Translations under genes and position numbers: made by a program | NCBI GenBank assembly: GCA_016872915.1 | Contig: VGYQ01000006.1 | Span: 1 to 64,000 of the forward strand | Direction: 5' to 3' | Source: Planctomycetota bacterium | GTDB taxonomy: Bacteria > Planctomycetota > Phycisphaerae > Phycisphaerales > SM1A02 | DNA: 64,000 nt | In this document: positions 1-64,000 of the stretch, in pieces | Position numbering within the stretch: the first letter of the stretch is position 1 | Layout of the letters: each line of letters begins with the position of its first letter | Notes under the pieces: model-generated | What the model was told of the DNA's origin: nothing | Seen by the model: only the letters and a program-made list of their open reading frames with translations | Databases searched by the model: none

Positions 1-731
1 AGAGACGCCACCACACGCCTGTTTATTGGCGTGAGATCGAGGACGCCAAGCAGCACCACGCGCTCAAACGCCGCCTTGCCATGCTGCTCCCCATGCGGCG
101 CGGCATGCAGTACCTGATCGTTCCACTGCCATGGCGTGACAAGCGCCACACCGTGCACCTGCGAGAGTTCGCTTGCGACCACATCGCACTGCCGGTGGAA
201 TGCCTGCAGCGCATTCCAGCGGTCCGCCAGAAGCGGCGACACACACGGTAACTGCGCAACTTCCGCAGCCGATCGTCCGGACTGCACCAACTGCTGTGTG
301 ACATTGTCGAGTGCTGAGGCAATTCGACTGAGTATCACAGGACTCTCGGCCATCTCGCCCCGCATCACCTGCGGCATCAGCAGCGCTGCGGCATCGTTCG
401 GCAAACGGCGGAGCGCCTCGTGCATCAGAAGCATCCACTCGACACCACGTAACGGACGGGCGGCCTGAGCCGCAGAAGTGGCCCGCTCAGCAAACGATGC
501 CACCGTGCACCTCGCGGGCGGAATCAGTGGCTGGCCTCGCTCTTGTGCTGCCTCTGAAAGAGAGAGATTCAGCAGACGCCGCGACCGCCCCGTCGCCGTC
601 ACAACGAGCGTGCGCGACAAATCAAAGCCGCCATCAACGCCGCGAGGCGAACTGTCCAAGAGCAGACGCGCGGCCACATGGGCGGGACCATGCTCCTCGC
701 ACCAACCCAGAAATCGGCGTTGAAGTTCCAT
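1..731 (-). CDS. PD-(D/E)XK nuclease / AddB-like helicase-exonuclease subunit, N-terminal part (partial, runs off the left edge)
   Basis: Hand translation of the minus strand from ATG at 731 stays open to base 1: MELQRRFLGWCEEHGPAHVAARLLLDSSPRGVDGGFDLSRTLVVTATGRSRRLLNLSLSEAAQERGQPLIPPARCTVASFAERATS... Not in the ORF track because no stop lies in the window. Family call rests on the N-terminal style only. Confidence 0.55.
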   Translation of the reverse strand, partial: MELQRRFLGWCEEHGPAHVAARLLLDSSPRGVDGGFDLSRTLVVTATGRSRRLLNLSLSEAAQERGQPLIPPARCTVASFAERATSAAQAARPLRGVEWMLLMHEALRRLPNDAAALLMPQVMRGEMAESPVILSRIASALDNVTQQLVQSGRSAAEVAQLPCVSPLLADRWNALQAFHRQCDVVASELSQVHGVALVTPWQWNDQVLHAAPHGEQHGKAAFERVVLLGVLDLTPINRRVVAS

Positions 732-747
732 GCGCCAGAGCGTGATG

Positions 748-2964
748 CTAGGACGGAGCCACGGGCGGCGGAGAGGGGTCGCGTGTCGGCGCCGCGACTT
801 GCTGCGCCGGCTGCACACTGCCGCCCGACACCGTTGGCGGTATCGCTGGCTCCGGATCACTCTCGTAGCGGAAGGACACCGCACGAATGTCCTCGATGCG
901 TTCCAAGAGGATGTCCACCAGTTCCGGATCAAATTGCGTTCCTGCGTTGGCCTTCATCTCAGCAAGCACACGCTCCTCTGGCCACGACTCCTTGTACTTG
1001 CGCTTCGATGAGAGTGCGTCGAATACATCGGCGACTGCCACAATCCGCGCAAAGAGCGGAATTGCTTCGCCCGCCATGCGCGCACCCTCCCCACCCCGCG
1101 CTGCGGCGCCACCCGTCTGGTCGTCGCCCACGGAGACGTCACCCGGGTATCCGCCCCCATCCCAACGTTCGTGATGGTGAAGTGCAACATCGATCGCCGA
1201 CTGATCGAGCGCTGACTCCCGATCACCGAACAGTCGTGCTCCCACAATCGTGTGTGTCTTCATCACCGCATACTCCTCTGAGGTCAGCCGCCCCGGCTTC
1301 TTCAGGATTGCATCGGGAATACCCACTTTGCCAACATCATGGAGCATTGCCACGATGCGGAGGAGATCTCGCTCGCGCTGAATCCGATCCTTGGGCAGCG
1401 CATGACGACGTGCCCACTGCTCGTACAGGATCACCGAGTACCCGGCCACGCGGTTGACATGCGCACCTGTCTCGCTCGGGTCTCGCATCTCCGCCATGCT
1501 GATCATCCGAAGCACGATCGAACGCGTCAGCGCTGCGCGTTCGAGTGCCACCGTCGCGGCCGAGGCGAAGTGCGCAATACTCTCCAGATCGGCTGGCGAG
1601 AAACCCACCCGATGTGTGCCATCTTCATTCAAAGGATTCAGAAGTTGAAGTACACCGATGTTCCGACCGGCCGACGAGCGCAGCGGCACACTCAAGATCG
1701 ACTTCGTGTGGTAGCCCGACTTGTGATCCACTTCCTGATTGAACGCATATGGTTTGTCTGCAGGAATCGCATAGGCATCGTCGATCACCACCGTATGCCC
1801 GCTCCTTGCGGCGTAGCCGGCAATGCTGCGTCCATGCACTGGAATCCGCAGCGACTTCACAATGAGGGACTTGCCCTGCTCGAGTCGCTTGGCAAGTGTG
1901 TCGTTCTGCACAAATGACAGAACCAGATCATCGCCCTCACGAAGCATCACACTCCCCGCGTCACAGCGGGTCAGCACGCGCGCTTCCGCGAGAATTCGCT
2001 CGATCAGGATGTCGATGTCCTGAATTTGATTGAGGCTCTCATCGACCTGCGTGATCGACTTCAGTCGCTCCTGCTGCTTGGACACGTCCCGCACAAGTTG
2101 CAGGTTCTGCCGCACCACCTCCTCACGCTTTTGCAGCGTGTCCGCCATCGAGTTCAGTGCACCGTACAACGCTGCATACTCTGGCGAAGGTGCCGCGGCG
2201 AGACGCTGCTCCACACGACCTTCGCTCACTCCTGCGACGAATGCCCGAACACGCTCAAGAGGTGCAAGGAGCCGATGGAAACCAAGGGAAGCACCTGCAA
2301 ACACCAAGAGTGAAATCAGGGCAGATGCCACAAGCGATACCAGGAGCAACTGATCGACTTCGGCGAGGTACGCCCCGTAGGGAATATCTGCACCAACGAG
2401 CGCGACCACATCCCCGCGGCTCGTGCGGATCGGCGCGAAACCCGTGATCCACTGTCCACCCGGGTCTTCGATGAAGCATGCAAAGGGCCTGCCCGAAATC
2501 ACTCTAGCAGTGGCTATCGGTGCGGAATCTCCGATGCTCGAGCTCACCACAAACGGACGACCTGGTGAGTCCCACGCGGGGCTGCTCCTTGGCTCTCCAT
2601 CGACCGCGAAATCCCACCCGCTCACGGCGCCTGTGCGCGTTGGAACGAGGAGGTAACAGAAGCGCACGGGACTTGCCCCGTCTGCATTCACCTCCACCAC
2701 GGAATGCAGACGCTCCTCGATACGAAGAAACGCGGGGTCACCCACCGCAGCATCACCCGGCGGAATTGATGCGACTTCATCGGGCGATATTCCCGCCGCG
2801 ACAATACCAGCAAGCGCACGCACACGCTCTTCGATGCCCTGCAGGACGACTCGACGGGTGACCGCAGATCCAACGATCGACATGCCAAACGTGGACAGCA
2901 CGACGGCTGCCATGAGCCACAGTTTCACACGCCCACTGAGGGTCAACGCTGCCTCCCTTGGCAC
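748..2964 (-). CDS. HD-GYP domain sensor protein (N-terminal TM/sensor, HAMP-like, GAF, HD-GYP)
   Basis: Translation contains GAF-like segment and HD-GYP hallmarks (VAMLHDVGKVGIPDAILKKPGRLTSEEYAVMKTHTIVGARLF...HHHERWDGGGYP). Start codon uncertain (GTG 2964 or a nearby alternative). Confidence 0.9.
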   Translation of the reverse strand: MPREAALTLSGRVKLWLMAAVVLSTFGMSIVGSAVTRRVVLQGIEERVRALAGIVAAGISPDEVASIPPGDAAVGDPAFLRIEERLHSVVEVNADGASPVRFCYLLVPTRTGAVSGWDFAVDGEPRSSPAWDSPGRPFVVSSSIGDSAPIATARVISGRPFACFIEDPGGQWITGFAPIRTSRGDVVALVGADIPYGAYLAEVDQLLLVSLVASALISLLVFAGASLGFHRLLAPLERVRAFVAGVSEGRVEQRLAAAPSPEYAALYGALNSMADTLQKREEVVRQNLQLVRDVSKQQERLKSITQVDESLNQIQDIDILIERILAEARVLTRCDAGSVMLREGDDLVLSFVQNDTLAKRLEQGKSLIVKSLRIPVHGRSIAGYAARSGHTVVIDDAYAIPADKPYAFNQEVDHKSGYHTKSILSVPLRSSAGRNIGVLQLLNPLNEDGTHRVGFSPADLESIAHFASAATVALERAALTRSIVLRMISMAEMRDPSETGAHVNRVAGYSVILYEQWARRHALPKDRIQRERDLLRIVAMLHDVGKVGIPDAILKKPGRLTSEEYAVMKTHTIVGARLFGDRESALDQSAIDVALHHHERWDGGGYPGDVSVGDDQTGGAAARGGEGARMAGEAIPLFARIVAVADVFDALSSKRKYKESWPEERVLAEMKANAGTQFDPELVDILLERIEDIRAVSFRYESDPEPAIPPTVSGGSVQPAQQVAAPTRDPSPPPVAPS

Positions 2965-2995
2965 GGCTCACGGAACCGAGTGAGCGCGTGAGAAA

Positions 2996-3068
2996 AGCCG
3001 CCGATCGGACTTGAACCGACAACCTCAAGATTACAAATCATGTGCTCTACCAATTGAGCTACGGCGGC
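2996..3068 (-). tRNA. tRNA-Thr (anticodon TGT)
   Basis: Minus-strand cloverleaf GCCGCCG TA GCTC AATTGGTA GAGC A CATGA TTTGTAA TCTTG AGGTT GTCGG TTCAAGT CCGAT CGGCGGC T. The 7-nt anticodon loop gives TGT; one T-T mismatch in the anticodon stem. Confidence 0.93.
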
Positions 3069-3143
3069 AGATGCGGGTGGACAATCCTCCCGCTCCGCTC
3101 GCAGTCTATCAGTGACCACTCACCCTCTTTGCCAGACTCCAAG

Positions 3144-4664
3144 TCATTGGTCGCTGAGACCACCCGCCGTCACGCGCAGAGCACGAAGGACAGGCCCCTC
3201 CTGCTGCGGTCCACTTCCCCCCTCAAGCAGCAGCAGAAGATCACCCTGCCGCACCATGCCGCTTTGCACCAGTGAGGCACAGACTGCCTGGGTTCTTGAA
3301 TGTCCGTTCGAAGCCTTATGTGGCACGAGGAGTCCACGAATACCCCACGCGAGGGACAACTGCCGCACAGTGCTCTCGTTTGGCGTGCATGCGATGATCG
3401 CGCTCAGCGGCCGCCACCTCGCCAATCGCAGAGCCGTACGCCCACCGTCTGTCACTGCCACGATCGCCGCAGGGCGAGTCTCTCGTGCGAGCAAACATGC
3501 GGCACGCGCCATCGCATCCGCATCTCGACCGACCGCAGCGGGATCCGCTTGAAGCGATTCCATTCGATCACTGCGGCCGTGCTCGGCCCTCCGAATGATC
3601 GCACCCATCGCCCTCACCGCCTCCACGGGAAACTTGCCGATCGATGTCTCCCCACTCAGCATCACCGCATCCGCGCCATCGAGGACGGCGTTTGCCACAT
3701 CGCTCGTCTCCGCACGCGTGGGACGTGGACTCGTGGTCATCGACTCGAGCATCTGTGTCGCAACAATGACAGGCTTGCCCATCCTGTTGCAGACCTGCAC
3801 GATTCGCTTCTGGAGCATCGGAACCTCCTCGGGGGGCATCTCGACGCCGAGGTCACCGCGAGCCACCATCACTGCATCGGACGCATCCACGATCCCCTCA
3901 AGCGCCTCGATTGCCTCTTGCTTCTCGATCTTTGCCACGATCGCAACAAAGCGACCGCCGCTCTCCCGTTGAATGCGCCGCCGCAGATCGTGGAGATCCT
4001 CGGCACTTCGCACGAACGAAAGAGCGACCAAGTCAACTCCTGCCGCCAGTCCAAAGGCGAGGTCATTGATGTCCTTCGCGGAGAGTGCGGGCACGGAGAC
4101 ATCCACCCCGGGCAGATGCATGCCAACTCGCGAACGAAGCATGCCGCCATGCTCGACGTGACACAGCACATCATCACCGCGCACCTCTTTCACCCGAAGT
4201 CGAACCTTTCCATCATCGAGAAACAGCATGTTCCCGGTGCGCACATCTCTCGCCAGCGCCTCATACGCGCAGGGCAAGTGCGGTACGCCACCGAATCCCG
4301 GCCCGATACCAATCGATACGTCACTTCCACTGATGAGCATCGCGGCAGCCGCGGGCACTTCACCCAAACGCAACTTCGGGCCGCTCAAATCCTGCAGCAG
4401 TGCAATAGGTCGACCCGTGCGACGCGATGCCTCACGGACTTCGTTGATGATGTGCTGATGGTCCGCATGCGCGCCATGAGAAAAGTTCAGGCGTGCCACA
4501 TTCATACCCTGCTCAATCAACTGCACAATGGTGGATGCATCGCGCGTCGCTGGTCCGAGCGTGCACACGATCTTCGCGCACGTTGGCTGCAGAGGCCGCG
4601 GCGCATCTGCTCGTGCAGGATCTGACAAAGATTCCATGAGCGGCAGGCTAGTCCGATACGGCAA
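3144..4664 (-). CDS. pyk: pyruvate kinase
   Basis: CAKIVCTLGPATRD..., LNFSHGAHADHQ, MVARGDLGVEMPPEEVPMLQKRIV, MLESMTTSPRPTRAETSDVANAVLDGADAVMLSGETSIGKFP. Confidence 0.95.
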   Translation of the reverse strand: MPYRTSLPLMESLSDPARADAPRPLQPTCAKIVCTLGPATRDASTIVQLIEQGMNVARLNFSHGAHADHQHIINEVREASRRTGRPIALLQDLSGPKLRLGEVPAAAAMLISGSDVSIGIGPGFGGVPHLPCAYEALARDVRTGNMLFLDDGKVRLRVKEVRGDDVLCHVEHGGMLRSRVGMHLPGVDVSVPALSAKDINDLAFGLAAGVDLVALSFVRSAEDLHDLRRRIQRESGGRFVAIVAKIEKQEAIEALEGIVDASDAVMVARGDLGVEMPPEEVPMLQKRIVQVCNRMGKPVIVATQMLESMTTSPRPTRAETSDVANAVLDGADAVMLSGETSIGKFPVEAVRAMGAIIRRAEHGRSDRMESLQADPAAVGRDADAMARAACLLARETRPAAIVAVTDGGRTALRLARWRPLSAIIACTPNESTVRQLSLAWGIRGLLVPHKASNGHSRTQAVCASLVQSGMVRQGDLLLLLEGGSGPQQEGPVLRALRVTAGGLSDQ

Positions 4665-4669
4665 ACGCC

Positions 4670-6751
4670 TCAGACAGCACGCCGAAGGCGGCGAATCGCG
4701 ATTTCCAGAATCGACACATCGGCGGGCGACATGCCGGCCAGGCGACCCGCCTGCCCGAGGGTGCGAGGAGAAAACCGCCCGAGCACCTCGCGTGCCTCCG
4801 CCGAGAGTCCAGCCACCGTACGCACGTCGAGTTCTGCAGGAATCGGCAAGTGCTCACCGGCACTCGCACGCCGGAGTTCCGTCCGCTGCCGCGGGAGATA
4901 GCACTCATAGCGAAGATCCGTGATCGCACGGTCCATCACTGCACGCGGTGCAGCAGGAGCACGTTCCACCGTGGCAAGTAATTCCACCAACTCATCCGCA
5001 GTCACTTCGGGCCTGCGCGCCACCTCCGCCAGCCGCTTCCCCTGCCCGAAACGAGGCGGCGCAACAGCGACGGAAAGCCGCTTGCGTACATCGGCGAGCG
5101 CTGCCGCACGCTCATCACTCCACCGGCGGCGCTGCTCACACACCAGCCCCCATGCGACACCCTGCGCTGTCAGACGATCCTCCGCATTGTCTGCACGCAG
5201 CAGCAGTCGATGCTCCGCACGGCTGGTGAACATTCGGTATGGCTCACGCGGCTGTCGGGTGACCAGATCATCCATCAGCACCCCGAGATATGCCTGCGAA
5301 CGCTCGATCCGAACTTCGTCCAAACCGCACACACGTCGAGCGGCATTCAACCCGGCCACCAGTCCCTGCGCACCCGCCTCCTCGTAGCCGCTCGTGCCGT
5401 TGATCTGCCCCGCCAGAAACAGACCGCGAATGCGCTTGGTCTCGCCCGTCGAATCGATCTGATGCGGCCAGACCATGTCGTACTCGACCGCATATCCCCA
5501 CCGCTTCGCCCGTGCACGCTCACAGCCTGGAATGCCACGAATGATCTGCTCCTGCACCTCCGCAGGAAGCGATGTCGAAATGCCATTGCAGTAGATGTCG
5601 TCGGTGGCGAGCGACTCTGGTTCGAGGAAGACATGATGGCTCTCGCGCTGAGCAAAGCGCACCACCTTGTCCTCCAGGCTCGGGCAGTACCGCGGCCCAG
5701 ACTCCGCTTCCATCAAGCCCGCATACATCGGTGCTCGGTGGAGATTGCTGCGGACCACTTCATGAATGACCGCCGTTGTGTGCGTCTCCCGGCACTCCAC
5801 TTGTGGCAGTGCGGGGAAACGCCTTGCGAGCAGCATCTGTGGCGTGCCTGCACTGAACGGCAGCGGTGGCTCATCGCCCCACTGTGCCACCATCGACTGC
5901 CAATCGATCGAATCTCGCGCAAGCCGCGGTGGCGTGCCGGTCTTGAGTCGACCCAGTTCGAAGCCAAGTGCTCGAAGCGCACCTGAGATGCCCACGGCAG
6001 TCCCCTCACCGACGCGTCCACCCTCCACGCTGCGCTCGCCCGTATGCATGAGTGCTCGCATGAACGTGCCCGTCGTCAGAACGACTGCATCGGCATCAAC
6101 TCGAAGCGATCCTCCACCGCAGGCGGAAACGCCCGAGAGTGCCTCGTGCAGGGGGCGCCGCTCGGCACCACGCCCGTAAGGCATGCGGGGAAAAACACCA
6201 TCGCCGCGCTCGCCCTGCCACATGCGATCCACCGCATCGGCATTCCACTCGAGCGCCGCATCATCGACGTGCAGCACACTCGCCCCAGCGCGCAGCATCA
6301 GAGCGCGTACGCCGCCAGACTCTCCATCCGCACACGGCACATCCACCGACTCCACCAATCCCTCGACAACAATGATGGGCACCAAATCGCCCGCGCGAGT
6401 CGAGAGCAGCCGCTGCACTTCGGCCTGATAATGATGACGATCGCACTGGGCACGCGGGCCACGCACCGCCTGTCCCTTTGATGCGTTCAGCACGCGAAAC
6501 AGAATCCCCGTCGCATCCGTCACGCGTCCCATCACGCCGCCGAGCGCATCGATCTCGCGCACCATCTGCCCCTTTGCAAGCCCACCGATCGCAGGATTGC
6601 AACTCATCGCTCCGATGGTCGACGCATCCATGGTGACAAGGAGCACGCGCGCCGGGTCCTTGCACTTCGCCGCAAGTGCGCTCGCTGCAGCCCATGCGGC
6701 TTCCACGCCCGCATGACCGCCGCCCACCACAATCACCGTCGAAACAGCCAT
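4670..6751 (-). CDS. mnmG: tRNA uridine-5-carboxymethylaminomethyl modification enzyme MnmG/GidA
   Basis: MAVSTVIVVGGGHAGVEAAWAAA..., MSCNPAIGGLAKGQMVREIDALGG, GLFLAGQINGTSGYEEAGAQGLVAGLNAA. Start placed at ATG 6751, not the track's 6940. Confidence 0.95.
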   Translation of the reverse strand: MAVSTVIVVGGGHAGVEAAWAAASALAAKCKDPARVLLVTMDASTIGAMSCNPAIGGLAKGQMVREIDALGGVMGRVTDATGILFRVLNASKGQAVRGPRAQCDRHHYQAEVQRLLSTRAGDLVPIIVVEGLVESVDVPCADGESGGVRALMLRAGASVLHVDDAALEWNADAVDRMWQGERGDGVFPRMPYGRGAERRPLHEALSGVSACGGGSLRVDADAVVLTTGTFMRALMHTGERSVEGGRVGEGTAVGISGALRALGFELGRLKTGTPPRLARDSIDWQSMVAQWGDEPPLPFSAGTPQMLLARRFPALPQVECRETHTTAVIHEVVRSNLHRAPMYAGLMEAESGPRYCPSLEDKVVRFAQRESHHVFLEPESLATDDIYCNGISTSLPAEVQEQIIRGIPGCERARAKRWGYAVEYDMVWPHQIDSTGETKRIRGLFLAGQINGTSGYEEAGAQGLVAGLNAARRVCGLDEVRIERSQAYLGVLMDDLVTRQPREPYRMFTSRAEHRLLLRADNAEDRLTAQGVAWGLVCEQRRRWSDERAAALADVRKRLSVAVAPPRFGQGKRLAEVARRPEVTADELVELLATVERAPAAPRAVMDRAITDLRYECYLPRQRTELRRASAGEHLPIPAELDVRTVAGLSAEAREVLGRFSPRTLGQAGRLAGMSPADVSILEIAIRRLRRAV

Positions 6752-6810
6752 CCACGAAGGATAGGGAACAGCGACCGCACACCGAAGCCGCGCCCCTAGG
6801 ATCTGCGCCC

Positions 6811-8286
6811 ATGCACACGTCCATTCGCGTATCCGATGCGCCCCGTTCGCTTCATGTGTTTCCGGTATTCGCTGCGTCCGGGAAGGGCGCGCTGCGCCTG
6901 CCCACGGACCTCCAGGAGCACGAGGGTGTACGCAATTCACTTCGTGTCGGCGCCTTCACAGGCGAGGCAGGCAGCGTGCACGCCGCAGATGATCGGACGC
7001 TGCTGCTCGGACTCGGTGCACGCGATGGGTTCGATCCACAGCGCCTGCGAACAGTGTCTGCAAAGCTCGGCCGTGCGCTTGTCAAGATGCGGGCCAAGGC
7101 CATTTGCCTGCGGCCCGACTGGACAGGTGGCGTGCGTTCCATCGGAGAGTTCGAAGCTGGCAGCGCCGTTGCCGAGGGATTATCGATCGGAACGTGGCGA
7201 TTTGATCGACTCGACGGCAGCGCATCGCGCCGCGAACCGCGACTGCCTCCGCTGCGCATCTGGTCGGCGCAACGCGACTTTCGTGATGGCCTGAACGAGG
7301 GGCTTGTGGTGGCTGCAGGCGTGAACGTTGCTCGCGCAATCGCTGCAACCCCGCCAAACATCGCACACCCGCAGTGGATCGCTGCGGAAGCAGCACGCAT
7401 CGGGCGCGGCGCCCTCCGCGTGCGGCGCATCGACGCCGCGAAAGCGCGGCAACTCGGCATGGGCGGACTCTTGTCCGTGGGACAGGGCTCTACGCGCCCC
7501 CCATGCCTTGTGACACTCGAGTGGAACCCGCCGCGCCGCGCGCGGGGCAACCGCGATACGCATCTGCTGCTCGTCGGCAAGACGATCACCTACGACACGG
7601 GCGGATACTCGCTGAAGGTGAACAATGGCATGAAAGGAATGAAGTACGACAAGTGTGGCGGCGCGGCCGTACTCGGCGTGATGCATGCGGTCGCACAGTT
7701 GCGCCCCGCGGTTCGAGTGACCGCAATCCTTGCGGTCGCCGAAAATATGGTGGCCGGCGATTCGTATCGACCGGACGACATCATCCGCATGCACAACGGC
7801 GTGACCGTGGAGGTCACCAACACCGATGCCGAGGGACGGCTCGTGCTGGCTGATGCACTCAGTTGGGGCTGCAAGACCTTCGACCCAAGTGCGGTCATCG
7901 ATATCGCGACGCTCACGGGCGGCGTGGTCGTGGCCCTCGGACATTTCAGCGCCGGCTACTTCAGCAGCGATGATCGTCTCGCACGGGAAGTGGAACGTGC
8001 CGCCGACAACAGCGCAGAAGCCGTGTGGCGGCTACCGATCTGGCCCGCGCACCGCGAGTACATGCGCAGCCAGCACGCGGATCTCATCAACAGCAATCCC
8101 GCTCGCATGGCGCATCCCATTCAAGGCGCGGCGTTCCTCTCGCACTTCGTGCCGCCTCACGTCCCGTGGGCGCACTTGGATATCGCTGGCGTCGCCGCAC
8201 CTGACACTCCCAGCGATCTCACGGGCAGCGGTCCAACGGGCTGGGGCGTCCGGCTGCTGCTTCGCCTGATCGCAGCCCGGAGTTGA
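6811..8286 (+). CDS. pepA: leucyl aminopeptidase (M17 family)
   Basis: VGKTITYDTGGYSLKVNNGMKGMKYDKCGGAAVLG, NTDAEGRLVLADAL. Start ATG 6811; the longer track ORF overlaps mnmG. Confidence 0.93.
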   Translation: MHTSIRVSDAPRSLHVFPVFAASGKGALRLPTDLQEHEGVRNSLRVGAFTGEAGSVHAADDRTLLLGLGARDGFDPQRLRTVSAKLGRALVKMRAKAICLRPDWTGGVRSIGEFEAGSAVAEGLSIGTWRFDRLDGSASRREPRLPPLRIWSAQRDFRDGLNEGLVVAAGVNVARAIAATPPNIAHPQWIAAEAARIGRGALRVRRIDAAKARQLGMGGLLSVGQGSTRPPCLVTLEWNPPRRARGNRDTHLLLVGKTITYDTGGYSLKVNNGMKGMKYDKCGGAAVLGVMHAVAQLRPAVRVTAILAVAENMVAGDSYRPDDIIRMHNGVTVEVTNTDAEGRLVLADALSWGCKTFDPSAVIDIATLTGGVVVALGHFSAGYFSSDDRLAREVERAADNSAEAVWRLPIWPAHREYMRSQHADLINSNPARMAHPIQGAAFLSHFVPPHVPWAHLDIAGVAAPDTPSDLTGSGPTGWGVRLLLRLIAARS

Positions 8287-8301
8287 ACGCGCAAGGCGCG
8301 C

Positions 8302-8775
8302 TCAGCCCTTCGGATCCTCGCCTTTCTCGATGCGCCCGATCTTCGCAAGTCGCCGAGCGTGACGTCCACCCTCGTAGGCGGACTTCATCCACACGTCGAC
8401 GATCCGCTTGACGAGAGTCTGCCCAAGCAGATCCGCCGAGAGGCACAGCACATTGGCGTCGTTGTGCGTTCGAGACAACTGTGCGCTCAGTTCATCGAGT
8501 GCGAGTGCGGCACGGATGCCATGAACCTTGTTTGCTGCGATCGCCATGCCAATACCTGTTCCGCAAATCAGGATCCCGCGCGCAGCCTTCCCCGACACAA
8601 TCTCCTGCGAGACACGCCATGCGACATCCGGGTAATCCGTGGGCGATCCGGTTGTATCGCTGAGTACCGCGACATCAAAGCCGTCCAACTTCAACTGCTG
8701 CTCGATCGCCACGGCAATAGCGGATCCACGGTGGTCGCTGCCGATTGCGATCACTCCTTTGGGCGACTCGCTCAT
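8302..8775 (-). CDS. rpiB: ribose-5-phosphate isomerase B
   Basis: IAIGSDHRGSAIAVAIEQQL, GILICGTGIGMAIAANKVHGIRAAL. Confidence 0.93.
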   Translation of the reverse strand: MSESPKGVIAIGSDHRGSAIAVAIEQQLKLDGFDVAVLSDTTGSPTDYPDVAWRVSQEIVSGKAARGILICGTGIGMAIAANKVHGIRAALALDELSAQLSRTHNDANVLCLSADLLGQTLVKRIVDVWMKSAYEGGRHARRLAKIGRIEKGEDPKG

Positions 8776-9272
8776 GCGGGCAGCATCTCCGCAAGTCGCC
8801 GGGGGATCAAGTCACGGAACTGCCGTGCGAGTCGGTCATACGACACATGTCCGAGCCCGATCGGGTCTTCGACATCAGCCTGCGGATCGAGCGGGTGGAT
8901 CTTCGCCAACTGTTCGGACTCGCCAGCCACAAGGCCGCGCGCCGCAGCGACATGTCCCGCGGTCATCCCAAACACCAGATCTGCGCCGCGGATCATTTGT
9001 GCGGTCAGTCGCTTGCTCCGCCCCTCGTGTTCCACACCGATGCGGCGGAGGGCATCGATCGCCTCACTTGAGCAGGGACTTCCATCGAATGCCGATGTTC
9101 CTGCAGAGGCTGTGAAGATCTTCACCCGGTTACCCCCGACTCGACCCGCTTCGATCTCTGTACGGGCAATTGCCTCCGCCATGGGTGAGCGGCAGGTGTT
9201 CCCTGTACAGACAAAAAGCACCGTTCTCACGTCGGAGATGCTACAGATCGCCTCGCCAAGGTATCGTGCCAC
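8772..9272 (-). CDS. low-molecular-weight protein-tyrosine/arginine phosphatase family
   Basis: VLFVCTGNTCRSPMAEAIAR P-loop and DPIG C-terminal motif; 4-bp overlap with rpiB. True start may be GTG at 9230 (VRTVLFVCTGN). Confidence 0.9.
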   Translation of the reverse strand: MARYLGEAICSISDVRTVLFVCTGNTCRSPMAEAIARTEIEAGRVGGNRVKIFTASAGTSAFDGSPCSSEAIDALRRIGVEHEGRSKRLTAQMIRGADLVFGMTAGHVAAARGLVAGESEQLAKIHPLDPQADVEDPIGLGHVSYDRLARQFRDLIPRRLAEMLPA

Positions 9273-9914
9273 GTGAAAGGTCCAGACGTGGAATTTGTTT
9301 CATTCGAAGAAGCGTGGCGGTTGCTGAAGCCCATCGGCGTCGAGGTGGCCTCACGAACAGAGCAAGAACTTCGCCTCTCCATTTCCGAAGGGGAGCACAG
9401 TGGCTGCATGGATATCGCTGCCTCGGATCACGCGCATGCGGCGAAGCTTCCCGCCGATATGCCGAGGCTCACGCGTGCGGTTCTCGCCACAAGCATCGAA
9501 GCCATCATTCACAAATTGCATCTCACGCAGGCGAATGTGATTCCGGTCGGGCATTGGCGCGAACTCTTTGAGGCAGTTGCGGAGCCAATGGCGGCAAATG
9601 AAAAGTGGCGCGCGATCGACAGTGCCGCGACAGTGGAGCTGAACACGCGAGATCCGCTGGTGTTCCTGCCTGCTGACTTTCACATTCTCCGTGATCTCAC
9701 GCTTGCCGTGCTGACGGCAGGTTCAGCGCCGCGTCATGGCATCACAATCTGCAGCGGCGGAAGTCCTATGGTGATTGAAGTCATGCCAGCAGGTGAAGTG
9801 ACGATCTACTACGGGAAGTCGGAGCTTGGGCGCGTTGTCAGCGATGTCCTTGCCCATGTGCAAACTGGCATCGGCACCTCGAAGCCGCCGCACAGCGCCG
9901 CACCTCATCGCTAG
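9273..9914 (+). CDS. conserved hypothetical protein
   Basis: 213-aa ORF with coherent composition, filling the space between two well-supported genes. Start GTG 9273 or GTG 9288. Confidence 0.65.
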   Translation: MKGPDVEFVSFEEAWRLLKPIGVEVASRTEQELRLSISEGEHSGCMDIAASDHAHAAKLPADMPRLTRAVLATSIEAIIHKLHLTQANVIPVGHWRELFEAVAEPMAANEKWRAIDSAATVELNTRDPLVFLPADFHILRDLTLAVLTAGSAPRHGITICSGGSPMVIEVMPAGEVTIYYGKSELGRVVSDVLAHVQTGIGTSKPPHSAAPHR

Positions 9915-10297
9915 TTTGCTGCTGCGCTGATCTCCGCCTCTGCCTCGATGTCATCGCCGCGAGCACTGAAGAGTGCACCGCATGCGCCGCACGCATAGCC
10001 CGCTCCCCCACCGCCCACGACCGGGTCCCGTGCAGTAATCGAGGCCATTTCGCACGCCGGACACACGCCGCGCCGCAGTTTGCGGATCGCGAGTGGGCGT
10101 TCCACCGCCTTGACCACCGCCAGCAGCGCCACAACCGGTATCAGCGCCATCACCGCGAGGAAGACCATGCCGAGCGCACCGATGGGGAGCATGAACACCA
10201 TCGTGAAGGCGAGAATGAAGGCGATCAAGTAGCCGCCGAAGACAACCCCGGGATACACCTTGCGAATCCAGCGGACAACCGTGTGCAGCATGCTCAA
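9911..10297 (-). CDS. small two-TM protein with C-terminal zinc-ribbon-like CPAC...CGAC motif
   Basis: Two hydrophobic segments (VVFGGYLIAFILAFTMVFMLPIGALGMVFLAVMALIPVVALLAVV), then CPACEMASITARDPVVGGGGAGYACGACGALF. Confidence 0.7.
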   Translation of the reverse strand: MSMLHTVVRWIRKVYPGVVFGGYLIAFILAFTMVFMLPIGALGMVFLAVMALIPVVALLAVVKAVERPLAIRKLRRGVCPACEMASITARDPVVGGGGAGYACGACGALFSARGDDIEAEAEISAAAN

Positions 10298-10343
10298 AGG
10301 ATAGGCGCCGGGTTCTCACCGAAAGAACCGATATATTCTGATC

Positions 10344-11477
10344 ATGCCCGCTGCAACCCAAGAAGCCATGAAGATCATTTGTGACCGCTCTGCGCTTGTC
10401 GATGCGCTCACGCTTGCCTCAAGCGTGGTGCTCTCTCGGACCACCGTTCCGGTGCTCTTGTGCGTCAAACTGACTGCCCGTGACGGAACGCTTCGGCTCA
10501 GCGCCACCGATCAGGATCTTCGCCTGTCGCTCACGCTGTCGAGCGTCGAGGTGCACGCAGACGGCGACGCGCTCGTGCCCGCAGACAAACTCTCGCAGAT
10601 CGTCCGATCCTGCGACGACTCGACTCTGACGATCGAAATGGACAAGCAGGTCGCCACCGTGCGCGGCGAGGATGCGAAGTTCCGTGTGTTCGGGTACGAC
10701 CCCCGCGAGTTTCCTGCCGAGACAGATGCCGAGACATCCGCGCCAGAGTTTGAGGTCGCAGCAGGCCACCTGCGGCGCATGATCGGTCGCTCCGCATTCG
10801 CGACGGCGGCGGACAACTCGCGGTACGCGTTCAACGGAGTGCTGCTTGAACGCAAGGCAAGACGCCTCCGGATGGTCGCCACCGATGGCCGACGCCTCGC
10901 GCTTGTGCAGGGCGAGTGCACGGGATCCGCCGATGGCGATTCCGCGTGCATCATCCCAACGAAGACGCTCCAGGTGCTGAACCGCTTGCTCGATGATCCC
11001 GATACTGCGGTGCGAGTCAGCCGCAACCGCAATCGCATTCGCTTTGAGGTGGGCGAAACAGCCACAGTCATATCAAGCCTGATTGAGGGCACTTTTCCCC
11101 CCTTCGACGATGTCATTCCAAAGGATCACGACCGCCGCGCCAGCTTCGACACTGCAGAGTTGTCCGCAGCGGTCAAGCGTGCGGCACTGCTGACGAATGA
11201 AGAGAGCAAGGGCGTGAAGTTTTCTTTCGCCGACAAGACGCTCACGATTTCTTCACGCGCCGCAGAGATGGGCGAAGCGGAAGTGCGTGTCGCGATCCGA
11301 AAGTGGGAAGGCAAGGAGATCGATATCGCCTTCAACCCCGGCTATGTCACCGACGTCCTTCGCATCGCCGACAGCTCGGAGATCGCCGTCGAAATGAAAG
11401 CGCCCAACCGACCAGGTGTCTTCAAGGTCGGTGAAGATCTCACCTACGTGATTATGCCGGTCAGCCTGCCCGGCTGA
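10344..11477 (+). CDS. dnaN: DNA polymerase III beta sliding clamp
   Basis: MKIICDRSALVDALTLASSVVLSRTTVPVL... and C-terminal NRPGVFKVGEDLTYVIMPVSLPG. Start ATG 10344 or internal ATG (MKIIC) at 10368. Confidence 0.93.
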   Translation: MPAATQEAMKIICDRSALVDALTLASSVVLSRTTVPVLLCVKLTARDGTLRLSATDQDLRLSLTLSSVEVHADGDALVPADKLSQIVRSCDDSTLTIEMDKQVATVRGEDAKFRVFGYDPREFPAETDAETSAPEFEVAAGHLRRMIGRSAFATAADNSRYAFNGVLLERKARRLRMVATDGRRLALVQGECTGSADGDSACIIPTKTLQVLNRLLDDPDTAVRVSRNRNRIRFEVGETATVISSLIEGTFPPFDDVIPKDHDRRASFDTAELSAAVKRAALLTNEESKGVKFSFADKTLTISSRAAEMGEAEVRVAIRKWEGKEIDIAFNPGYVTDVLRIADSSEIAVEMKAPNRPGVFKVGEDLTYVIMPVSLPG

Positions 11478-11498
11478 CGCCGGGCACTCGGCTGACCG
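11458..11498. terminator. strong two-part hairpin at the convergent dnaN / redoxin 3' ends
   Basis: CGGTCAGCC-TGCCCGGC-TGAC-GCCGGGCA-CTC-GGCTGACCG: 9 bp outer plus 8 bp inner perfect stems with one 3-nt bulge. No T-tract. Overlaps the last dnaN codons and stop. Confidence 0.6.
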
Positions 11499-11505
11499 CT
11501 GACAA

Positions 11506-12171
11506 TCACTGCTTGGCGTACTTGACGCCGCAGCCTTGGTTCTTCGTGGTTGCGGGCTCCACGGCCTTGCCGGCCTTCAGTGCCGTCACCGCATTCACCA
11601 CATAGTTCGTCTTCCCGTCCGGGCTCACGGGCGCTCCGATGTAGGCAACGTTACCGTCCGCTCCAATGATGAAGACGTGTGGCGTGGTCTTTGCACCGTA
11701 CGCCTTCCCGACCTTGCCGTCCGCATCGAGCAGCACCGGAACGGATGCACCTGCCTTGGACATGACTTCGGCGCTCGCGCTTCCCTCTTCCGCATTGCTC
11801 ATGCCGTTATGGCCATCCTTCGTTGAATTCACCGCGAAGTACACGGCGTCGGGGTCCGCCTTCCGCATTGCTGCAATCGTTGACGCCGCCTTGCCACTCC
11901 CCCAGAACGAACCTTCGCCACGACCGCTCGCGGGACACGAAGAGCAGAACCACTCGAGCACAACGACCTTGCCCTTGTAGTCGGCCAAGGTGTACGTCTT
12001 TCCATCCACGCCCTTCAGGCTGAACGCTGGCGCCTCATGCGCAATCTCCGCCTTGTCGTGGGTGTGCTTCGAGTGATCATGACCTGCATGTGGATCACCC
12101 TGCTGCGCAGCAAGAAGGAGTGCACTGCAGGTGACAACGGCGGCGGTGAGGAATGTGTTGGTGAATCGCAT
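11506..12171 (-). CDS. secreted thioredoxin-like / redoxin (AhpC/TSA) protein with His-rich N-terminal segment
   Basis: Signal-like MRFTNTFLTAAVVTCSALLLAAQQ, HAGHDHSKHTHDKAEIAHE, APAFSLKGVDGKTYTLADYKGKVVVLEWFCSSCP. Confidence 0.88.
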   Translation of the reverse strand: MRFTNTFLTAAVVTCSALLLAAQQGDPHAGHDHSKHTHDKAEIAHEAPAFSLKGVDGKTYTLADYKGKVVVLEWFCSSCPASGRGEGSFWGSGKAASTIAAMRKADPDAVYFAVNSTKDGHNGMSNAEEGSASAEVMSKAGASVPVLLDADGKVGKAYGAKTTPHVFIIGADGNVAYIGAPVSPDGKTNYVVNAVTALKAGKAVEPATTKNQGCGVKYAKQ

Positions 12172-12236
12172 GAAGTGCTCCTAGTCGTGCTGGTCTTTCG
12201 CCAGCTCATGTGTTTGGGCCTTGCCCGCTGGTCTCT

Positions 12237-13109
12237 CTACCTTCCTGTCAGCGGAACATCCGCTGGCAGCAAGTCAACTTGATACACCGGGTCCCCTTCA
12301 CGGTCGCCCGCAAGCAGCAGCCCACGAAGACGCGGTGGACCATCCAACGCATCACCTGGGGTGATCCGGAATGGTAGGCGCAAGATCATCTCACGCCCAC
12401 CTTCCACGGCTGAGAAGGGTCCTGTGCCTCCCATCCACTCAAGCCCTGCGACTGCATCAGGCACGAATCGAAGTGGGCGCTTCGGAATCGCAGCTGGCGC
12501 AAAAGTCAGCAGGAGGGCGCGCTCCCCGTGCGGATCCTCGATTCGGGCACGCACGCTCGGCGGGAGTTTGAGTGGATAACTGCGAAGCAGCGTTGGTGCA
12601 TAGGGAACGGGTTCCGTGCTCACCTGTACCGACAGACTTGCCTTGCCGGTTTGGCATCGATCCTTGCACACCATCCAGCCGGCCTGAACGCGAACAAGGA
12701 TCGATGGCTGTGCGCCACCCACAGGTGCAACCACTGGTACAAGCACATCGAAGGTCTTCTCATACCCGTAAAGACGTTCATCCGCGGAACCAAGAATTTG
12801 CGGCCGCGGCAGCCGAGGAGCACCGGCCGTCCATCCTTGCGGCAGAGCCGCGATCACACTGGTCGCGGCACCAGAATCGCCTGGGTTGCTCCAATACATA
12901 TGCCACTGTGGCGCAATCGCGAAGCGAACGACCAACGCATCACTTCCGTCAGACATGCGCGCAAGGGCCGGCAGCACTTCGCACCTCGCGGGCTCCGCGG
13001 TCGGTGCTTGGGACGCCGGCTCACGCAGCGCAGCGGATGGCAGCCCCAGGAGAGCGGCACCCAACCCCGCGTAGACTGCCCGAATGCACGGATGCTTCCA
13101 CGACATCAT
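12237..13109 (-). CDS. DsbD N-terminal-domain-like (thiol:disulfide interchange) exported protein
   Basis: QWHMYWSNPGDSGAATSVIAALPQGW...YGYEKTFDVLVPV...QAGWMVCKDRCQTGKASLSV. Signal-peptide-like start MMSWKHPCIRAVYAGLGAALLGLPSAA at 13109. Confidence 0.8.
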   Translation of the reverse strand: MMSWKHPCIRAVYAGLGAALLGLPSAALREPASQAPTAEPARCEVLPALARMSDGSDALVVRFAIAPQWHMYWSNPGDSGAATSVIAALPQGWTAGAPRLPRPQILGSADERLYGYEKTFDVLVPVVAPVGGAQPSILVRVQAGWMVCKDRCQTGKASLSVQVSTEPVPYAPTLLRSYPLKLPPSVRARIEDPHGERALLLTFAPAAIPKRPLRFVPDAVAGLEWMGGTGPFSAVEGGREMILRLPFRITPGDALDGPPRLRGLLLAGDREGDPVYQVDLLPADVPLTGR

Positions 13110-13626
13110 GGCTCGACCACGATACCCCGCCGCGCTTTGTCCGAGGGCTGTCAGCGTGCGCCGGTTCACCATCCTTCTGGCCTTTCTGCTTCTGCTGCCA
13201 GCGTCTTTCGCGTGCGATCGGAAAACGAGCGACAAGGATTTGGTCTATGTCACCGCCTACGACGCGCTGCGGACCATGAATCAACCCACGGGCGTGTTCG
13301 CGCGCCGCCACAAGAGCATGTTCTGTGATCCGCGAAGTCGCGAGCTGTACGCTCAGAAACACATTGCTGGCGCAGTCAGTCTGCCCTTCGAGGACATGAC
13401 GCTGGAGGCGAAGGGCATCCTTGGCAAGGACACGACTGTCGTGGTCTACGACAGCGACTACAACGACGTCCTGGCGAGGGCAGCGAGCAAGCGCCTGCTT
13501 GAACTCGGCTTCGACCGCGTCCTCACGCTTGAAGGGGGATTGAAGGCCTGGGAGAAGGCCGGCAATGATGTCGCGACGGGCGTTCCGACAAACGCGCCTG
13601 AACTTCCGGACAAGCCTGTACGGTGA
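13108..13626 (+). CDS. exported/lipoprotein rhodanese-like domain protein
   Basis: VRRFTILLAFLLLLPASFACDRK signal/lipobox-like, then HIAGAVSLPFEDM...VVVYDSDYNDVLARAASKRLLELGFDRVLTLEGGLKAWEKAG. The usual active-site Cys appears replaced by Asp (VVYDSDYN). Start ATG 13108 or GTG 13156. Confidence 0.82.
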   Translation: MARPRYPAALCPRAVSVRRFTILLAFLLLLPASFACDRKTSDKDLVYVTAYDALRTMNQPTGVFARRHKSMFCDPRSRELYAQKHIAGAVSLPFEDMTLEAKGILGKDTTVVVYDSDYNDVLARAASKRLLELGFDRVLTLEGGLKAWEKAGNDVATGVPTNAPELPDKPVR

Positions 13627-13633
13627 GCCCTCG

Positions 13634-13648
13634 GTGCGCCCTGCGCAC
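13634..13648. terminator. short GC hairpin between convergent rhodanese gene and atpG
   Basis: GTGCGC-CCT-GCGCAC perfect 6-bp stem in the 30-bp convergent spacer; no T-tract. Confidence 0.35.
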
Positions 13649-13656
13649 GTGCGGCA

Positions 13657-14553
13657 TTACTCGAGCGCTGCAGCGCCGGCGATGATTTCCGTGAGCTCCG
13701 TCGTGATCTTCGCCTGCCGCGCGCGGTTGTAGTTGCGCTTGAGCGTTCGGCCGAGACCACCCGCGTTGTCGGTGGCTGCCTTCATGGCCACCATACGCAT
13801 CACATTTTCACTCACGATCGCGTCGTTCAGTGCCTGAAACAGCGACACCTTCACGGACTTTGGGAGCAGTTCATCGAGCAGCGCGGATGCGCTCGGCGCA
13901 AACTCATACACCGTCGAAGCGCCCTTCGGCGCAGTCTCCGCGCTTGGCGCGTTCGCTGCACCCGCCTCCGATTCCAGGCTCAGCGGCAGCAACTGCATGA
14001 CATCCGGCACCTGCTTCGCGGCGGAGATGAAACGCATGAAAACCACGTGCACCGCATCTACTTTGCCTGCAGTGAACTCATCCATGTAGCGCTGCGCCAC
14101 GCTCGCCACAGCCTCGAAGGCCGGCTTGTCACCGAAGCTGTGCCGCTCGGCGACATCGATCCGCTGGAACTTGAAGAACGAACTCGCCTTCTTGCCGGCG
14201 GTCTCGATCACCACTTCACGTTGTTCGCCACGACGCGCGCGAATCAGTTGCATGGCGCGTCGGAGCACGCTGCCGTTGTACGCACCGCAGAGGCCACGAT
14301 CGCTCGTGACCACCAGCACAAGTTCTCGCCCTGACTTGCGTGCCCCACTCAGCAGCGGGTTCTCAACCTCGCCTGCCGCCGCCGACACCTCGCCCACGAG
14401 TTGGCGGATGCGATCGGTGTATGGGCGTGTGGCCTTGGATCGCTGAAGCGCAGCGGTGAACTTCGCCGTCGCGATCATCTGCATCGTCTTGGTGATGCGC
14501 TGGATCGTCTTGACGGCGACCATGCGCTTCTTGATTTCGCGAATCTGTGCCAT
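13657..14553 (-). CDS. atpG: F1F0 ATP synthase gamma subunit
   Basis: MAQIREIKKRMVAVKTIQRITKTMQMIATAKFTAALQRS, VTSDRGLCGAYN, C-terminal NAGGLGRTLKRNYNRARQAKITTELTEIIAGAAALE. Start ATG 14553. Confidence 0.95.
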   Translation of the reverse strand: MAQIREIKKRMVAVKTIQRITKTMQMIATAKFTAALQRSKATRPYTDRIRQLVGEVSAAAGEVENPLLSGARKSGRELVLVVTSDRGLCGAYNGSVLRRAMQLIRARRGEQREVVIETAGKKASSFFKFQRIDVAERHSFGDKPAFEAVASVAQRYMDEFTAGKVDAVHVVFMRFISAAKQVPDVMQLLPLSLESEAGAANAPSAETAPKGASTVYEFAPSASALLDELLPKSVKVSLFQALNDAIVSENVMRMVAMKAATDNAGGLGRTLKRNYNRARQAKITTELTEIIAGAAALE

Positions 14554-14578
14554 GGGGAGCGCGGGATAGTAGCAAGGC

Positions 14579-15418
14579 TCACGCGGGCAACTGCAGCCCA
14601 TCGAAGCCCAGTGCCATGCCCATCGGTAGCCGCGGGTCCAGTTCCGCATGGCGAATGTCATGCGTCATATGGACGAAGACGGTGCGCTTCGCGGCAAGCT
14701 GCCCCGCGATGGAGACTGCCTCATCCACCGTGAAATGCGTGGGATGCGCCCGGAACCGAAGCATGTCGAGGACGAGTGTCTGCAAGCCACCGAGCCACTG
14801 AAACGCCTCCGGCGGCACAGCAGACACATCGGTGCAGTACGCCAACGGCAACAGTCCGCCCCCATCCCCACCATCGACCGCCTCGATGCGCCAGGCAAGG
14901 ACGGGCAGACGCCCATGCAGCATCGTGAACGGCCGCATGCGAAGTCCATGCCGCTCCACCGCAACGCCAGGGATCACGCGGTGTGGGATGAGATCCGCCA
15001 CAAATGAGTCGTTCGCGTTCGTATGCCTGCGGAAGATGTAGCGGAAGACCCGCTCGACATCGGTCATCGTTTGGGCATCCGTAAAGACCTCGATCGGCGC
15101 GCGCATCAGCACGTTGTAACGGCGCACCTCGTCCAGACCAGCAATGTGATCCATGTGTGCATGCGTGATCAGGATCGCATCGCACCGCGCAATCTTGCTT
15201 CGGAGTGCCTGCTCACGGTGATCGGGCGAAACATCGATCAACCAGATTCGTTCCTGACCTTGCGGATCGGTGAATCGAAGCGCAGCGCTCGTTCGCAGAC
15301 GCCGATCGCGCGGATCATCGGAGACGCAGGTGGCACAATCGCATGCGATCACAGGAACACCTGAACTCGTGCCCGTGCCGAGCAGTTCGAGTCGCGCAGC
15401 CGTCACTCGCTCGGACAT
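14579..15418 (-). CDS. MBL-fold metallo-hydrolase (PhnP / phosphoribosyl cyclic phosphodiesterase-like)
   Basis: ELLGTGTSSGVPVIACDCATC...DVSPDHREQAL...ILITHAHMDHIAGLDEVRRYN. Start ATG 15418. Confidence 0.85.
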   Translation of the reverse strand: MSERVTAARLELLGTGTSSGVPVIACDCATCVSDDPRDRRLRTSAALRFTDPQGQERIWLIDVSPDHREQALRSKIARCDAILITHAHMDHIAGLDEVRRYNVLMRAPIEVFTDAQTMTDVERVFRYIFRRHTNANDSFVADLIPHRVIPGVAVERHGLRMRPFTMLHGRLPVLAWRIEAVDGGDGGGLLPLAYCTDVSAVPPEAFQWLGGLQTLVLDMLRFRAHPTHFTVDEAVSIAGQLAAKRTVFVHMTHDIRHAELDPRLPMGMALGFDGLQLPA

Positions 15419-16443
15419 GGGAAGAGCGCCGTCAGTTCGCGCGCGACAGATTTCGGATCGGCTGCACGGCAGAGCGCCGATGACACTGCGATGCCGCGGC
15501 AACCAGCGGCGCGAAGCTCCGCAGCACGCTCAGCAGTGATACCGCCAATCGCCAGATGCGGCGTCTGGGGGTGGCGTTCCACGAATGTCCGAATCCACGC
15601 AGGTCCGGCGGGTTTACGCTCGGGCTTCACGGCAGTTTCGAACATCGCTCCCACGCCGCAGTAATCAGCCCCTGCGGCAACAGCCGCATCTGCCTCAGAG
15701 AGGTCGTGCACCGTCGCACCGATGATCAGCGAACCGCCGGCGATTTTCCGCGCCGCTCGCAGCGGCAGATCATCCCGACCGAGGTGTACGCCGTGTGCAC
15801 CGGCAGCAATTGCCACATCGATGCGGTCATTGATGATGATGGTCGCGCCATGCTTTGCCGCGCGCGCAAGCAGCGATTCGCAGCGCTCGAGCAGCGCCAC
15901 GCTCGTCCATCCTTTCTCTCGCAGTTGGATGCATGCGACGCCGCCTTCAAGCGCACCATCCACCACCTCCTGCCAAGGGCGCACACAGATCGATTCCGTC
16001 AGGACGAGGCAGACTCCCCATTGTCGCGCCGTTGCGGGTCGCAGGCGTTCCAGAAGCTGACCCGTGAGCGAGTAGCTCCGATAGCGCACCGACTCCAGAC
16101 GGCTCCACGCATCATCACCCGTCGTCTTCAACATTTCTTCAAGCGTGCGAAGCGCCTCGCCGAGCCGGGAACCGTTGGCACGCACGACATCCGCGATCCC
16201 TCGACGAACCGACTCGCGCGCACCCTCGATGGAAACACCGACATCCTGCTCCACATCACGTGCACCGATCCGAGCCGCGTGGGACGCCCCATCGACTGCC
16301 GCCACGACCTCATGCCTTACTCGCTTAAAGCCACCAGCAATCTCTCCATCATCGAGCAAGAAACGCGCCACATCCTCCAGGACGCGCGCAGCCTCCAGAG
16401 CACGGTTTGTTGCCGCATCAAGAACACGCTGCACGGGGCGCAT
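15403..16443 (-). CDS. thiE: thiamine-phosphate synthase with N-terminal ThiD2-type domain
   Basis: C-terminal half CIQLREKGW, IIINDRIDVAIAAGAHGVHLGRDDLP, GVGAMFETAVKP; N-terminal RVLDAATNRALEAARVLEDVARFLLDD typical of ThiD2/ThiE proteins. Confidence 0.9.
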   Translation of the reverse strand: MRPVQRVLDAATNRALEAARVLEDVARFLLDDGEIAGGFKRVRHEVVAAVDGASHAARIGARDVEQDVGVSIEGARESVRRGIADVVRANGSRLGEALRTLEEMLKTTGDDAWSRLESVRYRSYSLTGQLLERLRPATARQWGVCLVLTESICVRPWQEVVDGALEGGVACIQLREKGWTSVALLERCESLLARAAKHGATIIINDRIDVAIAAGAHGVHLGRDDLPLRAARKIAGGSLIIGATVHDLSEADAAVAAGADYCGVGAMFETAVKPERKPAGPAWIRTFVERHPQTPHLAIGGITAERAAELRAAGCRGIAVSSALCRAADPKSVARELTALFPCPSE

Positions 16444-16518
16444 GGTCCATCAGCCTATGCGGCTCCGATGCGCGCTGCCTACGGAACCTGATGCAATCGC
16501 CTACCCTTTCGAGGTCTG

Positions 16519-17325
16519 ATGGAAATCAACCCAGGACATCCCGAGCGTTCACCGATTGCCGAACGAGGAGACCCGACACGACGGGCGTTCCTTGCAGGGC
16601 TCGGCGCTTCTGCGTTACTTTCCACGGACACCGTTTCGAGTCTTGTGCGCGGCGTACAGAGCGCCGCACAAACGTATTCGCCCCCGACGACGAAGGAAAA
16701 CACCATGCCATTCACTTTGCCTGATCTCCCCTATGCCGAAAGCGCACTCGAGCCGTCGATTGATCAGAAGACCATGAACATTCACCGCACAAAGCACCAT
16801 CAGGCGTATGTCGACAACCTGAACAAGGCGCTCGATGGACAAGCGGAATTCGGCAAGTGGTCGCTCGATGAGATCTGCCTGCAGATTGGATCCATTCCGG
16901 AAACGATTCGCCCTGCCGTGCGCAACAATGGGGGCGGTCACTGGAACCACTCCTTCTTCTGGAAGATCATGGCACCCAAGGGATCGGGAGGCGCGCCAAG
17001 TGCCGAACTCACCGCTGCGATTGACCAGACCTTTGGCGGACTGGATGCGTTCAAGAAGGCTTTTGCGGAAGCAGGCATGAAGCGGTTCGGATCTGGATGG
17101 GCCTGGCTCGTCAAAAAGGGAGACGGATCGCTCGCCATCGGCTCCACTCCGAATCAGGACAACCCTCTGATGAAGGGCTTTGTTGATGTGGTGGGACGGC
17201 CACTGCTCGGCGTCGATGTGTGGGAGCATGCGTATTACTTGAACTACCAAAACCGCCGAGCCGATTATCTCGCCGCGTGGTGGGATGTCGTCAATTGGAA
17301 CCAAGTGAACGCGACCTTCGCGTAA
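16519..17325 (+). CDS. sodB: Fe/Mn superoxide dismutase with TAT-like leader
   Basis: Leader [17 protein letters not shown]; core [43 protein letters not shown]...[26 protein letters not shown]. Second in-frame ATG at 16705 with upstream AAGGA. Confidence 0.93.
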
Positions 17326-17419
17326 TCCAATCGCGCGTGTCTGGGCTGCCCCGGTCGCCAAGGGGAAAAGACGGCATCGGACATACCCCCGTGCCTCGGC
17401 AGCCGCGCCTGGATACACG

Positions 17420-18232
17420 ATGAATCCGCTCCATCTTTCCCATTTCCTCGTCAAGCCAGGGACGAGGGCTTCCCTGCGCGACTGGGACTGCGAAGAGTGC
17501 GGTGGTCTTGAAAAGCCAGCGGGCGAGGCGCAGCTTGCGAGCAACCTTGCCGCACTCGAAGAGCTGCAGATGAAGTTCTGGGCGAATCGTTCTCGTGCGC
17601 TGCTGATCGTGCTGCAGGGCATCGATAGCGCGGGAAAGGACGGGGTCATTCGCCGAGTCATCACTGCGCTGAATCCGCAAGGAGTCTTTGTTCACTCGTT
17701 CAAGAAGCCATCCGACGTTGAATGCGCACACGACTATCTCTGGCGCGTCCACTCGCGCTGCCCGGCCAAGGGCGAAATCGCCGTCTTCAACCGCAGCCAC
17801 TACGAGGACATCATTGTGCGCCGTGTCCATGGAACGATGGATCCTGAGACAGCTGCCAAGCGCTGCCGACATGTGCGCGACTTCGAGCGCATGCTCACGG
17901 ATGAGGGAACGATCATCCTGAAGTTCTTCCTGACCATCACCAAGGAAGAGCAACTCAAGCGGCTGCAGGATCGTCTGGAAGATCCCACCAAGCAGTGGAA
18001 GTTCTCCATCGACGACGTGAACGAGCGGCAGCGCTGGTCGCAGTACCAAGAAACCTTCGAGTTCATGCTGAACGAGACAACGACCGATGACGCCCCGTGG
18101 ATCGTCGTGCCCGCCAATCGAAAGTGGTTCCGAAATTTGCTTGTCAGCGAGGTGCTGCTGCGCACCCTTGCCGAACTCAAGATGCAGTGGCCGCAACCAG
18201 CCGAAGATCTCAGCCAAATCCGGCTTCGTTGA
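17420..18232 (+). CDS. polyphosphate kinase 2 family protein
   Basis: LIVLQGIDSAGKDGVIRRVITALNPQGVFVHSFKKPS...FNRSHYEDIIVRRVHG...RQRWSQYQETFEFML. Confidence 0.92.
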   Translation: MNPLHLSHFLVKPGTRASLRDWDCEECGGLEKPAGEAQLASNLAALEELQMKFWANRSRALLIVLQGIDSAGKDGVIRRVITALNPQGVFVHSFKKPSDVECAHDYLWRVHSRCPAKGEIAVFNRSHYEDIIVRRVHGTMDPETAAKRCRHVRDFERMLTDEGTIILKFFLTITKEEQLKRLQDRLEDPTKQWKFSIDDVNERQRWSQYQETFEFMLNETTTDDAPWIVVPANRKWFRNLLVSEVLLRTLAELKMQWPQPAEDLSQIRLR

Positions 18233-18238
18233 GCGGCT

Positions 18239-19033
18239 TTACGACTGCGATTGAACGCCTGCGATCATGGCATCGAACTCACTCCGCCACGACTCGACAG
18301 TCGCGTCAGGTCCCACAAGCCGAATGAACACGGTTCCATTTCCGGTTCGCAGGATGGCACCCAGCTGACGGATGCCAGGCCGCGGCGCCGCCTGCCCCAT
18401 GCCCTGATAGAGCCCCGCCAGTTCGATCGTCTTGACCGCGATGCCGTTGACCGTCGAGTCGGCGATGACGGCTTCAGCCGGTGATCCATCCTCGCGGCGG
18501 AACTGCGAGATCCACCGCTTGACGTTCGCGTCCATGGGCCCTCCATCCCCTGCCGCAAAAACGCTGAACACCAACTCGGCATCGCTTGCACCAGCTGCCT
18601 TTGTCGGCACTGCATACTGAAGCGCTCGGAACTGCACCGTCGGCGCTTGCCACTGCCACGCCACGGGCTTGGGCATCACAAGTCCGCCAATCTCGATCAA
18701 CTTTGGATCACTGGTCGCACTGGATACGCGAACCGCCGCTGCAGGCTGTGCCTCCACTGGAGCACTTTGCTGCCCTGGACCTGACGGCGTGGCACTCGCC
18801 TGAGCCGCACTTGCCGACGCCGCACCGGCCGGCGGAGCACTCACCGGGGCTGCGCTGCTCTGAGGTGCACGAGGGTTCTTCGCATTTGACGTCAGCGGGG
18901 CGGGCGGCTTCGGTGCAGGCGCACGCTCACAGCCGATCCCCCACCCAATCAGCATGGCGCATGCAGCGACGCCGGAAATCCAGTGACCGCATGAGTTGCG
19001 CACAATCTGCCGTCTTTGGTGCCGAGTCTTCAT
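18239..19033 (-). CDS. hypothetical exported (lipoprotein-like) protein with Pro/Ala-rich linker
   Basis: MKTRHQRRQIVRNSCGHWISGVAACAMLIGWGIGCERAPAPKPPAP..., then a globular C-terminal half. Confidence 0.7.
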   Translation of the reverse strand: MKTRHQRRQIVRNSCGHWISGVAACAMLIGWGIGCERAPAPKPPAPLTSNAKNPRAPQSSAAPVSAPPAGAASASAAQASATPSGPGQQSAPVEAQPAAAVRVSSATSDPKLIEIGGLVMPKPVAWQWQAPTVQFRALQYAVPTKAAGASDAELVFSVFAAGDGGPMDANVKRWISQFRREDGSPAEAVIADSTVNGIAVKTIELAGLYQGMGQAAPRPGIRQLGAILRTGNGTVFIRLVGPDATVESWRSEFDAMIAGVQSQS

Positions 19034-19094
19034 GTTGCAATCGTACGCGTGCTCCGAACTGCATGATGGACTCCCCGTACCCTTTGGCCGAGTG

Positions 19095-20624
19095 ATGCGA
19101 ATTCACGCTGAAGGAATCTGGACAGGCAATCACGGCGATCCATGGCGGCGTGCGATCGACATCGTCGATACACGCGTGAAATGCTTGCACGACGACGCGT
19201 CGTCGGCAGACATCCGTTTCACCGGTGGATGGATTCTGCCCGGGCTCATCGATGCGCACCTGCACCTCACGCTCGGCTCACTGTCGCTCACTCGCCTCGA
19301 TCTTGGCGGCACCAGTTCGCGCAGCGAATTCATGGAACGCATTGCGAAGCGACACGCGGGGCTCTCGGCAGATCAGTGGCTTGAAGCATTCGGGTGGGAT
19401 GAATCTCTCTGGGGCGGCGCCCAACCGGATGCAACCTGGCTGCAAGCAGCCGCGGACCGCCCCGCAGTCGCCTGGCGGTGCGATCAACATGTCGCTCTCT
19501 GCAACAAGGCGGCGATGGCGGAACTGGATCTGTCCCGCGAAGTCGAAGGCGGAACGATCGTTCGGTCAGCAGATGGTCAGCCGACCGGGCTTTTGCTTGA
19601 GCAGGCTGCGTGGCAACTGCTTGTCCCTCGTATTCCGCCTCCACCAATCGATGTGCAGCGGCGCGCGCTGCAGCAAGGCTGTCGCCACCTCCTTTCGCTC
19701 GGGGTGACTGCCGTTGGCGCCATGGAGTACCTGCAACAAGTCGAAGAGTTGATGGCACCACTGCGTAACGAGGCGTCTCTCGGCGTGCGCGTGGCCGTCA
19801 CGGTGCTCGACCGAACGGGTGCGCTACCGCTCGATCGCGCGCGACGCATCGCACAAAGTGAATCGCTCCGCGTGATTGGATTCAAGTCATTCGCCGATGG
19901 CACGCTCGGTGCGGCGACTGCAGCGATGATTGATCCCTATGAGAACGCAGCAGGGCGTGGCACGCTCGTCGAACATGCGCTCGCAGGAACGCTCGAAGCG
20001 TGGATGCGTGAGGTTCTCGCTGCGGACTTCTCGCCGTCGGTGCATGCCATTGGCGACCGTGCGCTCGCCGAAACGCTTGCCTGTGCAGAGCGCTGCGATC
20101 CGCAAAGACGCGTTCGGTTCGAACATGCGCAAACCGTTGATCCAGCCTCCCTGCCCCGCTTTGCAGGGCGCCGCGTCAGCATGCAGCCCTTCCACAAGTT
20201 TGGTGACGCACCCGTTGCACTCGATCGGCTCGGCGCACAGCGCATGAACCGTGTTTTCCGATTCCGCGACTATCGCGAGGCCGGCGCCTGCCTCGCCTTC
20301 GGATCGGATTGGCCAATCGTGTCTGCATCGCCGATCGATGGCATGCGCTCTGCGATCACTGGCATCACGCGCAGCGGTCGGGTGCAGGGCACGGATCAGT
20401 GCTTGACCCCGGCTGAAGCGATTGATGGCTACACGGTCGAGGCGGCGCGATGCCTCGAAGAGTGGAATGGGGTCGGCACACTGGGAGGCGGCTCTCATGC
20501 GGACATGGTCGTGCTCGACCGAAACCCGCTGGAGTGCGACTGGCTGCGTGCACCGCCACGCGTGATCTGCACGCTCGTCGATGGGCGCATCGTGCACGAC
20601 GCTCGAGCGCCCGTCAGCGTCTGA
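19095..20624 (+). CDS. amidohydrolase family protein (YtcJ-like)
   Basis: FTGGWILPGLIDAHLHLTLGS, VHAIGDRALAETL, FGSDWPIVSASP, TVEAARCLEEWNGVGTLGGGSHADMVVLDRNPL. Start ATG 19095. Confidence 0.88.
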   Translation: MRIHAEGIWTGNHGDPWRRAIDIVDTRVKCLHDDASSADIRFTGGWILPGLIDAHLHLTLGSLSLTRLDLGGTSSRSEFMERIAKRHAGLSADQWLEAFGWDESLWGGAQPDATWLQAAADRPAVAWRCDQHVALCNKAAMAELDLSREVEGGTIVRSADGQPTGLLLEQAAWQLLVPRIPPPPIDVQRRALQQGCRHLLSLGVTAVGAMEYLQQVEELMAPLRNEASLGVRVAVTVLDRTGALPLDRARRIAQSESLRVIGFKSFADGTLGAATAAMIDPYENAAGRGTLVEHALAGTLEAWMREVLAADFSPSVHAIGDRALAETLACAERCDPQRRVRFEHAQTVDPASLPRFAGRRVSMQPFHKFGDAPVALDRLGAQRMNRVFRFRDYREAGACLAFGSDWPIVSASPIDGMRSAITGITRSGRVQGTDQCLTPAEAIDGYTVEAARCLEEWNGVGTLGGGSHADMVVLDRNPLECDWLRAPPRVICTLVDGRIVHDARAPVSV

Positions 20625-20660
20625 CGCACGCGTTACCGCACAATTGATCCGCAGGATCCA

Positions 20661-21341
20661 TCACTGTGCCGGTGGACCGCCCAGCACCTGCGACACCTGC
20701 CCAACTGCAAAGACGGTCGTGCGCTGCAATGCTGTCACAAGCGGCGTCGTCAGTCCGCCCGAGAACAGCACGACAAAGAGAATGATCAGGCCAAACTGCT
20801 GTACGGCAGGCTGCGAGTAGAAGCGCCGCGCAGACGCAGACAATCCGGCGAGAATCACCGAACCATCGAGCGGCGGCATTGGCAGCAAGTTGAAGCACAT
20901 GAGGTAGAGGTTCAACCACGCTCCCATCAGACAGAACTCAGTGATGTTGCTGCGCAGTGGTTCGCCGAAGGTTCCAAAGCAAACCACAAGCGCACAGCCA
21001 ACGACGCACACCACACTCAGCAGCAGATTGACCGCAGGTCCGGCTGCCGCCACCAGGGCCCACCCGAGCCGTCCATGTCGAAATCGATTCGGATTCACGG
21101 GCATCAGCCCCCATGCGATGCCGAGCAACATGAGCGCGATCAAGCTGATCCAACCCATGTGCACGATGGGATTGATCGTGATGTGCCCACTCTCGCGCGG
21201 CGTCGTGTCACCCTGCCACAGTGCCGCATAACCATGCCCAAGTTCATGCAGCACGATGGAAACGACCACCCAGAAGAGCCAACTCACAAGCAGCACCGAC
21301 TCGCCGCGCTGCCAGAGATCCGCAATCCACCATCCACTCAT
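20661..21341 (-). CDS. M50 family membrane metalloprotease (site-2 protease-like)
   Basis: VVSIVLHELGHGYAALWQGD (HExxH) and NLLPMPPLDGSVIL. Start ATG 21341. Confidence 0.88.
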   Translation of the reverse strand: MSGWWIADLWQRGESVLLVSWLFWVVVSIVLHELGHGYAALWQGDTTPRESGHITINPIVHMGWISLIALMLLGIAWGLMPVNPNRFRHGRLGWALVAAAGPAVNLLLSVVCVVGCALVVCFGTFGEPLRSNITEFCLMGAWLNLYLMCFNLLPMPPLDGSVILAGLSASARRFYSQPAVQQFGLIILFVVLFSGGLTTPLVTALQRTTVFAVGQVSQVLGGPPAQ

Positions 21342-21493
21342 CGCTTGGAGGGTAGCAGTGCTTCTGCTATGCTTTGCGATTCGCAACCAGCCACCCCAAG
21401 GCTCGTCGCACGGCTCGCACGGTTCCACCCGCGAGTCCAACGGCGAGCCCGGACGGCGGCGTCCGAGCGGACGACGCGCCGACCGCGGGAGGC

Positions 21494-21862
21494 ATGACAC
21501 GGGAGTTTCCCATGGTGGTTCTTCGACTCAAGCGTTTCGGGCGTACTCACTCGCCATTCTTCCGCCTCGCAGCCGCTGACAAGCGATCCCCGAGCGACGG
21601 TCGCGTCATCGAGGAGCTCGGTTGGTTCAGCCCCACCGCACCCGAGGGCAAGCAGTGGGAACTGCACGCAGAGCGGATTGCACACTGGCTCGGCGTTGGT
21701 GCACAACCCTCCGAGACGGTCGTGTCGCTGCTGAAGCGTGCTGGCCTTCCTGCCACCGTCGGCACGAAGGGCATTGCGTCGATGGCAGCCATTCGCTTCG
21801 AAGCGCGCCGCAACGCGCCGAAGAAGGCCCCAGCCGCAGCTGAGGGCGAAGCGAAGAGCTGA
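21494..21862 (+). CDS. rpsP: 30S ribosomal protein S16
   Basis: MVVLRLKRFGRTHSPFFRLAAADKRSPSDGRVIEELGWFSP. Best RBS (GGGAG) favours ATG 21512. Confidence 0.93.
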   Translation: MTREFPMVVLRLKRFGRTHSPFFRLAAADKRSPSDGRVIEELGWFSPTAPEGKQWELHAERIAHWLGVGAQPSETVVSLLKRAGLPATVGTKGIASMAAIRFEARRNAPKKAPAAAEGEAKS

Positions 21863-21886
21863 TTCCAACGACCTCCGAGGCGTCCG

Positions 21887-22723
21887 ATGGCTCCACGCAT
21901 CGACATCCTCTCGCTTTTCCCCGAGATGTTTCCGGCTGCACTGAGCAGCAGCATCCTCGGTCGTGCCGTCAGCGACGGCCTGCTGTCGGTCCACGTCCAT
22001 GACATTCGTCAGTGGGCGGAACTGCCGCACCGAAAGGTCGACGACCGACCCTTCGGCGGCGGGCCCGGCATGGTGTTCATGTGTGAACCCCTCGCTGCAG
22101 CCGTGGAGGCAGTGGAGGCGCTCGATGCGCGGCGTGCACGCCGCGTGCTTCTGGCTCCGGCGGGTCGACCACTCACACAATCGCTCGTCAGCGAACTCGC
22201 CTCGGCGGGACGCGTGATGCTCCTGTGCGGGCACTACGAAGGTGTCGACCAGCGCGCCATCGATGCGCTGGGATTCGAGGAGATTTCCGTGGGTGATTTC
22301 GTGGTGTCGGGAGGTGAACTCCCTGCGCTGCTGCTTGTCGATGCGATTGCGCGTCTGCTGCCCGGCGCGCTCGGGCACGAAGCGAGCGCCGCAGAAGACT
22401 CCTTCTCGATCATCAATGAGCACGGACAACCGCTGCTCGACTGTCCGCACTACACCCGTCCGCGCGTTTGGCGCGAGCGGGCCGTTCCAGAAGTCTTGCT
22501 CTCCGGCGACCATCAGGCCATCGCCCAATGGCGCCGATCCGAGAGCGAACACAGGACGCGCACACGCCGTCCTGACCTCGTTTCACTCCATGGGCAACCT
22601 CTTGAGGACGAGGCCTCAACGTTGCAGCGCTCCACTGGCCTGGAAGCGATCGCCCCACGGCGATCCGCCCCATGCTGCGCGGGCCATATGTCCGCGGGCA
22701 CATCACGCCCGCAAAGGAACTGA
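21887..22723 (+). CDS. trmD: tRNA (guanine-N1)-methyltransferase TrmD
   Basis: RIDILSLFPEMF, HDIRQWAELPHRKVDDRPFGGGPGMVFMCEPL, LLCGHYEGVDQRAI, EEISVGDFVVSGGELPALLLVDAIARLLPG. Confidence 0.95.
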   Translation: MAPRIDILSLFPEMFPAALSSSILGRAVSDGLLSVHVHDIRQWAELPHRKVDDRPFGGGPGMVFMCEPLAAAVEAVEALDARRARRVLLAPAGRPLTQSLVSELASAGRVMLLCGHYEGVDQRAIDALGFEEISVGDFVVSGGELPALLLVDAIARLLPGALGHEASAAEDSFSIINEHGQPLLDCPHYTRPRVWRERAVPEVLLSGDHQAIAQWRRSESEHRTRTRRPDLVSLHGQPLEDEASTLQRSTGLEAIAPRRSAPCCAGHMSAGTSRPQRN

Positions 22724-22726
22724 CTC

Positions 22727-23101
22727 ATGAATCGCACTGCCATCATGGAGAGCGTGGAGGCCACGCATCTGAAGCCCGCCTCTGAGATCCCAACCCTGCG
22801 CATCGGTGACACCATCGATGTGCACTATCGCATCGTGGAAGGTGACAAGGAACGCATCCAGGTGTTCCAAGGCATCCTGATTGCCACGAAGGGTCGCGGC
22901 GTGAATCGCGTCATCACCGTGCGCCGCATCGTCGCCAACGAAGGCGTCGAGCGCATCTTCCCCGTGCACAGCAAGCGCGTGGCGAAGATCGAAGTACTGC
23001 GCGGCGCAGTGGTCCGTCGATCGAAGCTGTACTACCTCCGAGGACTCACCGGCAAGGCGCGTCGTCTCAAGGAGACGCGCTCCGATGGTGCAGCCGAGTG
23101 A
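22727..23101 (+). CDS. rplS: 50S ribosomal protein L19
   Basis: GDTIDVHYRIVEGDKERIQVFQGILIATKGRGVNRVITVRRI...GVERIFPVHSKRVAKIEVLRGAVVRRSKLYYLRGLTGKARRLKE. Confidence 0.95.
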   Translation: MNRTAIMESVEATHLKPASEIPTLRIGDTIDVHYRIVEGDKERIQVFQGILIATKGRGVNRVITVRRIVANEGVERIFPVHSKRVAKIEVLRGAVVRRSKLYYLRGLTGKARRLKETRSDGAAE

Positions 23102-23816
23102 TCCAACACAGCAGCTCTGGAATATTGGCTCGCGCACAGTGAACGCACCGAAGTCGCCTCATCCGCGCGCGGAGATCATTCGCGCACAGATCGACAGGGC
23201 GACTTCCACGGACTCGCGGTGCTTTGCGCTCGTGCCGGGGAATCCGCAGTCGGCAGCGTGGCGCCACCCGCCTATTTCAGCCAGTGCGTCCACGCCCTGG
23301 CTCTGCTGGAGCGGCTCACTCGCTTCACAGCCCTTCGCTCCCGACCCGCGCAACTGGATGCGCGTGGGACAAGAGGCCTTTCAACATTGGACCGAGCGAC
23401 TCGCAGCCGAGTGCACGGCTGGAAGCGAAGGCGCACGTCCCCACGCGCCGTGCTGTGCCGTGCTGCCGCATCACGCGCAACTGCTCAGCGATCTCTCCGG
23501 ACAGATGCGCCTGTGGCATCAGTATGGGTCCGCGGGGATTGGCAGCGTGCTGCACCCCGCCGCGCTGATAGCGCCATCCATGCTGCGCGATCTGGAGGAC
23601 CATCTCCTGCGCGCATTCACGATGCTCGGATCACGCTGCATCCTCTGCATCCTGCAGGACATCGAACCCGTTCAGCACGACGGAGAGATCGCGGAGATTC
23701 GCCTCGTGCCCTGGGGCAGCGGACAGATGCCCCACGCGCTGGTTGAACGTTTGCTGAACGAGCATGTCCCGGCGCATATCCCCCTGTGCGTTCCTGGGGA
23801 TCCGCTGCCGACCTGA
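23085..23816 (+). CDS. hypothetical protein
   Basis: 243-aa ORF overlapping the rplS 3' end by 17 nt, co-directional with rplS and the HNH gene; no family recognised. Confidence 0.6.
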   Translation: MVQPSDPTQQLWNIGSRTVNAPKSPHPRAEIIRAQIDRATSTDSRCFALVPGNPQSAAWRHPPISASASTPWLCWSGSLASQPFAPDPRNWMRVGQEAFQHWTERLAAECTAGSEGARPHAPCCAVLPHHAQLLSDLSGQMRLWHQYGSAGIGSVLHPAALIAPSMLRDLEDHLLRAFTMLGSRCILCILQDIEPVQHDGEIAEIRLVPWGSGQMPHALVERLLNEHVPAHIPLCVPGDPLPT

Positions 23817-23890
23817 TGCCAAAGGAGCTTTCCTCCGCTAGACTGTGGAGCGGCGCTCGACAACAGGAGAAAGGCGCCGGAGGTACTTGC

Positions 23891-24520
23891 GTGACGGCAA
23901 TCGCCAGCGGACTCGATTCGAAAGTTCTTGTCCTCAACAAGGTGTACACGGCTCTGAGAGTCGTCAGTGGTCGACGCGCCTTCACTCTTCTTGCCAATCA
24001 GGTCGCCGAGATTATTGCCGTCGAGGATGGCAACTATGTCTCCTACGACCTTCACAGTTGGGCAGAAGCATCGGAGTACCAGCGTGCGCACGAATCTGAG
24101 GAGCATGACTGGGTCGCCACCACACGGCTGGTGATCGCCGTTCCCAAAGTCATACGACTCCTCGGCTACGACCGCATCCCACGCGAGCAGGTCAAGTTGA
24201 ACCGCCGCAACATCTACGCGCGCGATGGCAACCAGTGCCAATACTGCGGCAAGCACTTTTCCACTCGTGAACTCACGCTCGATCATGTGGTGCCGCGCGT
24301 GCAAGGTGGAGACAACTCTTGGTCCAACTTGGTCTGCGCGTGCGTGAAGTGCAATGCGCGCAAGGGCGGCCGCACACCTGTGCAGGCACGGATGCACCTG
24401 ATTCGCCCGGCAGTTCGCCCCAAGCGCAACCCGGCGATCGCGGTGCGACTGGGCAGCCCCAAGTACCAAAGTTGGAAGGCTTTCCTCGACGAGGCCTACT
24501 GGACCATCGAACTCGAGTAA
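23891..24520 (+). CDS. HNH endonuclease
   Basis: NIYARDGNQCQYCGKHFSTRELTLDHVVPRVQGGDNSWSNLVCACVKCNARKGGRTP. GTG start 23891 preceded by GGAGG. Confidence 0.92.
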   Translation: MTAIASGLDSKVLVLNKVYTALRVVSGRRAFTLLANQVAEIIAVEDGNYVSYDLHSWAEASEYQRAHESEEHDWVATTRLVIAVPKVIRLLGYDRIPREQVKLNRRNIYARDGNQCQYCGKHFSTRELTLDHVVPRVQGGDNSWSNLVCACVKCNARKGGRTPVQARMHLIRPAVRPKRNPAIAVRLGSPKYQSWKAFLDEAYWTIELE

Positions 24521-24560
24521 ACGGCAGTCGCCCGCCCCGCGCAGTTGTCCGCCTGTCGCT

Positions 24561-26030
24561 TCAGGCGCTCATCGCCACATTGAGGCCCACGACCAACCCG
24601 TTGTTGAGGCCATGTGCCACCATGCATGAGAGAAGACTGCCGCGCACTTCCCGTGCAAGGCAGAACGCCACGGCAAGCGCGCCAAGGACGGGGATGAACA
24701 CGACACCTTGCGGATGAATGGCCGCGAAGATGAGGCTTGATGCGAGCGCCGACAGGCCGAAGGCGATCCAGCGCCCCCACTGCTGCGACAGTTCGCGAAG
24801 ATGTGTGAACAACACGCCACGGAACACGATCTCTTCGACGACTGGCGCGAGCACGGCAGCGATGATGAACAACATCACCCGCTCCTCCATCCCACCCTCA
24901 AACAGTTCTTTCTGGATGGGATGGGATGCCTGCTCGAGTTTCGTCGGCATCAGCAGCGCCAGAACGTACGCAAGCACACCGCCCACCACGAGCATCGGAA
25001 TTGCAGTCGCATACGCCACAAATCCATAGCCAACTTCACGAAGCCAACCCGCTCCAGCATGCAGTCCCATCTCTCGGCGTGCAACGCTCCACGGAACCCC
25101 TGCAAAGACGGGTACCAAGCACGCAGTGAGTGGCAGCAGCATGATCAGCATCTGCAGCACCAGCGCGGGCGTTCCAGAGAGTCGCCCTGTGGCACCGAGG
25201 ATCACTGCGCCGAGGATTGACAGGAGCGTGGTGCCCACAAGCCAGGCGGCGAAGGTCCATGGCAGTGCCGCACCACTCATCGTCCGCGCCGGCAGCGGTT
25301 CGGCAAGACTTCGCGTCAGAGCCCTGAACGCGACCACACCCAACCAGATCACACCGCCGAACCCCGCAACCAGCACGACACAACCAAACATGCCAACAGC
25401 AACACCGAGCACCCACGCGCCCCGCGCAAGCCCGGCCTCGAAGGCATCACTCCGACTCCATGTCGACAACAGCAGCTGTCCGTACCAGCCAAGCGATGCG
25501 CGAATCGTCTCCGCATCCTCGGCTGACACATCCGCGGTCGCAGTACCCGCGTCCGCGCTTGGCGTTGCTGCAGCGCGCGTGGCAAGCAGCGCGATCACAC
25601 GCTCGGAAGCCTCGGCAACCGCCAACTCGCTCGCGGTTGAACCATCCTGATTCTCACGCAGTCGCGCCACAAGAGCATGCGCCTGCTCGACCGCGCGCGA
25701 AAGGTCGCCGCCCTCTTCCGCAGGCTGCGGCGAAGTCGCGCCCACACGGGCCAACAGGATCGTCGCACAGAGGTTTGATGCCGTGCCCGCCGACTCGCGG
25801 GTCAGCGGCTCGATCTGCTGTCCCACGAGCGCTCCGGCGTTGCCCCCAAACTGCTGGATGAACATGACGAAGCGCCCAACCATCTCGTCACGGGCCGAGA
25901 CACGCACCGTGCTTGGACTCTCGGGAGCGGTTGGCTCCTCCTCCCCGAGCTCATGAAGGGCCATGAACCCCACCACGCAGCAGGCGATAACCACCCAGGC
26001 GACTGCTATGGAATGCGTTCGGGACATCAC
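24561..26030 (-). CDS. CPBP family intramembrane glutamic endopeptidase (Abi/CAAX protease-like)
   Basis: AAVLAPVVEEIVFRGVLFTHLRE (EExxxR), FAAIHPQGVVFIPVLGALAVAFCLAREVRGSLLSCMVAHGLNN; multiple TMs. Confidence 0.88.
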   Translation of the reverse strand: MMSRTHSIAVAWVVIACCVVGFMALHELGEEEPTAPESPSTVRVSARDEMVGRFVMFIQQFGGNAGALVGQQIEPLTRESAGTASNLCATILLARVGATSPQPAEEGGDLSRAVEQAHALVARLRENQDGSTASELAVAEASERVIALLATRAAATPSADAGTATADVSAEDAETIRASLGWYGQLLLSTWSRSDAFEAGLARGAWVLGVAVGMFGCVVLVAGFGGVIWLGVVAFRALTRSLAEPLPARTMSGAALPWTFAAWLVGTTLLSILGAVILGATGRLSGTPALVLQMLIMLLPLTACLVPVFAGVPWSVARREMGLHAGAGWLREVGYGFVAYATAIPMLVVGGVLAYVLALLMPTKLEQASHPIQKELFEGGMEERVMLFIIAAVLAPVVEEIVFRGVLFTHLRELSQQWGRWIAFGLSALASSLIFAAIHPQGVVFIPVLGALAVAFCLAREVRGSLLSCMVAHGLNNGLVVGLNVAMSA

Positions 26031-26058
26031 TCGGCCACGCTAGCTGTCCCCCAACACC

Positions 26059-26086
26059 TTGACAATCCCCCACCGTTCGGTACGAT
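26059..26086 (+). promoter_or_regulatory. sigma-70-like promoter for rplM-rpsI
   Basis: TTGACA (26059-26064), 16-nt spacer, TACGAT (26081-26086), about 60 nt upstream of rplM. Confidence 0.6.
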
Positions 26087-26146
26087 CTTCCTTCCCTCTT
26101 TGGGGCGCATTCGCGCTTCCAAAATGGGTTCAAAGGAACGCCTGTC

Positions 26147-26599
26147 ATGCCTCGCCAGACCACATTTCGTAAAGCCGGCCAGACCGCATCCCCATGGCGC
26201 ATCGTGGACGCCGAGGGCAAGGTGCTCGGCCGCCTCGCGACCGAGGTCGCAACCGCGCTGATGGGCAAGCATCGCCCGGACTACACACCCAATGTGCTCT
26301 GCGGCGATTCGGTGATCATCACCAATGCAGCCAAGATCGTGTTGACCGGCCGGAAGGCAGAGCAGAAGACGCTGCGCAAGTGGAGCGGTTACCCGGGCGG
26401 ACTTCGTGTGCGCAACTACGAGACACTGCTGCGCGACGACCCAACCACACTTGTCACCGAAGCGATCATCCGCATGCTGCCCCGTGGGCGGCTTGGTCGT
26501 CGTATCACCCGAAACCTCCGAGTGTTTGCAGGCGCCGAGCATGAGCATCAGGCGCAGCAGCCCACCGTTCTCAAGACCACGCTCAAGAGCAAGGCCTGA
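26147..26599 (+). CDS. rplM: 50S ribosomal protein L13
   Basis: WRIVDAEGKVLGRLATEVATALMGKHRPDYTPNVLCGDSVIITNAAKIVLTGRK...MLPRGRLGRRITRNLRVFAGAEHEHQAQQP. Confidence 0.95.
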   Translation: MPRQTTFRKAGQTASPWRIVDAEGKVLGRLATEVATALMGKHRPDYTPNVLCGDSVIITNAAKIVLTGRKAEQKTLRKWSGYPGGLRVRNYETLLRDDPTTLVTEAIIRMLPRGRLGRRITRNLRVFAGAEHEHQAQQPTVLKTTLKSKA

Positions 26600-26604
26600 T
26601 CCAC

Positions 26605-27096
26605 ATGTCCAAGCTGAACATCGGTTCCGTCCCCGCCGCAACAGGTACCGCACCCGCATCGGGTCCAGCCGGCACCACTCGCCTTTCACTCAAGCGCACC
26701 GCAGATGCGAAGGGCTGGTTCTGGGGAACGGGTCGTCGAAAGACGGCGACCGCGCGCGTACGAGTTCGTCCCGGCGCGGGAAAGTTCCTAGTGAACGCAC
26801 GGCCGATGGAGGAGTTCTTCGTCGAGGATCGAGATCAGCGGGCGCTGCTTGGACTGATCGAAAAGTGCTCACTGAAGGGCAAGATGGATGTGGCCGTCAC
26901 CGTCGCAGGTGGTGGATTCACGGGGCAGGCTGGCGCCGTTGTGATGGGGCTCGCCCGCTCTCTCTTCGCGTACGACCAGGCCCTTGAACCAGTGCTTCGC
27001 TCCGGCTCTTACCTGACGCGTGATTCGCGCAAGGTGGAACGGAAGAAGTACGGTCAGGCCGGCGCGCGTCGTCGCTTCCAGTTCTCGAAGCGCTGA
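26605..27096 (+). CDS. rpsI: 30S ribosomal protein S9
   Basis: GTGRRKTATARVRVRPGAGKFLVNARPMEEFF...TVAGGGFTGQAGAVVMGLARSL...YLTRDSRKVERKKYGQAGARRRFQFSKR. Confidence 0.95.
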   Translation: MSKLNIGSVPAATGTAPASGPAGTTRLSLKRTADAKGWFWGTGRRKTATARVRVRPGAGKFLVNARPMEEFFVEDRDQRALLGLIEKCSLKGKMDVAVTVAGGGFTGQAGAVVMGLARSLFAYDQALEPVLRSGSYLTRDSRKVERKKYGQAGARRRFQFSKR

Positions 27097-28622
27097 TTCG
27101 ACTCGCTGCACCAGCGTGCGATCTGCTCAGGCTTCACACGCCTGCGCTCTGCTATTTCTTGCATCGTCTGCGGCATCCTTCCATCCCAGCCCGCACGCTC
27201 CAGCCAGCACTCGCAGCAGCGCTGCGCACGTTCATCATCGGCCGCGGTCCGTCGCAGCAACGCAGCGGCGACCTGCGATGCCGATGCGCCGATTTCCGCC
27301 CACACCAGTGCGTGATCGATCGGCTCGCGCAACGGAATGTCTCCCCCTGTCGACATGTTCGCGCGCAGCGATTCCCCCTCCGCCGCGGCGAGACGGCGTT
27401 CCATCGCCAGTGCCGCTGCAGCGCCGAGTCGCACGCGACCATCCGCGATTTTCTGCAAATCCGTCTGCAGCACCACGGACTCCAATGACTTGGCGCTCAA
27501 CACCAGCACGTGAGCTGCGAACGCATCTTCCTCCAATCGCGTGCCGAGCGAGGGCTTCAGGCGTTTGGCCAGTTCGGGAATCGACTCGACGAACAACGTG
27601 CGAAGCAGCAATCGCGCCCAACGCAAGTCCGTTTCGATGCGGTCAAGCGAGAGAGCGGATGGACGCCGGGAATCAAGACGACGAACACCCTCCCCCGCAC
27701 GCCACAAGAGAAAGCGAATCGCAATCATCCGTGCAGACTCCTGAGCCGAAGTCGGTCGCTGCACGTCGGCGGCGCGTGCTTCTTGCAGCATGCTGCACCA
27801 ATGCGATATCTGCCGAAGGTGTGCAGCAGGCAGCATGCCTGCTTGAACACTCGCCCCTCCAAGAATCACCGCTGCTGCATCCTCTCGGCGAAAGGTGGCT
27901 GGGATCGCGGACCGCGGCGGCAACCAGTCCTTCGCAAGACGTGTGAGCAGCGCGGCGCGTTCACCAAGCAACAGCCGATCCGCTGCAAGCCTGCTGCAGC
28001 CAAGATCACGCGACAACCACGCCGCCCCAAGGCCGAGCCGAGCCGCCGCGAGAACGCGCCGTGTGTTCCGACCGCGCTGTTGGCGCTTTGGCTGCCGCTC
28101 CACCGAACCACGCAAAGCCTTCGCGGGCCGTACGGTCGCGCGTGGCGCCGGCGCGCTGCCAAGTACCCCCGCACGAAATGCGTCCCAATCTGCACGCCGA
28201 AATGCGATCTCCACCGTGGAGGAAGGGTTTCGGCTGCGGCGCATCCAGCACGCGGGCAAACCAAGTCTTCGCCAGCGGTGAACCGTTCGCACACTGGCAC
28301 CGGTCTCGCGCACAAACTGTCGCAGGCTCCATGCGGTGCCATGCAACTCCGGAGCACGCGCGCTCAAACGCAGCGCAAGTTCGCAGAGATCCCTCCGCAA
28401 GGCCATGCCGACCACCTCCAACCCGCGCTCCTCACCCTCGACATGAAATCCCGTGATCCGATGCACCACCATGCCCCATTCCACCAATGCTCCGGGCGCC
28501 AACTGCGGGAGCATCAACCGCACCGCCGCCATCTGTCGCCGCGCCGTTTCTGCGGGTACGAACGCAAGCTGTGCCGCAAGGCTCGCCGCACACGAAAGAG
28601 AGAATGAACCGCGCCGGCCCAT
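27054..28622 (-). CDS. large multi-helix-turn-helix protein, possible sigma-factor-like or DNA-binding regulator (hypothetical)
   Basis: 522-aa ORF with several HTH-like stretches: SLRQFVRETGASVRTVHRWRRLGLPACWM, LSRDLGCSRLAADRLLLGERAALL, PQTMQEIAERRRVKPEQIARWCSESNQRFENW. 3' end overlaps rpsI antisense by 43 nt. Confidence 0.65.
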   Translation of the reverse strand: MGRRGSFSLSCAASLAAQLAFVPAETARRQMAAVRLMLPQLAPGALVEWGMVVHRITGFHVEGEERGLEVVGMALRRDLCELALRLSARAPELHGTAWSLRQFVRETGASVRTVHRWRRLGLPACWMRRSRNPSSTVEIAFRRADWDAFRAGVLGSAPAPRATVRPAKALRGSVERQPKRQQRGRNTRRVLAAARLGLGAAWLSRDLGCSRLAADRLLLGERAALLTRLAKDWLPPRSAIPATFRREDAAAVILGGASVQAGMLPAAHLRQISHWCSMLQEARAADVQRPTSAQESARMIAIRFLLWRAGEGVRRLDSRRPSALSLDRIETDLRWARLLLRTLFVESIPELAKRLKPSLGTRLEEDAFAAHVLVLSAKSLESVVLQTDLQKIADGRVRLGAAAALAMERRLAAAEGESLRANMSTGGDIPLREPIDHALVWAEIGASASQVAAALLRRTAADDERAQRCCECWLERAGWDGRMPQTMQEIAERRRVKPEQIARWCSESNQRFENWKRRRAPA

Positions 28623-28641
28623 GCCAGCAGACTAGATCGCG

Positions 28642-29889
28642 TCACGCACTCATCGCACCATGCGAGAGACGCGAGGCAATCGGCTCTGGCGCGGTGCGCT
28701 CGACCGCGCTCCCCCCCACATGCACGCGCGGGATTCGCGGACTGATGCGGCACAACAGGTCGTAGGCATGCGTCCCCGATGCCTCCGCAACCGCAGGGAG
28801 AAAGTTTGCCGCAGCAGGATCGCCGCCGTAGACCTCCACCCGCATGCCAACGAAACCGCTTTCGTAGGCAAGGACTGCCGGTACGTCCGTGAGATCGATC
28901 ACGATCTGATCCATGTTGACTGCGCCGATGACCGCGACCGAGCGCACGCTCGGCCCAGCCGGTGTTTCCGCCAACACGCGAACGCTCCGTGTTCGTCCAT
29001 CGGGCGACATCGGATAGCCATCGAAGTAACCGACGGGCACGAGTCCCAATCGCGTCCGACGCGGCGCCGTCCACCGCGATCCATATCCCACCCCAACGCC
29101 CGCATCGATTTCCTTTGTCAAAACAACTTGCGATTCCCAGCGCACAATCGGCTCGAGCGGTATGGGGCATCCATCGCTCGCCCGTGCCTGTGCGAGCCCC
29201 GTCCACGCGAGTCCCACGCGAACCATGCCGTGATGGAGCCTCGCATCCGCCAGGACTGCATGGGAATTGGACGCGTGCACCAGCGTGTCTGCCGGAATGT
29301 CTGCAGCATGCTCGCGCAGAAACTGTTCAAGTTGAGCGTCTTGCTGCAGGCAGAGTGCGCTCTCCCCGGCGCTGTCCGTGAAGTGCGTGAACACTCCCGC
29401 CAGCCGAAGGTGACGCGCATCGGAGATGCACGCGAGGGCGCGCGCCGCGTCCTCGGCAGTTGCACCGCCACGTGACATGCCGGTATCGATCTCCAGATGA
29501 ACAGGGATCGTGACTCCACCGAGGCGTTCCGCAAGATCCGCCACCTCACGCGCATGGCCGGAACCATGAACCGTGAGAGCGAGGCGGCCAGCAAGCAGCA
29601 TGCGGTGCGCGTCACCGCCCACCTCCATATCACGCTCGGGCATCAGCACGAGTTGCGGCAGCGTGACACCTGCCTGCGCAATCGCCTCGGCCTGCGAGAG
29701 GGAGTACACGGCCAACATGCCCGCTCCACTCTCCTCGAGTTGCCGCGCGATGCGCGCAGCACCGAGCCCGTATGCATCTGCCTTTACGACTGCGCACAAT
29801 CGACAGCCAGGACCGATCGCACGGCGGAGTGCGCGAGTGTTGCGGTCAAGCGCGGCAAGATCAATGAAAAGTGAACTGTTGGCTCGCAT
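28642..29889 (-). CDS. alr: alanine racemase
   Basis: CAVVKADAYGLGAARIARQL (PLP Lys), VHLEIDTGMSRGG, VGYGSRWTAPRRTRLGLVPVGYFDGYP, VNMDQIVIDLTD. Confidence 0.94.
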   Translation of the reverse strand: MRANSSLFIDLAALDRNTRALRRAIGPGCRLCAVVKADAYGLGAARIARQLEESGAGMLAVYSLSQAEAIAQAGVTLPQLVLMPERDMEVGGDAHRMLLAGRLALTVHGSGHAREVADLAERLGGVTIPVHLEIDTGMSRGGATAEDAARALACISDARHLRLAGVFTHFTDSAGESALCLQQDAQLEQFLREHAADIPADTLVHASNSHAVLADARLHHGMVRVGLAWTGLAQARASDGCPIPLEPIVRWESQVVLTKEIDAGVGVGYGSRWTAPRRTRLGLVPVGYFDGYPMSPDGRTRSVRVLAETPAGPSVRSVAVIGAVNMDQIVIDLTDVPAVLAYESGFVGMRVEVYGGDPAAANFLPAVAEASGTHAYDLLCRISPRIPRVHVGGSAVERTAPEPIASRLSHGAMSA

Positions 29890-29943
29890 CCATGCGCTCC
29901 GTCCGTTTGTATCGGCCGCCTGAATCGGCTACCATGAAGGAAC

Positions 29944-31320
29944 GTGAATGAGGACATAAAGGAGCCCAGTCGGGGCGCTGGGCGTTCCCAAGACATCTTT
30001 GCTCAGGACCGCTCCTTCAGCTCGCTTGGGCTGTCGGCGGACATCTGTCAGGCGCTCACGGACCGCGGGTTCGAGCACCCCACCCACATCCAAGCGCAAC
30101 TCATCCCCGTGGTGCTGTCCGGCAGGGACTGCCTTGGGCAAGCCAAGACGGGGACGGGAAAGACCGCGGCATTCGGGCTGCCGGCGCTGCAGATCATCCC
30201 CAAGGACGCACCTTTGGCGGTCCTCGTGCTGGTTCCCACGCGCGAACTGGCCATCCAAGTCGCCAAGGAACTCCACGATTTCGCTCGGCACAGCGGTCAT
30301 CATGTCGCGGCGGTCTACGGCGGACAGGCGATCAGCAGCCAAGCGCAGAAGCTGCAGCGAAAGCCGGCCATCATCGTGGGAACTCCCGGCCGAGTTATGG
30401 ACATGCACCAGCGCGGACTGCTGCCGTACGACGGCGTCCGCTATGCAGTGCTCGATGAGGTCGACCGCATGCTGGACATCGGTTTCCGCGAAGACATTCG
30501 GCGGATTCTCGGTTCGATGAAGCAGCATCCGCAGACCGTTTTTGTTTCTGCGACGATCTCGCCAGAGATTGAGAAGCTCGCCCGCCAGTATCTCCGGGAT
30601 CCCGAGAAGATCGTCACCGTCGCTGCAAGTCTGACCGTCTCACAAATCCGCCAGTCCTACTTCGCGGTCGAACGCTGGGACAAGCGGCGATTGCTGCTCC
30701 ACCTGCTGCGCAAGGAAGAGCCTGCTCTCACACTGGTGTTCTGCCGGATGAAGCGCACGGTTGATGATGTCACGGCTTTCCTTGCCAAGAATGGCATTGA
30801 TGCTCAACAGATGCATGGCGACATGTACCAAACCAAGCGCGATAAGGTGATGACGAAGCTCCGCGAGGGTCAGTTGTCTGTGCTCGTGGCGAGCGACCTC
30901 GCATCGCGCGGACTCGACGTGGATGACATCTCCCACGTCGTCAACTATGACTTGCCCGAAGACCCTGAGGTCTATGTGCACCGTATCGGCCGCACTGCGC
31001 GCGCCGGACGCAATGGCGTGGCATGGTCCTTTGTGTGCCCCGATCAGGGCGAGTTGCTGACCGCCATCGAGAGCCTGGCCAACATCGAGATTCCTGTGGC
31101 GAGCTACGACGATTTCGAGGCGGGTCCGGTACCGAGCGACATTCGGGCGCAGCGCGAACTGGACTCGCAGCGCAAGCAGGCGTCGATGGAAAGCAAGTCG
31201 CGTGATCCGCTGGCCAATCAGCCGGATGCCTCGAACGCTGCCGCATTCCCCGGTGGGTTGGTCCCGACGCAGCCGCCTCCGCGAAGACTGGGCGGACGCC
31301 TGTCGACGCGGCGTCGCTAG
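29944..31320 (+). CDS. DEAD-box RNA helicase (RhlE/DeaD/CshA type)
   Basis: GQAKTGTGKTAAFGLP, PTRELAIQ, GTPGRVMD, VLDEVDRML (DEVD in place of DEAD), SATI, HRIGRTARAGRNG. Confidence 0.95.
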   Translation: MNEDIKEPSRGAGRSQDIFAQDRSFSSLGLSADICQALTDRGFEHPTHIQAQLIPVVLSGRDCLGQAKTGTGKTAAFGLPALQIIPKDAPLAVLVLVPTRELAIQVAKELHDFARHSGHHVAAVYGGQAISSQAQKLQRKPAIIVGTPGRVMDMHQRGLLPYDGVRYAVLDEVDRMLDIGFREDIRRILGSMKQHPQTVFVSATISPEIEKLARQYLRDPEKIVTVAASLTVSQIRQSYFAVERWDKRRLLLHLLRKEEPALTLVFCRMKRTVDDVTAFLAKNGIDAQQMHGDMYQTKRDKVMTKLREGQLSVLVASDLASRGLDVDDISHVVNYDLPEDPEVYVHRIGRTARAGRNGVAWSFVCPDQGELLTAIESLANIEIPVASYDDFEAGPVPSDIRAQRELDSQRKQASMESKSRDPLANQPDASNAAAFPGGLVPTQPPPRRLGGRLSTRRR

Positions 31321-31323
31321 CAC

Positions 31324-32331
31324 ATGCTCCAGCAGAACCAGAAGCTGGAATTCTCAAGCGAAGTCGCCGATGCGATCGCGCAGGGACGCCCCGTGGTCGC
31401 GCTTGAGTCGACGGTCGTCACCCATGGGCTGCCGCGTGAGCCCCGTGAGATGTCCGCGAAGTTTCACGAGGCGGTCCCTGAGTGGCCACGCGATGTGTCC
31501 GCGAATCTTGCGGCGGCCCGCACCATGGAGAGCGTGGTGCGTGCCGAGGGAGCCGTACCGGCGACCATTGCGATCATCGACGGCAGCGTTTGCGTCGGAC
31601 TTTCTGCGAAACAGTTGGAACGGCTCGCCGGCGAAACGAATCCCAAGAAGGTGTCGGCTCGCGATCTTGGCGTCTCAGTGGCGCAGCGGCAGACGGGCGG
31701 TACGACGGTCGCAGCGACAACAACCATTGCAGCATGTGCCGGTATCCGCGTGTTTGCGACGGGTGGGATTGGTGGCGTCCATCGCGGCTGGAACATCTCG
31801 ATGGACGTCTCGTCGGATCTGGTCGCGCTGGCACGCTCGCCCGTGGTGGTCGTGTGCGCGGGTGCCAAGGTCTTGCTTGATCTGCCAGCCACACTGGAAG
31901 GGCTGGAAACCCTCGGCATTCCCACGATTGGGTTCGAAACGGAATTCCTTCCCCGTTTTACGGCAGAGCCCGACCGCTCCCTTCGTCTGCACCACACAGC
32001 GGAAAGCGCTTCGGAAGTGGCGCGCATCGCCCACGCGCATTGGCAGTTGCAGCCGACGTCTGGCGTCCTGGTCATGCAGCCATGCCCCGCAGCATTCGCA
32101 GTTGATGCCGAATCGACCGAGCGGCAACTTGCACGTGTGCTTGAGCTGGCCAGCGCGAAGAATGTGCGAGGCGCAGCATTGACACCGTTTCTCCTTGCAC
32201 AACTCGCACAGGGCGAGGAAGGGCCACGGATGGTCGAGGCAAATCTTGCACTGCTGAAAGCCAACGCGAGACTTGCCGCGCGTGTCGCTGCGGGCATTTG
32301 CAGCCTGTCGTTCGGATCTCACTCGCCTTGA
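31324..32331 (+). CDS. psuG: pseudouridine-5'-phosphate glycosidase
   Basis: VALESTVVTHGLPRE, PATIAIIDGSVCVGLS, KVSARDLGVSVAQRQTGGTTVAATTTIAACAGIRVFATGGIGGVHRG. Confidence 0.93.
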   Translation: MLQQNQKLEFSSEVADAIAQGRPVVALESTVVTHGLPREPREMSAKFHEAVPEWPRDVSANLAAARTMESVVRAEGAVPATIAIIDGSVCVGLSAKQLERLAGETNPKKVSARDLGVSVAQRQTGGTTVAATTTIAACAGIRVFATGGIGGVHRGWNISMDVSSDLVALARSPVVVVCAGAKVLLDLPATLEGLETLGIPTIGFETEFLPRFTAEPDRSLRLHHTAESASEVARIAHAHWQLQPTSGVLVMQPCPAAFAVDAESTERQLARVLELASAKNVRGAALTPFLLAQLAQGEEGPRMVEANLALLKANARLAARVAAGICSLSFGSHSP

Positions 32332-32359
32332 CACGCTGCTCGGCGCCTGCCATACTGCA

Positions 32360-33520
32360 ATGGTCGGGCGGAAAGGCGTGTTCTGCCCCGCCGACGAATG
32401 CATGACGACTGTTCGAGGGATCCTCGAGATGGCCCCAGGGCCCGAGGGTCGAATCAGACAATTCCAAGATGGCTTGATCGCTGCTCCCGACGATCCGATC
32501 GTTGAACCCAGCCTTGCAAGCCGACTCTCCTTGCGCACATGCCTCAGTGTGGTCGCGGAGGTGAGCGAGGTTGAAGTCCGTACGCGTCGCGGGCGTCGTC
32601 GCCGCACTCAGGTGGAACGCATCGTGGAAGTCGAGGGACTTGACCCAGAGGTCTTCGCCAAGCGCACGCCTTTTTCCGAACTCACAGCGCTCGATCCAGC
32701 TCCGCGGATGACGCTCGAGTACCCGGGCTGCCCGCCTGCGTGCCGACTGATTGACCTCTTCTGCCCCATCGGATTCGGCACGCGCGGGCTCATCGTTGCG
32801 CCACCGAAGGCGGGCAAGACCATCTTGCTGCAAAACCTGGCGTACGGCATCAAGCGAAATCACCCGCAGGTGGAACTCGTTGCTCTGCTGATCGACGAGC
32901 GACCCGAGGAGGTCACCGACTTCAAGCGGAATGTGCCGGCGCAGGTGCTGGCGTCCAGCAACGATCAGGACACGGAACGCCATACAGCGCTCGGCATCCT
33001 TGCGATCGAGCGCGCACGCCGTATGGTCGAAGCGGGACGCGATGTCGTGGTGCTGCTGGATTCGCTGACAAGACTCGGGCGGGCGTTCAATAACTCACGC
33101 CGATATGGATCAAGCGGACGAACGATGTCAGGCGGCCTTGACTCGAAAGCGCTCGAAGTACCAAAGCAACTCTTTGGTGCGGCGCGGCGTGCCGAACAAG
33201 GCGGGTCACTCACCATCATCGCGAGTTGCCTCGTCGATACGGGGAGCCGAGCCGATCAGATCATCTTCGAGGAGTTCAAAGGCACGGGCAATATGGAGTT
33301 GATTCTTGATCGAACGATCGCTGAGCGGCGCCTCTTCCCTGCCATCAATCTGGCTGCGAGCGGAACGCGCAAGGAGCACCTGCTCATGAGTGAACGCGAA
33401 CTCAAGACAGTGACCGCACTTCGACGTCGACTCATGACCATGCCGCCGCCCGTCCAAATTGAACAGTTGCTCGCTGCGCTGAAGCGAAGCCCGACCAACG
33501 AAGCCCTCGTCGGGACCTGA
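32360..33520 (+). CDS. rho: Rho transcription termination factor family protein, short form
   Basis: CRLIDLFCPIGFGTRGLIVAPPKAGKTILLQNLAYGI, LLIDERPEEVTDFKRNV, VVVLLDSLTRLGRAFNN, GRTMSGGLDSKALEVPKQLFGAARR, IIFEEFKGTGNMELILDRTIAERRLFPAINLAASGTRKEHLL. Start ATG 32360, 386 aa. Confidence 0.9.
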   Translation: MVGRKGVFCPADECMTTVRGILEMAPGPEGRIRQFQDGLIAAPDDPIVEPSLASRLSLRTCLSVVAEVSEVEVRTRRGRRRRTQVERIVEVEGLDPEVFAKRTPFSELTALDPAPRMTLEYPGCPPACRLIDLFCPIGFGTRGLIVAPPKAGKTILLQNLAYGIKRNHPQVELVALLIDERPEEVTDFKRNVPAQVLASSNDQDTERHTALGILAIERARRMVEAGRDVVVLLDSLTRLGRAFNNSRRYGSSGRTMSGGLDSKALEVPKQLFGAARRAEQGGSLTIIASCLVDTGSRADQIIFEEFKGTGNMELILDRTIAERRLFPAINLAASGTRKEHLLMSERELKTVTALRRRLMTMPPPVQIEQLLAALKRSPTNEALVGT

Positions 33521-33609
33521 ACGCTGCTCGCGTCGTCCAAACGGCCGATTTACAGGGGTGAGCAACGTCCTTGACGCGCGGTTTGGTCCATCGGTTACCC
33601 TGTCCCCCC

Positions 33610-34860
33610 ATGCAAGACTCAGCCATCAAGACCGGATTTTTTCTGCTCAGCGGAGTCGTGCTGTTTTTCTTTGCCTGGATCATCACTGCCAAGCTCGATC
33701 TGCTCAACTCGAACAGCCAGTACACCGTGCGGTTCAGCGTCAATGACGGCATCACGGGGCTCGCCGAGGGCTCTGATGTCCAGGTGGGCGGGCTGTCACG
33801 CGGCCATGTCGAGGCGATCATCCCCAAAGTGGGTGCGGACGGCGTACTGGCTGACCTTTATGTCGTCATCAATCTCGACAAAGACCTTCAGGTGTATGAG
33901 GATGCCAAGGTCCTCCGCATCATGACACTTCTTGGTTCGGAGGCGACGCTCAATTTCACCTCCCTCGGCGGCGAAAAGCCATTGATCAAGCCCGGAAGCG
34001 GCTTCCTGATACCTGCACTGCCAAGCAGTGGAGTGCTTGCGGCAATCCTTGGACCCTACAACGCGACAAAGGCAGATCAAGTTATCCAGGACCTTGCCGA
34101 CTTCGGAGACCTTCTGGCGCGTCTGCCGAAGGACTATGAATCGAAGGTCGTGCCGATTCTCGACAAAGCAGGCACCATTGCCGCAGACCTGCAGACCGAC
34201 TACAGCGAGTGGCGTGGAAAGATTGGGGGCGCGCTGACGTCGGCGCAAGGCGCCATGGGGAAGTTGGATGCCTCGATGGGTGATGTGCAGGGCATCGTGC
34301 AGCGCAACGCGCCGAAAGTCGACGCAACGATCGCGAATCTTGACTCGGCGAGTGCAACAGCCAACGATGCGCTGAAGCACATCAATGCCGAAACTGTTCC
34401 TCTCGTGGACAGCGCTCTTCGAAAGGCCGAGTCCGCAGTGGATGGATTCGGGAAGTCGATCGACATTGTGCATGACCTTCTGCTGGAGCGTTCCCCAGAT
34501 ATCTCGGAAATGCTTTCCAACCTTCGGACCACTTCAGCGCAGCTGAAACTCGCCTCAATGGAGATCCGCAGAAGCCCGTGGAAGATCCTCTACCAGCCCA
34601 ACAGTGATCAAGTGGCTCATGAAAATCTTTACGAGGCGGCACGAAGCTTCGTGCTCGCTGCAGGTGACCTTCGCGCAGCGGGCGAGTCGCTTCGACTCGT
34701 CGTGGAACGCGACCCAGGGCGCTATGAGACCGATGCAAAGTTCCGAGAGTCCGTGCAGCTCATGGTCACCGATGCGCTCGCCAAGTATGAGCAGGCACAG
34801 CAGCAGCTCAATAGCGTGCTCATGGCACCTGCGCCGGCGGGCGAGTCCAAGGCGAGGTGA
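33610..34860 (+). CDS. MlaD/MCE family protein
   Basis: N-terminal TM, then YTVRFSVNDGITGLAEGSDVQVGGLSRGHVEAIIP (MCE domain) and helical C-terminus. Start ATG 33610. Confidence 0.85.
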   Translation: MQDSAIKTGFFLLSGVVLFFFAWIITAKLDLLNSNSQYTVRFSVNDGITGLAEGSDVQVGGLSRGHVEAIIPKVGADGVLADLYVVINLDKDLQVYEDAKVLRIMTLLGSEATLNFTSLGGEKPLIKPGSGFLIPALPSSGVLAAILGPYNATKADQVIQDLADFGDLLARLPKDYESKVVPILDKAGTIAADLQTDYSEWRGKIGGALTSAQGAMGKLDASMGDVQGIVQRNAPKVDATIANLDSASATANDALKHINAETVPLVDSALRKAESAVDGFGKSIDIVHDLLLERSPDISEMLSNLRTTSAQLKLASMEIRRSPWKILYQPNSDQVAHENLYEAARSFVLAAGDLRAAGESLRLVVERDPGRYETDAKFRESVQLMVTDALAKYEQAQQQLNSVLMAPAPAGESKAR

Positions 34861-34863
34861 TCT

Positions 34864-36129
34864 GTGTCGCGTCCGTGGACACCGGTGCAAGAAGCGCGGC
34901 TTGGTGTCGCTGTGATCGCCGCCATCGGACTTCTGTTCGCCGTCATCACCCAAGCACCCAAACTGCTTGGGCCGCGGATGGTCACTTTCAAAGTGCGACT
35001 TCCGGTTTTGAGCGGTTTGCAAGGGATCTCACCCGGTTCGCCGATCGAAATGGCTGGCCTCACGATTGGGTATGTCGACACCATCACTCTGGAAACCACA
35101 CCAAACACGATGGATGAGGATGGAGATGACTTTCTTGTGACGTGTTCTATCGATGCCAAGACCTTTTTACCTCGAACAACAACGATTCGCGTGCGCACCA
35201 ATCCCCTCGGTGGTGAGTCAACCGTTGAGCTTCTCCTGCCTCCCAAAGTTGGCGAAATGCAGTTTGGTCCGCACGATCCCAATGAGCACTTGGAATTGGC
35301 TCCGATAGAGGGATGGCTGGCTGCCACCTTTGGAGAGGCTCGCTCGAATCAGATCCAAAGGGCGTGGGCGCAGTACAAGGCGGTCGATCTCGTGGCGATG
35401 TCGGATGACATTGCGAGTCGTTGGAGCCCCGTCACTGCGGCCACGCGGAGCGTCTGGTCCGATGCACGCAGCGACTGGGATGCTTGGTCCGCACAGGGAA
35501 ATGCGCTGCTCGACGGATGGGATGCCGCACGAACGCGATGGAACGAGATCGAGAACATCTTTGCCAAAGGAAGCCAACTGGATTTGGAGCGGATACAACC
35601 GGCCTTGGATCGCATCCGCGCCCAGTTTGACAACAGCAGTGCACAACTCACTGCCCTTCGGAACAAATGGAATGAGGAGGTGGAGCCACCACTTTCAGAC
35701 TTGATCGCACGCATCAAGCGCGAATTCGCGATCATCGAGTCGGATACTGCACTGATGATGGCAATTTGGAGTGACGGCAAGGAGATGGCCGGATATTCGA
35801 AAGCGGATCTGCAAATGGCGAGTGATCAACTCGAACGGGCAGGTCAGGAGATCACCTTGATGCCATGGACACTGCTGGGCGGTGCATTCGCCGACAAGAG
35901 TGAGCGTGCGCGCTTCTTGAAGGCGGCGCACGAAGTGGTGCGCTCCACCGGCGAACTGTCTCTCTCTGTCAGCTTCGCGCAGGAACTGTTGAAGCAAGAC
36001 CCCAAACTGGTCGAGCGGTACCCCGAACTGGTTGCACTGATGCAGCGCTGGATGGAAGCCGCAGCTGCAAAGCAGAAGTCGGCCGGGCAGGAACTGCTGA
36101 ACGAGCTGCTCGGCAGACCGGAGGAGTGA
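34864..36129 (+). CDS. MlaD/MCE family protein (second copy in tandem)
   Basis: VRLPVLSGLQGISPGSPIEMAGLTIGYVDTITLE (MCE domain) with long helical C-terminus; 3 nt after the previous gene. Confidence 0.82.
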   Translation: MSRPWTPVQEARLGVAVIAAIGLLFAVITQAPKLLGPRMVTFKVRLPVLSGLQGISPGSPIEMAGLTIGYVDTITLETTPNTMDEDGDDFLVTCSIDAKTFLPRTTTIRVRTNPLGGESTVELLLPPKVGEMQFGPHDPNEHLELAPIEGWLAATFGEARSNQIQRAWAQYKAVDLVAMSDDIASRWSPVTAATRSVWSDARSDWDAWSAQGNALLDGWDAARTRWNEIENIFAKGSQLDLERIQPALDRIRAQFDNSSAQLTALRNKWNEEVEPPLSDLIARIKREFAIIESDTALMMAIWSDGKEMAGYSKADLQMASDQLERAGQEITLMPWTLLGGAFADKSERARFLKAAHEVVRSTGELSLSVSFAQELLKQDPKLVERYPELVALMQRWMEAAAAKQKSAGQELLNELLGRPEE

Positions 36130-37071
36130 GTGGCAACGCTGCTCGAGCAGCGCATCGACGATCGTGCCGATCCACGAATCGCTGCATTTCGTGATGTTCG
36201 CGACGCAGACCTGCGTGGCCGTGACGGGCTCTTTTGCGTCGAGAGTCCGCGCATCATTCACCGTTTTTTGCACGCGTTGACCGCCAGTGCGCAGGGCGTT
36301 GCCTGTACGCCGCGCATTCAAGTCGACTCACTGCTGTTGTCGCCTGATGCAGCCGTGTTTCTGCGTCCGCTGCTCGATGCACTCCCATCCGCGTGTGCTG
36401 TACAGAATCCACTCGCCATCTTTCTCGCCGAGGAGCGATTGCTCAGCGAACTCGCGGGGTATCGCATGCATCAGGGGGCGCTTGCCCTTGGCGTTCGCCC
36501 CGTGAGCATGGGAATTCCTGCACTGCTGCAGGTACTGCCACCAGATGCGGATCTGATCGCCACGAGCGGTGTTGTGCACACCGACAATATTGGCGGTCTT
36601 TTTCGCAGTGCGGGATCGTTCGGCGGCGTCGGAGTTCTGCTTGGTGATGGCTCCTCGGATCCGCTGCACCGCAAGGCGATCCGCGTTTCGTCCGGACGTG
36701 TTTTCAGCGTGCCATGGGCAGAAAGCACAAGCCTCGAATCGGATCTTGCATCGCTTCGCAAAAGTGGTTTCGCACTGATCGCTGCGGAAGACACGCCATC
36801 TGCCCTTCCGATCGAAGAGGCACTGCTTCTTCCAAAGATCGAATCAGCTCCGCGACGAATCGTCGTGCTTGGCGCAGAGGGCAGCGGCGTTCCTCCTGCC
36901 TTGCAGTCGCTGTGCGATGTGACCGCATGCATTCCGATGCGTGACGGCGGCGGACTGCTGCACGAGGGAGATCGACCGAGCCTCAATGTCGCGATTGCAT
37001 CAGCCGTCTTCCTGCATGGACTGTGTGGCGCCCGCCGCCATGCCCGCACCCGCCTGCACGGGCGCAGGTGA
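36130..37071 (+). CDS. SpoU/TrmH family RNA 2'-O-ribose methyltransferase
   Basis: [88 protein letters not shown] start. Confidence 0.9.
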   Translation: MATLLEQRIDDRADPRIAAFRDVRDADLRGRDGLFCVESPRIIHRFLHALTASAQGVACTPRIQVDSLLLSPDAAVFLRPLLDALPSACAVQNPLAIFLAEERLLSELAGYRMHQGALALGVRPVSMGIPALLQVLPPDADLIATSGVVHTDNIGGLFRSAGSFGGVGVLLGDGSSDPLHRKAIRVSSGRVFSVPWAESTSLESDLASLRKSGFALIAAEDTPSALPIEEALLLPKIESAPRRIVVLGAEGSGVPPALQSLCDVTACIPMRDGGGLLHEGDRPSLNVAIASAVFLHGLCGARRHARTRLHGRR

Positions 37072-38352
37072 ATCGCGGAACCGCTCGATGCGCGCACCCA
37101 GGGAACGCAGTGTCTCTTCCATCCGCTTGTAGCCACGATCGAGGTGGTACACGCGGTTGATGACCGTCTCACCCTCCGCAGCGAGTCCTGCGAGCACCAG
37201 ACTTGCGGACGCGCGCAGATCGCTTGCCATCACTTCCGCGCCGATGAGTCGATTGCCACCGGTGATCACGACCGTTGGTCCATGACGCAACAGCTGCGCG
37301 CCCATACGGGAAAGTTCGGGAACATGCAGGAATCGCTCGGGATAGATCTTTTCGGTGATCACTGAATTGCCCACCGCAAAGCACAGCAATGCCATGAACT
37401 GCGCCTGCAGATCCGTCGGGAATCCAGGGTGTGGCTGCGTCGTGATGACGGTCGGCCGAAGCTGCCGCTCACTGGTCACACGCACCGTACAGCGGCGGTC
37501 ATCTGCATCAGGCTCGATCTTGTGAACATGCACGCCAATGAGCGAGAGTCGATCGATCACTGCAAGCAGCGCGTCATAGGGAAAATCATCGATAACGATC
37601 TCGCCATTGGTGATGGCTGCAGCGATCGCATAGGTCCCTGCCACGATGCGATCCGGCATCACCGCGTGCTTCGCACCGGCAAGTTCATCGACTCCATCGA
37701 TGATGATGCGGGGACCACCAGCCCCGCGGATCTTCGCGCCCATGGCGTTGAGCAGATCTGCCAAATCCACGATCTCCGGCTCGCATGCGGCACTCTCGAT
37801 CACCGTCCGTCCCTTTGCCAGTGTCGCAGCACTCATGACATTGGCGGTACCGAGCACAGTCGAGCCGTAGGGGCCACCGAGAAACACTGTCGCACCCTGC
37901 AGTCGATCGCAAGACGCATGGATGTAGCCGCCCCGCATCTCGATACGCGCACCGAGCTTCTCCATGCCACGCAGGTGCAGATCGACCGGACGATCGCCGA
38001 ATGCGCAGCCGCCGGGCATTGAAATCACTGCACGCTTGCGGCGCGCGAGCATCGGACCGAGCACACAGATCGACGCACGCATCGTGCGTACGAGTTCGTA
38101 GGGTGCCTCGATGGCATTTGGATCTTTCGTCTGCATGGAGATGGACGAATCGCTCACTCGGACGTCCACGCCGAGCGTCGTCAACAACTTCTGCAGACTC
38201 AGGATGTCTGCAAGACTGGCGATATTGTCCAGGACCACCTCCCCGTCGGTCAGGAGCGAAGCAGCCATGAGCGGCAGTGCCGCGTTCTTCGCTCCCTCGA
38301 CTCGGATCCTGCCTGAAAGTCGGTACCCGCCTTGGATTCGGAACTTGTCCAT
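37000..38352 (-). CDS. murA: UDP-N-acetylglucosamine 1-carboxyvinyltransferase
   Basis: [63 protein letters not shown] (Cys loop), [46 protein letters not shown]. Confidence 0.95.
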
Positions 38353-38551
38353 GCGATCCTCCTTGACCGCTGCGTGCAATGTCGGCCACCTCCGCCATGG
38401 CGCACGACAGGCCACGATGGAGGACCACGGGCACAAACGCACCGTGGCGTACCCAAGAGTGTCGACTGTCCAGCCAAGAGCAGCGCACATTTTCCTCCCG
38501 CGCTGCCGTGTTGCCCTGTGCACATGCGCCCACCCTCCCTAGGATGGCATC

Positions 38552-39559
38552 ATGACGGTGCACCTCAACGATCCAGCACTCCCCGAAGCGCGCATGCATT
38601 TGGTGGCTCCGGGCAGCCCAGTCATCGGACGAGTCGTTTCGAGCGAGCCTTGTATCCGCGGCAAGTCCGCAAGTTTCGTTCGGCACATCGCCATCGATGT
38701 TTCTGGAACACCGCTTGAAGGCCAGTGCCTTGCGGGACAGTCCTTTGGAGTCTGTGTTCCCGGCACCGACCACAAGGGACGCCCGCACAAAGTTCGCTTG
38801 TACTCACTTGCGAGCCCCAGCTACGGCGAGGATGGGCATGGCCGTGTGATCTCCACAACCTGCAAGCGCTCGATCGAGGAGCGCGCCGACGAGGATGACG
38901 CTGCAAAGGGTGACGGACACCTCCTGATCCTTGGCACATGCAGCAACTGGCTCTCGGATCAGGGGATCGGATCCGAGATTCCGATCTCCGGACCGAACGG
39001 AAAGCGCTTCCTGCTTCCCGTGGACCGCGCCGCGCACGATTATCTGTTTGTGGCCACAGGAACGGGGATCGCCCCATTCCGCGGCATGCTGCATGAACTG
39101 CTGGTGGGCCCACCCCTGGGCACACCAGCGCGCGAACAGTGGGCAGGTCCCTGCCAGAGCCGCATTCATCTGGTGATGGGCGCCCCCTACCGCACTGATC
39201 TTTTGTACGACCGCTGGCTGTGCGAACTCACGCAGCGTCATCCCAACTTCTCGTATCACCCTGTGGTCAGTCGAGAGCCGTTGCCTGCGCCTGGGCTCGG
39301 TCCACACGTGCACCACTTCATCGACACTCGCATCGAGTCACTCCGCCCGCTCCTCGATTCAAGTCGCTGCCTGATCTACGCCTGCGGCCTCGCGGGAATG
39401 CAGGTGGGGATTTTTCGAACGCTTGCCACGTCAGGACTTGGCAGCAATTATCTCGCCGTGCATGATGACATTGCGGCAATAGACCCCGCCGAATGGACGG
39501 AGGAGCAGATCAAGAGGCGCGTTCGCCCAACCCACCGCTGCATGCTCGAGGTGTATTGA
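38552..39559 (+). CDS. plant-type ferredoxin-NADP+ reductase-like flavoprotein
   Basis: VRLYSLASPSYGEDGHGRVISTTCKR (RxYS FAD motif), LFVATGTGIAPFRGML, VHLVMGAPYRTDLLYDRWL-like segment (IHLVMGAPYRTDLLYDRWL), IYACGLAGMQVGIFRTL, C-terminal CMLEVY. Confidence 0.85.
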   Translation: MTVHLNDPALPEARMHLVAPGSPVIGRVVSSEPCIRGKSASFVRHIAIDVSGTPLEGQCLAGQSFGVCVPGTDHKGRPHKVRLYSLASPSYGEDGHGRVISTTCKRSIEERADEDDAAKGDGHLLILGTCSNWLSDQGIGSEIPISGPNGKRFLLPVDRAAHDYLFVATGTGIAPFRGMLHELLVGPPLGTPAREQWAGPCQSRIHLVMGAPYRTDLLYDRWLCELTQRHPNFSYHPVVSREPLPAPGLGPHVHHFIDTRIESLRPLLDSSRCLIYACGLAGMQVGIFRTLATSGLGSNYLAVHDDIAAIDPAEWTEEQIKRRVRPTHRCMLEVY

Positions 39560-39644
39560 TTTCCATGCGCTGCGCGATCCAAGCCTGATGGCTATTTCTG
39601 CAGTTTTGGGCGACAAAGGACATTGACGGGCTACACTGACAGCG

Positions 39645-41081
39645 GTGGCCGAAGACGAGGACAACTTCCCAAGCGCTGAGCAGCGAGTGGAACGCGCGCG
39701 CGGTCTCTTCCAAGCCGGGAAGTTGGATGAAGCGGCGCAGGAACTGCGACGCGCCATCGCAGCGGAACCGGAGCGCGGTGATTGGCACCACAACCTGGCT
39801 GTCACGCTTGATGCGCTCGGCCGTCATGCCGACGCGCTTGCCTCGCACGAGCGGGCGCTCGAACTGGCCCCCAATCATGTGCCATCGCTTGTTGGTGCGG
39901 CCCAGGGGTCGATCCGTGCGGGGCATTTTGAGAGAGCGCTGAAGTTCTGCGAGCGAGCGCTCCGCATCGATCGCAATATCGAACCTGCCTATGCGCTCCG
40001 AATTCATGCGCTCGGACAGCTTGGGCGTGTCGAGGACGCGGAGTCCGTGTACTACATCGCGCAGCACACGCTCAAAGAAATGCCCGTGTGTCTGGCGGAG
40101 ATGGCGAATGTCCTGGCACGCGTGGGCAAACTGGAACGCGCCATTTGGTGCTACCGCGAGGCGATCGCTCAGGCGCCGCGCCTTCCTGCAGTCAAAGCGC
40201 GCCTCGGTGCGGTACTTCTTCGGAGCGGTCAAGCTGAAAGTTCGCTTCAAGTCCTGATGCAGGCGCTGCGAGAGCAGCCAGGCGATACGGGGGCGCTGCT
40301 GACGCTCGGTCGCGCGCTTGAGTCGCTCGGTCGGCTGAATGAGGCGGAGGAGAAGTATCGCCGCATCCTTGAACTGGAACCTGCCCACCATGGTGCGCAT
40401 GTGGCGATCGGAGATATCGCACTCCGCGGCGGCAAACTGGAAGATGCGCGCGCGACCTACACGCTCGTGCTCTCGCTCGGGTCTCAGGATCAGTCGATCC
40501 GCCTTCGTCTGATCGAAGTACTCGCGAAACTCGGGCGGCGCGAGGAGGCCGCACGCCGACTGCGCGAGCTCTTTGGAAAAGGTTCAGTGCCTGCAGATTC
40601 GTTCGTCCTTCAAGATGCGGTGATCGCACTTGGCGCGGCGGGCACTGCGATCGAGTGCGGCGAACCCCGTACGGCGGCCATCATCCTGCGCGCAGCAGCA
40701 CGGACGTTCCCTCGGCACCTGCAGATCCGTCAGCGGCTTGTTCGCGCGCTCTTGGAGTCCGATGAGCCGCGCGGCGCACGGCGGGCGGCTCGGCAGGCGC
40801 TGCGACTCGATCGCACCGATGCGATCACGCTGCACAACATTGCGCTCGATGCCCTGCGGCGTGGACAGCTGCGGCTCGCCCGGGCTGCACTGTTGCGTGG
40901 TTTGCGAGCCCACCCCCTTGATCATGGCCTTCGACGCCTGCGCACCAAATGGATGTTGCAGGCTGTGACCGCACTGCTTCGGCGAACGGCAGAGGAACCT
41001 CGCACTGCCATTCGGCAGTGGAGAGAGGGCATTCACGCGATGCGATGGATCTGGTCGAACGTCAGCTCGCGGCGTTCGTAA
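39645..41081 (+). CDS. tetratricopeptide repeat protein
   Basis: Repeated 34-aa helical pairs, e.g. ARGLFQAGKLDEAAQELRRAIAAEPERGDWHHNLAVTLDALGRHADALASHERALELAPNH. GTG start. Confidence 0.88.
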   Translation: MAEDEDNFPSAEQRVERARGLFQAGKLDEAAQELRRAIAAEPERGDWHHNLAVTLDALGRHADALASHERALELAPNHVPSLVGAAQGSIRAGHFERALKFCERALRIDRNIEPAYALRIHALGQLGRVEDAESVYYIAQHTLKEMPVCLAEMANVLARVGKLERAIWCYREAIAQAPRLPAVKARLGAVLLRSGQAESSLQVLMQALREQPGDTGALLTLGRALESLGRLNEAEEKYRRILELEPAHHGAHVAIGDIALRGGKLEDARATYTLVLSLGSQDQSIRLRLIEVLAKLGRREEAARRLRELFGKGSVPADSFVLQDAVIALGAAGTAIECGEPRTAAIILRAAARTFPRHLQIRQRLVRALLESDEPRGARRAARQALRLDRTDAITLHNIALDALRRGQLRLARAALLRGLRAHPLDHGLRRLRTKWMLQAVTALLRRTAEEPRTAIRQWREGIHAMRWIWSNVSSRRS

Positions 41082-41298
41082 AGGGCAGAAGCGCCATGAA
41101 GCGGGCGCGCTTGATGGCCTGCCCCAACTGGGACTGATCTCCAGCCGACATATTCATGCGCTTGCGCGAGAGCATCTTGCCGTTCTGCGTCATGGCGCGT
41201 CGAAGTTCTTCCACCTGCTTGTAATCGATAAAGGAGCGGCCCTTCGCATCCTTTTGGCGACGAATGACCGGAACGGGTGGTGCCTGAAACTGGCTCAT
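41062..41298 (-). CDS. rpsR: 30S ribosomal protein S18
   Basis: FIDYKQVEELRRAMTQNGKMLSRKRMNMSAGDQSQLGQAIKRARFMALLPF. Confidence 0.92.
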   Translation of the reverse strand: MSQFQAPPVPVIRRQKDAKGRSFIDYKQVEELRRAMTQNGKMLSRKRMNMSAGDQSQLGQAIKRARFMALLPFTNAAS

Positions 41299-41515
41299 GC
41301 TGAAATCCTTGCGTTGCGAGGCGCGAAGGCGCCTCGGTGTCTGCTGTCACCCTTGATGCAGGTCTCGCGCGTCGAGTGACGGACGGTCGGACCTTCGCCA
41401 TGGACCCGACGAGTGTCGGGGCCCACGGAACGACCGTGAGCGGCGAATGGGTAAGGATACCTCCCAACCACTTCCAATGCCATCCCCCTGATGCGGAGTC
41501 CGATATCGCAGGACG

Positions 41516-42376
41516 CTACGGCGGGCACGATGCGATTTTGCTGCGCATCCACTGCCCCGCGGCACGGAGTTGATCCGCCCGTGCGCGGGATGCGAATCCG
41601 CTCTGAGCGAGCACGCTGACAAGCGTCTCTGTTGCGACATTTCCGGCGGATCCAGGCGCATAAGGACATCCACCAAGTCCGCCCGCGCTGGCATCAAAGG
41701 ATCGAACGCCGATTTGTGCCGCCCGAACGGCGCATTCAATGGCGCGTCCCGATGTGTCATGCAAGTGCAGCGTGGTCGCAGCCGCTGACACCACCTCTGC
41801 GAGCCCCAAATAGAGCGCCTCGATCGAGGCGCCGTCCGCAGCCCCAATCGTGTCACCGAGGTCGATCTCGTCAACCCCCATCTCCAACAACCGTGATGCC
41901 ACACTTGCCACTTTGTCCGGATGAACCGGACCGTCATACGGACAACCCACCACACAACTGATGTAGCCGCGCACCACACGCCGCGCCTCATGCGCACGAC
42001 GAATGACGGGCTGAAGACGCAGAAGAACTTCCTCAATCGTTCCCGCCGTGTTCCTCTGACTGAACCCCTCGGTGGCCGAAACAAAGACAGAGATCTTGTC
42101 TGCCTGCGCCGCAAGCGCTGCGTCGAGTCCGCGCTCATTGGGCACAAGCGCGGAATACACCACGCCGGGCACCCGACGAATGCGCGCAAAGACTTCGCTG
42201 GCGTCTGCAAGTTGGGGAATCCACTTCGCGGACACGAAGGATGAAACCTCGATCTCATCCACGCCGGAGTCACTCAGCTTGTCAACAAAGGCCACCTTTG
42301 CATCGGTCGGAACCAGCGCTTTCTCATGCTGCAGTCCATCGCGCGGTCCAACTTCAGTGATACGCACACCGTTCAC
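41516..42376 (-). CDS. mvaB: hydroxymethylglutaryl-CoA lyase
   Basis: VRITEVGPRDGLQHEKALVPTDAKVAFVDKLSDSGVDEIEVSSFVSAKWIPQLADA, GCPYAPGSAGNVATE. GTG start 42376 overlaps the upstream small ORF stop (GTGA). Confidence 0.92.
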   Translation of the reverse strand: MNGVRITEVGPRDGLQHEKALVPTDAKVAFVDKLSDSGVDEIEVSSFVSAKWIPQLADASEVFARIRRVPGVVYSALVPNERGLDAALAAQADKISVFVSATEGFSQRNTAGTIEEVLLRLQPVIRRAHEARRVVRGYISCVVGCPYDGPVHPDKVASVASRLLEMGVDEIDLGDTIGAADGASIEALYLGLAEVVSAAATTLHLHDTSGRAIECAVRAAQIGVRSFDASAGGLGGCPYAPGSAGNVATETLVSVLAQSGFASRARADQLRAAGQWMRSKIASCPP

Positions 42377-42552
42377 GAGCGTCGCTCCTCGCGCGCTGCG
42401 CGGCGGAACAGCCACACGGCAAAGACGCTGACAACCAACGTCAGCACGGCTGCGGCGGCGAACAACATCACATCCGGTGTGATGGCCCACTCATCGGGAA
42501 GAACAGGCGGTGAGCTTCGTGTCTCCGACTGCACCGCAGCGATTGGCATCAT
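42373..42552 (-). CDS. 59-aa single-TM small protein (below the ORF-track length cutoff)
   Basis: MMPIAAVQSETRSSPPVLPDEWAITPDVMLFAAAAVLTLVVSVFAVWLFRRAAREERRS*; ATGA overlap with the ygfZ-like stop and GTGA overlap with the mvaB start. Confidence 0.7.
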   Translation of the reverse strand: MMPIAAVQSETRSSPPVLPDEWAITPDVMLFAAAAVLTLVVSVFAVWLFRRAAREERRS

Positions 42553-43823
42553 CCTGCACTTCCTTCGCCGAGCGCGGGAAGAGAGCGAAGCGATGTCTGC
42601 ACCGTCGCATGCACCAATTGCCCATCACACAGCGCACGAAGTTTCGTTTGGGGTGCCGTCTGTGCCTGCCGGATCGTGGCAAATCCGATCACCGTGGAGC
42701 CAAGCATGGGACTCACCGTGCTACTTGTGATGACGCCAACCTCATCACCTGCACCTCCATCCGCACTGGGGACGAACAGTTGGGATCCCTCCACGGGAAA
42801 CGCTCCCTCCTCCACGCGGAGCGCACACACCACTTGCTTGGGTTTTCCAAGGCTCTGCATACGCGCGACGACTTCCTGTCCGAGATAGCACCCCTTCGTC
42901 ATGGAGACACGAGACGCGATCACTCCGGTCTCGTGCGGCAGCGCTGCAGAGCTAAAGTCGATCTCAAACATGGGCTCACCCGCCTCGATACGCGCGATAT
43001 TCATGGCGAGCCAACCGCACACACGCGCGCGGGGCACCCCGCCCGCAGCGACATCGTGGAGGCTCGTCCATGCATCCCACACACGCGGCGCATCCGCCAA
43101 CGGAAGTGACACCTCGATACCAACTGTGCCAAGCGTGTCACATCGGGTCAACATCGCAGCTACACCCGCGATCTTCGCCTCCGCGCATGCGCCAGGGTGT
43201 GCCAGCTTCTCGAGCGAAGCGGAGTCGACTGCACAGTCCGCCAGCAGCTCGAGAGCCTGTGGTCCATGGACTCCGACGCGGTACAGCAACGGACTGGCAT
43301 CCACAATTTGCACATCTTCGCTGAAGAGAAAGGCACCGAGCGAGGCGACCGTTGCCGCAGCAACGGCCCTTGGAAGGTCAATGATGATGCGGTCGATCCC
43401 AGCTGAAAGCAGCATGTCCGCTTCGATGCGCCCCTTGCGGTTGAGCCAGAACGAACGCACGCTTCGGCCGGGCTGAAGTGCACGGACATCTTGTGTGATC
43501 ATCCGCTGCAGAAAGTCGAGGCGATCTGATCCGCGTACTTCGATCGTTCCCCGCTGCGGCAGGTCAACGATCGCCGCACCGCGACGGATGGCCGCGTACT
43601 CGGTCTCGACGCTGTCGCACACCGCGAGCACTTCAGCTGCAGTGCCCCATGCAACCCATCCGGTGCTCGAACTTCGTGCCGCCGCACCCTCTCCGCGTGC
43701 TGCGTTCACGGCGGCAGTACGGCGCCCCGTCTCCCGCGCGGCGACCGCATCATGGCGACTTCGCAGAGGAGACTCGGCGAGAAAGGACGGCGCGCTCACG
43801 GGGAAATCATAGACTCGTGCCAT
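42549..43823 (-). CDS. ygfZ: YgfZ/GcvT-family folate-binding protein
   Basis: MTKGCYLGQEVVARMQSLGKPKQVV (K-G-C-Y-x-G-Q-E signature). Start ATG 43823 or later. Confidence 0.88.
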   Translation of the reverse strand: MARVYDFPVSAPSFLAESPLRSRHDAVAARETGRRTAAVNAARGEGAAARSSSTGWVAWGTAAEVLAVCDSVETEYAAIRRGAAIVDLPQRGTIEVRGSDRLDFLQRMITQDVRALQPGRSVRSFWLNRKGRIEADMLLSAGIDRIIIDLPRAVAAATVASLGAFLFSEDVQIVDASPLLYRVGVHGPQALELLADCAVDSASLEKLAHPGACAEAKIAGVAAMLTRCDTLGTVGIEVSLPLADAPRVWDAWTSLHDVAAGGVPRARVCGWLAMNIARIEAGEPMFEIDFSSAALPHETGVIASRVSMTKGCYLGQEVVARMQSLGKPKQVVCALRVEEGAFPVEGSQLFVPSADGGAGDEVGVITSSTVSPMLGSTVIGFATIRQAQTAPQTKLRALCDGQLVHATVQTSLRSLPALGEGSAG

Positions 43824-44874
43824 GAAGATCGATCTGCTGAAGCGGTTGTGTGAGACCCCTGGCGTTCCCGGACATGAGGAGCGCGTCCGCGCGCTCGTGC
43901 AGCGGGAGATTCGCGGGCTCTTCGATACGACAACGGTGGATGCCATGGGCTCCCTCATCTGTACGCGTCGTCCAACGCGCCCCAAGCGCGGAACAAAGCC
44001 ACAGCGCGTTCTCGTGGCTGCACATATGGACGAGATCGGTTTCTACGTTCGACACGTCGACGATCAAGGCAACATCTGGCTGAACCCTGCGGGCGGCTTT
44101 GATCCTCGCAACCTCTTCTCGCGGCGGGTTCTCGTCGTGACGGAACGTGGCGACTTCCGCGGCGTGCTCAACCCGGGCGGGAAGCCGATTCATATCTCGA
44201 GCGATGCAGATCGAAGCAAGGTTCCGGGAACCGAGGAGTTCTTCATCGACCTTGGCATCGATCCTGCTGAGGTACGCAAGAGTGTGCAGGTCGGCGACTG
44301 GGTGGTGATGGATGAACCATTCCTGGAAACACCGAAGAAGGTCGTGTCGAAGGCACTCGACAATCGCATGGCCGTATTCGTCGCAATCGAGGCGATCCGC
44401 AAGATCGCACGAGGACGCGGTGGGCACAGATGCGAGATCATCGTCGCTTTCACGACGCAGGAGGAAGTTGGACTTCGCGGAGCCCAAGTTGCCGCGAATA
44501 CCGCGGGCGCACAGGTTGGGATCGGCCTTGATGTGAATCTCGCCTGCGATACACCGGGAGTACCCGAGAATCAGCGTGTGACGAAGCAAGGACTTGGCGT
44601 TGCACTGATGGTGCAGGACTCGTCGATGATCTCCGACTCGGAACTCCTCCACCAGTGCTGCACGCTCGCGCGTCGCCATCGCATCCCTCACCAGCGCGCC
44701 GTGCTTCCGCGTGGCGGCCAGGATGCCGGCGCGATCCAGCGAGCCGGCAGTGGCGCGCGCTGCATCGCGCTCGGGCCTGGGACTCGGTACATCCACACCG
44801 TCACGGAGATGATCGACAAGGGCGATCTGGAAGCGACGATCGATCTGCTCGCTGTGCTGCTTGGCGAACTTTGA
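43822..44874 (+). CDS. M42 family metallopeptidase
   Basis: LLKRLCETPGVPGHEERVRALV, VLVAAHMDEIGFYVRHVDDQGN, FTTQEEVGLRGAQVAANTAGAQVGIGLDV, GGQDAGAIQRAGSGARCIALGPGTRYIHT. Confidence 0.93.
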   Translation: MKIDLLKRLCETPGVPGHEERVRALVQREIRGLFDTTTVDAMGSLICTRRPTRPKRGTKPQRVLVAAHMDEIGFYVRHVDDQGNIWLNPAGGFDPRNLFSRRVLVVTERGDFRGVLNPGGKPIHISSDADRSKVPGTEEFFIDLGIDPAEVRKSVQVGDWVVMDEPFLETPKKVVSKALDNRMAVFVAIEAIRKIARGRGGHRCEIIVAFTTQEEVGLRGAQVAANTAGAQVGIGLDVNLACDTPGVPENQRVTKQGLGVALMVQDSSMISDSELLHQCCTLARRHRIPHQRAVLPRGGQDAGAIQRAGSGARCIALGPGTRYIHTVTEMIDKGDLEATIDLLAVLLGEL

Positions 44875-44883
44875 ACTCAGCCC

Positions 44884-45561
44884 TCACTCGCGCGGCGGTG
44901 AGCAGAGCGGTCCCCAGTCGTCCACATACCCGTGGTCAATGATCACCTGCAACAGTGCGGGCAGCAGTTGCTGAAGCAACCATGCGGAACGGTCGACTGC
45001 AATCCGATTCTGCGCGCCGCCGTAGGTTGCTGCGCCGAGGGTCAACTGCTGTGCGGTAAGCCCGCTGCGCCAGAGCGATCCAGCAAGGAACGAAGTTGGA
45101 TCTGTGGGCACCACCCTCTCTGCATCTGACGCACCAGACATGCCCACAGCTGCGGCGAGGTAGGGATCCGTCCACATCGGGGCAACACGTTCCCGCAGTG
45201 TCGGCAAGAGCGCGCGGAGCAGTCCATCGCGATCCCATTCGATCGCCTGCCTCGCGAAGGAATCCGTTGCTTCACGGATCGGCAGCGGTGCATGCAGCAC
45301 CGCACTCCAACGCGCAAACAAAGATCCAGCAGCCGCCCACCACTCGAGGAGCTGCGTATCCCGTGCGTCCTGCCCACGTGACTCCGCGGCCGCCATCCAC
45401 GACAGCGCACGATGCACACGAATGCGAATGTCCTCGTACAAGTGCGCCTGCGCATAGAAGTCTCGGCGCTGTTTCCAGAGTGCACGGATCGCCTCGGCTC
45501 CCATGGGTGCGAGCGCCGTCGGCAATGGAATCTCCTCGCGCTTCGGGGAGGGGGAACTCAT
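44884..45561 (-). CDS. hypothetical protein
   Basis: 225-aa ORF, ATGA-coupled to the CrcB-like gene upstream. Confidence 0.65.
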   Translation of the reverse strand: MSSPSPKREEIPLPTALAPMGAEAIRALWKQRRDFYAQAHLYEDIRIRVHRALSWMAAAESRGQDARDTQLLEWWAAAGSLFARWSAVLHAPLPIREATDSFARQAIEWDRDGLLRALLPTLRERVAPMWTDPYLAAAVGMSGASDAERVVPTDPTSFLAGSLWRSGLTAQQLTLGAATYGGAQNRIAVDRSAWLLQQLLPALLQVIIDHGYVDDWGPLCSPPRE

Positions 45562-46406
45562 GGGACAGCCGCCTCGATTTCCTTGTCAAACCGTTCTCGC
45601 AGCGGGAATGCGCGCCGAACAAGCCACCAGACGCTCGCTGCCGCGACGCAGCCTGCGCCGACATTCAGCGCACCCAGTGCGGCAGCATGCCAAAGACTTT
45701 CGCGCGCCAGCTCTGCCATCTCGACGGCAAGGCTACTCACGGTGGTCAGACCGCCGCACAGTCCAAGCAGGATGAGACGATCCAGATGCGCTCGCAGCGC
45801 GGCATGCATCAGCGGCTTGCCGCTCGTGGTCTGCGAAATCAATGCCCGGGCGGCGCCTGCAGCACATGCACTGCCCACAACATTGCAGCAGGTTGTTGCA
45901 CTCCACGCGGGGAGTAAGGCATATTCGAAAGCAAGGACAACGGCTGCTCGCGCCGCACATCCCACCGACCCACCCGCGATGATCATCAGCGCATCGAGAG
46001 CCGCCATCCGCTGCCAGCCGCCACGTGCAGCGATCATGGGAGCAGCCGCCGTTGCTGCCGCACCAGCGCCAGCCGCTGCAAACGGTGCTGCAACGGTCGT
46101 CGTCAGTCCGAGCAGCACTGCCGACGCGCGCTGCTTCACGATCCACAGTGCAACAATGTCGAGCACCATCGCACTGAAGGATGTGAATCCACCAAACAGA
46201 CCGACAAGCAACATGGCTAGCAACGGCTCAGACACCTGTCGAGCTGCGATCACACCGGCCGCTGCACTTCCAAGCACATTGATGAGCGCAATCGCCTGCC
46301 ACTTCCGAATTCCTGCCGCCGCACACGCATCACGCACCAACACACGGAGCAGGCATCCCACGCTGCCTCCCACCGCCGCAAGTCCAATGACGCTCGCCAC
46401 ATCCAT
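45558..46406 (-). CDS. crcB: CrcB/FluC family fluoride channel, tandem single-chain duplication
   Basis: Two repeats in one chain: GGSVGCLLRVLVRD...INVLGSAAAG...VGLFGGFTSFSAM and GGSVGCAARAAVVL...CNVVGSACAAG...LGLCGGLTTVSSL. Confidence 0.85.
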   Translation of the reverse strand: MDVASVIGLAAVGGSVGCLLRVLVRDACAAAGIRKWQAIALINVLGSAAAGVIAARQVSEPLLAMLLVGLFGGFTSFSAMVLDIVALWIVKQRASAVLLGLTTTVAAPFAAAGAGAAATAAAPMIAARGGWQRMAALDALMIIAGGSVGCAARAAVVLAFEYALLPAWSATTCCNVVGSACAAGAARALISQTTSGKPLMHAALRAHLDRLILLGLCGGLTTVSSLAVEMAELARESLWHAAALGALNVGAGCVAAASVWWLVRRAFPLRERFDKEIEAAVP

Positions 46407-46440
46407 GCCTGCGCAGTATGGCAGGGATCACCGCCACACG

Positions 46441-49400
46441 TCAGGTCGAGAAGTACTTGGCCTGCGGATGGTGAACAATGATCGCACTCGTGGACTGCTC
46501 TGGATCGATCTGGAAGTTTTCGGTCAGTACGCAGCCGATCCGCTCGGGTCGAAGGAGTCGGAACAGCTTTTCCTGGTCCGCCATGTCGGGACACGCGGGG
46601 TAGCCAAACGAGTATCGACTCCCGCGGTACCGCTGCTGGAACAGGCGCTCCACTTGTGGGTCGTCTTCATGCGCGAACCCGAGTTCCGCACGCACACGCT
46701 TGTGCCACATCTCCGCAAGCGCCTCGGCGCACTCCACTCCCATTCCGTGCAAGTAGAGGTATTCGGTGTACTGGTTGCGCTCGAAGAGGGACCGCGCTCG
46801 ATGGCTCGCTTCCGATCCCATCGTGACACACGAAAGACCGAGCACATCCTTCTGTCCCGACGACACAGGGCGGAAGAAGTCGCTGATGCAAACTTTGCGT
46901 CCCGACTTCTGCCGAGGGAACGTGAAACGCTCCACTTCACGGTCACGCTCTTCCGGGTCATACACGATCAGATCATTCCCTTCACTGTTGCATGGGAAGT
47001 ATCCCCATACGACGCCCGGGCGGAGGATCTTCTCGCGTCGGCACTCTTCACGCAGCCGACCAAGAATCGGTTCGACATCCTCAGCAATGTGCCGCTCATA
47101 CGCGCGATCATCCATGTCTCCGCGGCGGAACCCCCACTGCCCGCGGAACAGCGCAGTCTTGTTGATGTAGGGATAGATCAGATCAAGATCGATCCCTTCG
47201 GCGAGCCGCGAGCCGAAGAAGGGCGGATCGGGAATCGTGTGGTCGTGCCGCAGCGCCGACTCGCTTTCACCGCCGACACCTGTCGTATCGGGGAACGCGG
47301 CCGCACCATCACCCGAGGATGAACCACCTGCCGAAGAGCCATCGCCCTCCGCTGTCGCAGCCGCTCGAAGCGCCGTCGCCTTCGCGCGTGCTTCCACGCT
47401 TGCGCGCTTCGCGATTCGCCCGTCGATCTCCTGTTCGATCGTCGCGAGAGTGCCGTTCGCCATGGCTTCACACACGGCGAGCCCCTCGAATGCGTCACGT
47501 CCGTAATACAGCGACCCGCGATAGACCTTCCGCAGGTGTCCCTCGGCGTAGTGCCTCGTGAGTGCAGCACCACCGAGCAGCACAGGCACCTCGATCTCCA
47601 TGCGGTTCATCTCGCGAAGATTCTCCTCCATGACGGTCACGCTCTTCACAAGAAGACCGCTCATGCCGATGGCGTCCGCACCCGTGGCTCGCCATGCATC
47701 CACGATCTGCGTGAGGCTCTGCTTGATCCCAATGTTGTGAACCTTGAAACCGTTGTTGGAGAGAATGATGTCCACGAGATTCTTTCCAATGTCGTGCACA
47801 TCTCCAGCGACTGTCGCCAGCACGATCGAACCCTTTGGCTTTGCATCCGCCCCCACTCGCTCCATGTGCGGCTGCAAGTGTGCAACCGCCTTCTTCATGA
47901 CTGATGCGCTCTGCAGCACGAACGGCAGTTGCATCCGCCCTGCCCCGAAGAGTTCGCCGACTGTCTTCATTCCGACGAGCAGGTGATCGTTGATGATGGC
48001 CAGCGGCGAGTGAACCTGCAGTGCATCGTCCAGTGTTCCTTCCAGGTTTCGATCGTTGCCATCGATGATGTGACGCTGCAGACGCTCCTCGAGCGAAAGC
48101 GTCTCCGTGGCCACCACCTGTGTAGGCGTCGCACCATCAGGAAAGAGGGAGATGAAGTGCAAGAGCGGGTCGAAACTCTCGGGCTGCCCATCCGGGCGAC
48201 GATCGCCTCGGCGATCAAAGATGAGCCACTGCGCTGCCTGCCAGTGCTCAGGGTCGATGCGCGACTGCGGCATGATGCGAGAGATGTGCACGATGGCGGC
48301 GGTCAAGCCGCGCGCACGCGCTTCATGCAGGAACACACTGTTGAGGACCGCCCGCGCTGCGGGCTTCAGACCGAACGAAATATTGGAAAGACCAAGAATG
48401 ATCGAACAGCGCGGGAAGCGTTCGGAGATCAGACGAATGCCTTCGAGCGTCTCCAGTCCAAGCCGACGATCGTCATCATTTCCCGTGGCGATCGTGAAGG
48501 TCAGCGGATCCCACATCAGGTCCCGCTCGTCGAGCCCCCACTTGCGTGTGAAGAGGTCATGGATGCGCTCGGCAATCTGCAGCTTTCGCTCGGCCGTCTT
48601 TGCCATGCCCGCCTGCGGATCCTCATCGATCGTCAATGCCACACATGCGGCGCCGTAGCTCTTGAGCAGCGGACAAATGCGATTCATCCGCTCTTCGCCA
48701 TCCTCCAAGTTGATCGAGTTCACGATGCATCGCCCCGGCGCATGCTGGAGGCCCGCCTCAATCACATCCGCCTGCGTTGAATCGATCATCAGTGGCGCAT
48801 TTACCTGTCGCGCGAATCGCGAAACAACCTCGCTCATATCTCGAACGCCATCGCGACCCACAAAGTCCACACAGACATCGAGCACCTGCGCGCCATCCTG
48901 CAGTTCCTCTTTGCCCATGGCAACAAGTCCATCCCAGTCCTCTGCATCGAGCAGCGTCTTGAACTTGCGAGAACCGTTCGCGTTTGTCCGCTCGGCAACG
49001 ATGAGGAACGAGTTCTCCTGGCGGAAGTCGACTTGTCCATACAGACTGGAGCAGGCCGCCGGCGCATCGGCAGATGCACGGACCGCGCGCTGCGCGCCCC
49101 ACGGCACCAGTTCACGAAGCGCGGCAATGTGTGCCGGGGTTGTACCGCAGCACCCGCCCACGATCCCCGCGCCGAGTTCTTCGGTGAATCGACGAATCGC
49201 GGTGGCGAAGTCAGCCGACTGCAGCGGGTACTCGGTGCGCCCCTCCACCAGCACTGGCAGTCCTGCGTTGGGGATCACTGAAAACGGCCGATTCCACTGC
49301 TTGCTCAGTGCCACCAAGTGTGGCGTCATCTCGACGGGGCCCGTGGCACAATTGAGGCCGAGCGACGCAATCGGCAGCGGCGCGAGGGCGTTCATGACGG

Positions 49401-50055
49401 CCTGAATGTCCGAACCGAGCAGCATCGTGCCCGTGGTTTCCATTGTGACCGAAACAAGCACTGGAATGTCGCGCTCGTTCTTGCCGGATGCGTGAAGCGC
49501 TTCGAGGCACGCCGTCACTGCGCACTTGATCTGCAACAAGTCTTGACAGGTCTCGATCATGAGACAGTCCACACCGCCTTCAATGAGCCCGAGGGCTTGC
49601 TCGCGGTAGGAATCGAGCATCGCTTCCCAGTTGGTTTGTCCGAGCGTGATCAGTTTCGTGCCCGGCCCCATGGATCCTGCCACAAAACGCGGTCGCCCTG
49701 GCTCGGCATACCGCTCGCACGCCGCACGTGCGATTCGCGCGGCGCGCACATTCAGATCCCGAGTCCACGCCACCATCTCTGCATCGAACTCCGCGCCCAC
49801 GAGCTTGTTCGATCCGAATGAGTCCGTTTCCACGACATCCGCTCCTGCCGCGAGGAACGACTCGTGGATTCGCTGGATCAGGTCTGGCCGAGAGCGAACG
49901 AGGATGTCCGTGCAATTGTCACGCCCGAGGTAGTCGGCAGGCGTGCAGTCTGGGCACGAATGAATCGAGGTCCCCATCGCTCCGTCAAAGACCAGCGTTC
50001 GCGCATCGAGATTCGCGAGAAACGTATTCGGCACAGTGCGAAAGGGTAGCACCAC
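46441..50055 (-). CDS. metH: cobalamin-dependent methionine synthase
   Basis: VFDGAMGTSIH, GGCCGTTPAHIAAL, ERTNANGSRKF, DVHDIGKNLVDIILSNNGFKVHNIG (B12 site), C-terminal activation domain RGSRYSFGYPACPDM. GTG start 50055 or 50034. Confidence 0.95.
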   Translation of the reverse strand: MVLPFRTVPNTFLANLDARTLVFDGAMGTSIHSCPDCTPADYLGRDNCTDILVRSRPDLIQRIHESFLAAGADVVETDSFGSNKLVGAEFDAEMVAWTRDLNVRAARIARAACERYAEPGRPRFVAGSMGPGTKLITLGQTNWEAMLDSYREQALGLIEGGVDCLMIETCQDLLQIKCAVTACLEALHASGKNERDIPVLVSVTMETTGTMLLGSDIQAVMNALAPLPIASLGLNCATGPVEMTPHLVALSKQWNRPFSVIPNAGLPVLVEGRTEYPLQSADFATAIRRFTEELGAGIVGGCCGTTPAHIAALRELVPWGAQRAVRASADAPAACSSLYGQVDFRQENSFLIVAERTNANGSRKFKTLLDAEDWDGLVAMGKEELQDGAQVLDVCVDFVGRDGVRDMSEVVSRFARQVNAPLMIDSTQADVIEAGLQHAPGRCIVNSINLEDGEERMNRICPLLKSYGAACVALTIDEDPQAGMAKTAERKLQIAERIHDLFTRKWGLDERDLMWDPLTFTIATGNDDDRRLGLETLEGIRLISERFPRCSIILGLSNISFGLKPAARAVLNSVFLHEARARGLTAAIVHISRIMPQSRIDPEHWQAAQWLIFDRRGDRRPDGQPESFDPLLHFISLFPDGATPTQVVATETLSLEERLQRHIIDGNDRNLEGTLDDALQVHSPLAIINDHLLVGMKTVGELFGAGRMQLPFVLQSASVMKKAVAHLQPHMERVGADAKPKGSIVLATVAGDVHDIGKNLVDIILSNNGFKVHNIGIKQSLTQIVDAWRATGADAIGMSGLLVKSVTVMEENLREMNRMEIEVPVLLGGAALTRHYAEGHLRKVYRGSLYYGRDAFEGLAVCEAMANGTLATIEQEIDGRIAKRASVEARAKATALRAAATAEGDGSSAGGSSSGDGAAAFPDTTGVGGESESALRHDHTIPDPPFFGSRLAEGIDLDLIYPYINKTALFRGQWGFRRGDMDDRAYERHIAEDVEPILGRLREECRREKILRPGVVWGYFPCNSEGNDLIVYDPEERDREVERFTFPRQKSGRKVCISDFFRPVSSGQKDVLGLSCVTMGSEASHRARSLFERNQYTEYLYLHGMGVECAEALAEMWHKRVRAELGFAHEDDPQVERLFQQRYRGSRYSFGYPACPDMADQEKLFRLLRPERIGCVLTENFQIDPEQSTSAIIVHHPQAKYFST

Positions 50056-50096
50056 AGGGCAGCCCTTTCAACCGTTCATCCGGATAGACGGATGAA
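50040..50096 (-). promoter_or_regulatory. metH leader with two perfect hairpins in the divergent metH / S41 spacer
   Basis: TTCATCCG-GATAGA-CGGATGAA (50075-50096) and GAAAGGG-16 nt-CCCTTTC (50040-50069). Confidence 0.45.
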
Positions 50097-50122
50097 TAAA
50101 GACCACGAAGGATTCGGCGCAA

Positions 50123-51604
50123 TTGGCACGAGTTATCATTCGACCTCTTGCTGCTATGCGATCCGCCGCGCCATCCCGTTTGCGTTCAAGCGCTGCGCTG
50201 AGCACTGCGCTGCTTGCCGCCTTTCTGTTTGGTTGCACTTCGCAGCGGCACATACCACCCTCACCCGATGCGCCATCGCAGCTGATGCATCCTCCCACCG
50301 AGGAATCGAGCGCACTCCTGCAGGCCGACACCTTTGATCAGGTCTGGACCATCATTCGCGATACGCATCCGGATCCATCGATCAATCAGGGATCATGGAA
50401 CGACGCCCGCCTGACCTTCCGTGAGCGCGCGATCGCCGCGACGACACTGGAGTCCTTTCGAACCACGCTGCAAGACATGATGGAGACGCTCGGCGACAGC
50501 CACTTCGCGATCATTCCGAATGCAGTGGCTGGCAGTGTGTCCGCCTTTGGTGGCTGGTCGGGAATGACGGTGCAAGTGTTGAACGGTGTTCCGATCGTGA
50601 CCAGGGTTCAGACCGGCAGCCCTGCCGCTGCCGCTGGCATTCGCCCCGGTTGGCGCGTTCTCCGAAGCGAAGGCGACTCAGTGGATGATTTGCTTGCGGA
50701 GATTCCGCCGCCGCGCACCGCGCTCGAGCGCAGTATGCGAGACCGCGCCGTCAACGGGTTTCTTGGTGGGCGCCCCGGCATGAGTCCGGAGATGGACTTC
50801 GTCGACACGTCTGGCGTTTCCCACACGGTGCGCTTCACATTCGATGCTCCGCCTGGGGAACTCGTCACCCTTGGCAACCTGCCAGCGATGCCCGCCTTGT
50901 GTAGCGCAAGGGTGTTGAATCCCGAGGAAGTTTCTGCGCTTGGCGCCGATCCTGCCCAGGTTGGCCGAGTCGGACTCCTCACGTTCACGGTTTGGATGCC
51001 GGCTCTTTCCAGCCAGATCGATGCAGCACTTTTCGGGTTCCGAAATGTCGATGCCCTCGTCATCGACCTGCGGGGGAATCCTGGAGGCATCGCCCTGATG
51101 GTCAGTGGCGTGGCAGGTCATTTGCTCGATCAGCCCACCTCACTCGGTCAGATGCAGGGACGATCGATGCGCCTGGACTTCAAGGCGAATCCACGTGTGG
51201 TCGATGGCAGCGGCGCGCAGGTTGGAACGATCCGCGGGCCCGTTGCCATCCTGATCGATGGCCTCTCGGGAAGCACCAGCGAGATGTTCGCGGGCGGACT
51301 CGTGGACATCGGACGCGCGGAGGTTTTTGGCCACTGCACAGCCGGCGCTGCGCTACCAGCGACCACGCATCCGCTCAAGAACGGCGACATTCTCCTCCAT
51401 GCGATTGCGGACTTTCGGACGCCAAGCGGCATTTCCATTGAGGGAAGCGGCGTTTGCCAGCGGATCGGTCCCGCGCCAACCGCAAGCGACTACGCTGCAC
51501 AGCCCGAAGCAGAGTTGCGCGACGCGCTCCGTTGGATCGCCGCAGAGCGCATGCAAGGGAAACCATCTGACTCGACACCATCCGTTCAGGAAACTCCCAA
51601 GTGA
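50123..51604 (+). CDS. S41 family (C-terminal processing) peptidase, putative lipoprotein, with PDZ-like region
   Basis: AALSTALLAAFLFGCTS lipobox; RVQTGSPAAAAGIRPGWRV; ALVIDLRGNPGG; AILIDGLSGSTSEMFAGGL catalytic Ser. Confidence 0.88.
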   Translation: MARVIIRPLAAMRSAAPSRLRSSAALSTALLAAFLFGCTSQRHIPPSPDAPSQLMHPPTEESSALLQADTFDQVWTIIRDTHPDPSINQGSWNDARLTFRERAIAATTLESFRTTLQDMMETLGDSHFAIIPNAVAGSVSAFGGWSGMTVQVLNGVPIVTRVQTGSPAAAAGIRPGWRVLRSEGDSVDDLLAEIPPPRTALERSMRDRAVNGFLGGRPGMSPEMDFVDTSGVSHTVRFTFDAPPGELVTLGNLPAMPALCSARVLNPEEVSALGADPAQVGRVGLLTFTVWMPALSSQIDAALFGFRNVDALVIDLRGNPGGIALMVSGVAGHLLDQPTSLGQMQGRSMRLDFKANPRVVDGSGAQVGTIRGPVAILIDGLSGSTSEMFAGGLVDIGRAEVFGHCTAGAALPATTHPLKNGDILLHAIADFRTPSGISIEGSGVCQRIGPAPTASDYAAQPEAELRDALRWIAAERMQGKPSDSTPSVQETPK

Positions 51605-52545
51605 AACGCATTCCCATGATGAATACGACCGTGCAACGTCACCTCGCGCTCGCCCACCAAAGACTCCTCCTCTCTCTGATCTGCGCGTTGCTCTTTGGAT
51701 CGCCTTGCGTACTGGCACAAGACAAAGCGGCTGCTCCCGCTCCAGCTGCGAAACCATCAACCGCGAGCGCACCGGCAGCGCCCACACCTGCAGCAGCGGA
51801 CATCTTCGCAAAAGCGGTGACTGCCGCAGGCGGTGCCGACCTCATCCGCTCCCAGAAGTCACAGACCCTCAAAGGCACCATTGAGATGCCAGGACAAGGA
51901 CTCAAGGGCAGCATCGTGACCCGCAGCAACGATCCAGACCAACTGCTGATCGAGACGGAGATTCCTGGCTTTGGCAAGATCTTGCAGGGAGTGCAAGGCA
52001 CCGTCGGTTGGTCCATCGATCCGCTGCGCGGACCAACCCTCATGGATAAGGACGAATTGGCTCGCACCGTTCGTGATGTCGCCATTGACAAGACAATCGA
52101 CCCTTCGAAAGGATGCGACTCCGTGGTGGTGGATGGTGAAGCGACATTCGCAGGCACCAAGTGCTGGAAGGTCACGCTTCAGTGCAATGGCATCCGATCC
52201 ACCCGTTACTACGCACAGGACAAGGGTCACATGGTTGGTCAGGCCACGACCGTCAAGTCGGCTCTGGGCGAGTTTGAAGTCACCACAACCTTCAGTGACT
52301 TTGCCGCATTTGATGGACGGACCATTCCGAAGAAGACCAGCAACGCCATGATGGGACAAGAGCAAATCATGGCGATTACAGAGGCGAGCTTCGCGCCGAT
52401 CGACCCATCGGTGTTCACGCTTCCCCCTGAAATCAAGGCATTGACGCAGGGCGGTGCAGCCACGACCCCGGGCGCAGCGCCGAAGAGCACTCCCAAAGCC
52501 AGCCCAAAGGACAAACCGGAGGGCGGCACTCCAAAGAATCCATGA
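51601..52545 (+). CDS. exported hypothetical protein, LolA/LolB-like or outer-membrane-lipoprotein-sorting-like fold
   Basis: Signal peptide, Ala/Pro linker, then GTIEMPGQGLKGSIVTRSNDPDQLLIETEIPGFGKILQGVQGTVGWSIDPLRGP...; ATGA-type 4-nt overlaps with both neighbours. Confidence 0.65.
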   Translation: MKRIPMMNTTVQRHLALAHQRLLLSLICALLFGSPCVLAQDKAAAPAPAAKPSTASAPAAPTPAAADIFAKAVTAAGGADLIRSQKSQTLKGTIEMPGQGLKGSIVTRSNDPDQLLIETEIPGFGKILQGVQGTVGWSIDPLRGPTLMDKDELARTVRDVAIDKTIDPSKGCDSVVVDGEATFAGTKCWKVTLQCNGIRSTRYYAQDKGHMVGQATTVKSALGEFEVTTTFSDFAAFDGRTIPKKTSNAMMGQEQIMAITEASFAPIDPSVFTLPPEIKALTQGGAATTPGAAPKSTPKASPKDKPEGGTPKNP

Positions 52546-53492
52546 CCGCTGCGCTCGAAATTCGTGGCGTTTGCAAGCGCTACGGCAACGTGGAGGCGGT
52601 TCGTCCGCTCGATCTCGTGGCGGAGCGCGGCGCACTGATTGGACTGCTCGGCCCCAACGGCGCGGGCAAAAGCACATTGATCCGCATGGTCATGTCGCTG
52701 ATTCGTCCTGATGCGGGCGAACTGCGCGTGCTTGGTGGCGACGCACTCGACATGAAGGATCGCATCGGCTATCTGCCCGAGGAACGGGGCGTCTACCGCC
52801 GCATGCGCGTCGAGGACTTCCTCTTCTACATCGGGCGGCTCAAGGGACTGCCTTCGAGCGGACTGCGCGCGCGGATCGCGGGTTGGCTGGAGCGGATCGA
52901 ACTTCCTGGCGTTGCGCACAAGCGCTGCCAAGAACTGAGCAAGGGGATGCAGCAGAAGGTGCAATTCGTGGCTGCGCTGCTGCACGACCCAGAACTGATC
53001 GTGCTTGATGAACCGTTTTCAGGCCTCGATCCCGTGAACGCACGCGTCCTCATTCAGACAGTTCAGGCGCTGCACCGCGAGGGACGAACGATCTTTCTCT
53101 CCACGCATCAGATGTCACAGGCTGAACAGATGTGCCAGCGCGTGGTACTCATCAATCGTGGCGAGAAGATCCTCGATGCGCCCGTCCGCGAAGCACTCGC
53201 TCGCTTCTCTCCGCGCGCCATCGATCTCGAACCCGCCTCGGATCCCCAGAAGGCCTGCGCCGCGCTGAAGCAGTTGCCAAGCGTTGCAAGCGCCGAGTGG
53301 CGACCTGAAACATGCACCATCCATGTCGCGCTCGATGAGCGCGCGGATGCAGTCTCCTCGCTCGCAGCGATCGCCGCATGCGTTCCTGCCCGACGAATCG
53401 AGGTGGCACGCGTCTCGCTGGATGATGTCTTCGTCCGTCTGGTGGAGGCCCATGGTGGACATTCGCGTGTGCCCGTGCGGGGTGCCGCATGA
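52542..53492 (+). CDS. ABC transporter ATP-binding protein (NatA-type)
   Basis: GLLGPNGAGKSTLIRMVMSLIRPDAGELRVLGGD (Walker A), LSKGMQQKVQFVAALLHDPELIVLDEPFSGLDPVN. Confidence 0.94.
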   Translation: MTAALEIRGVCKRYGNVEAVRPLDLVAERGALIGLLGPNGAGKSTLIRMVMSLIRPDAGELRVLGGDALDMKDRIGYLPEERGVYRRMRVEDFLFYIGRLKGLPSSGLRARIAGWLERIELPGVAHKRCQELSKGMQQKVQFVAALLHDPELIVLDEPFSGLDPVNARVLIQTVQALHREGRTIFLSTHQMSQAEQMCQRVVLINRGEKILDAPVREALARFSPRAIDLEPASDPQKACAALKQLPSVASAEWRPETCTIHVALDERADAVSSLAAIAACVPARRIEVARVSLDDVFVRLVEAHGGHSRVPVRGAA

Positions 53493-54859
53493 CGGGCGAA
53501 CACCGCACCACATCAGGTCGAATGGGGCGCATCGGTGCGATCGCCGCCCGTGAGTTCAAGCAAACGGTTCTCACCAAGAGTTTCATCTTTGGGGCGCTCG
53601 TGCTGCCCGTCATCATGATCGGCATCGGCGCGTTGGTACCGCTGCTTGTCGGAGGCACCACGCCTCCCGTCGTCGGGACACTGGTCGTTGCCGACAAGGA
53701 TGGTTCGGTGGCGGAACAGATGCGATTGGCGTTCGATGCCATGCGTGCAACGGGCAAGGTGGCGATATCTCCATCCGACACGATGCCGCCACCGATGCCG
53801 ATGGGTGGTCTTGGCGGCGTGCCGATGCCAGACGACCCGCCCGTCGATATCACCGTGATGCGCATCGCGCTCGATGCAGATCTCCAGCGCGAACAGACAC
53901 GCGTGCAATCAGGAGAGATCCTTGGCCTCGTGGAGATTCCCGCTGCACTGCTGCAGTCTGCGCCGCCTGCGGGCGTCGACATCAGCGTGCTCGTCCCAAC
54001 GGCATCACCAGCGAAGACCACGGCGATGATCGGACGCATCGCACGCGAAGCCACCGTCACCGCCCGAGTGGCGGCAGCGGGCGGCGATCTTGCGGCAGCG
54101 CGCGCACTTCTCAGTCCACCGAGTGCAGCGACGGCACGCGTGAGTAACGAGGGCCAACGCTCGAGGGAACGCTTCGAGATTCGCATGATTCTCCCAGGGG
54201 CATTCATGTTCCTCATGTGGATCGCGTCATTCACAAGCGCGAATCAACTGCTGACTTCCACCATCGAGGAGAAGTCGAGCAAGGTGATCGAAGTGCTGCT
54301 GTCCGCCACGAGTCCGCTCGAACTGCTCGCCGGAAAGATTCTGGGACAAAGTCTGGTGAGTTTGGTGATGCTCGGCATGTATGGCATCGCGGGGATGGTC
54401 GGACTCACGCTCCTCGCTGTGACAGACCTCGTGGATGTCCCGACCATACTTCTCTTCGTCGTCTGGTTCCTGCTCGGCTACTTCATGTGCGCAGCAATGA
54501 TGGCCGCAGTCGGAAGTGCCGTAAGCGACCTCCGCGAGGCTCAGACGCTGGTCTCGCCAGTCATGCTTCTCATGATGATGCCGATGATGCTGTGGCTTCC
54601 CATCTCGGAGAATCCGACGGGCATCCTCGCGACGGTCACCAGCTTCATCCCGCCGATTGGCCCGTTTGTGATGGTGCTGAGAACGATGGGCGCCGTGGAG
54701 GGAATCCCGGCATGGCAGGTCGGCGCCGCACTTTTTACAAATGCCATCGGAGCGATCGCACTTGTCTGGCTTGGCGCGCGCATCTTCCGTATCGGCATCC
54801 TGATGCAAGGCAAGCCGCCGACACCTCTTGAATTGCTGCGTTGGGCGCGCGCGCGCTGA
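53489..54859 (+). CDS. ABC-2 type transporter permease (NatB-type)
   Basis: N-terminal TM plus large extracytoplasmic domain, NQLLTSTIEEKSSKVIEVLLSATSPLELLAGKILGQSLVSLVML, C-terminal TM cluster. Confidence 0.93.
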   Translation: MTGEHRTTSGRMGRIGAIAAREFKQTVLTKSFIFGALVLPVIMIGIGALVPLLVGGTTPPVVGTLVVADKDGSVAEQMRLAFDAMRATGKVAISPSDTMPPPMPMGGLGGVPMPDDPPVDITVMRIALDADLQREQTRVQSGEILGLVEIPAALLQSAPPAGVDISVLVPTASPAKTTAMIGRIAREATVTARVAAAGGDLAAARALLSPPSAATARVSNEGQRSRERFEIRMILPGAFMFLMWIASFTSANQLLTSTIEEKSSKVIEVLLSATSPLELLAGKILGQSLVSLVMLGMYGIAGMVGLTLLAVTDLVDVPTILLFVVWFLLGYFMCAAMMAAVGSAVSDLREAQTLVSPVMLLMMMPMMLWLPISENPTGILATVTSFIPPIGPFVMVLRTMGAVEGIPAWQVGAALFTNAIGAIALVWLGARIFRIGILMQGKPPTPLELLRWARAR

Positions 54860-54900
54860 AAGCCCATATGAAGCGCGGCCGCGCTTCTACACTTTCGCCC

Positions 54901-55425
54901 ATGGCTCATCATGACCTTTGGGCTCCATGGCGCATGGCATACCTGCGCGACCTCGAAGCGCGTCACGGTGATGCGAAGAGCAGCAGCGCGCCACAGCTCA
55001 GCAATTTTTTGCGGGCGGCGTGGGAGGATCCTGCGAACGATCATGCCCACTTCGTTGTGCACAGAAATGAGCACGGGCTGATCATGCTCAATCGCTACCC
55101 GTACTCCAATGGACATGTGTTGGTGGCGCTTGCCGAGGCACGACCCACCCTGCAGGACTACACCGCACCACAGCGTGCGCACCTCTGGGAACTCGTGGAC
55201 TTTGCGGTGGAGCTGGTCGAACGTGCCCTTCATTCACAAGGTGTGAATGTGGGAGTCAATCAGGGACGAGCTGCAGGCGCTGGACTCCCTGAACATCTGC
55301 ATGTCCATGTCGTTCCCCGCTGGAGCGGCGACACCAATTTCATGGCAACCATTGGAGAGGTGCGCGTCGTCCCCGATTCGCTTGAGTCCAGTTGGCAGGC
55401 TCTTCGCGCGGCCATCCGCGACTGA
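54901..55425 (+). CDS. HIT family hydrolase
   Basis: VVHRNEHGLIMLNRYPYSNGHVLVALAEARPTLQD...GVNQGRAAGAGLPEHLHVHVVPRWSGDTNF. Start ATG 54901. Confidence 0.92.
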   Translation: MAHHDLWAPWRMAYLRDLEARHGDAKSSSAPQLSNFLRAAWEDPANDHAHFVVHRNEHGLIMLNRYPYSNGHVLVALAEARPTLQDYTAPQRAHLWELVDFAVELVERALHSQGVNVGVNQGRAAGAGLPEHLHVHVVPRWSGDTNFMATIGEVRVVPDSLESSWQALRAAIRD

Positions 55426-55506
55426 CAGAATTCAGCGATCGGTCCTGCCGACGGCCCGAGCGAACTCGCGCCCGCGCCGAAGCGGGGCTGGGCCGACTCA
55501 TTGGCC

Positions 55507-55533
55507 TCGAACCCAACTCGCAGGTGGGTTCGA
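55507..55533. repeat. perfect inverted repeat in a non-coding gap
   Basis: TCGAACCCA-ACTCGCAGG-TGGGTTCGA, 9-bp perfect stem. Confidence 0.6.
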
Positions 55534-55815
55534 AGTCCGACGATCCCGATCTTCCACTCGGCGCCATCGCCGGAGGCTTGATCTTCGTCGCAGATCTGCG
55601 ATCCCTTGGGTTCGTGCAAGGTTCGAGCGCATGCTGAACCGGCCTCCGTCGACAGGACCAATCGCTGACGGCGTAAACGATAGCCACTTGCGTACTGGCG
55701 CGAGAGTCGGGCTCAAGAATCAGGCGGGAGAATTGGGCGCGAGAAATCCTGCCCAACGAAGTCTGGTTTCCTCCTACGCTTGGGAGCGCGAGCGCGGCCG
55801 TCGCGTTGCGTTCGT

Positions 55816-57168
55816 ATGACCGTGTTCTCCCCCCCACTGCTCCTCCAGCGCCTCGGCGCATTCGTCGGCGAGTTCCACCCGCGCGCACTGCCGACCATGT
55901 TGCGCGCGAACTATGCGCACGAGCTGTATTCCGGGATGTTGATGCCGCTCATGCTCGGAGCGCTTGAGGGTGGCACCATGGCGATCGTGGTGAAAAAGAT
56001 GTTTACGGGAGTAGAGGGCGTTGATCCGACAACGGTCGACTATGCGGTCGCTGCGGTGAGCGCCGCACCGAATGTCGCCAACCTCAGTTCATTTGTTTGG
56101 GCGGCCCTTGCGCATGGCAGGCCAAAGGTCGCGTTCATCAGTGGATTGCAACTGCTCACCTGCGTCTGCGTTCTGCTTGCAGCGTTCGTGCCTGTGAACA
56201 CGCTTGGGCTGCTGCTGTTGACCGCGCTTGTGATGATTTCGCGCATTGCATGGACAGGAGTCATCACGGTGCGCGCAGTCGTCTGGCGCAACAACTACCC
56301 GCGTGCGAGTCGAGCAATCATTGCAGGTCGCATGGCGACCGTGCAGTCGCTCGTGCTCGCGCTCGCAGGGCTCCTGATTGGATCAGCTCTCGATCTGCGT
56401 GCAGACAGCTTTCGATATCTGTTCCCCGGCCTGGCGCTGACAGGCGTGATCGCCAACAGCATCTGGCGAAAGGTCCGACTGCGTGGCCAGCGCGGACTGC
56501 AACTGGCAGAAATCGAATCGGGTTCCGGGGCGGCACGCATCGACCCGCGTCATCTGTTGCATCTGCTGCGCGATGATCGGCTCTACGCGCGCTTCATGTG
56601 GTGGATGTCGGTGTTTGGACTTGGCAGTCTCATGGTCGGGCCGCCGCAAGTTTTGGTGCTGAACGATCAGTTCCACACTTCCTATCTTGAGGGCATCCTG
56701 ATCACCACCGTGATTCCATTGGTGGTGATGCCACTGGCGATTCCAATCTGGTCGCGACTGCTGTCCAAACAACATGTGGTGGCGTTCCGCTCGGTGCACG
56801 GCTGGACATTCGTCCTTGGATCTGGCGCCATCTGGCTTGCGGCGCTCTTCGACTCCATGACGCTGATGTACGCATCGAGCGTGATGCTGGGCATTGGGTT
56901 CGCGGGCGGTTCGCTCGCATGGAACCTCGGACACCATGATTTCGCACCTGCACACCGAGACAGCGAATACATGGCAGTGCACGTCACGCTCAATGGCATC
57001 CGCGGTGCCATCGCGCCATTTCTTGCGGTCCTCATTTATGACCCGCTCTCGCGCCTCGGCGCAGGACCGTGGTTTTTCATGCTCTGCATGCTGGTCAATC
57101 TGGCCGGTGTGCTTGGTTTTCGAGCCATGCGAAGGGATCTACCCCCTCGAATCACAGCGGAAATCTGA
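55816..57168 (+). CDS. MFS-type transporter
   Basis: About 12 hydrophobic segments, e.g. LMLGALEGGTMAIVVKKMF, GLLLLTALVMISRIAWTGVITVRAVVWRNNYP. Start ATG 55816. Confidence 0.82.
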   Translation: MTVFSPPLLLQRLGAFVGEFHPRALPTMLRANYAHELYSGMLMPLMLGALEGGTMAIVVKKMFTGVEGVDPTTVDYAVAAVSAAPNVANLSSFVWAALAHGRPKVAFISGLQLLTCVCVLLAAFVPVNTLGLLLLTALVMISRIAWTGVITVRAVVWRNNYPRASRAIIAGRMATVQSLVLALAGLLIGSALDLRADSFRYLFPGLALTGVIANSIWRKVRLRGQRGLQLAEIESGSGAARIDPRHLLHLLRDDRLYARFMWWMSVFGLGSLMVGPPQVLVLNDQFHTSYLEGILITTVIPLVVMPLAIPIWSRLLSKQHVVAFRSVHGWTFVLGSGAIWLAALFDSMTLMYASSVMLGIGFAGGSLAWNLGHHDFAPAHRDSEYMAVHVTLNGIRGAIAPFLAVLIYDPLSRLGAGPWFFMLCMLVNLAGVLGFRAMRRDLPPRITAEI

Positions 57169-57228
57169 TACATTGCGCGGCTCGCCTGTGGGGACGTCCC
57201 ACCGGCTCCGCCTTGCGAGGATGGCAAA

Positions 57229-59049
57229 GTGCCTCCCCGCGCATCGAAAGCACGCACCCCCATGGTTGACTACAACCTCATTCAAGACATCGGACTCGAC
57301 CTCGATATCGCCGACCAAATGGTCCGCGACGCCCTTGGCACGAAAGCGACGGTCAACGACCTCGCCGCTGCCGCAGACAAAGCAAAGACAACCGGAGGCG
57401 CAGAGACCCTCCTCAAGGGCACCGTGGTGTCGATCAGCGGCGACTATGTGATCGTCGATGTCGGATTGAAGAGCGAGGGGCAGATTTCGAAGGAAGAGTT
57501 CGAGGACTCCGGTGGCGTGTCCGTTGGCGACACCGTCGAGGTCGTTCTCGAAGAACTGGAGGACGCCGAAGGCAACATCGTCCTCTCGAAGCGCAAGGCT
57601 GACCGCATTCGAGGCTGGGAGACTCTCGTTGCAACCAAGAAGGAAAACGATGTCGTCGAAGGCAAGTGCCTCCGCAAGATCAAGGGTGGTCTGCTGGTGG
57701 ACATCGGGGTCCCCGTCTTCTTGCCGGCTTCGCAGGTCGACATCCGACGCCCAGGCGATGTCGGCGACTTTGTTGGCCGCACGATGCGCGCACTGGTGTT
57801 GAAAATCGATCTGGAACGCCGCAACATCGTCATCAGTCGACGCCGTCTGATCGAGGTCGAGCGCGAGGAGGCGCGGAAGACGCTCCTGACTCGCATCAAG
57901 GAAGGCGACATCGTGAAGGGCCATGTCACAAATATCGCCGATTTCGGCGCATTTATCGATCTTGGTGGGATCGACGGACTGCTGCATGTCACCGACATGT
58001 CCTGGGGCCGTGTGAACCACCCATCGGAGATCGTCAAGATCGGACAGGAAGTCGAAGTGAAGGTGCTGAACATCGATCGCGAGCGCGAGAAGATCGCTCT
58101 CGGTTTGAAGCAGCGCGAGCCGAGCCCATGGGAGGAGATCGAGAAGAAGTACCCCGTTGGCGCACGCGTGCGCGGGTCGGTCGTCAGCCTCATGTCCTAC
58201 GGTGCGTTCGTGCGCCTCGAGGACGGCATCGAGGGTCTCGTGCATGTCAGCGAGATGTCGTGGACTCGACGCATCAACCATCCGAGCGAACTGGTGCAGG
58301 TGAATCAAGAGACCGACGTGGTCGTTCTTGACTTCAACAAGGACAAGCTCGAAATCTCCCTCGGTATGAAGCAGTGTGAGGTGAACCCATGGGATCTCGT
58401 CGCCGAGCACTATCCGCTTGGCACCGTCATCACAGGGAAGGTTCGCAACCTTGCCAACTACGGCGCCTTCATCGAGATTGAGTCAGGCATCGATGGATTG
58501 CTCCACATTTCCGACATGTCTTGGACCAAGAAGATCGCGCACCCGAACGAGCTCTTCAAGAAGGGCGACGAGGTGAAGTGCGTGGTCATTGAAGTCGACC
58601 AAGAGAAGCAGCGCGTCGGTCTCGGCATCAAGCAGTTGACCGAGGATCCGTGGGTCGAAGCGATCCCAGGCGCCTATCGACCGGGCATGATCGTGAAGGG
58701 CAAGATCACGAAGATCACGAACTTCGGCGTGTTTGTGGAACTCGAGGATGGTCTTGAGGGTCTGCTGCACATCTCCGAACTGAGCGATCAGAAGATCGAA
58801 AATCCACTGGATGTCGTGAAGCCTGGTCAGGAAGTCGATGTCAAGATTCTTCGCGTGGATACCGACGACCGCAAGATCGGCCTCAGCCTCAAGCGCGCAC
58901 AATGGGGCGCGGGCGATGCTGGCGGCGGCAAGACCGAGGGTGCAAGCGCGACGGACGACGCATTTGTTGTCCCGAAGCGTGCGAAGCCAACCCGCGGCGG
59001 CATGGACGACCACGGCGCACTCGGAACCGACAAGATCAAGCTCGACTGA
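57229..59049 (+). CDS. rpsA: 30S ribosomal protein S1
   Basis: Multiple S1 repeats: GDYVIVDVGLKSEGQISKEEF, GHVTNIADFGAFIDLGGIDGLLHVTDMSWGRVNHPSEIVKIGQEVEVKVLNIDRERE, and four more. True start likely ATG 57262 (MVDYNLIQ). Confidence 0.95.
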   Translation: MPPRASKARTPMVDYNLIQDIGLDLDIADQMVRDALGTKATVNDLAAAADKAKTTGGAETLLKGTVVSISGDYVIVDVGLKSEGQISKEEFEDSGGVSVGDTVEVVLEELEDAEGNIVLSKRKADRIRGWETLVATKKENDVVEGKCLRKIKGGLLVDIGVPVFLPASQVDIRRPGDVGDFVGRTMRALVLKIDLERRNIVISRRRLIEVEREEARKTLLTRIKEGDIVKGHVTNIADFGAFIDLGGIDGLLHVTDMSWGRVNHPSEIVKIGQEVEVKVLNIDREREKIALGLKQREPSPWEEIEKKYPVGARVRGSVVSLMSYGAFVRLEDGIEGLVHVSEMSWTRRINHPSELVQVNQETDVVVLDFNKDKLEISLGMKQCEVNPWDLVAEHYPLGTVITGKVRNLANYGAFIEIESGIDGLLHISDMSWTKKIAHPNELFKKGDEVKCVVIEVDQEKQRVGLGIKQLTEDPWVEAIPGAYRPGMIVKGKITKITNFGVFVELEDGLEGLLHISELSDQKIENPLDVVKPGQEVDVKILRVDTDDRKIGLSLKRAQWGAGDAGGGKTEGASATDDAFVVPKRAKPTRGGMDDHGALGTDKIKLD

Positions 59050-59115
59050 GCGGCATCAACTTCGGGATGTTTCCCGAACCGAAGTGCTTGCCTGCATACG
59101 TGTCTGCAAAAGCGA

Positions 59116-59145
59116 CGACGGCCTGCGAAAAATCGCAGGCCGTCG
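59116..59145 (+). terminator. hairpin downstream of rpsA
   Basis: CGACGGCCTGCGA-AAAA-TCGCAGGCCGTCG, 13-bp perfect stem, followed by CGCTTT. Confidence 0.75.
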
Positions 59146-59399
59146 CGCTTTCCGGCACCCGCTACACCTTCGTGCGCGGGCGAGTCTCCCCATCCGCCCC
59201 GCCGCCCCATTGAAGGGGGGTGCAGTGCCAAGAAATGGCGTTCGTATCAGAGAATGGCCAGATATGACAGGACAGTCAGCAACAGAACTGGCTGCTTTGA
59301 AACCTCACTTCCTAAAAACCGGGACAGTGACATTGGCTATCTCACACACGAACAGGTAAATCGAGTCAAACCACTTGAACCCGATCTACACTGGCGAAT

Positions 59400-61268
59400 A
59401 TGCAGCGAACTGGAGCAATGTCCACTTCTGCCGCGCTTTTTTTCACGGTCATGCTTTGCACGACTCAAACGAGTGCCGATTCGCCAAAAGATGATGATGC
59501 GATTGCAGCATGGAACTCCTGTCGATTGGCAATCAATGGCGGAATCAGCGAAAAAAATGCGCCTGACGGACTTTTGGATGACTTCTACTCCGCATCGATA
59601 CTGCTCCGACTCGATGGGCAGGTGATTGGGGTTGGAAGTGCCAGATCGCCCGGCGCAGTCTCAACGGCCCTGCGCATGGCGGTTGCAGACGCTGCGCGAC
59701 GCTGGAGCAGCACACCAAGCAGAGTTGATCAGCCCATTCCATTTGAGCGTCTGACGCTTGAACTTGAAGTGGGCGGCGAGTTTGAACCGCTGCTGGGCAC
59801 GAATTTCGCACAAGCTGCCCGAGAGGTTCAACCTGCACTCGATGGGATGGCTCTGCGACGCGGCAGTGAGTGGGCGCTCGCCCATCCCGGCGTCCTACAG
59901 GCCCTGAACGTTGCAAGTGCGCCGGACCAGACGCTGCTTTCACTCGCACTGCAGGTCGGACTGCCAGCGCGCGATCTCGACCAACTGCCCGCTGACGAGA
60001 GAGTGGCTATCTACCGATTTGGAGCGACACGTGTTGTGCAACCCACAGCAGCAAGCGCCCCTGTCATCGTGCTCCGTGGCATGCAGCTCTTGCCTGCGGA
60101 ACGCGGCGCACAATTGATCCGTGACATCGATGCGTGCGCCGAGGGCATCGTGTCGTGGTTTGAGCGCTCCCTGATCACACCCAAGGCTGGGGAAAACGAT
60201 GAACCTGCCATGCAGCGCACCGCCCTTCGTGCGCTTGGACTTCGCGGGGACTATCTGCCTGCGGAGCGCGCCGATGCGACACTGTTTGCAGGACCCGCTG
60301 AACAAGCGCTCGCAGCGGCTGCACTTGCTCAGTTTTCACGCTCGCATGAAGGCCCCATGGCGAAGCGCGCGGCTGCAGTTTCTGCAGAAATCCTTTGCGC
60401 CCTCGGTCGAGTCGACGAAGTGGAGACCGCACCACAGCAGGACGCAAAGGCTGTTGCCTGGATTGTGATGGCGTGCACGGCACTTCCAAGGGAGGTGTCG
60501 AACTGCCCTGAACTCTCCACGCTTCGGAGCGACTACCGAAATGCGCTTCTGGCCCGTTGCACCAAGCCGCTGAGCCCCGAAGCACCTAGTGCCGGCGATG
60601 GCGCCGTGCTCCCCCCACTCACGCTTCAAGGCGATCCACTCGAACAATCCCTTCTGCTCGCTGCTCTTGCCTCCTGTGAGCGCAGTGGTGATCCACTGGT
60701 AGAACGCGAACGACTGATTGCTGCAATCGACACGTGTTGGAAGGACACGCCGCGGAGCGTTCTGGTTGGGGTCTTTGGCTGGTTGCTTGAAGCAGATTTG
60801 GCACTCGGAGAAGTTCCCTCGCATCACCGAGCACTCGTACAGGCCGCGCGTCAAGCGCTCCTTGCAGTGCAACTTGGATCGGCCGGACTTGCCGCTGCGC
60901 AGTTGGATCCACCACCACCGGATGTACACGGCGCATTCGCGCTGACGGGTCAGAGCACCCGGGGTGCAAATGTGCAGAGCGCACGAGTGGGTCATGGCCT
61001 TGCGCTCATGCTCGGCAACGCGGAGCTGACGAGCGATGAGGAAAGCGAACGTGCATGCGCATCGCAGGCCATGCTCATTCGCTTTCTGCGGCAGCTCGTG
61101 TTTGACGATACGTCGTGCTATCTCGTGGCAGATCGCAGTCGGGCTCTCGGCGCGCTTCGAACTGCACCGTGGGACAGCCGAATTGCCGTGGCAGCAAATG
61201 CCATGTCACTGATTTGCCTCGAAGCGAGCAGAAACGCGCTTCGATTGCGCTGCCCGCCCGTAGAATGA
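59400..61268 (+). CDS. large exported hypothetical protein
   Basis: Signal-like MSTSAALFFTVMLCTTQTSADS (start ATG 59400 or ATG 59418); 600+ aa coherent ORF, ATGA-coupled to the next gene. Confidence 0.72.
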   Translation: MQRTGAMSTSAALFFTVMLCTTQTSADSPKDDDAIAAWNSCRLAINGGISEKNAPDGLLDDFYSASILLRLDGQVIGVGSARSPGAVSTALRMAVADAARRWSSTPSRVDQPIPFERLTLELEVGGEFEPLLGTNFAQAAREVQPALDGMALRRGSEWALAHPGVLQALNVASAPDQTLLSLALQVGLPARDLDQLPADERVAIYRFGATRVVQPTAASAPVIVLRGMQLLPAERGAQLIRDIDACAEGIVSWFERSLITPKAGENDEPAMQRTALRALGLRGDYLPAERADATLFAGPAEQALAAAALAQFSRSHEGPMAKRAAAVSAEILCALGRVDEVETAPQQDAKAVAWIVMACTALPREVSNCPELSTLRSDYRNALLARCTKPLSPEAPSAGDGAVLPPLTLQGDPLEQSLLLAALASCERSGDPLVERERLIAAIDTCWKDTPRSVLVGVFGWLLEADLALGEVPSHHRALVQAARQALLAVQLGSAGLAAAQLDPPPPDVHGAFALTGQSTRGANVQSARVGHGLALMLGNAELTSDEESERACASQAMLIRFLRQLVFDDTSCYLVADRSRALGALRTAPWDSRIAVAANAMSLICLEASRNALRLRCPPVE

Positions 61269-62431
61269 TTGGGGTGAATGGGCGCGCAACGCCCCTCCAC
61301 CCGCCCACTATGGTTCCAACTCTTGGTCCAACATGGCTCAGTCGACCGCTGACCTCCCTGTGCGCAGCGCTGCTCTGCGCCTGCTCGGTCGCCGCACAGA
61401 CAAAGCCGTCTGCGCCCGCGAAGCCCGCTGCGGTACCGCCTGTGAAAAAGGCAGAGGGCGCAAAGACCGGAACGGCAACAAGCGGGATCACCGTTCACGC
61501 GGTTGCTCCCACCGTCACCGCACAAACAAAGGGCACACCATCAGAAGCCAGCGAGTTGGCGAGTGAGCCACAGGATGTCCTCTTCGCACTCATGAATACC
61601 CGTTTGCCGGTGACCTTTGAGGAGACTCCCGCGCGCGATGCGCTGAAGTTCATTGCGGAAGCGACGAATGTCGCCATGGTTCCGCGTTGGAGGAGTGACA
61701 GAAACCCTGATGGCATGGATCCAGACGAACCCATCACGATGCAACTGCCGAGCCTCACTGCACTCGACGCACTCGAGTATGTACTTGCACAACTGCCCGC
61801 GGAGTCCTCCTGTACCTGGCAGCTTCGTCCAGGCTTTCTGGAGGTCGGTACGCGTGAGAATCTCTCGCGCCGCGGATCTCTTGTCACCAAGCTGTATCCG
61901 ATCAAAGACTTGCTTTACACCGTGCCGTACTTTGACAACGCACCGAACTTCAACCTCGATTTTGCACTCAACCAAGGTGCAGGCGTTGGTGGCGGCGGAG
62001 GTGGTGGCGGCATGGGTGGCGGCGGTGGCGGGATGGGCGGTGGTGGAGGTGGAATGGGTGGCGGTGGCGGCGGCGGTGGCGGTGGTGGAGGCGGAAGCCT
62101 CTTTGGAAATGGTGGGGACAGCGGTCCCCGCGAGACGGCCGAAGAGGCAGCTCGGCGACTGATTCAACTCATCAAGTCTGTTGTTGAACCCGAAGCATGG
62201 GAAGCAGACTGGGCTTTCATTGACTATTACCAAGAGTCACTCATTGTGCGCGCACCCGACTATGTCCACCGAGCACTCGGCGGCTACTCCTTCCTGCCTC
62301 CCCCTCGGCAAGCCCGCCGCAGTGGACCGCGCTATGTGTCGATGACCGTGCCATTCAGTTTCGCCACGCTCCGTGGCTTTTCGACTGGCTCAGCGACTGG
62401 CGCAACGGGCGGCGGCAATCTCGGTCCCTGA
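61265..62431 (+). CDS. exported protein with secretin/TonB short N-terminal (STN)-like domain and Gly-rich tract
   Basis: LPVTFEETPARDALKFIAEATNVAMVP...LTALDALEYVLAQL...GTRENLSRRGSLVTKLYPIKDLLY, then poly-Gly/Met. Start ATG 61265 or ATG 61310 (signal peptide). Confidence 0.78.
   Translation: MIGVNGRATPLHPPTMVPTLGPTWLSRPLTSLCAALLCACSVAAQTKPSAPAKPAAVPPVKKAEGAKTGTATSGITVHAVAPTVTAQTKGTPSEASELASEPQDVLFALMNTRLPVTFEETPARDALKFIAEATNVAMVPRWRSDRNPDGMDPDEPITMQLPSLTALDALEYVLAQLPAESSCTWQLRPGFLEVGTRENLSRRGSLVTKLYPIKDLLYTVPYFDNAPNFNLDFALNQGAGVGGGGGGGGMGGGGGGMGGGGGGMGGGGGGGGGGGGGSLFGNGGDSGPRETAEEAARRLIQLIKSVVEPEAWEADWAFIDYYQESLIVRAPDYVHRALGGYSFLPPPRQARRSGPRYVSMTVPFSFATLRGFSTGSATGATGGGNLGP
61988..62095 (+). 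repeat. GGN-rich low-complexity tract encoding (G)n-M-(G)6 repeats
   Basis: GGT GGC GGC GGA GGT GGT GGC GGC ATG (G)6 ATG (G)6 ATG (G)13; in-frame coding low complexity. Confidence 0.9.
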
Positions 62432-62448
62432 CCGCAAACGCATGTTTC

Positions 62449-63888
62449 GTGAGTCTGGCCCCCCCGCCTCAACTGAACAGCAGATACCCGAGCGCTGACA
62501 ATGACGCTCCTGCTTGGCGTAGGTTGCCCCTTCGCATGCTGACTCGGTCCAGAAAACTACGCCGTGATCTTTCGGTGTGCACCACAGATGGCGCGCTGTA
62601 CTCATTCATGGTCGGCATTGGCGAGATGTTCTTCATCCCCTTCGCGCTTGCACTCGGATTCAGTGAAGTCGAAGCGGGGCTCTGCTTCAGCATCCCGTTC
62701 CTGCTTGGAGCGACTCTTCAATTGGTGTCACCCTGGGGCGTCGAAGTGCTGCGGAGCCCTCGACGATGGGTCATCCTGTGCGCAACGGTGCAGTCCTGCA
62801 GTTTCATTCCACTGATCCTCGCGGCATGTATCGGCTCGATCCCGATGCCCATGCTGCTCGCAACGCTCGCGGTGTATTGGGGGACCGCACTCGGTGCAGG
62901 CCCGGCATGGACCGCATGGGTTGGAGCACTTATTCCAAGCAACATTCGACCGTGCTACTTCGGTATCCGAACGCGGATCTGCCAGTTGGCGACGCTGGGA
63001 GGACTTGCTGCGGCAGGCATGCTGCTCTGGCTCGGGCGCCAAGCCGATGTGTCGCAGTCGCCCGTGCAGCCGGACGCCGCGTCCACCGGTGCACAGGAAC
63101 TGCTTGCGTTCGCCGGCATGTTCGTTCTGGCTGCGCTCGGACGCGGAATCTCCACTCGCTACTTGTGGCTTCAGAGTGAACCGCCTTCTGGAAACTGGAA
63201 TCAGAAGACAATCAGTCCACTTCGTCTGCCTCTGCGCCCACTCAGCGGTCCCGAGCGGAACCTCTTTCTGTTCATGCTCCTGTTCCAGATTGCACTGCAA
63301 GTCTCCAGCCCGTTTGTCGGGTCCTATCTCATTGGCCGCCTCCACTTTTCGAACACGATGTACTTCGTCGCGGTCGCCGTCATGTTCTTCAGCAAGAGCA
63401 TTGCGTCGGCCATCTTTGGTGCGATGGCTGCCAGGTATGGCGCACGCCGCGTGCTGGTGCTTGGCAGCATTCTCCTTGCCATGCACGGGGCATTCATGGC
63501 AATCCCTGCTGACGTGTGGACCATCATGCTGCTCATGGCTGGTGCTGGTATCGCGTGGGCTGCCTATGAACTCGCCACATTCCTCCTGATTCTTGATGTC
63601 TCGCGCCCAGCAGATCGCACCAGCCTCATGACGTCCTATCTCTTTCTGAATGCGGGTGCTCTCCTTGGGGGATCACTCCTTGGAGGTTGGATCCTGCGGA
63701 TGATGGGTTCGCATGAGCATGCCTACACCATGCTCTTTCTGACATCGTCACTCGCACGCATCGGAATGCTCCCACTGCTGCGGCGCGTTCCCGAGGGCAG
63801 ACCCGGCAGTCGATCACAGATGGCACCACTCACAACAGCACCCTGTGAAGGTGGTTCCGCAACCCTCCCAGGAGAGAGCGGCGTATGA
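62449..63888 (+). CDS. MFS-type transporter
   Basis: About 12 hydrophobic segments: DGALYSFMVGIGEMFFIPFALALGFSEVEAGLCFSIPFLLGATLQL...; likely start ATG 62536 (MLTRSRKLRRDLS) or 62449. Confidence 0.82.
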   Translation: MSLAPPPQLNSRYPSADNDAPAWRRLPLRMLTRSRKLRRDLSVCTTDGALYSFMVGIGEMFFIPFALALGFSEVEAGLCFSIPFLLGATLQLVSPWGVEVLRSPRRWVILCATVQSCSFIPLILAACIGSIPMPMLLATLAVYWGTALGAGPAWTAWVGALIPSNIRPCYFGIRTRICQLATLGGLAAAGMLLWLGRQADVSQSPVQPDAASTGAQELLAFAGMFVLAALGRGISTRYLWLQSEPPSGNWNQKTISPLRLPLRPLSGPERNLFLFMLLFQIALQVSSPFVGSYLIGRLHFSNTMYFVAVAVMFFSKSIASAIFGAMAARYGARRVLVLGSILLAMHGAFMAIPADVWTIMLLMAGAGIAWAAYELATFLLILDVSRPADRTSLMTSYLFLNAGALLGGSLLGGWILRMMGSHEHAYTMLFLTSSLARIGMLPLLRRVPEGRPGSRSQMAPLTTAPCEGGSATLPGESGV

Positions 63889-64000
63889 ACCGTATATGGA
63901 TAATTTTTGCGCTCCCCGTCACCGCGCTTTGTGCGTGGGTCGTTTGGATGCCAACAGACACTTTGGCCACCTGGCTGACACATCCGGTGGTGGCCGAACG
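63885..64000 (+). CDS. partial CDS, N-terminal hydrophobic signal/TM segment (runs off the right edge)
   Basis: ATGA overlap with the MFS stop; MNRIWIIFALPVTALCAWVVWMPTDTLATWLTHPVVAE... Confidence 0.6.
   Translation, partial: MNRIWIIFALPVTALCAWVVWMPTDTLATWLTHPVVAE

Follow-up and report, generated by a model that had tools for sequence, protein, structure and literature searches.

A fused two-domain CrcB/Fluc gene in bacteria and its unfused counterparts in related genera

A 64,000-nucleotide stretch of bacterial DNA, called the window here, carries a gene in which two CrcB domains are joined in one chain. Judged by its sequence, this fused bacterial Fluc is genuine, a FEX-like architecture in bacteria accompanied by intermediates and an unusual linker. 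We consider it fairly likely that the product is a single-chain fluoride channel of the Fluc type that arose by fusion of adjacent, diverged crcB genes, with its halves antiparallel and the pore lined by half 2 as the likelier path. Taken by parts, an antiparallel fluoride channel is the most likely product, and it is probably single-barrelled. Fusions are already known in eukaryotes; what is described here is a bacterial fusion and, in relatives at the same locus, stages toward it.

The gene (45558..46406, minus strand) is an intact open reading frame with an ATG start, encoding 282 amino acids. The whole chain matches Pfam CRCB (PF02537) with 89.4 bits (2.2e-25). Residues 1-142 and 136-282, searched by themselves, reach 51.3 bits (1.6e-13) and 50.1 bits (3.7e-13), both above the curated cut-off of 32.9 bits. 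The two CrcB repeats proposed in an initial annotation are thus present, the match extending to both halves and not to one only, and all the motifs quoted there are found (GGSVGCLLR, INVLG and GGFTSFSAM in half 1; GGSVGCAAR, CNVVG and GGLTTVSSL in half 2). The NCBIfam equivalog model for crcB (TIGR00494) gave 54.3 bits for the whole protein, under its threshold of 80.45 bits. The NCBIfam CrcB models that match are all single-domain (104-153 positions), which argues against routine occurrence of the fusion in curated bacterial entries.

Half 1 comprises residues 3-117 (46056..46400, minus strand; TM1-TM4), the linker residues 118-135 (46002..46055, minus strand) and half 2 residues 136-266 (45609..46001, minus strand; TM1'-TM4'). 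The TM1 Arg (R21/R153), the TM2 Asn (N43/N175) and the T..S of the TM3 break (T75/T221 and S78/S224) are invariant in 17 fused proteins. The complete TTFSTF Phe box, typical of characterised Fluc, is absent. The TM3 motif of half 1, GGFTSFSAMVLD (46158..46193, minus strand), keeps F77 at the Phe82 position and has M80 at the Phe85 position; that of half 2, GGLTTVSSLAVE (45720..45755, minus strand), has lost both Phe (V223, L226) and keeps E229. The asymmetry, F..M against V..L, is as the initial annotation described it. An incomplete box lowers confidence in function and leaves family membership unaffected, since natural variants occur among CRCB members. No second CrcB was found in the source genome, a 2.09-Mb draft estimated to be 90.6% complete. 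No fluoride riboswitch reached threshold in the 64-kb window or elsewhere in that genome, in agreement with the earlier remark that none adjoins the gene, and none exceeded the cut-off in any sampled genome of the family.

The same architecture, with both CRCB matches in one stop-free frame, was found in 17 of the 19 genomes of the genus, which rules out the frameshift or assembly fusion against which the initial annotation had cautioned. The gene order in the genus is metH, fused crcB, an ORF of 225 amino acids, an M42 peptidase gene and gcvT. In the window, metH (B12-dependent methionine synthase; 46441..50055, minus strand), a conserved neighbour, lies directly upstream of crcB across a 34-bp gap, and the 225-aa ORF, of unknown family (44884..45561, minus strand), overlaps the crcB stop by 4 nt. 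This ORF was not detected beside the fused gene at two loci of the genus (L035, L038). It has no Pfam match, and it comes after a fused or paired crcB in five of the family's genera; it is a candidate functional partner of the channel. One member of the genus, G013, lacks crcB, and its metH and 225-aa ORF are only ~140 bp apart (L151:1332-1467). A short, weak C-terminal trace of crcB was seen there (L151 1358-1420), and the adjoining M42 gene seems to carry an internal deletion.

By a simple Nei-Gojobori estimate, with synonymous sites near saturation in some pairs, pairwise dN/dS of the whole fused gene was 0.13-0.22, indicating purifying selection; for half 2 and for TM1-3 of half 1 most values fell at 0.1-0.2, and TM4 and the linker frequently exceeded them (up to ~0.5). 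The genomes of the genus are draft assemblies in many contigs, some of them metagenome bins, from which an assembly or annotation artefact, or a pseudogene in decay, might be suspected. With one architecture at one locus in 17 genomes, free of stops and frameshifts, and dN/dS well below 1, such an origin is extremely improbable.

Full-length matches to the profile of the fused protein were confined to this genus within a family of 181 genomes and 45 genera. None further was obtained in 343 genomes of the phylum Planctomycetota, a search that a very divergent fused protein could escape. Genus g6 gave matches in two genomes, G023 and G705, and each of these also carries two domains in one frame. 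Pairs of separate, adjacent crcB genes were seen in 15 further genera of the family; in the remainder of the class, single crcB genes dominate. A further apparent fusion, in G250, proved to be one CrcB interrupted by a change of frame. Against GTDB contigs, the window protein alone found no relative, and the genus alignment retrieved four fused members of the genus and single-domain CrcBs; viral contigs and plasmids yielded none. Among the open-access papers retrieved, PMC3755343 reports fused Fluc forms in eukaryotes, and PMC11139923 mentions for bacteria homodimers and pairs alone.

The origin of the two halves was analysed in a tree of 71 sequences, comprising halves and separate genes. N halves from both genera with fusions cluster with the first pair genes of G035, G724, G149, G764, G773 and G777 (96/83); C halves of the window genus cluster with the second G777 gene (97/87). 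In G777 (L185) the two genes are unfused, overlap by ATGA (4 nt) and occupy the same locus as the window gene, being followed by the same 225-aa ORF, M42 gene and gcvT; the contig ends within the first gene. In G035, G200 and G712, too, the unfused pair is followed by the 225-aa ORF. Tree grouping and G777 locus together indicate that crcB1-crcB2 became half 1-half 2 with the order unchanged. From these sequences a recent internal duplication does not seem to be the source of the halves; they are two old paralogues, present as separate adjacent genes in related genera, and the label 'tandem-duplicated' in the initial annotation is therefore misleading. An internal duplication, with all halves in one clade, was 27 log units worse and is disfavoured, without formal rejection (p 0.066). 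Between one fusion and two (the window genus, g1, and g6), single clades gave p values of 0.45 and 0.29.

The two halves differ strongly in the Arg+Lys bias of their loops. Across all 17 fused proteins the values run from -3 to -5 for half 1 and from +7 to +12 for half 2 (-4 and +10 in the window protein), while single-gene CrcBs are near 0 and unfused pairs are opposite in sign. A near-zero bias is expected for dual-topology Fluc, and opposite signs for heterodimeric Fluc. The positive-inside rule accordingly predicts half 1 N-out and half 2 N-in. With the basic loop after TM3 and the basic residues before TM1' both inside, the stretch between them should cross the membrane zero or two times.

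How the halves could become antiparallel across so short a linker had been posed as a puzzle. The linker is indeed too short for an ordinary FEX-type helix, and the puzzle is partly answered by the even number of crossings that the loop charges require between TM3 and TM1' and by three linker states among relatives. In G023 (L049:2310-3269) and G705 (L186), TM4 is followed by a clear second hydrophobic helix, giving ~9 TM in a FEX-like arrangement. In the window genus TM4 is followed by a linker whose best 14-18-residue segments make poor TM helices; in the window protein the best segment has a dG of 4.25 and low pLDDT, unlike the inversion helix of the nine-TM FEX. In G017 (L047:2245-3069; one draft genome) both TM4 of half 1 and the linker are missing, leaving 7 predicted TM. 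Half 1 of G017 retains both Phe (TTFSAF). Pro108 in TM4 was considered as a sign of a re-entrant loop and dropped because it also occurs in the first genes of the unfused pairs of G035, G149 and G182.

An AlphaFold model of the window protein, built from 33 rows, had a mean pLDDT of 88.9 and a pTM of 0.85 (an earlier run with five sequences, pLDDT 59, was left out of the conclusions). The helices of half 1 are 3-30, 35-55, 60-74/77-89 and 93-117, TM4 being the full helix 93-117, and the linker is disordered at 118-128 (pLDDT <50). Single Fluc subunits match one half of the model with TMt up to 0.86. The nearest PDB fold to the whole chain is Candida albicans FEX (PDB 9op1; 327 columns, TMq 0.55), and this match has an rmsd of 7.6 A, so that the antiparallel packing rests mainly on the charges and the model is no proof of it.

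If the halves were instead parallel (8 TM), two whole chains inserted in opposite directions could come together as a dimer of fused subunits with dual topology. The full TM4 helix predicted for half 1 and the lack of an ordinary TM helix in the linker of the window genus would fit such a dimer. Insertion both ways is implausible for a half 2 with a bias of +7 to +12, G017 is left with 7 TM after losing TM4 and linker, and engineered parallel Fluc fusions had minimal activity (PMC3755343). We regard the parallel arrangement as quite unlikely, and the antiparallel one is retained below.

Pore positions were fixed with 65 single-domain sequences. Half 2 retains T171 (Thr39), N175 (Asn43) and E229 (Glu88) and has Asn at the Ser108 position; F77 of half 1, the Phe82 equivalent, belongs to the half-2-lined pore, from which the Phe85 (L226) and Tyr104 equivalents are missing. 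The pore lined by half 1 has lost Thr39 (I39), Phe82 (V223), Phe85 (M80) and Tyr104, and keeps N43, D83 and T103. Counted by halves, half 2 is without both Phe, half 1 without the TM2 Thr and the second of its Phe residues, and neither keeps the Tyr104 position. With most canonical residues kept, the half-2-lined pore is the likelier fluoride path, and the half-1-lined pore is probably vestigial. The phrase 'one degenerate half' in the initial annotation thus holds insofar as one pore is degenerate, but the other is also partly degraded, its Phe85 and Tyr104 equivalents being gone. FEX keeps the same pore, made of the half-2 TM helices and the first Phe of half 1, and its N-domain motif, SSFSSM, is of the F..M type (PMC5417652).

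Part of the loss is seen outside the fused proteins. The unfused pair of G035 is already asymmetric (F..C and L..L), which makes it probable that some of the pore loss, at least, came before fusion. In the unfused pair of G777, whose first gene is cut by the contig end, both readable TM3 motifs are TTMSAV, without Phe. Several pairs whose Phe motifs are complete (G020 to G031) lack Thr39 in both subunits, which makes loss of Thr39 a weak sign of a dead pore.

A less favourable reading keeps the antiparallel fused Fluc fold and supposes that neither pore is intact enough to conduct fluoride fast, the protein serving as a slow leak, a scaffold or a transporter of another substrate. It can draw on the loss of three of the four Phe positions and both Tyr104 positions, Y104I having abolished permeation in Bpe (PMC8315801). 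G006 has no Phe in either TM3 motif, nor do the readable parts of the G777 pair contain any motif Phe, and G013 has lost the gene except for a possible C-terminal trace. Set against this, no other CrcB was found in the genome, the gene is conserved in 17 of 19 genomes and kept by purifying selection, and neither half varies at the TM1 Arg or the TM2 Asn. We judge loss of fast conduction from both pores unlikely, if clearly less so than parallel halves, and prefer a conducting channel.

In the preferred reading, the products of two adjacent and already diverged genes, crcB1 (half 1) and crcB2 (half 2), would formerly have made an antiparallel heterodimer, and fusion of the genes would have placed both subunits in one chain. 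Half 1 N-out and half 2 N-in could then pair within that chain. Where TM4 and linker are both present, the even number of crossings might come from TM4 forming a hairpin with a short piece of the linker, or from a TM4 that no longer crosses. Fluoride would pass through the half-2-lined pore, by T171, N175 and E229, with F77 reaching over from half 1. More tentatively, and we would put this below even chances, the bacterial single-barrelled chain may have arisen separately from that of eukaryotes, half 2 having been reversed without an inversion helix, by a short TM4 hairpin or by deletion of TM4 (G017, 7 TM). If this is true, the TM4 helix of the dead pore was material that could be freely used to solve the problem of topology.

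Inverted-repeat membrane proteins are thought to come from dual-topology dimers by duplication, divergence and fusion. A four-helix subunit is not simply joined to its partner, since the added copy would face in the wrong direction. Stockbridge et al. (PMC3755343) placed the fused Fluc stage in eukaryotes and used the phrase 'evolutionary gymnastics' for the capture of a helix. The bacterial family studied here contains single genes, pairs of opposite charge, fusions with a linker helix, fusions with a short linker and a fusion with a helix deleted. Several of these stages occur at the same locus, so the order of events, and whether pores were lost before or after fusion, can be tested.

Each half resembles homodimeric Fluc (Ec2, Bpe) in fold, TM1 Arg, TM2 Asn and TM3 break motif, whereas those channels are made by one gene with near-zero bias, a complete Phe box and two equal pores. 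The engineered concatenated Fluc Laf-TM likewise holds two subunits in one chain, and its antiparallel joining gave full activity (PMC3755343); its linker is a glycophorin TM helix, which the natural window protein does not have. With eukaryotic FEX (Fex1p and C. albicans FEX), the protein shares a single chain of two CrcB domains and the F..M motif in the N domain; the better conserved of its two pores appears to be the one that FEX keeps. Agreement with the conserved FEX pore is partial: F77, T171, N175 and E229 are kept here, and the C-domain Phe and Tyr are lost. It departs from FEX in lacking the second Phe that FEX keeps in half 2, and in having, in the window genus, ~18 linker residues without an ordinary TM helix in place of the inversion helix. 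In a tree that contained no FEX rows, its halves group with the crcB1/crcB2 pair genes of the same bacterial family. Heterodimeric bacterial Fluc pairs of the La1/La2 type, too, consist of two diverged subunits of opposite loop charge; such pairs are common in the same family, one of them at the same locus, as separate genes where the window protein has a single frame.
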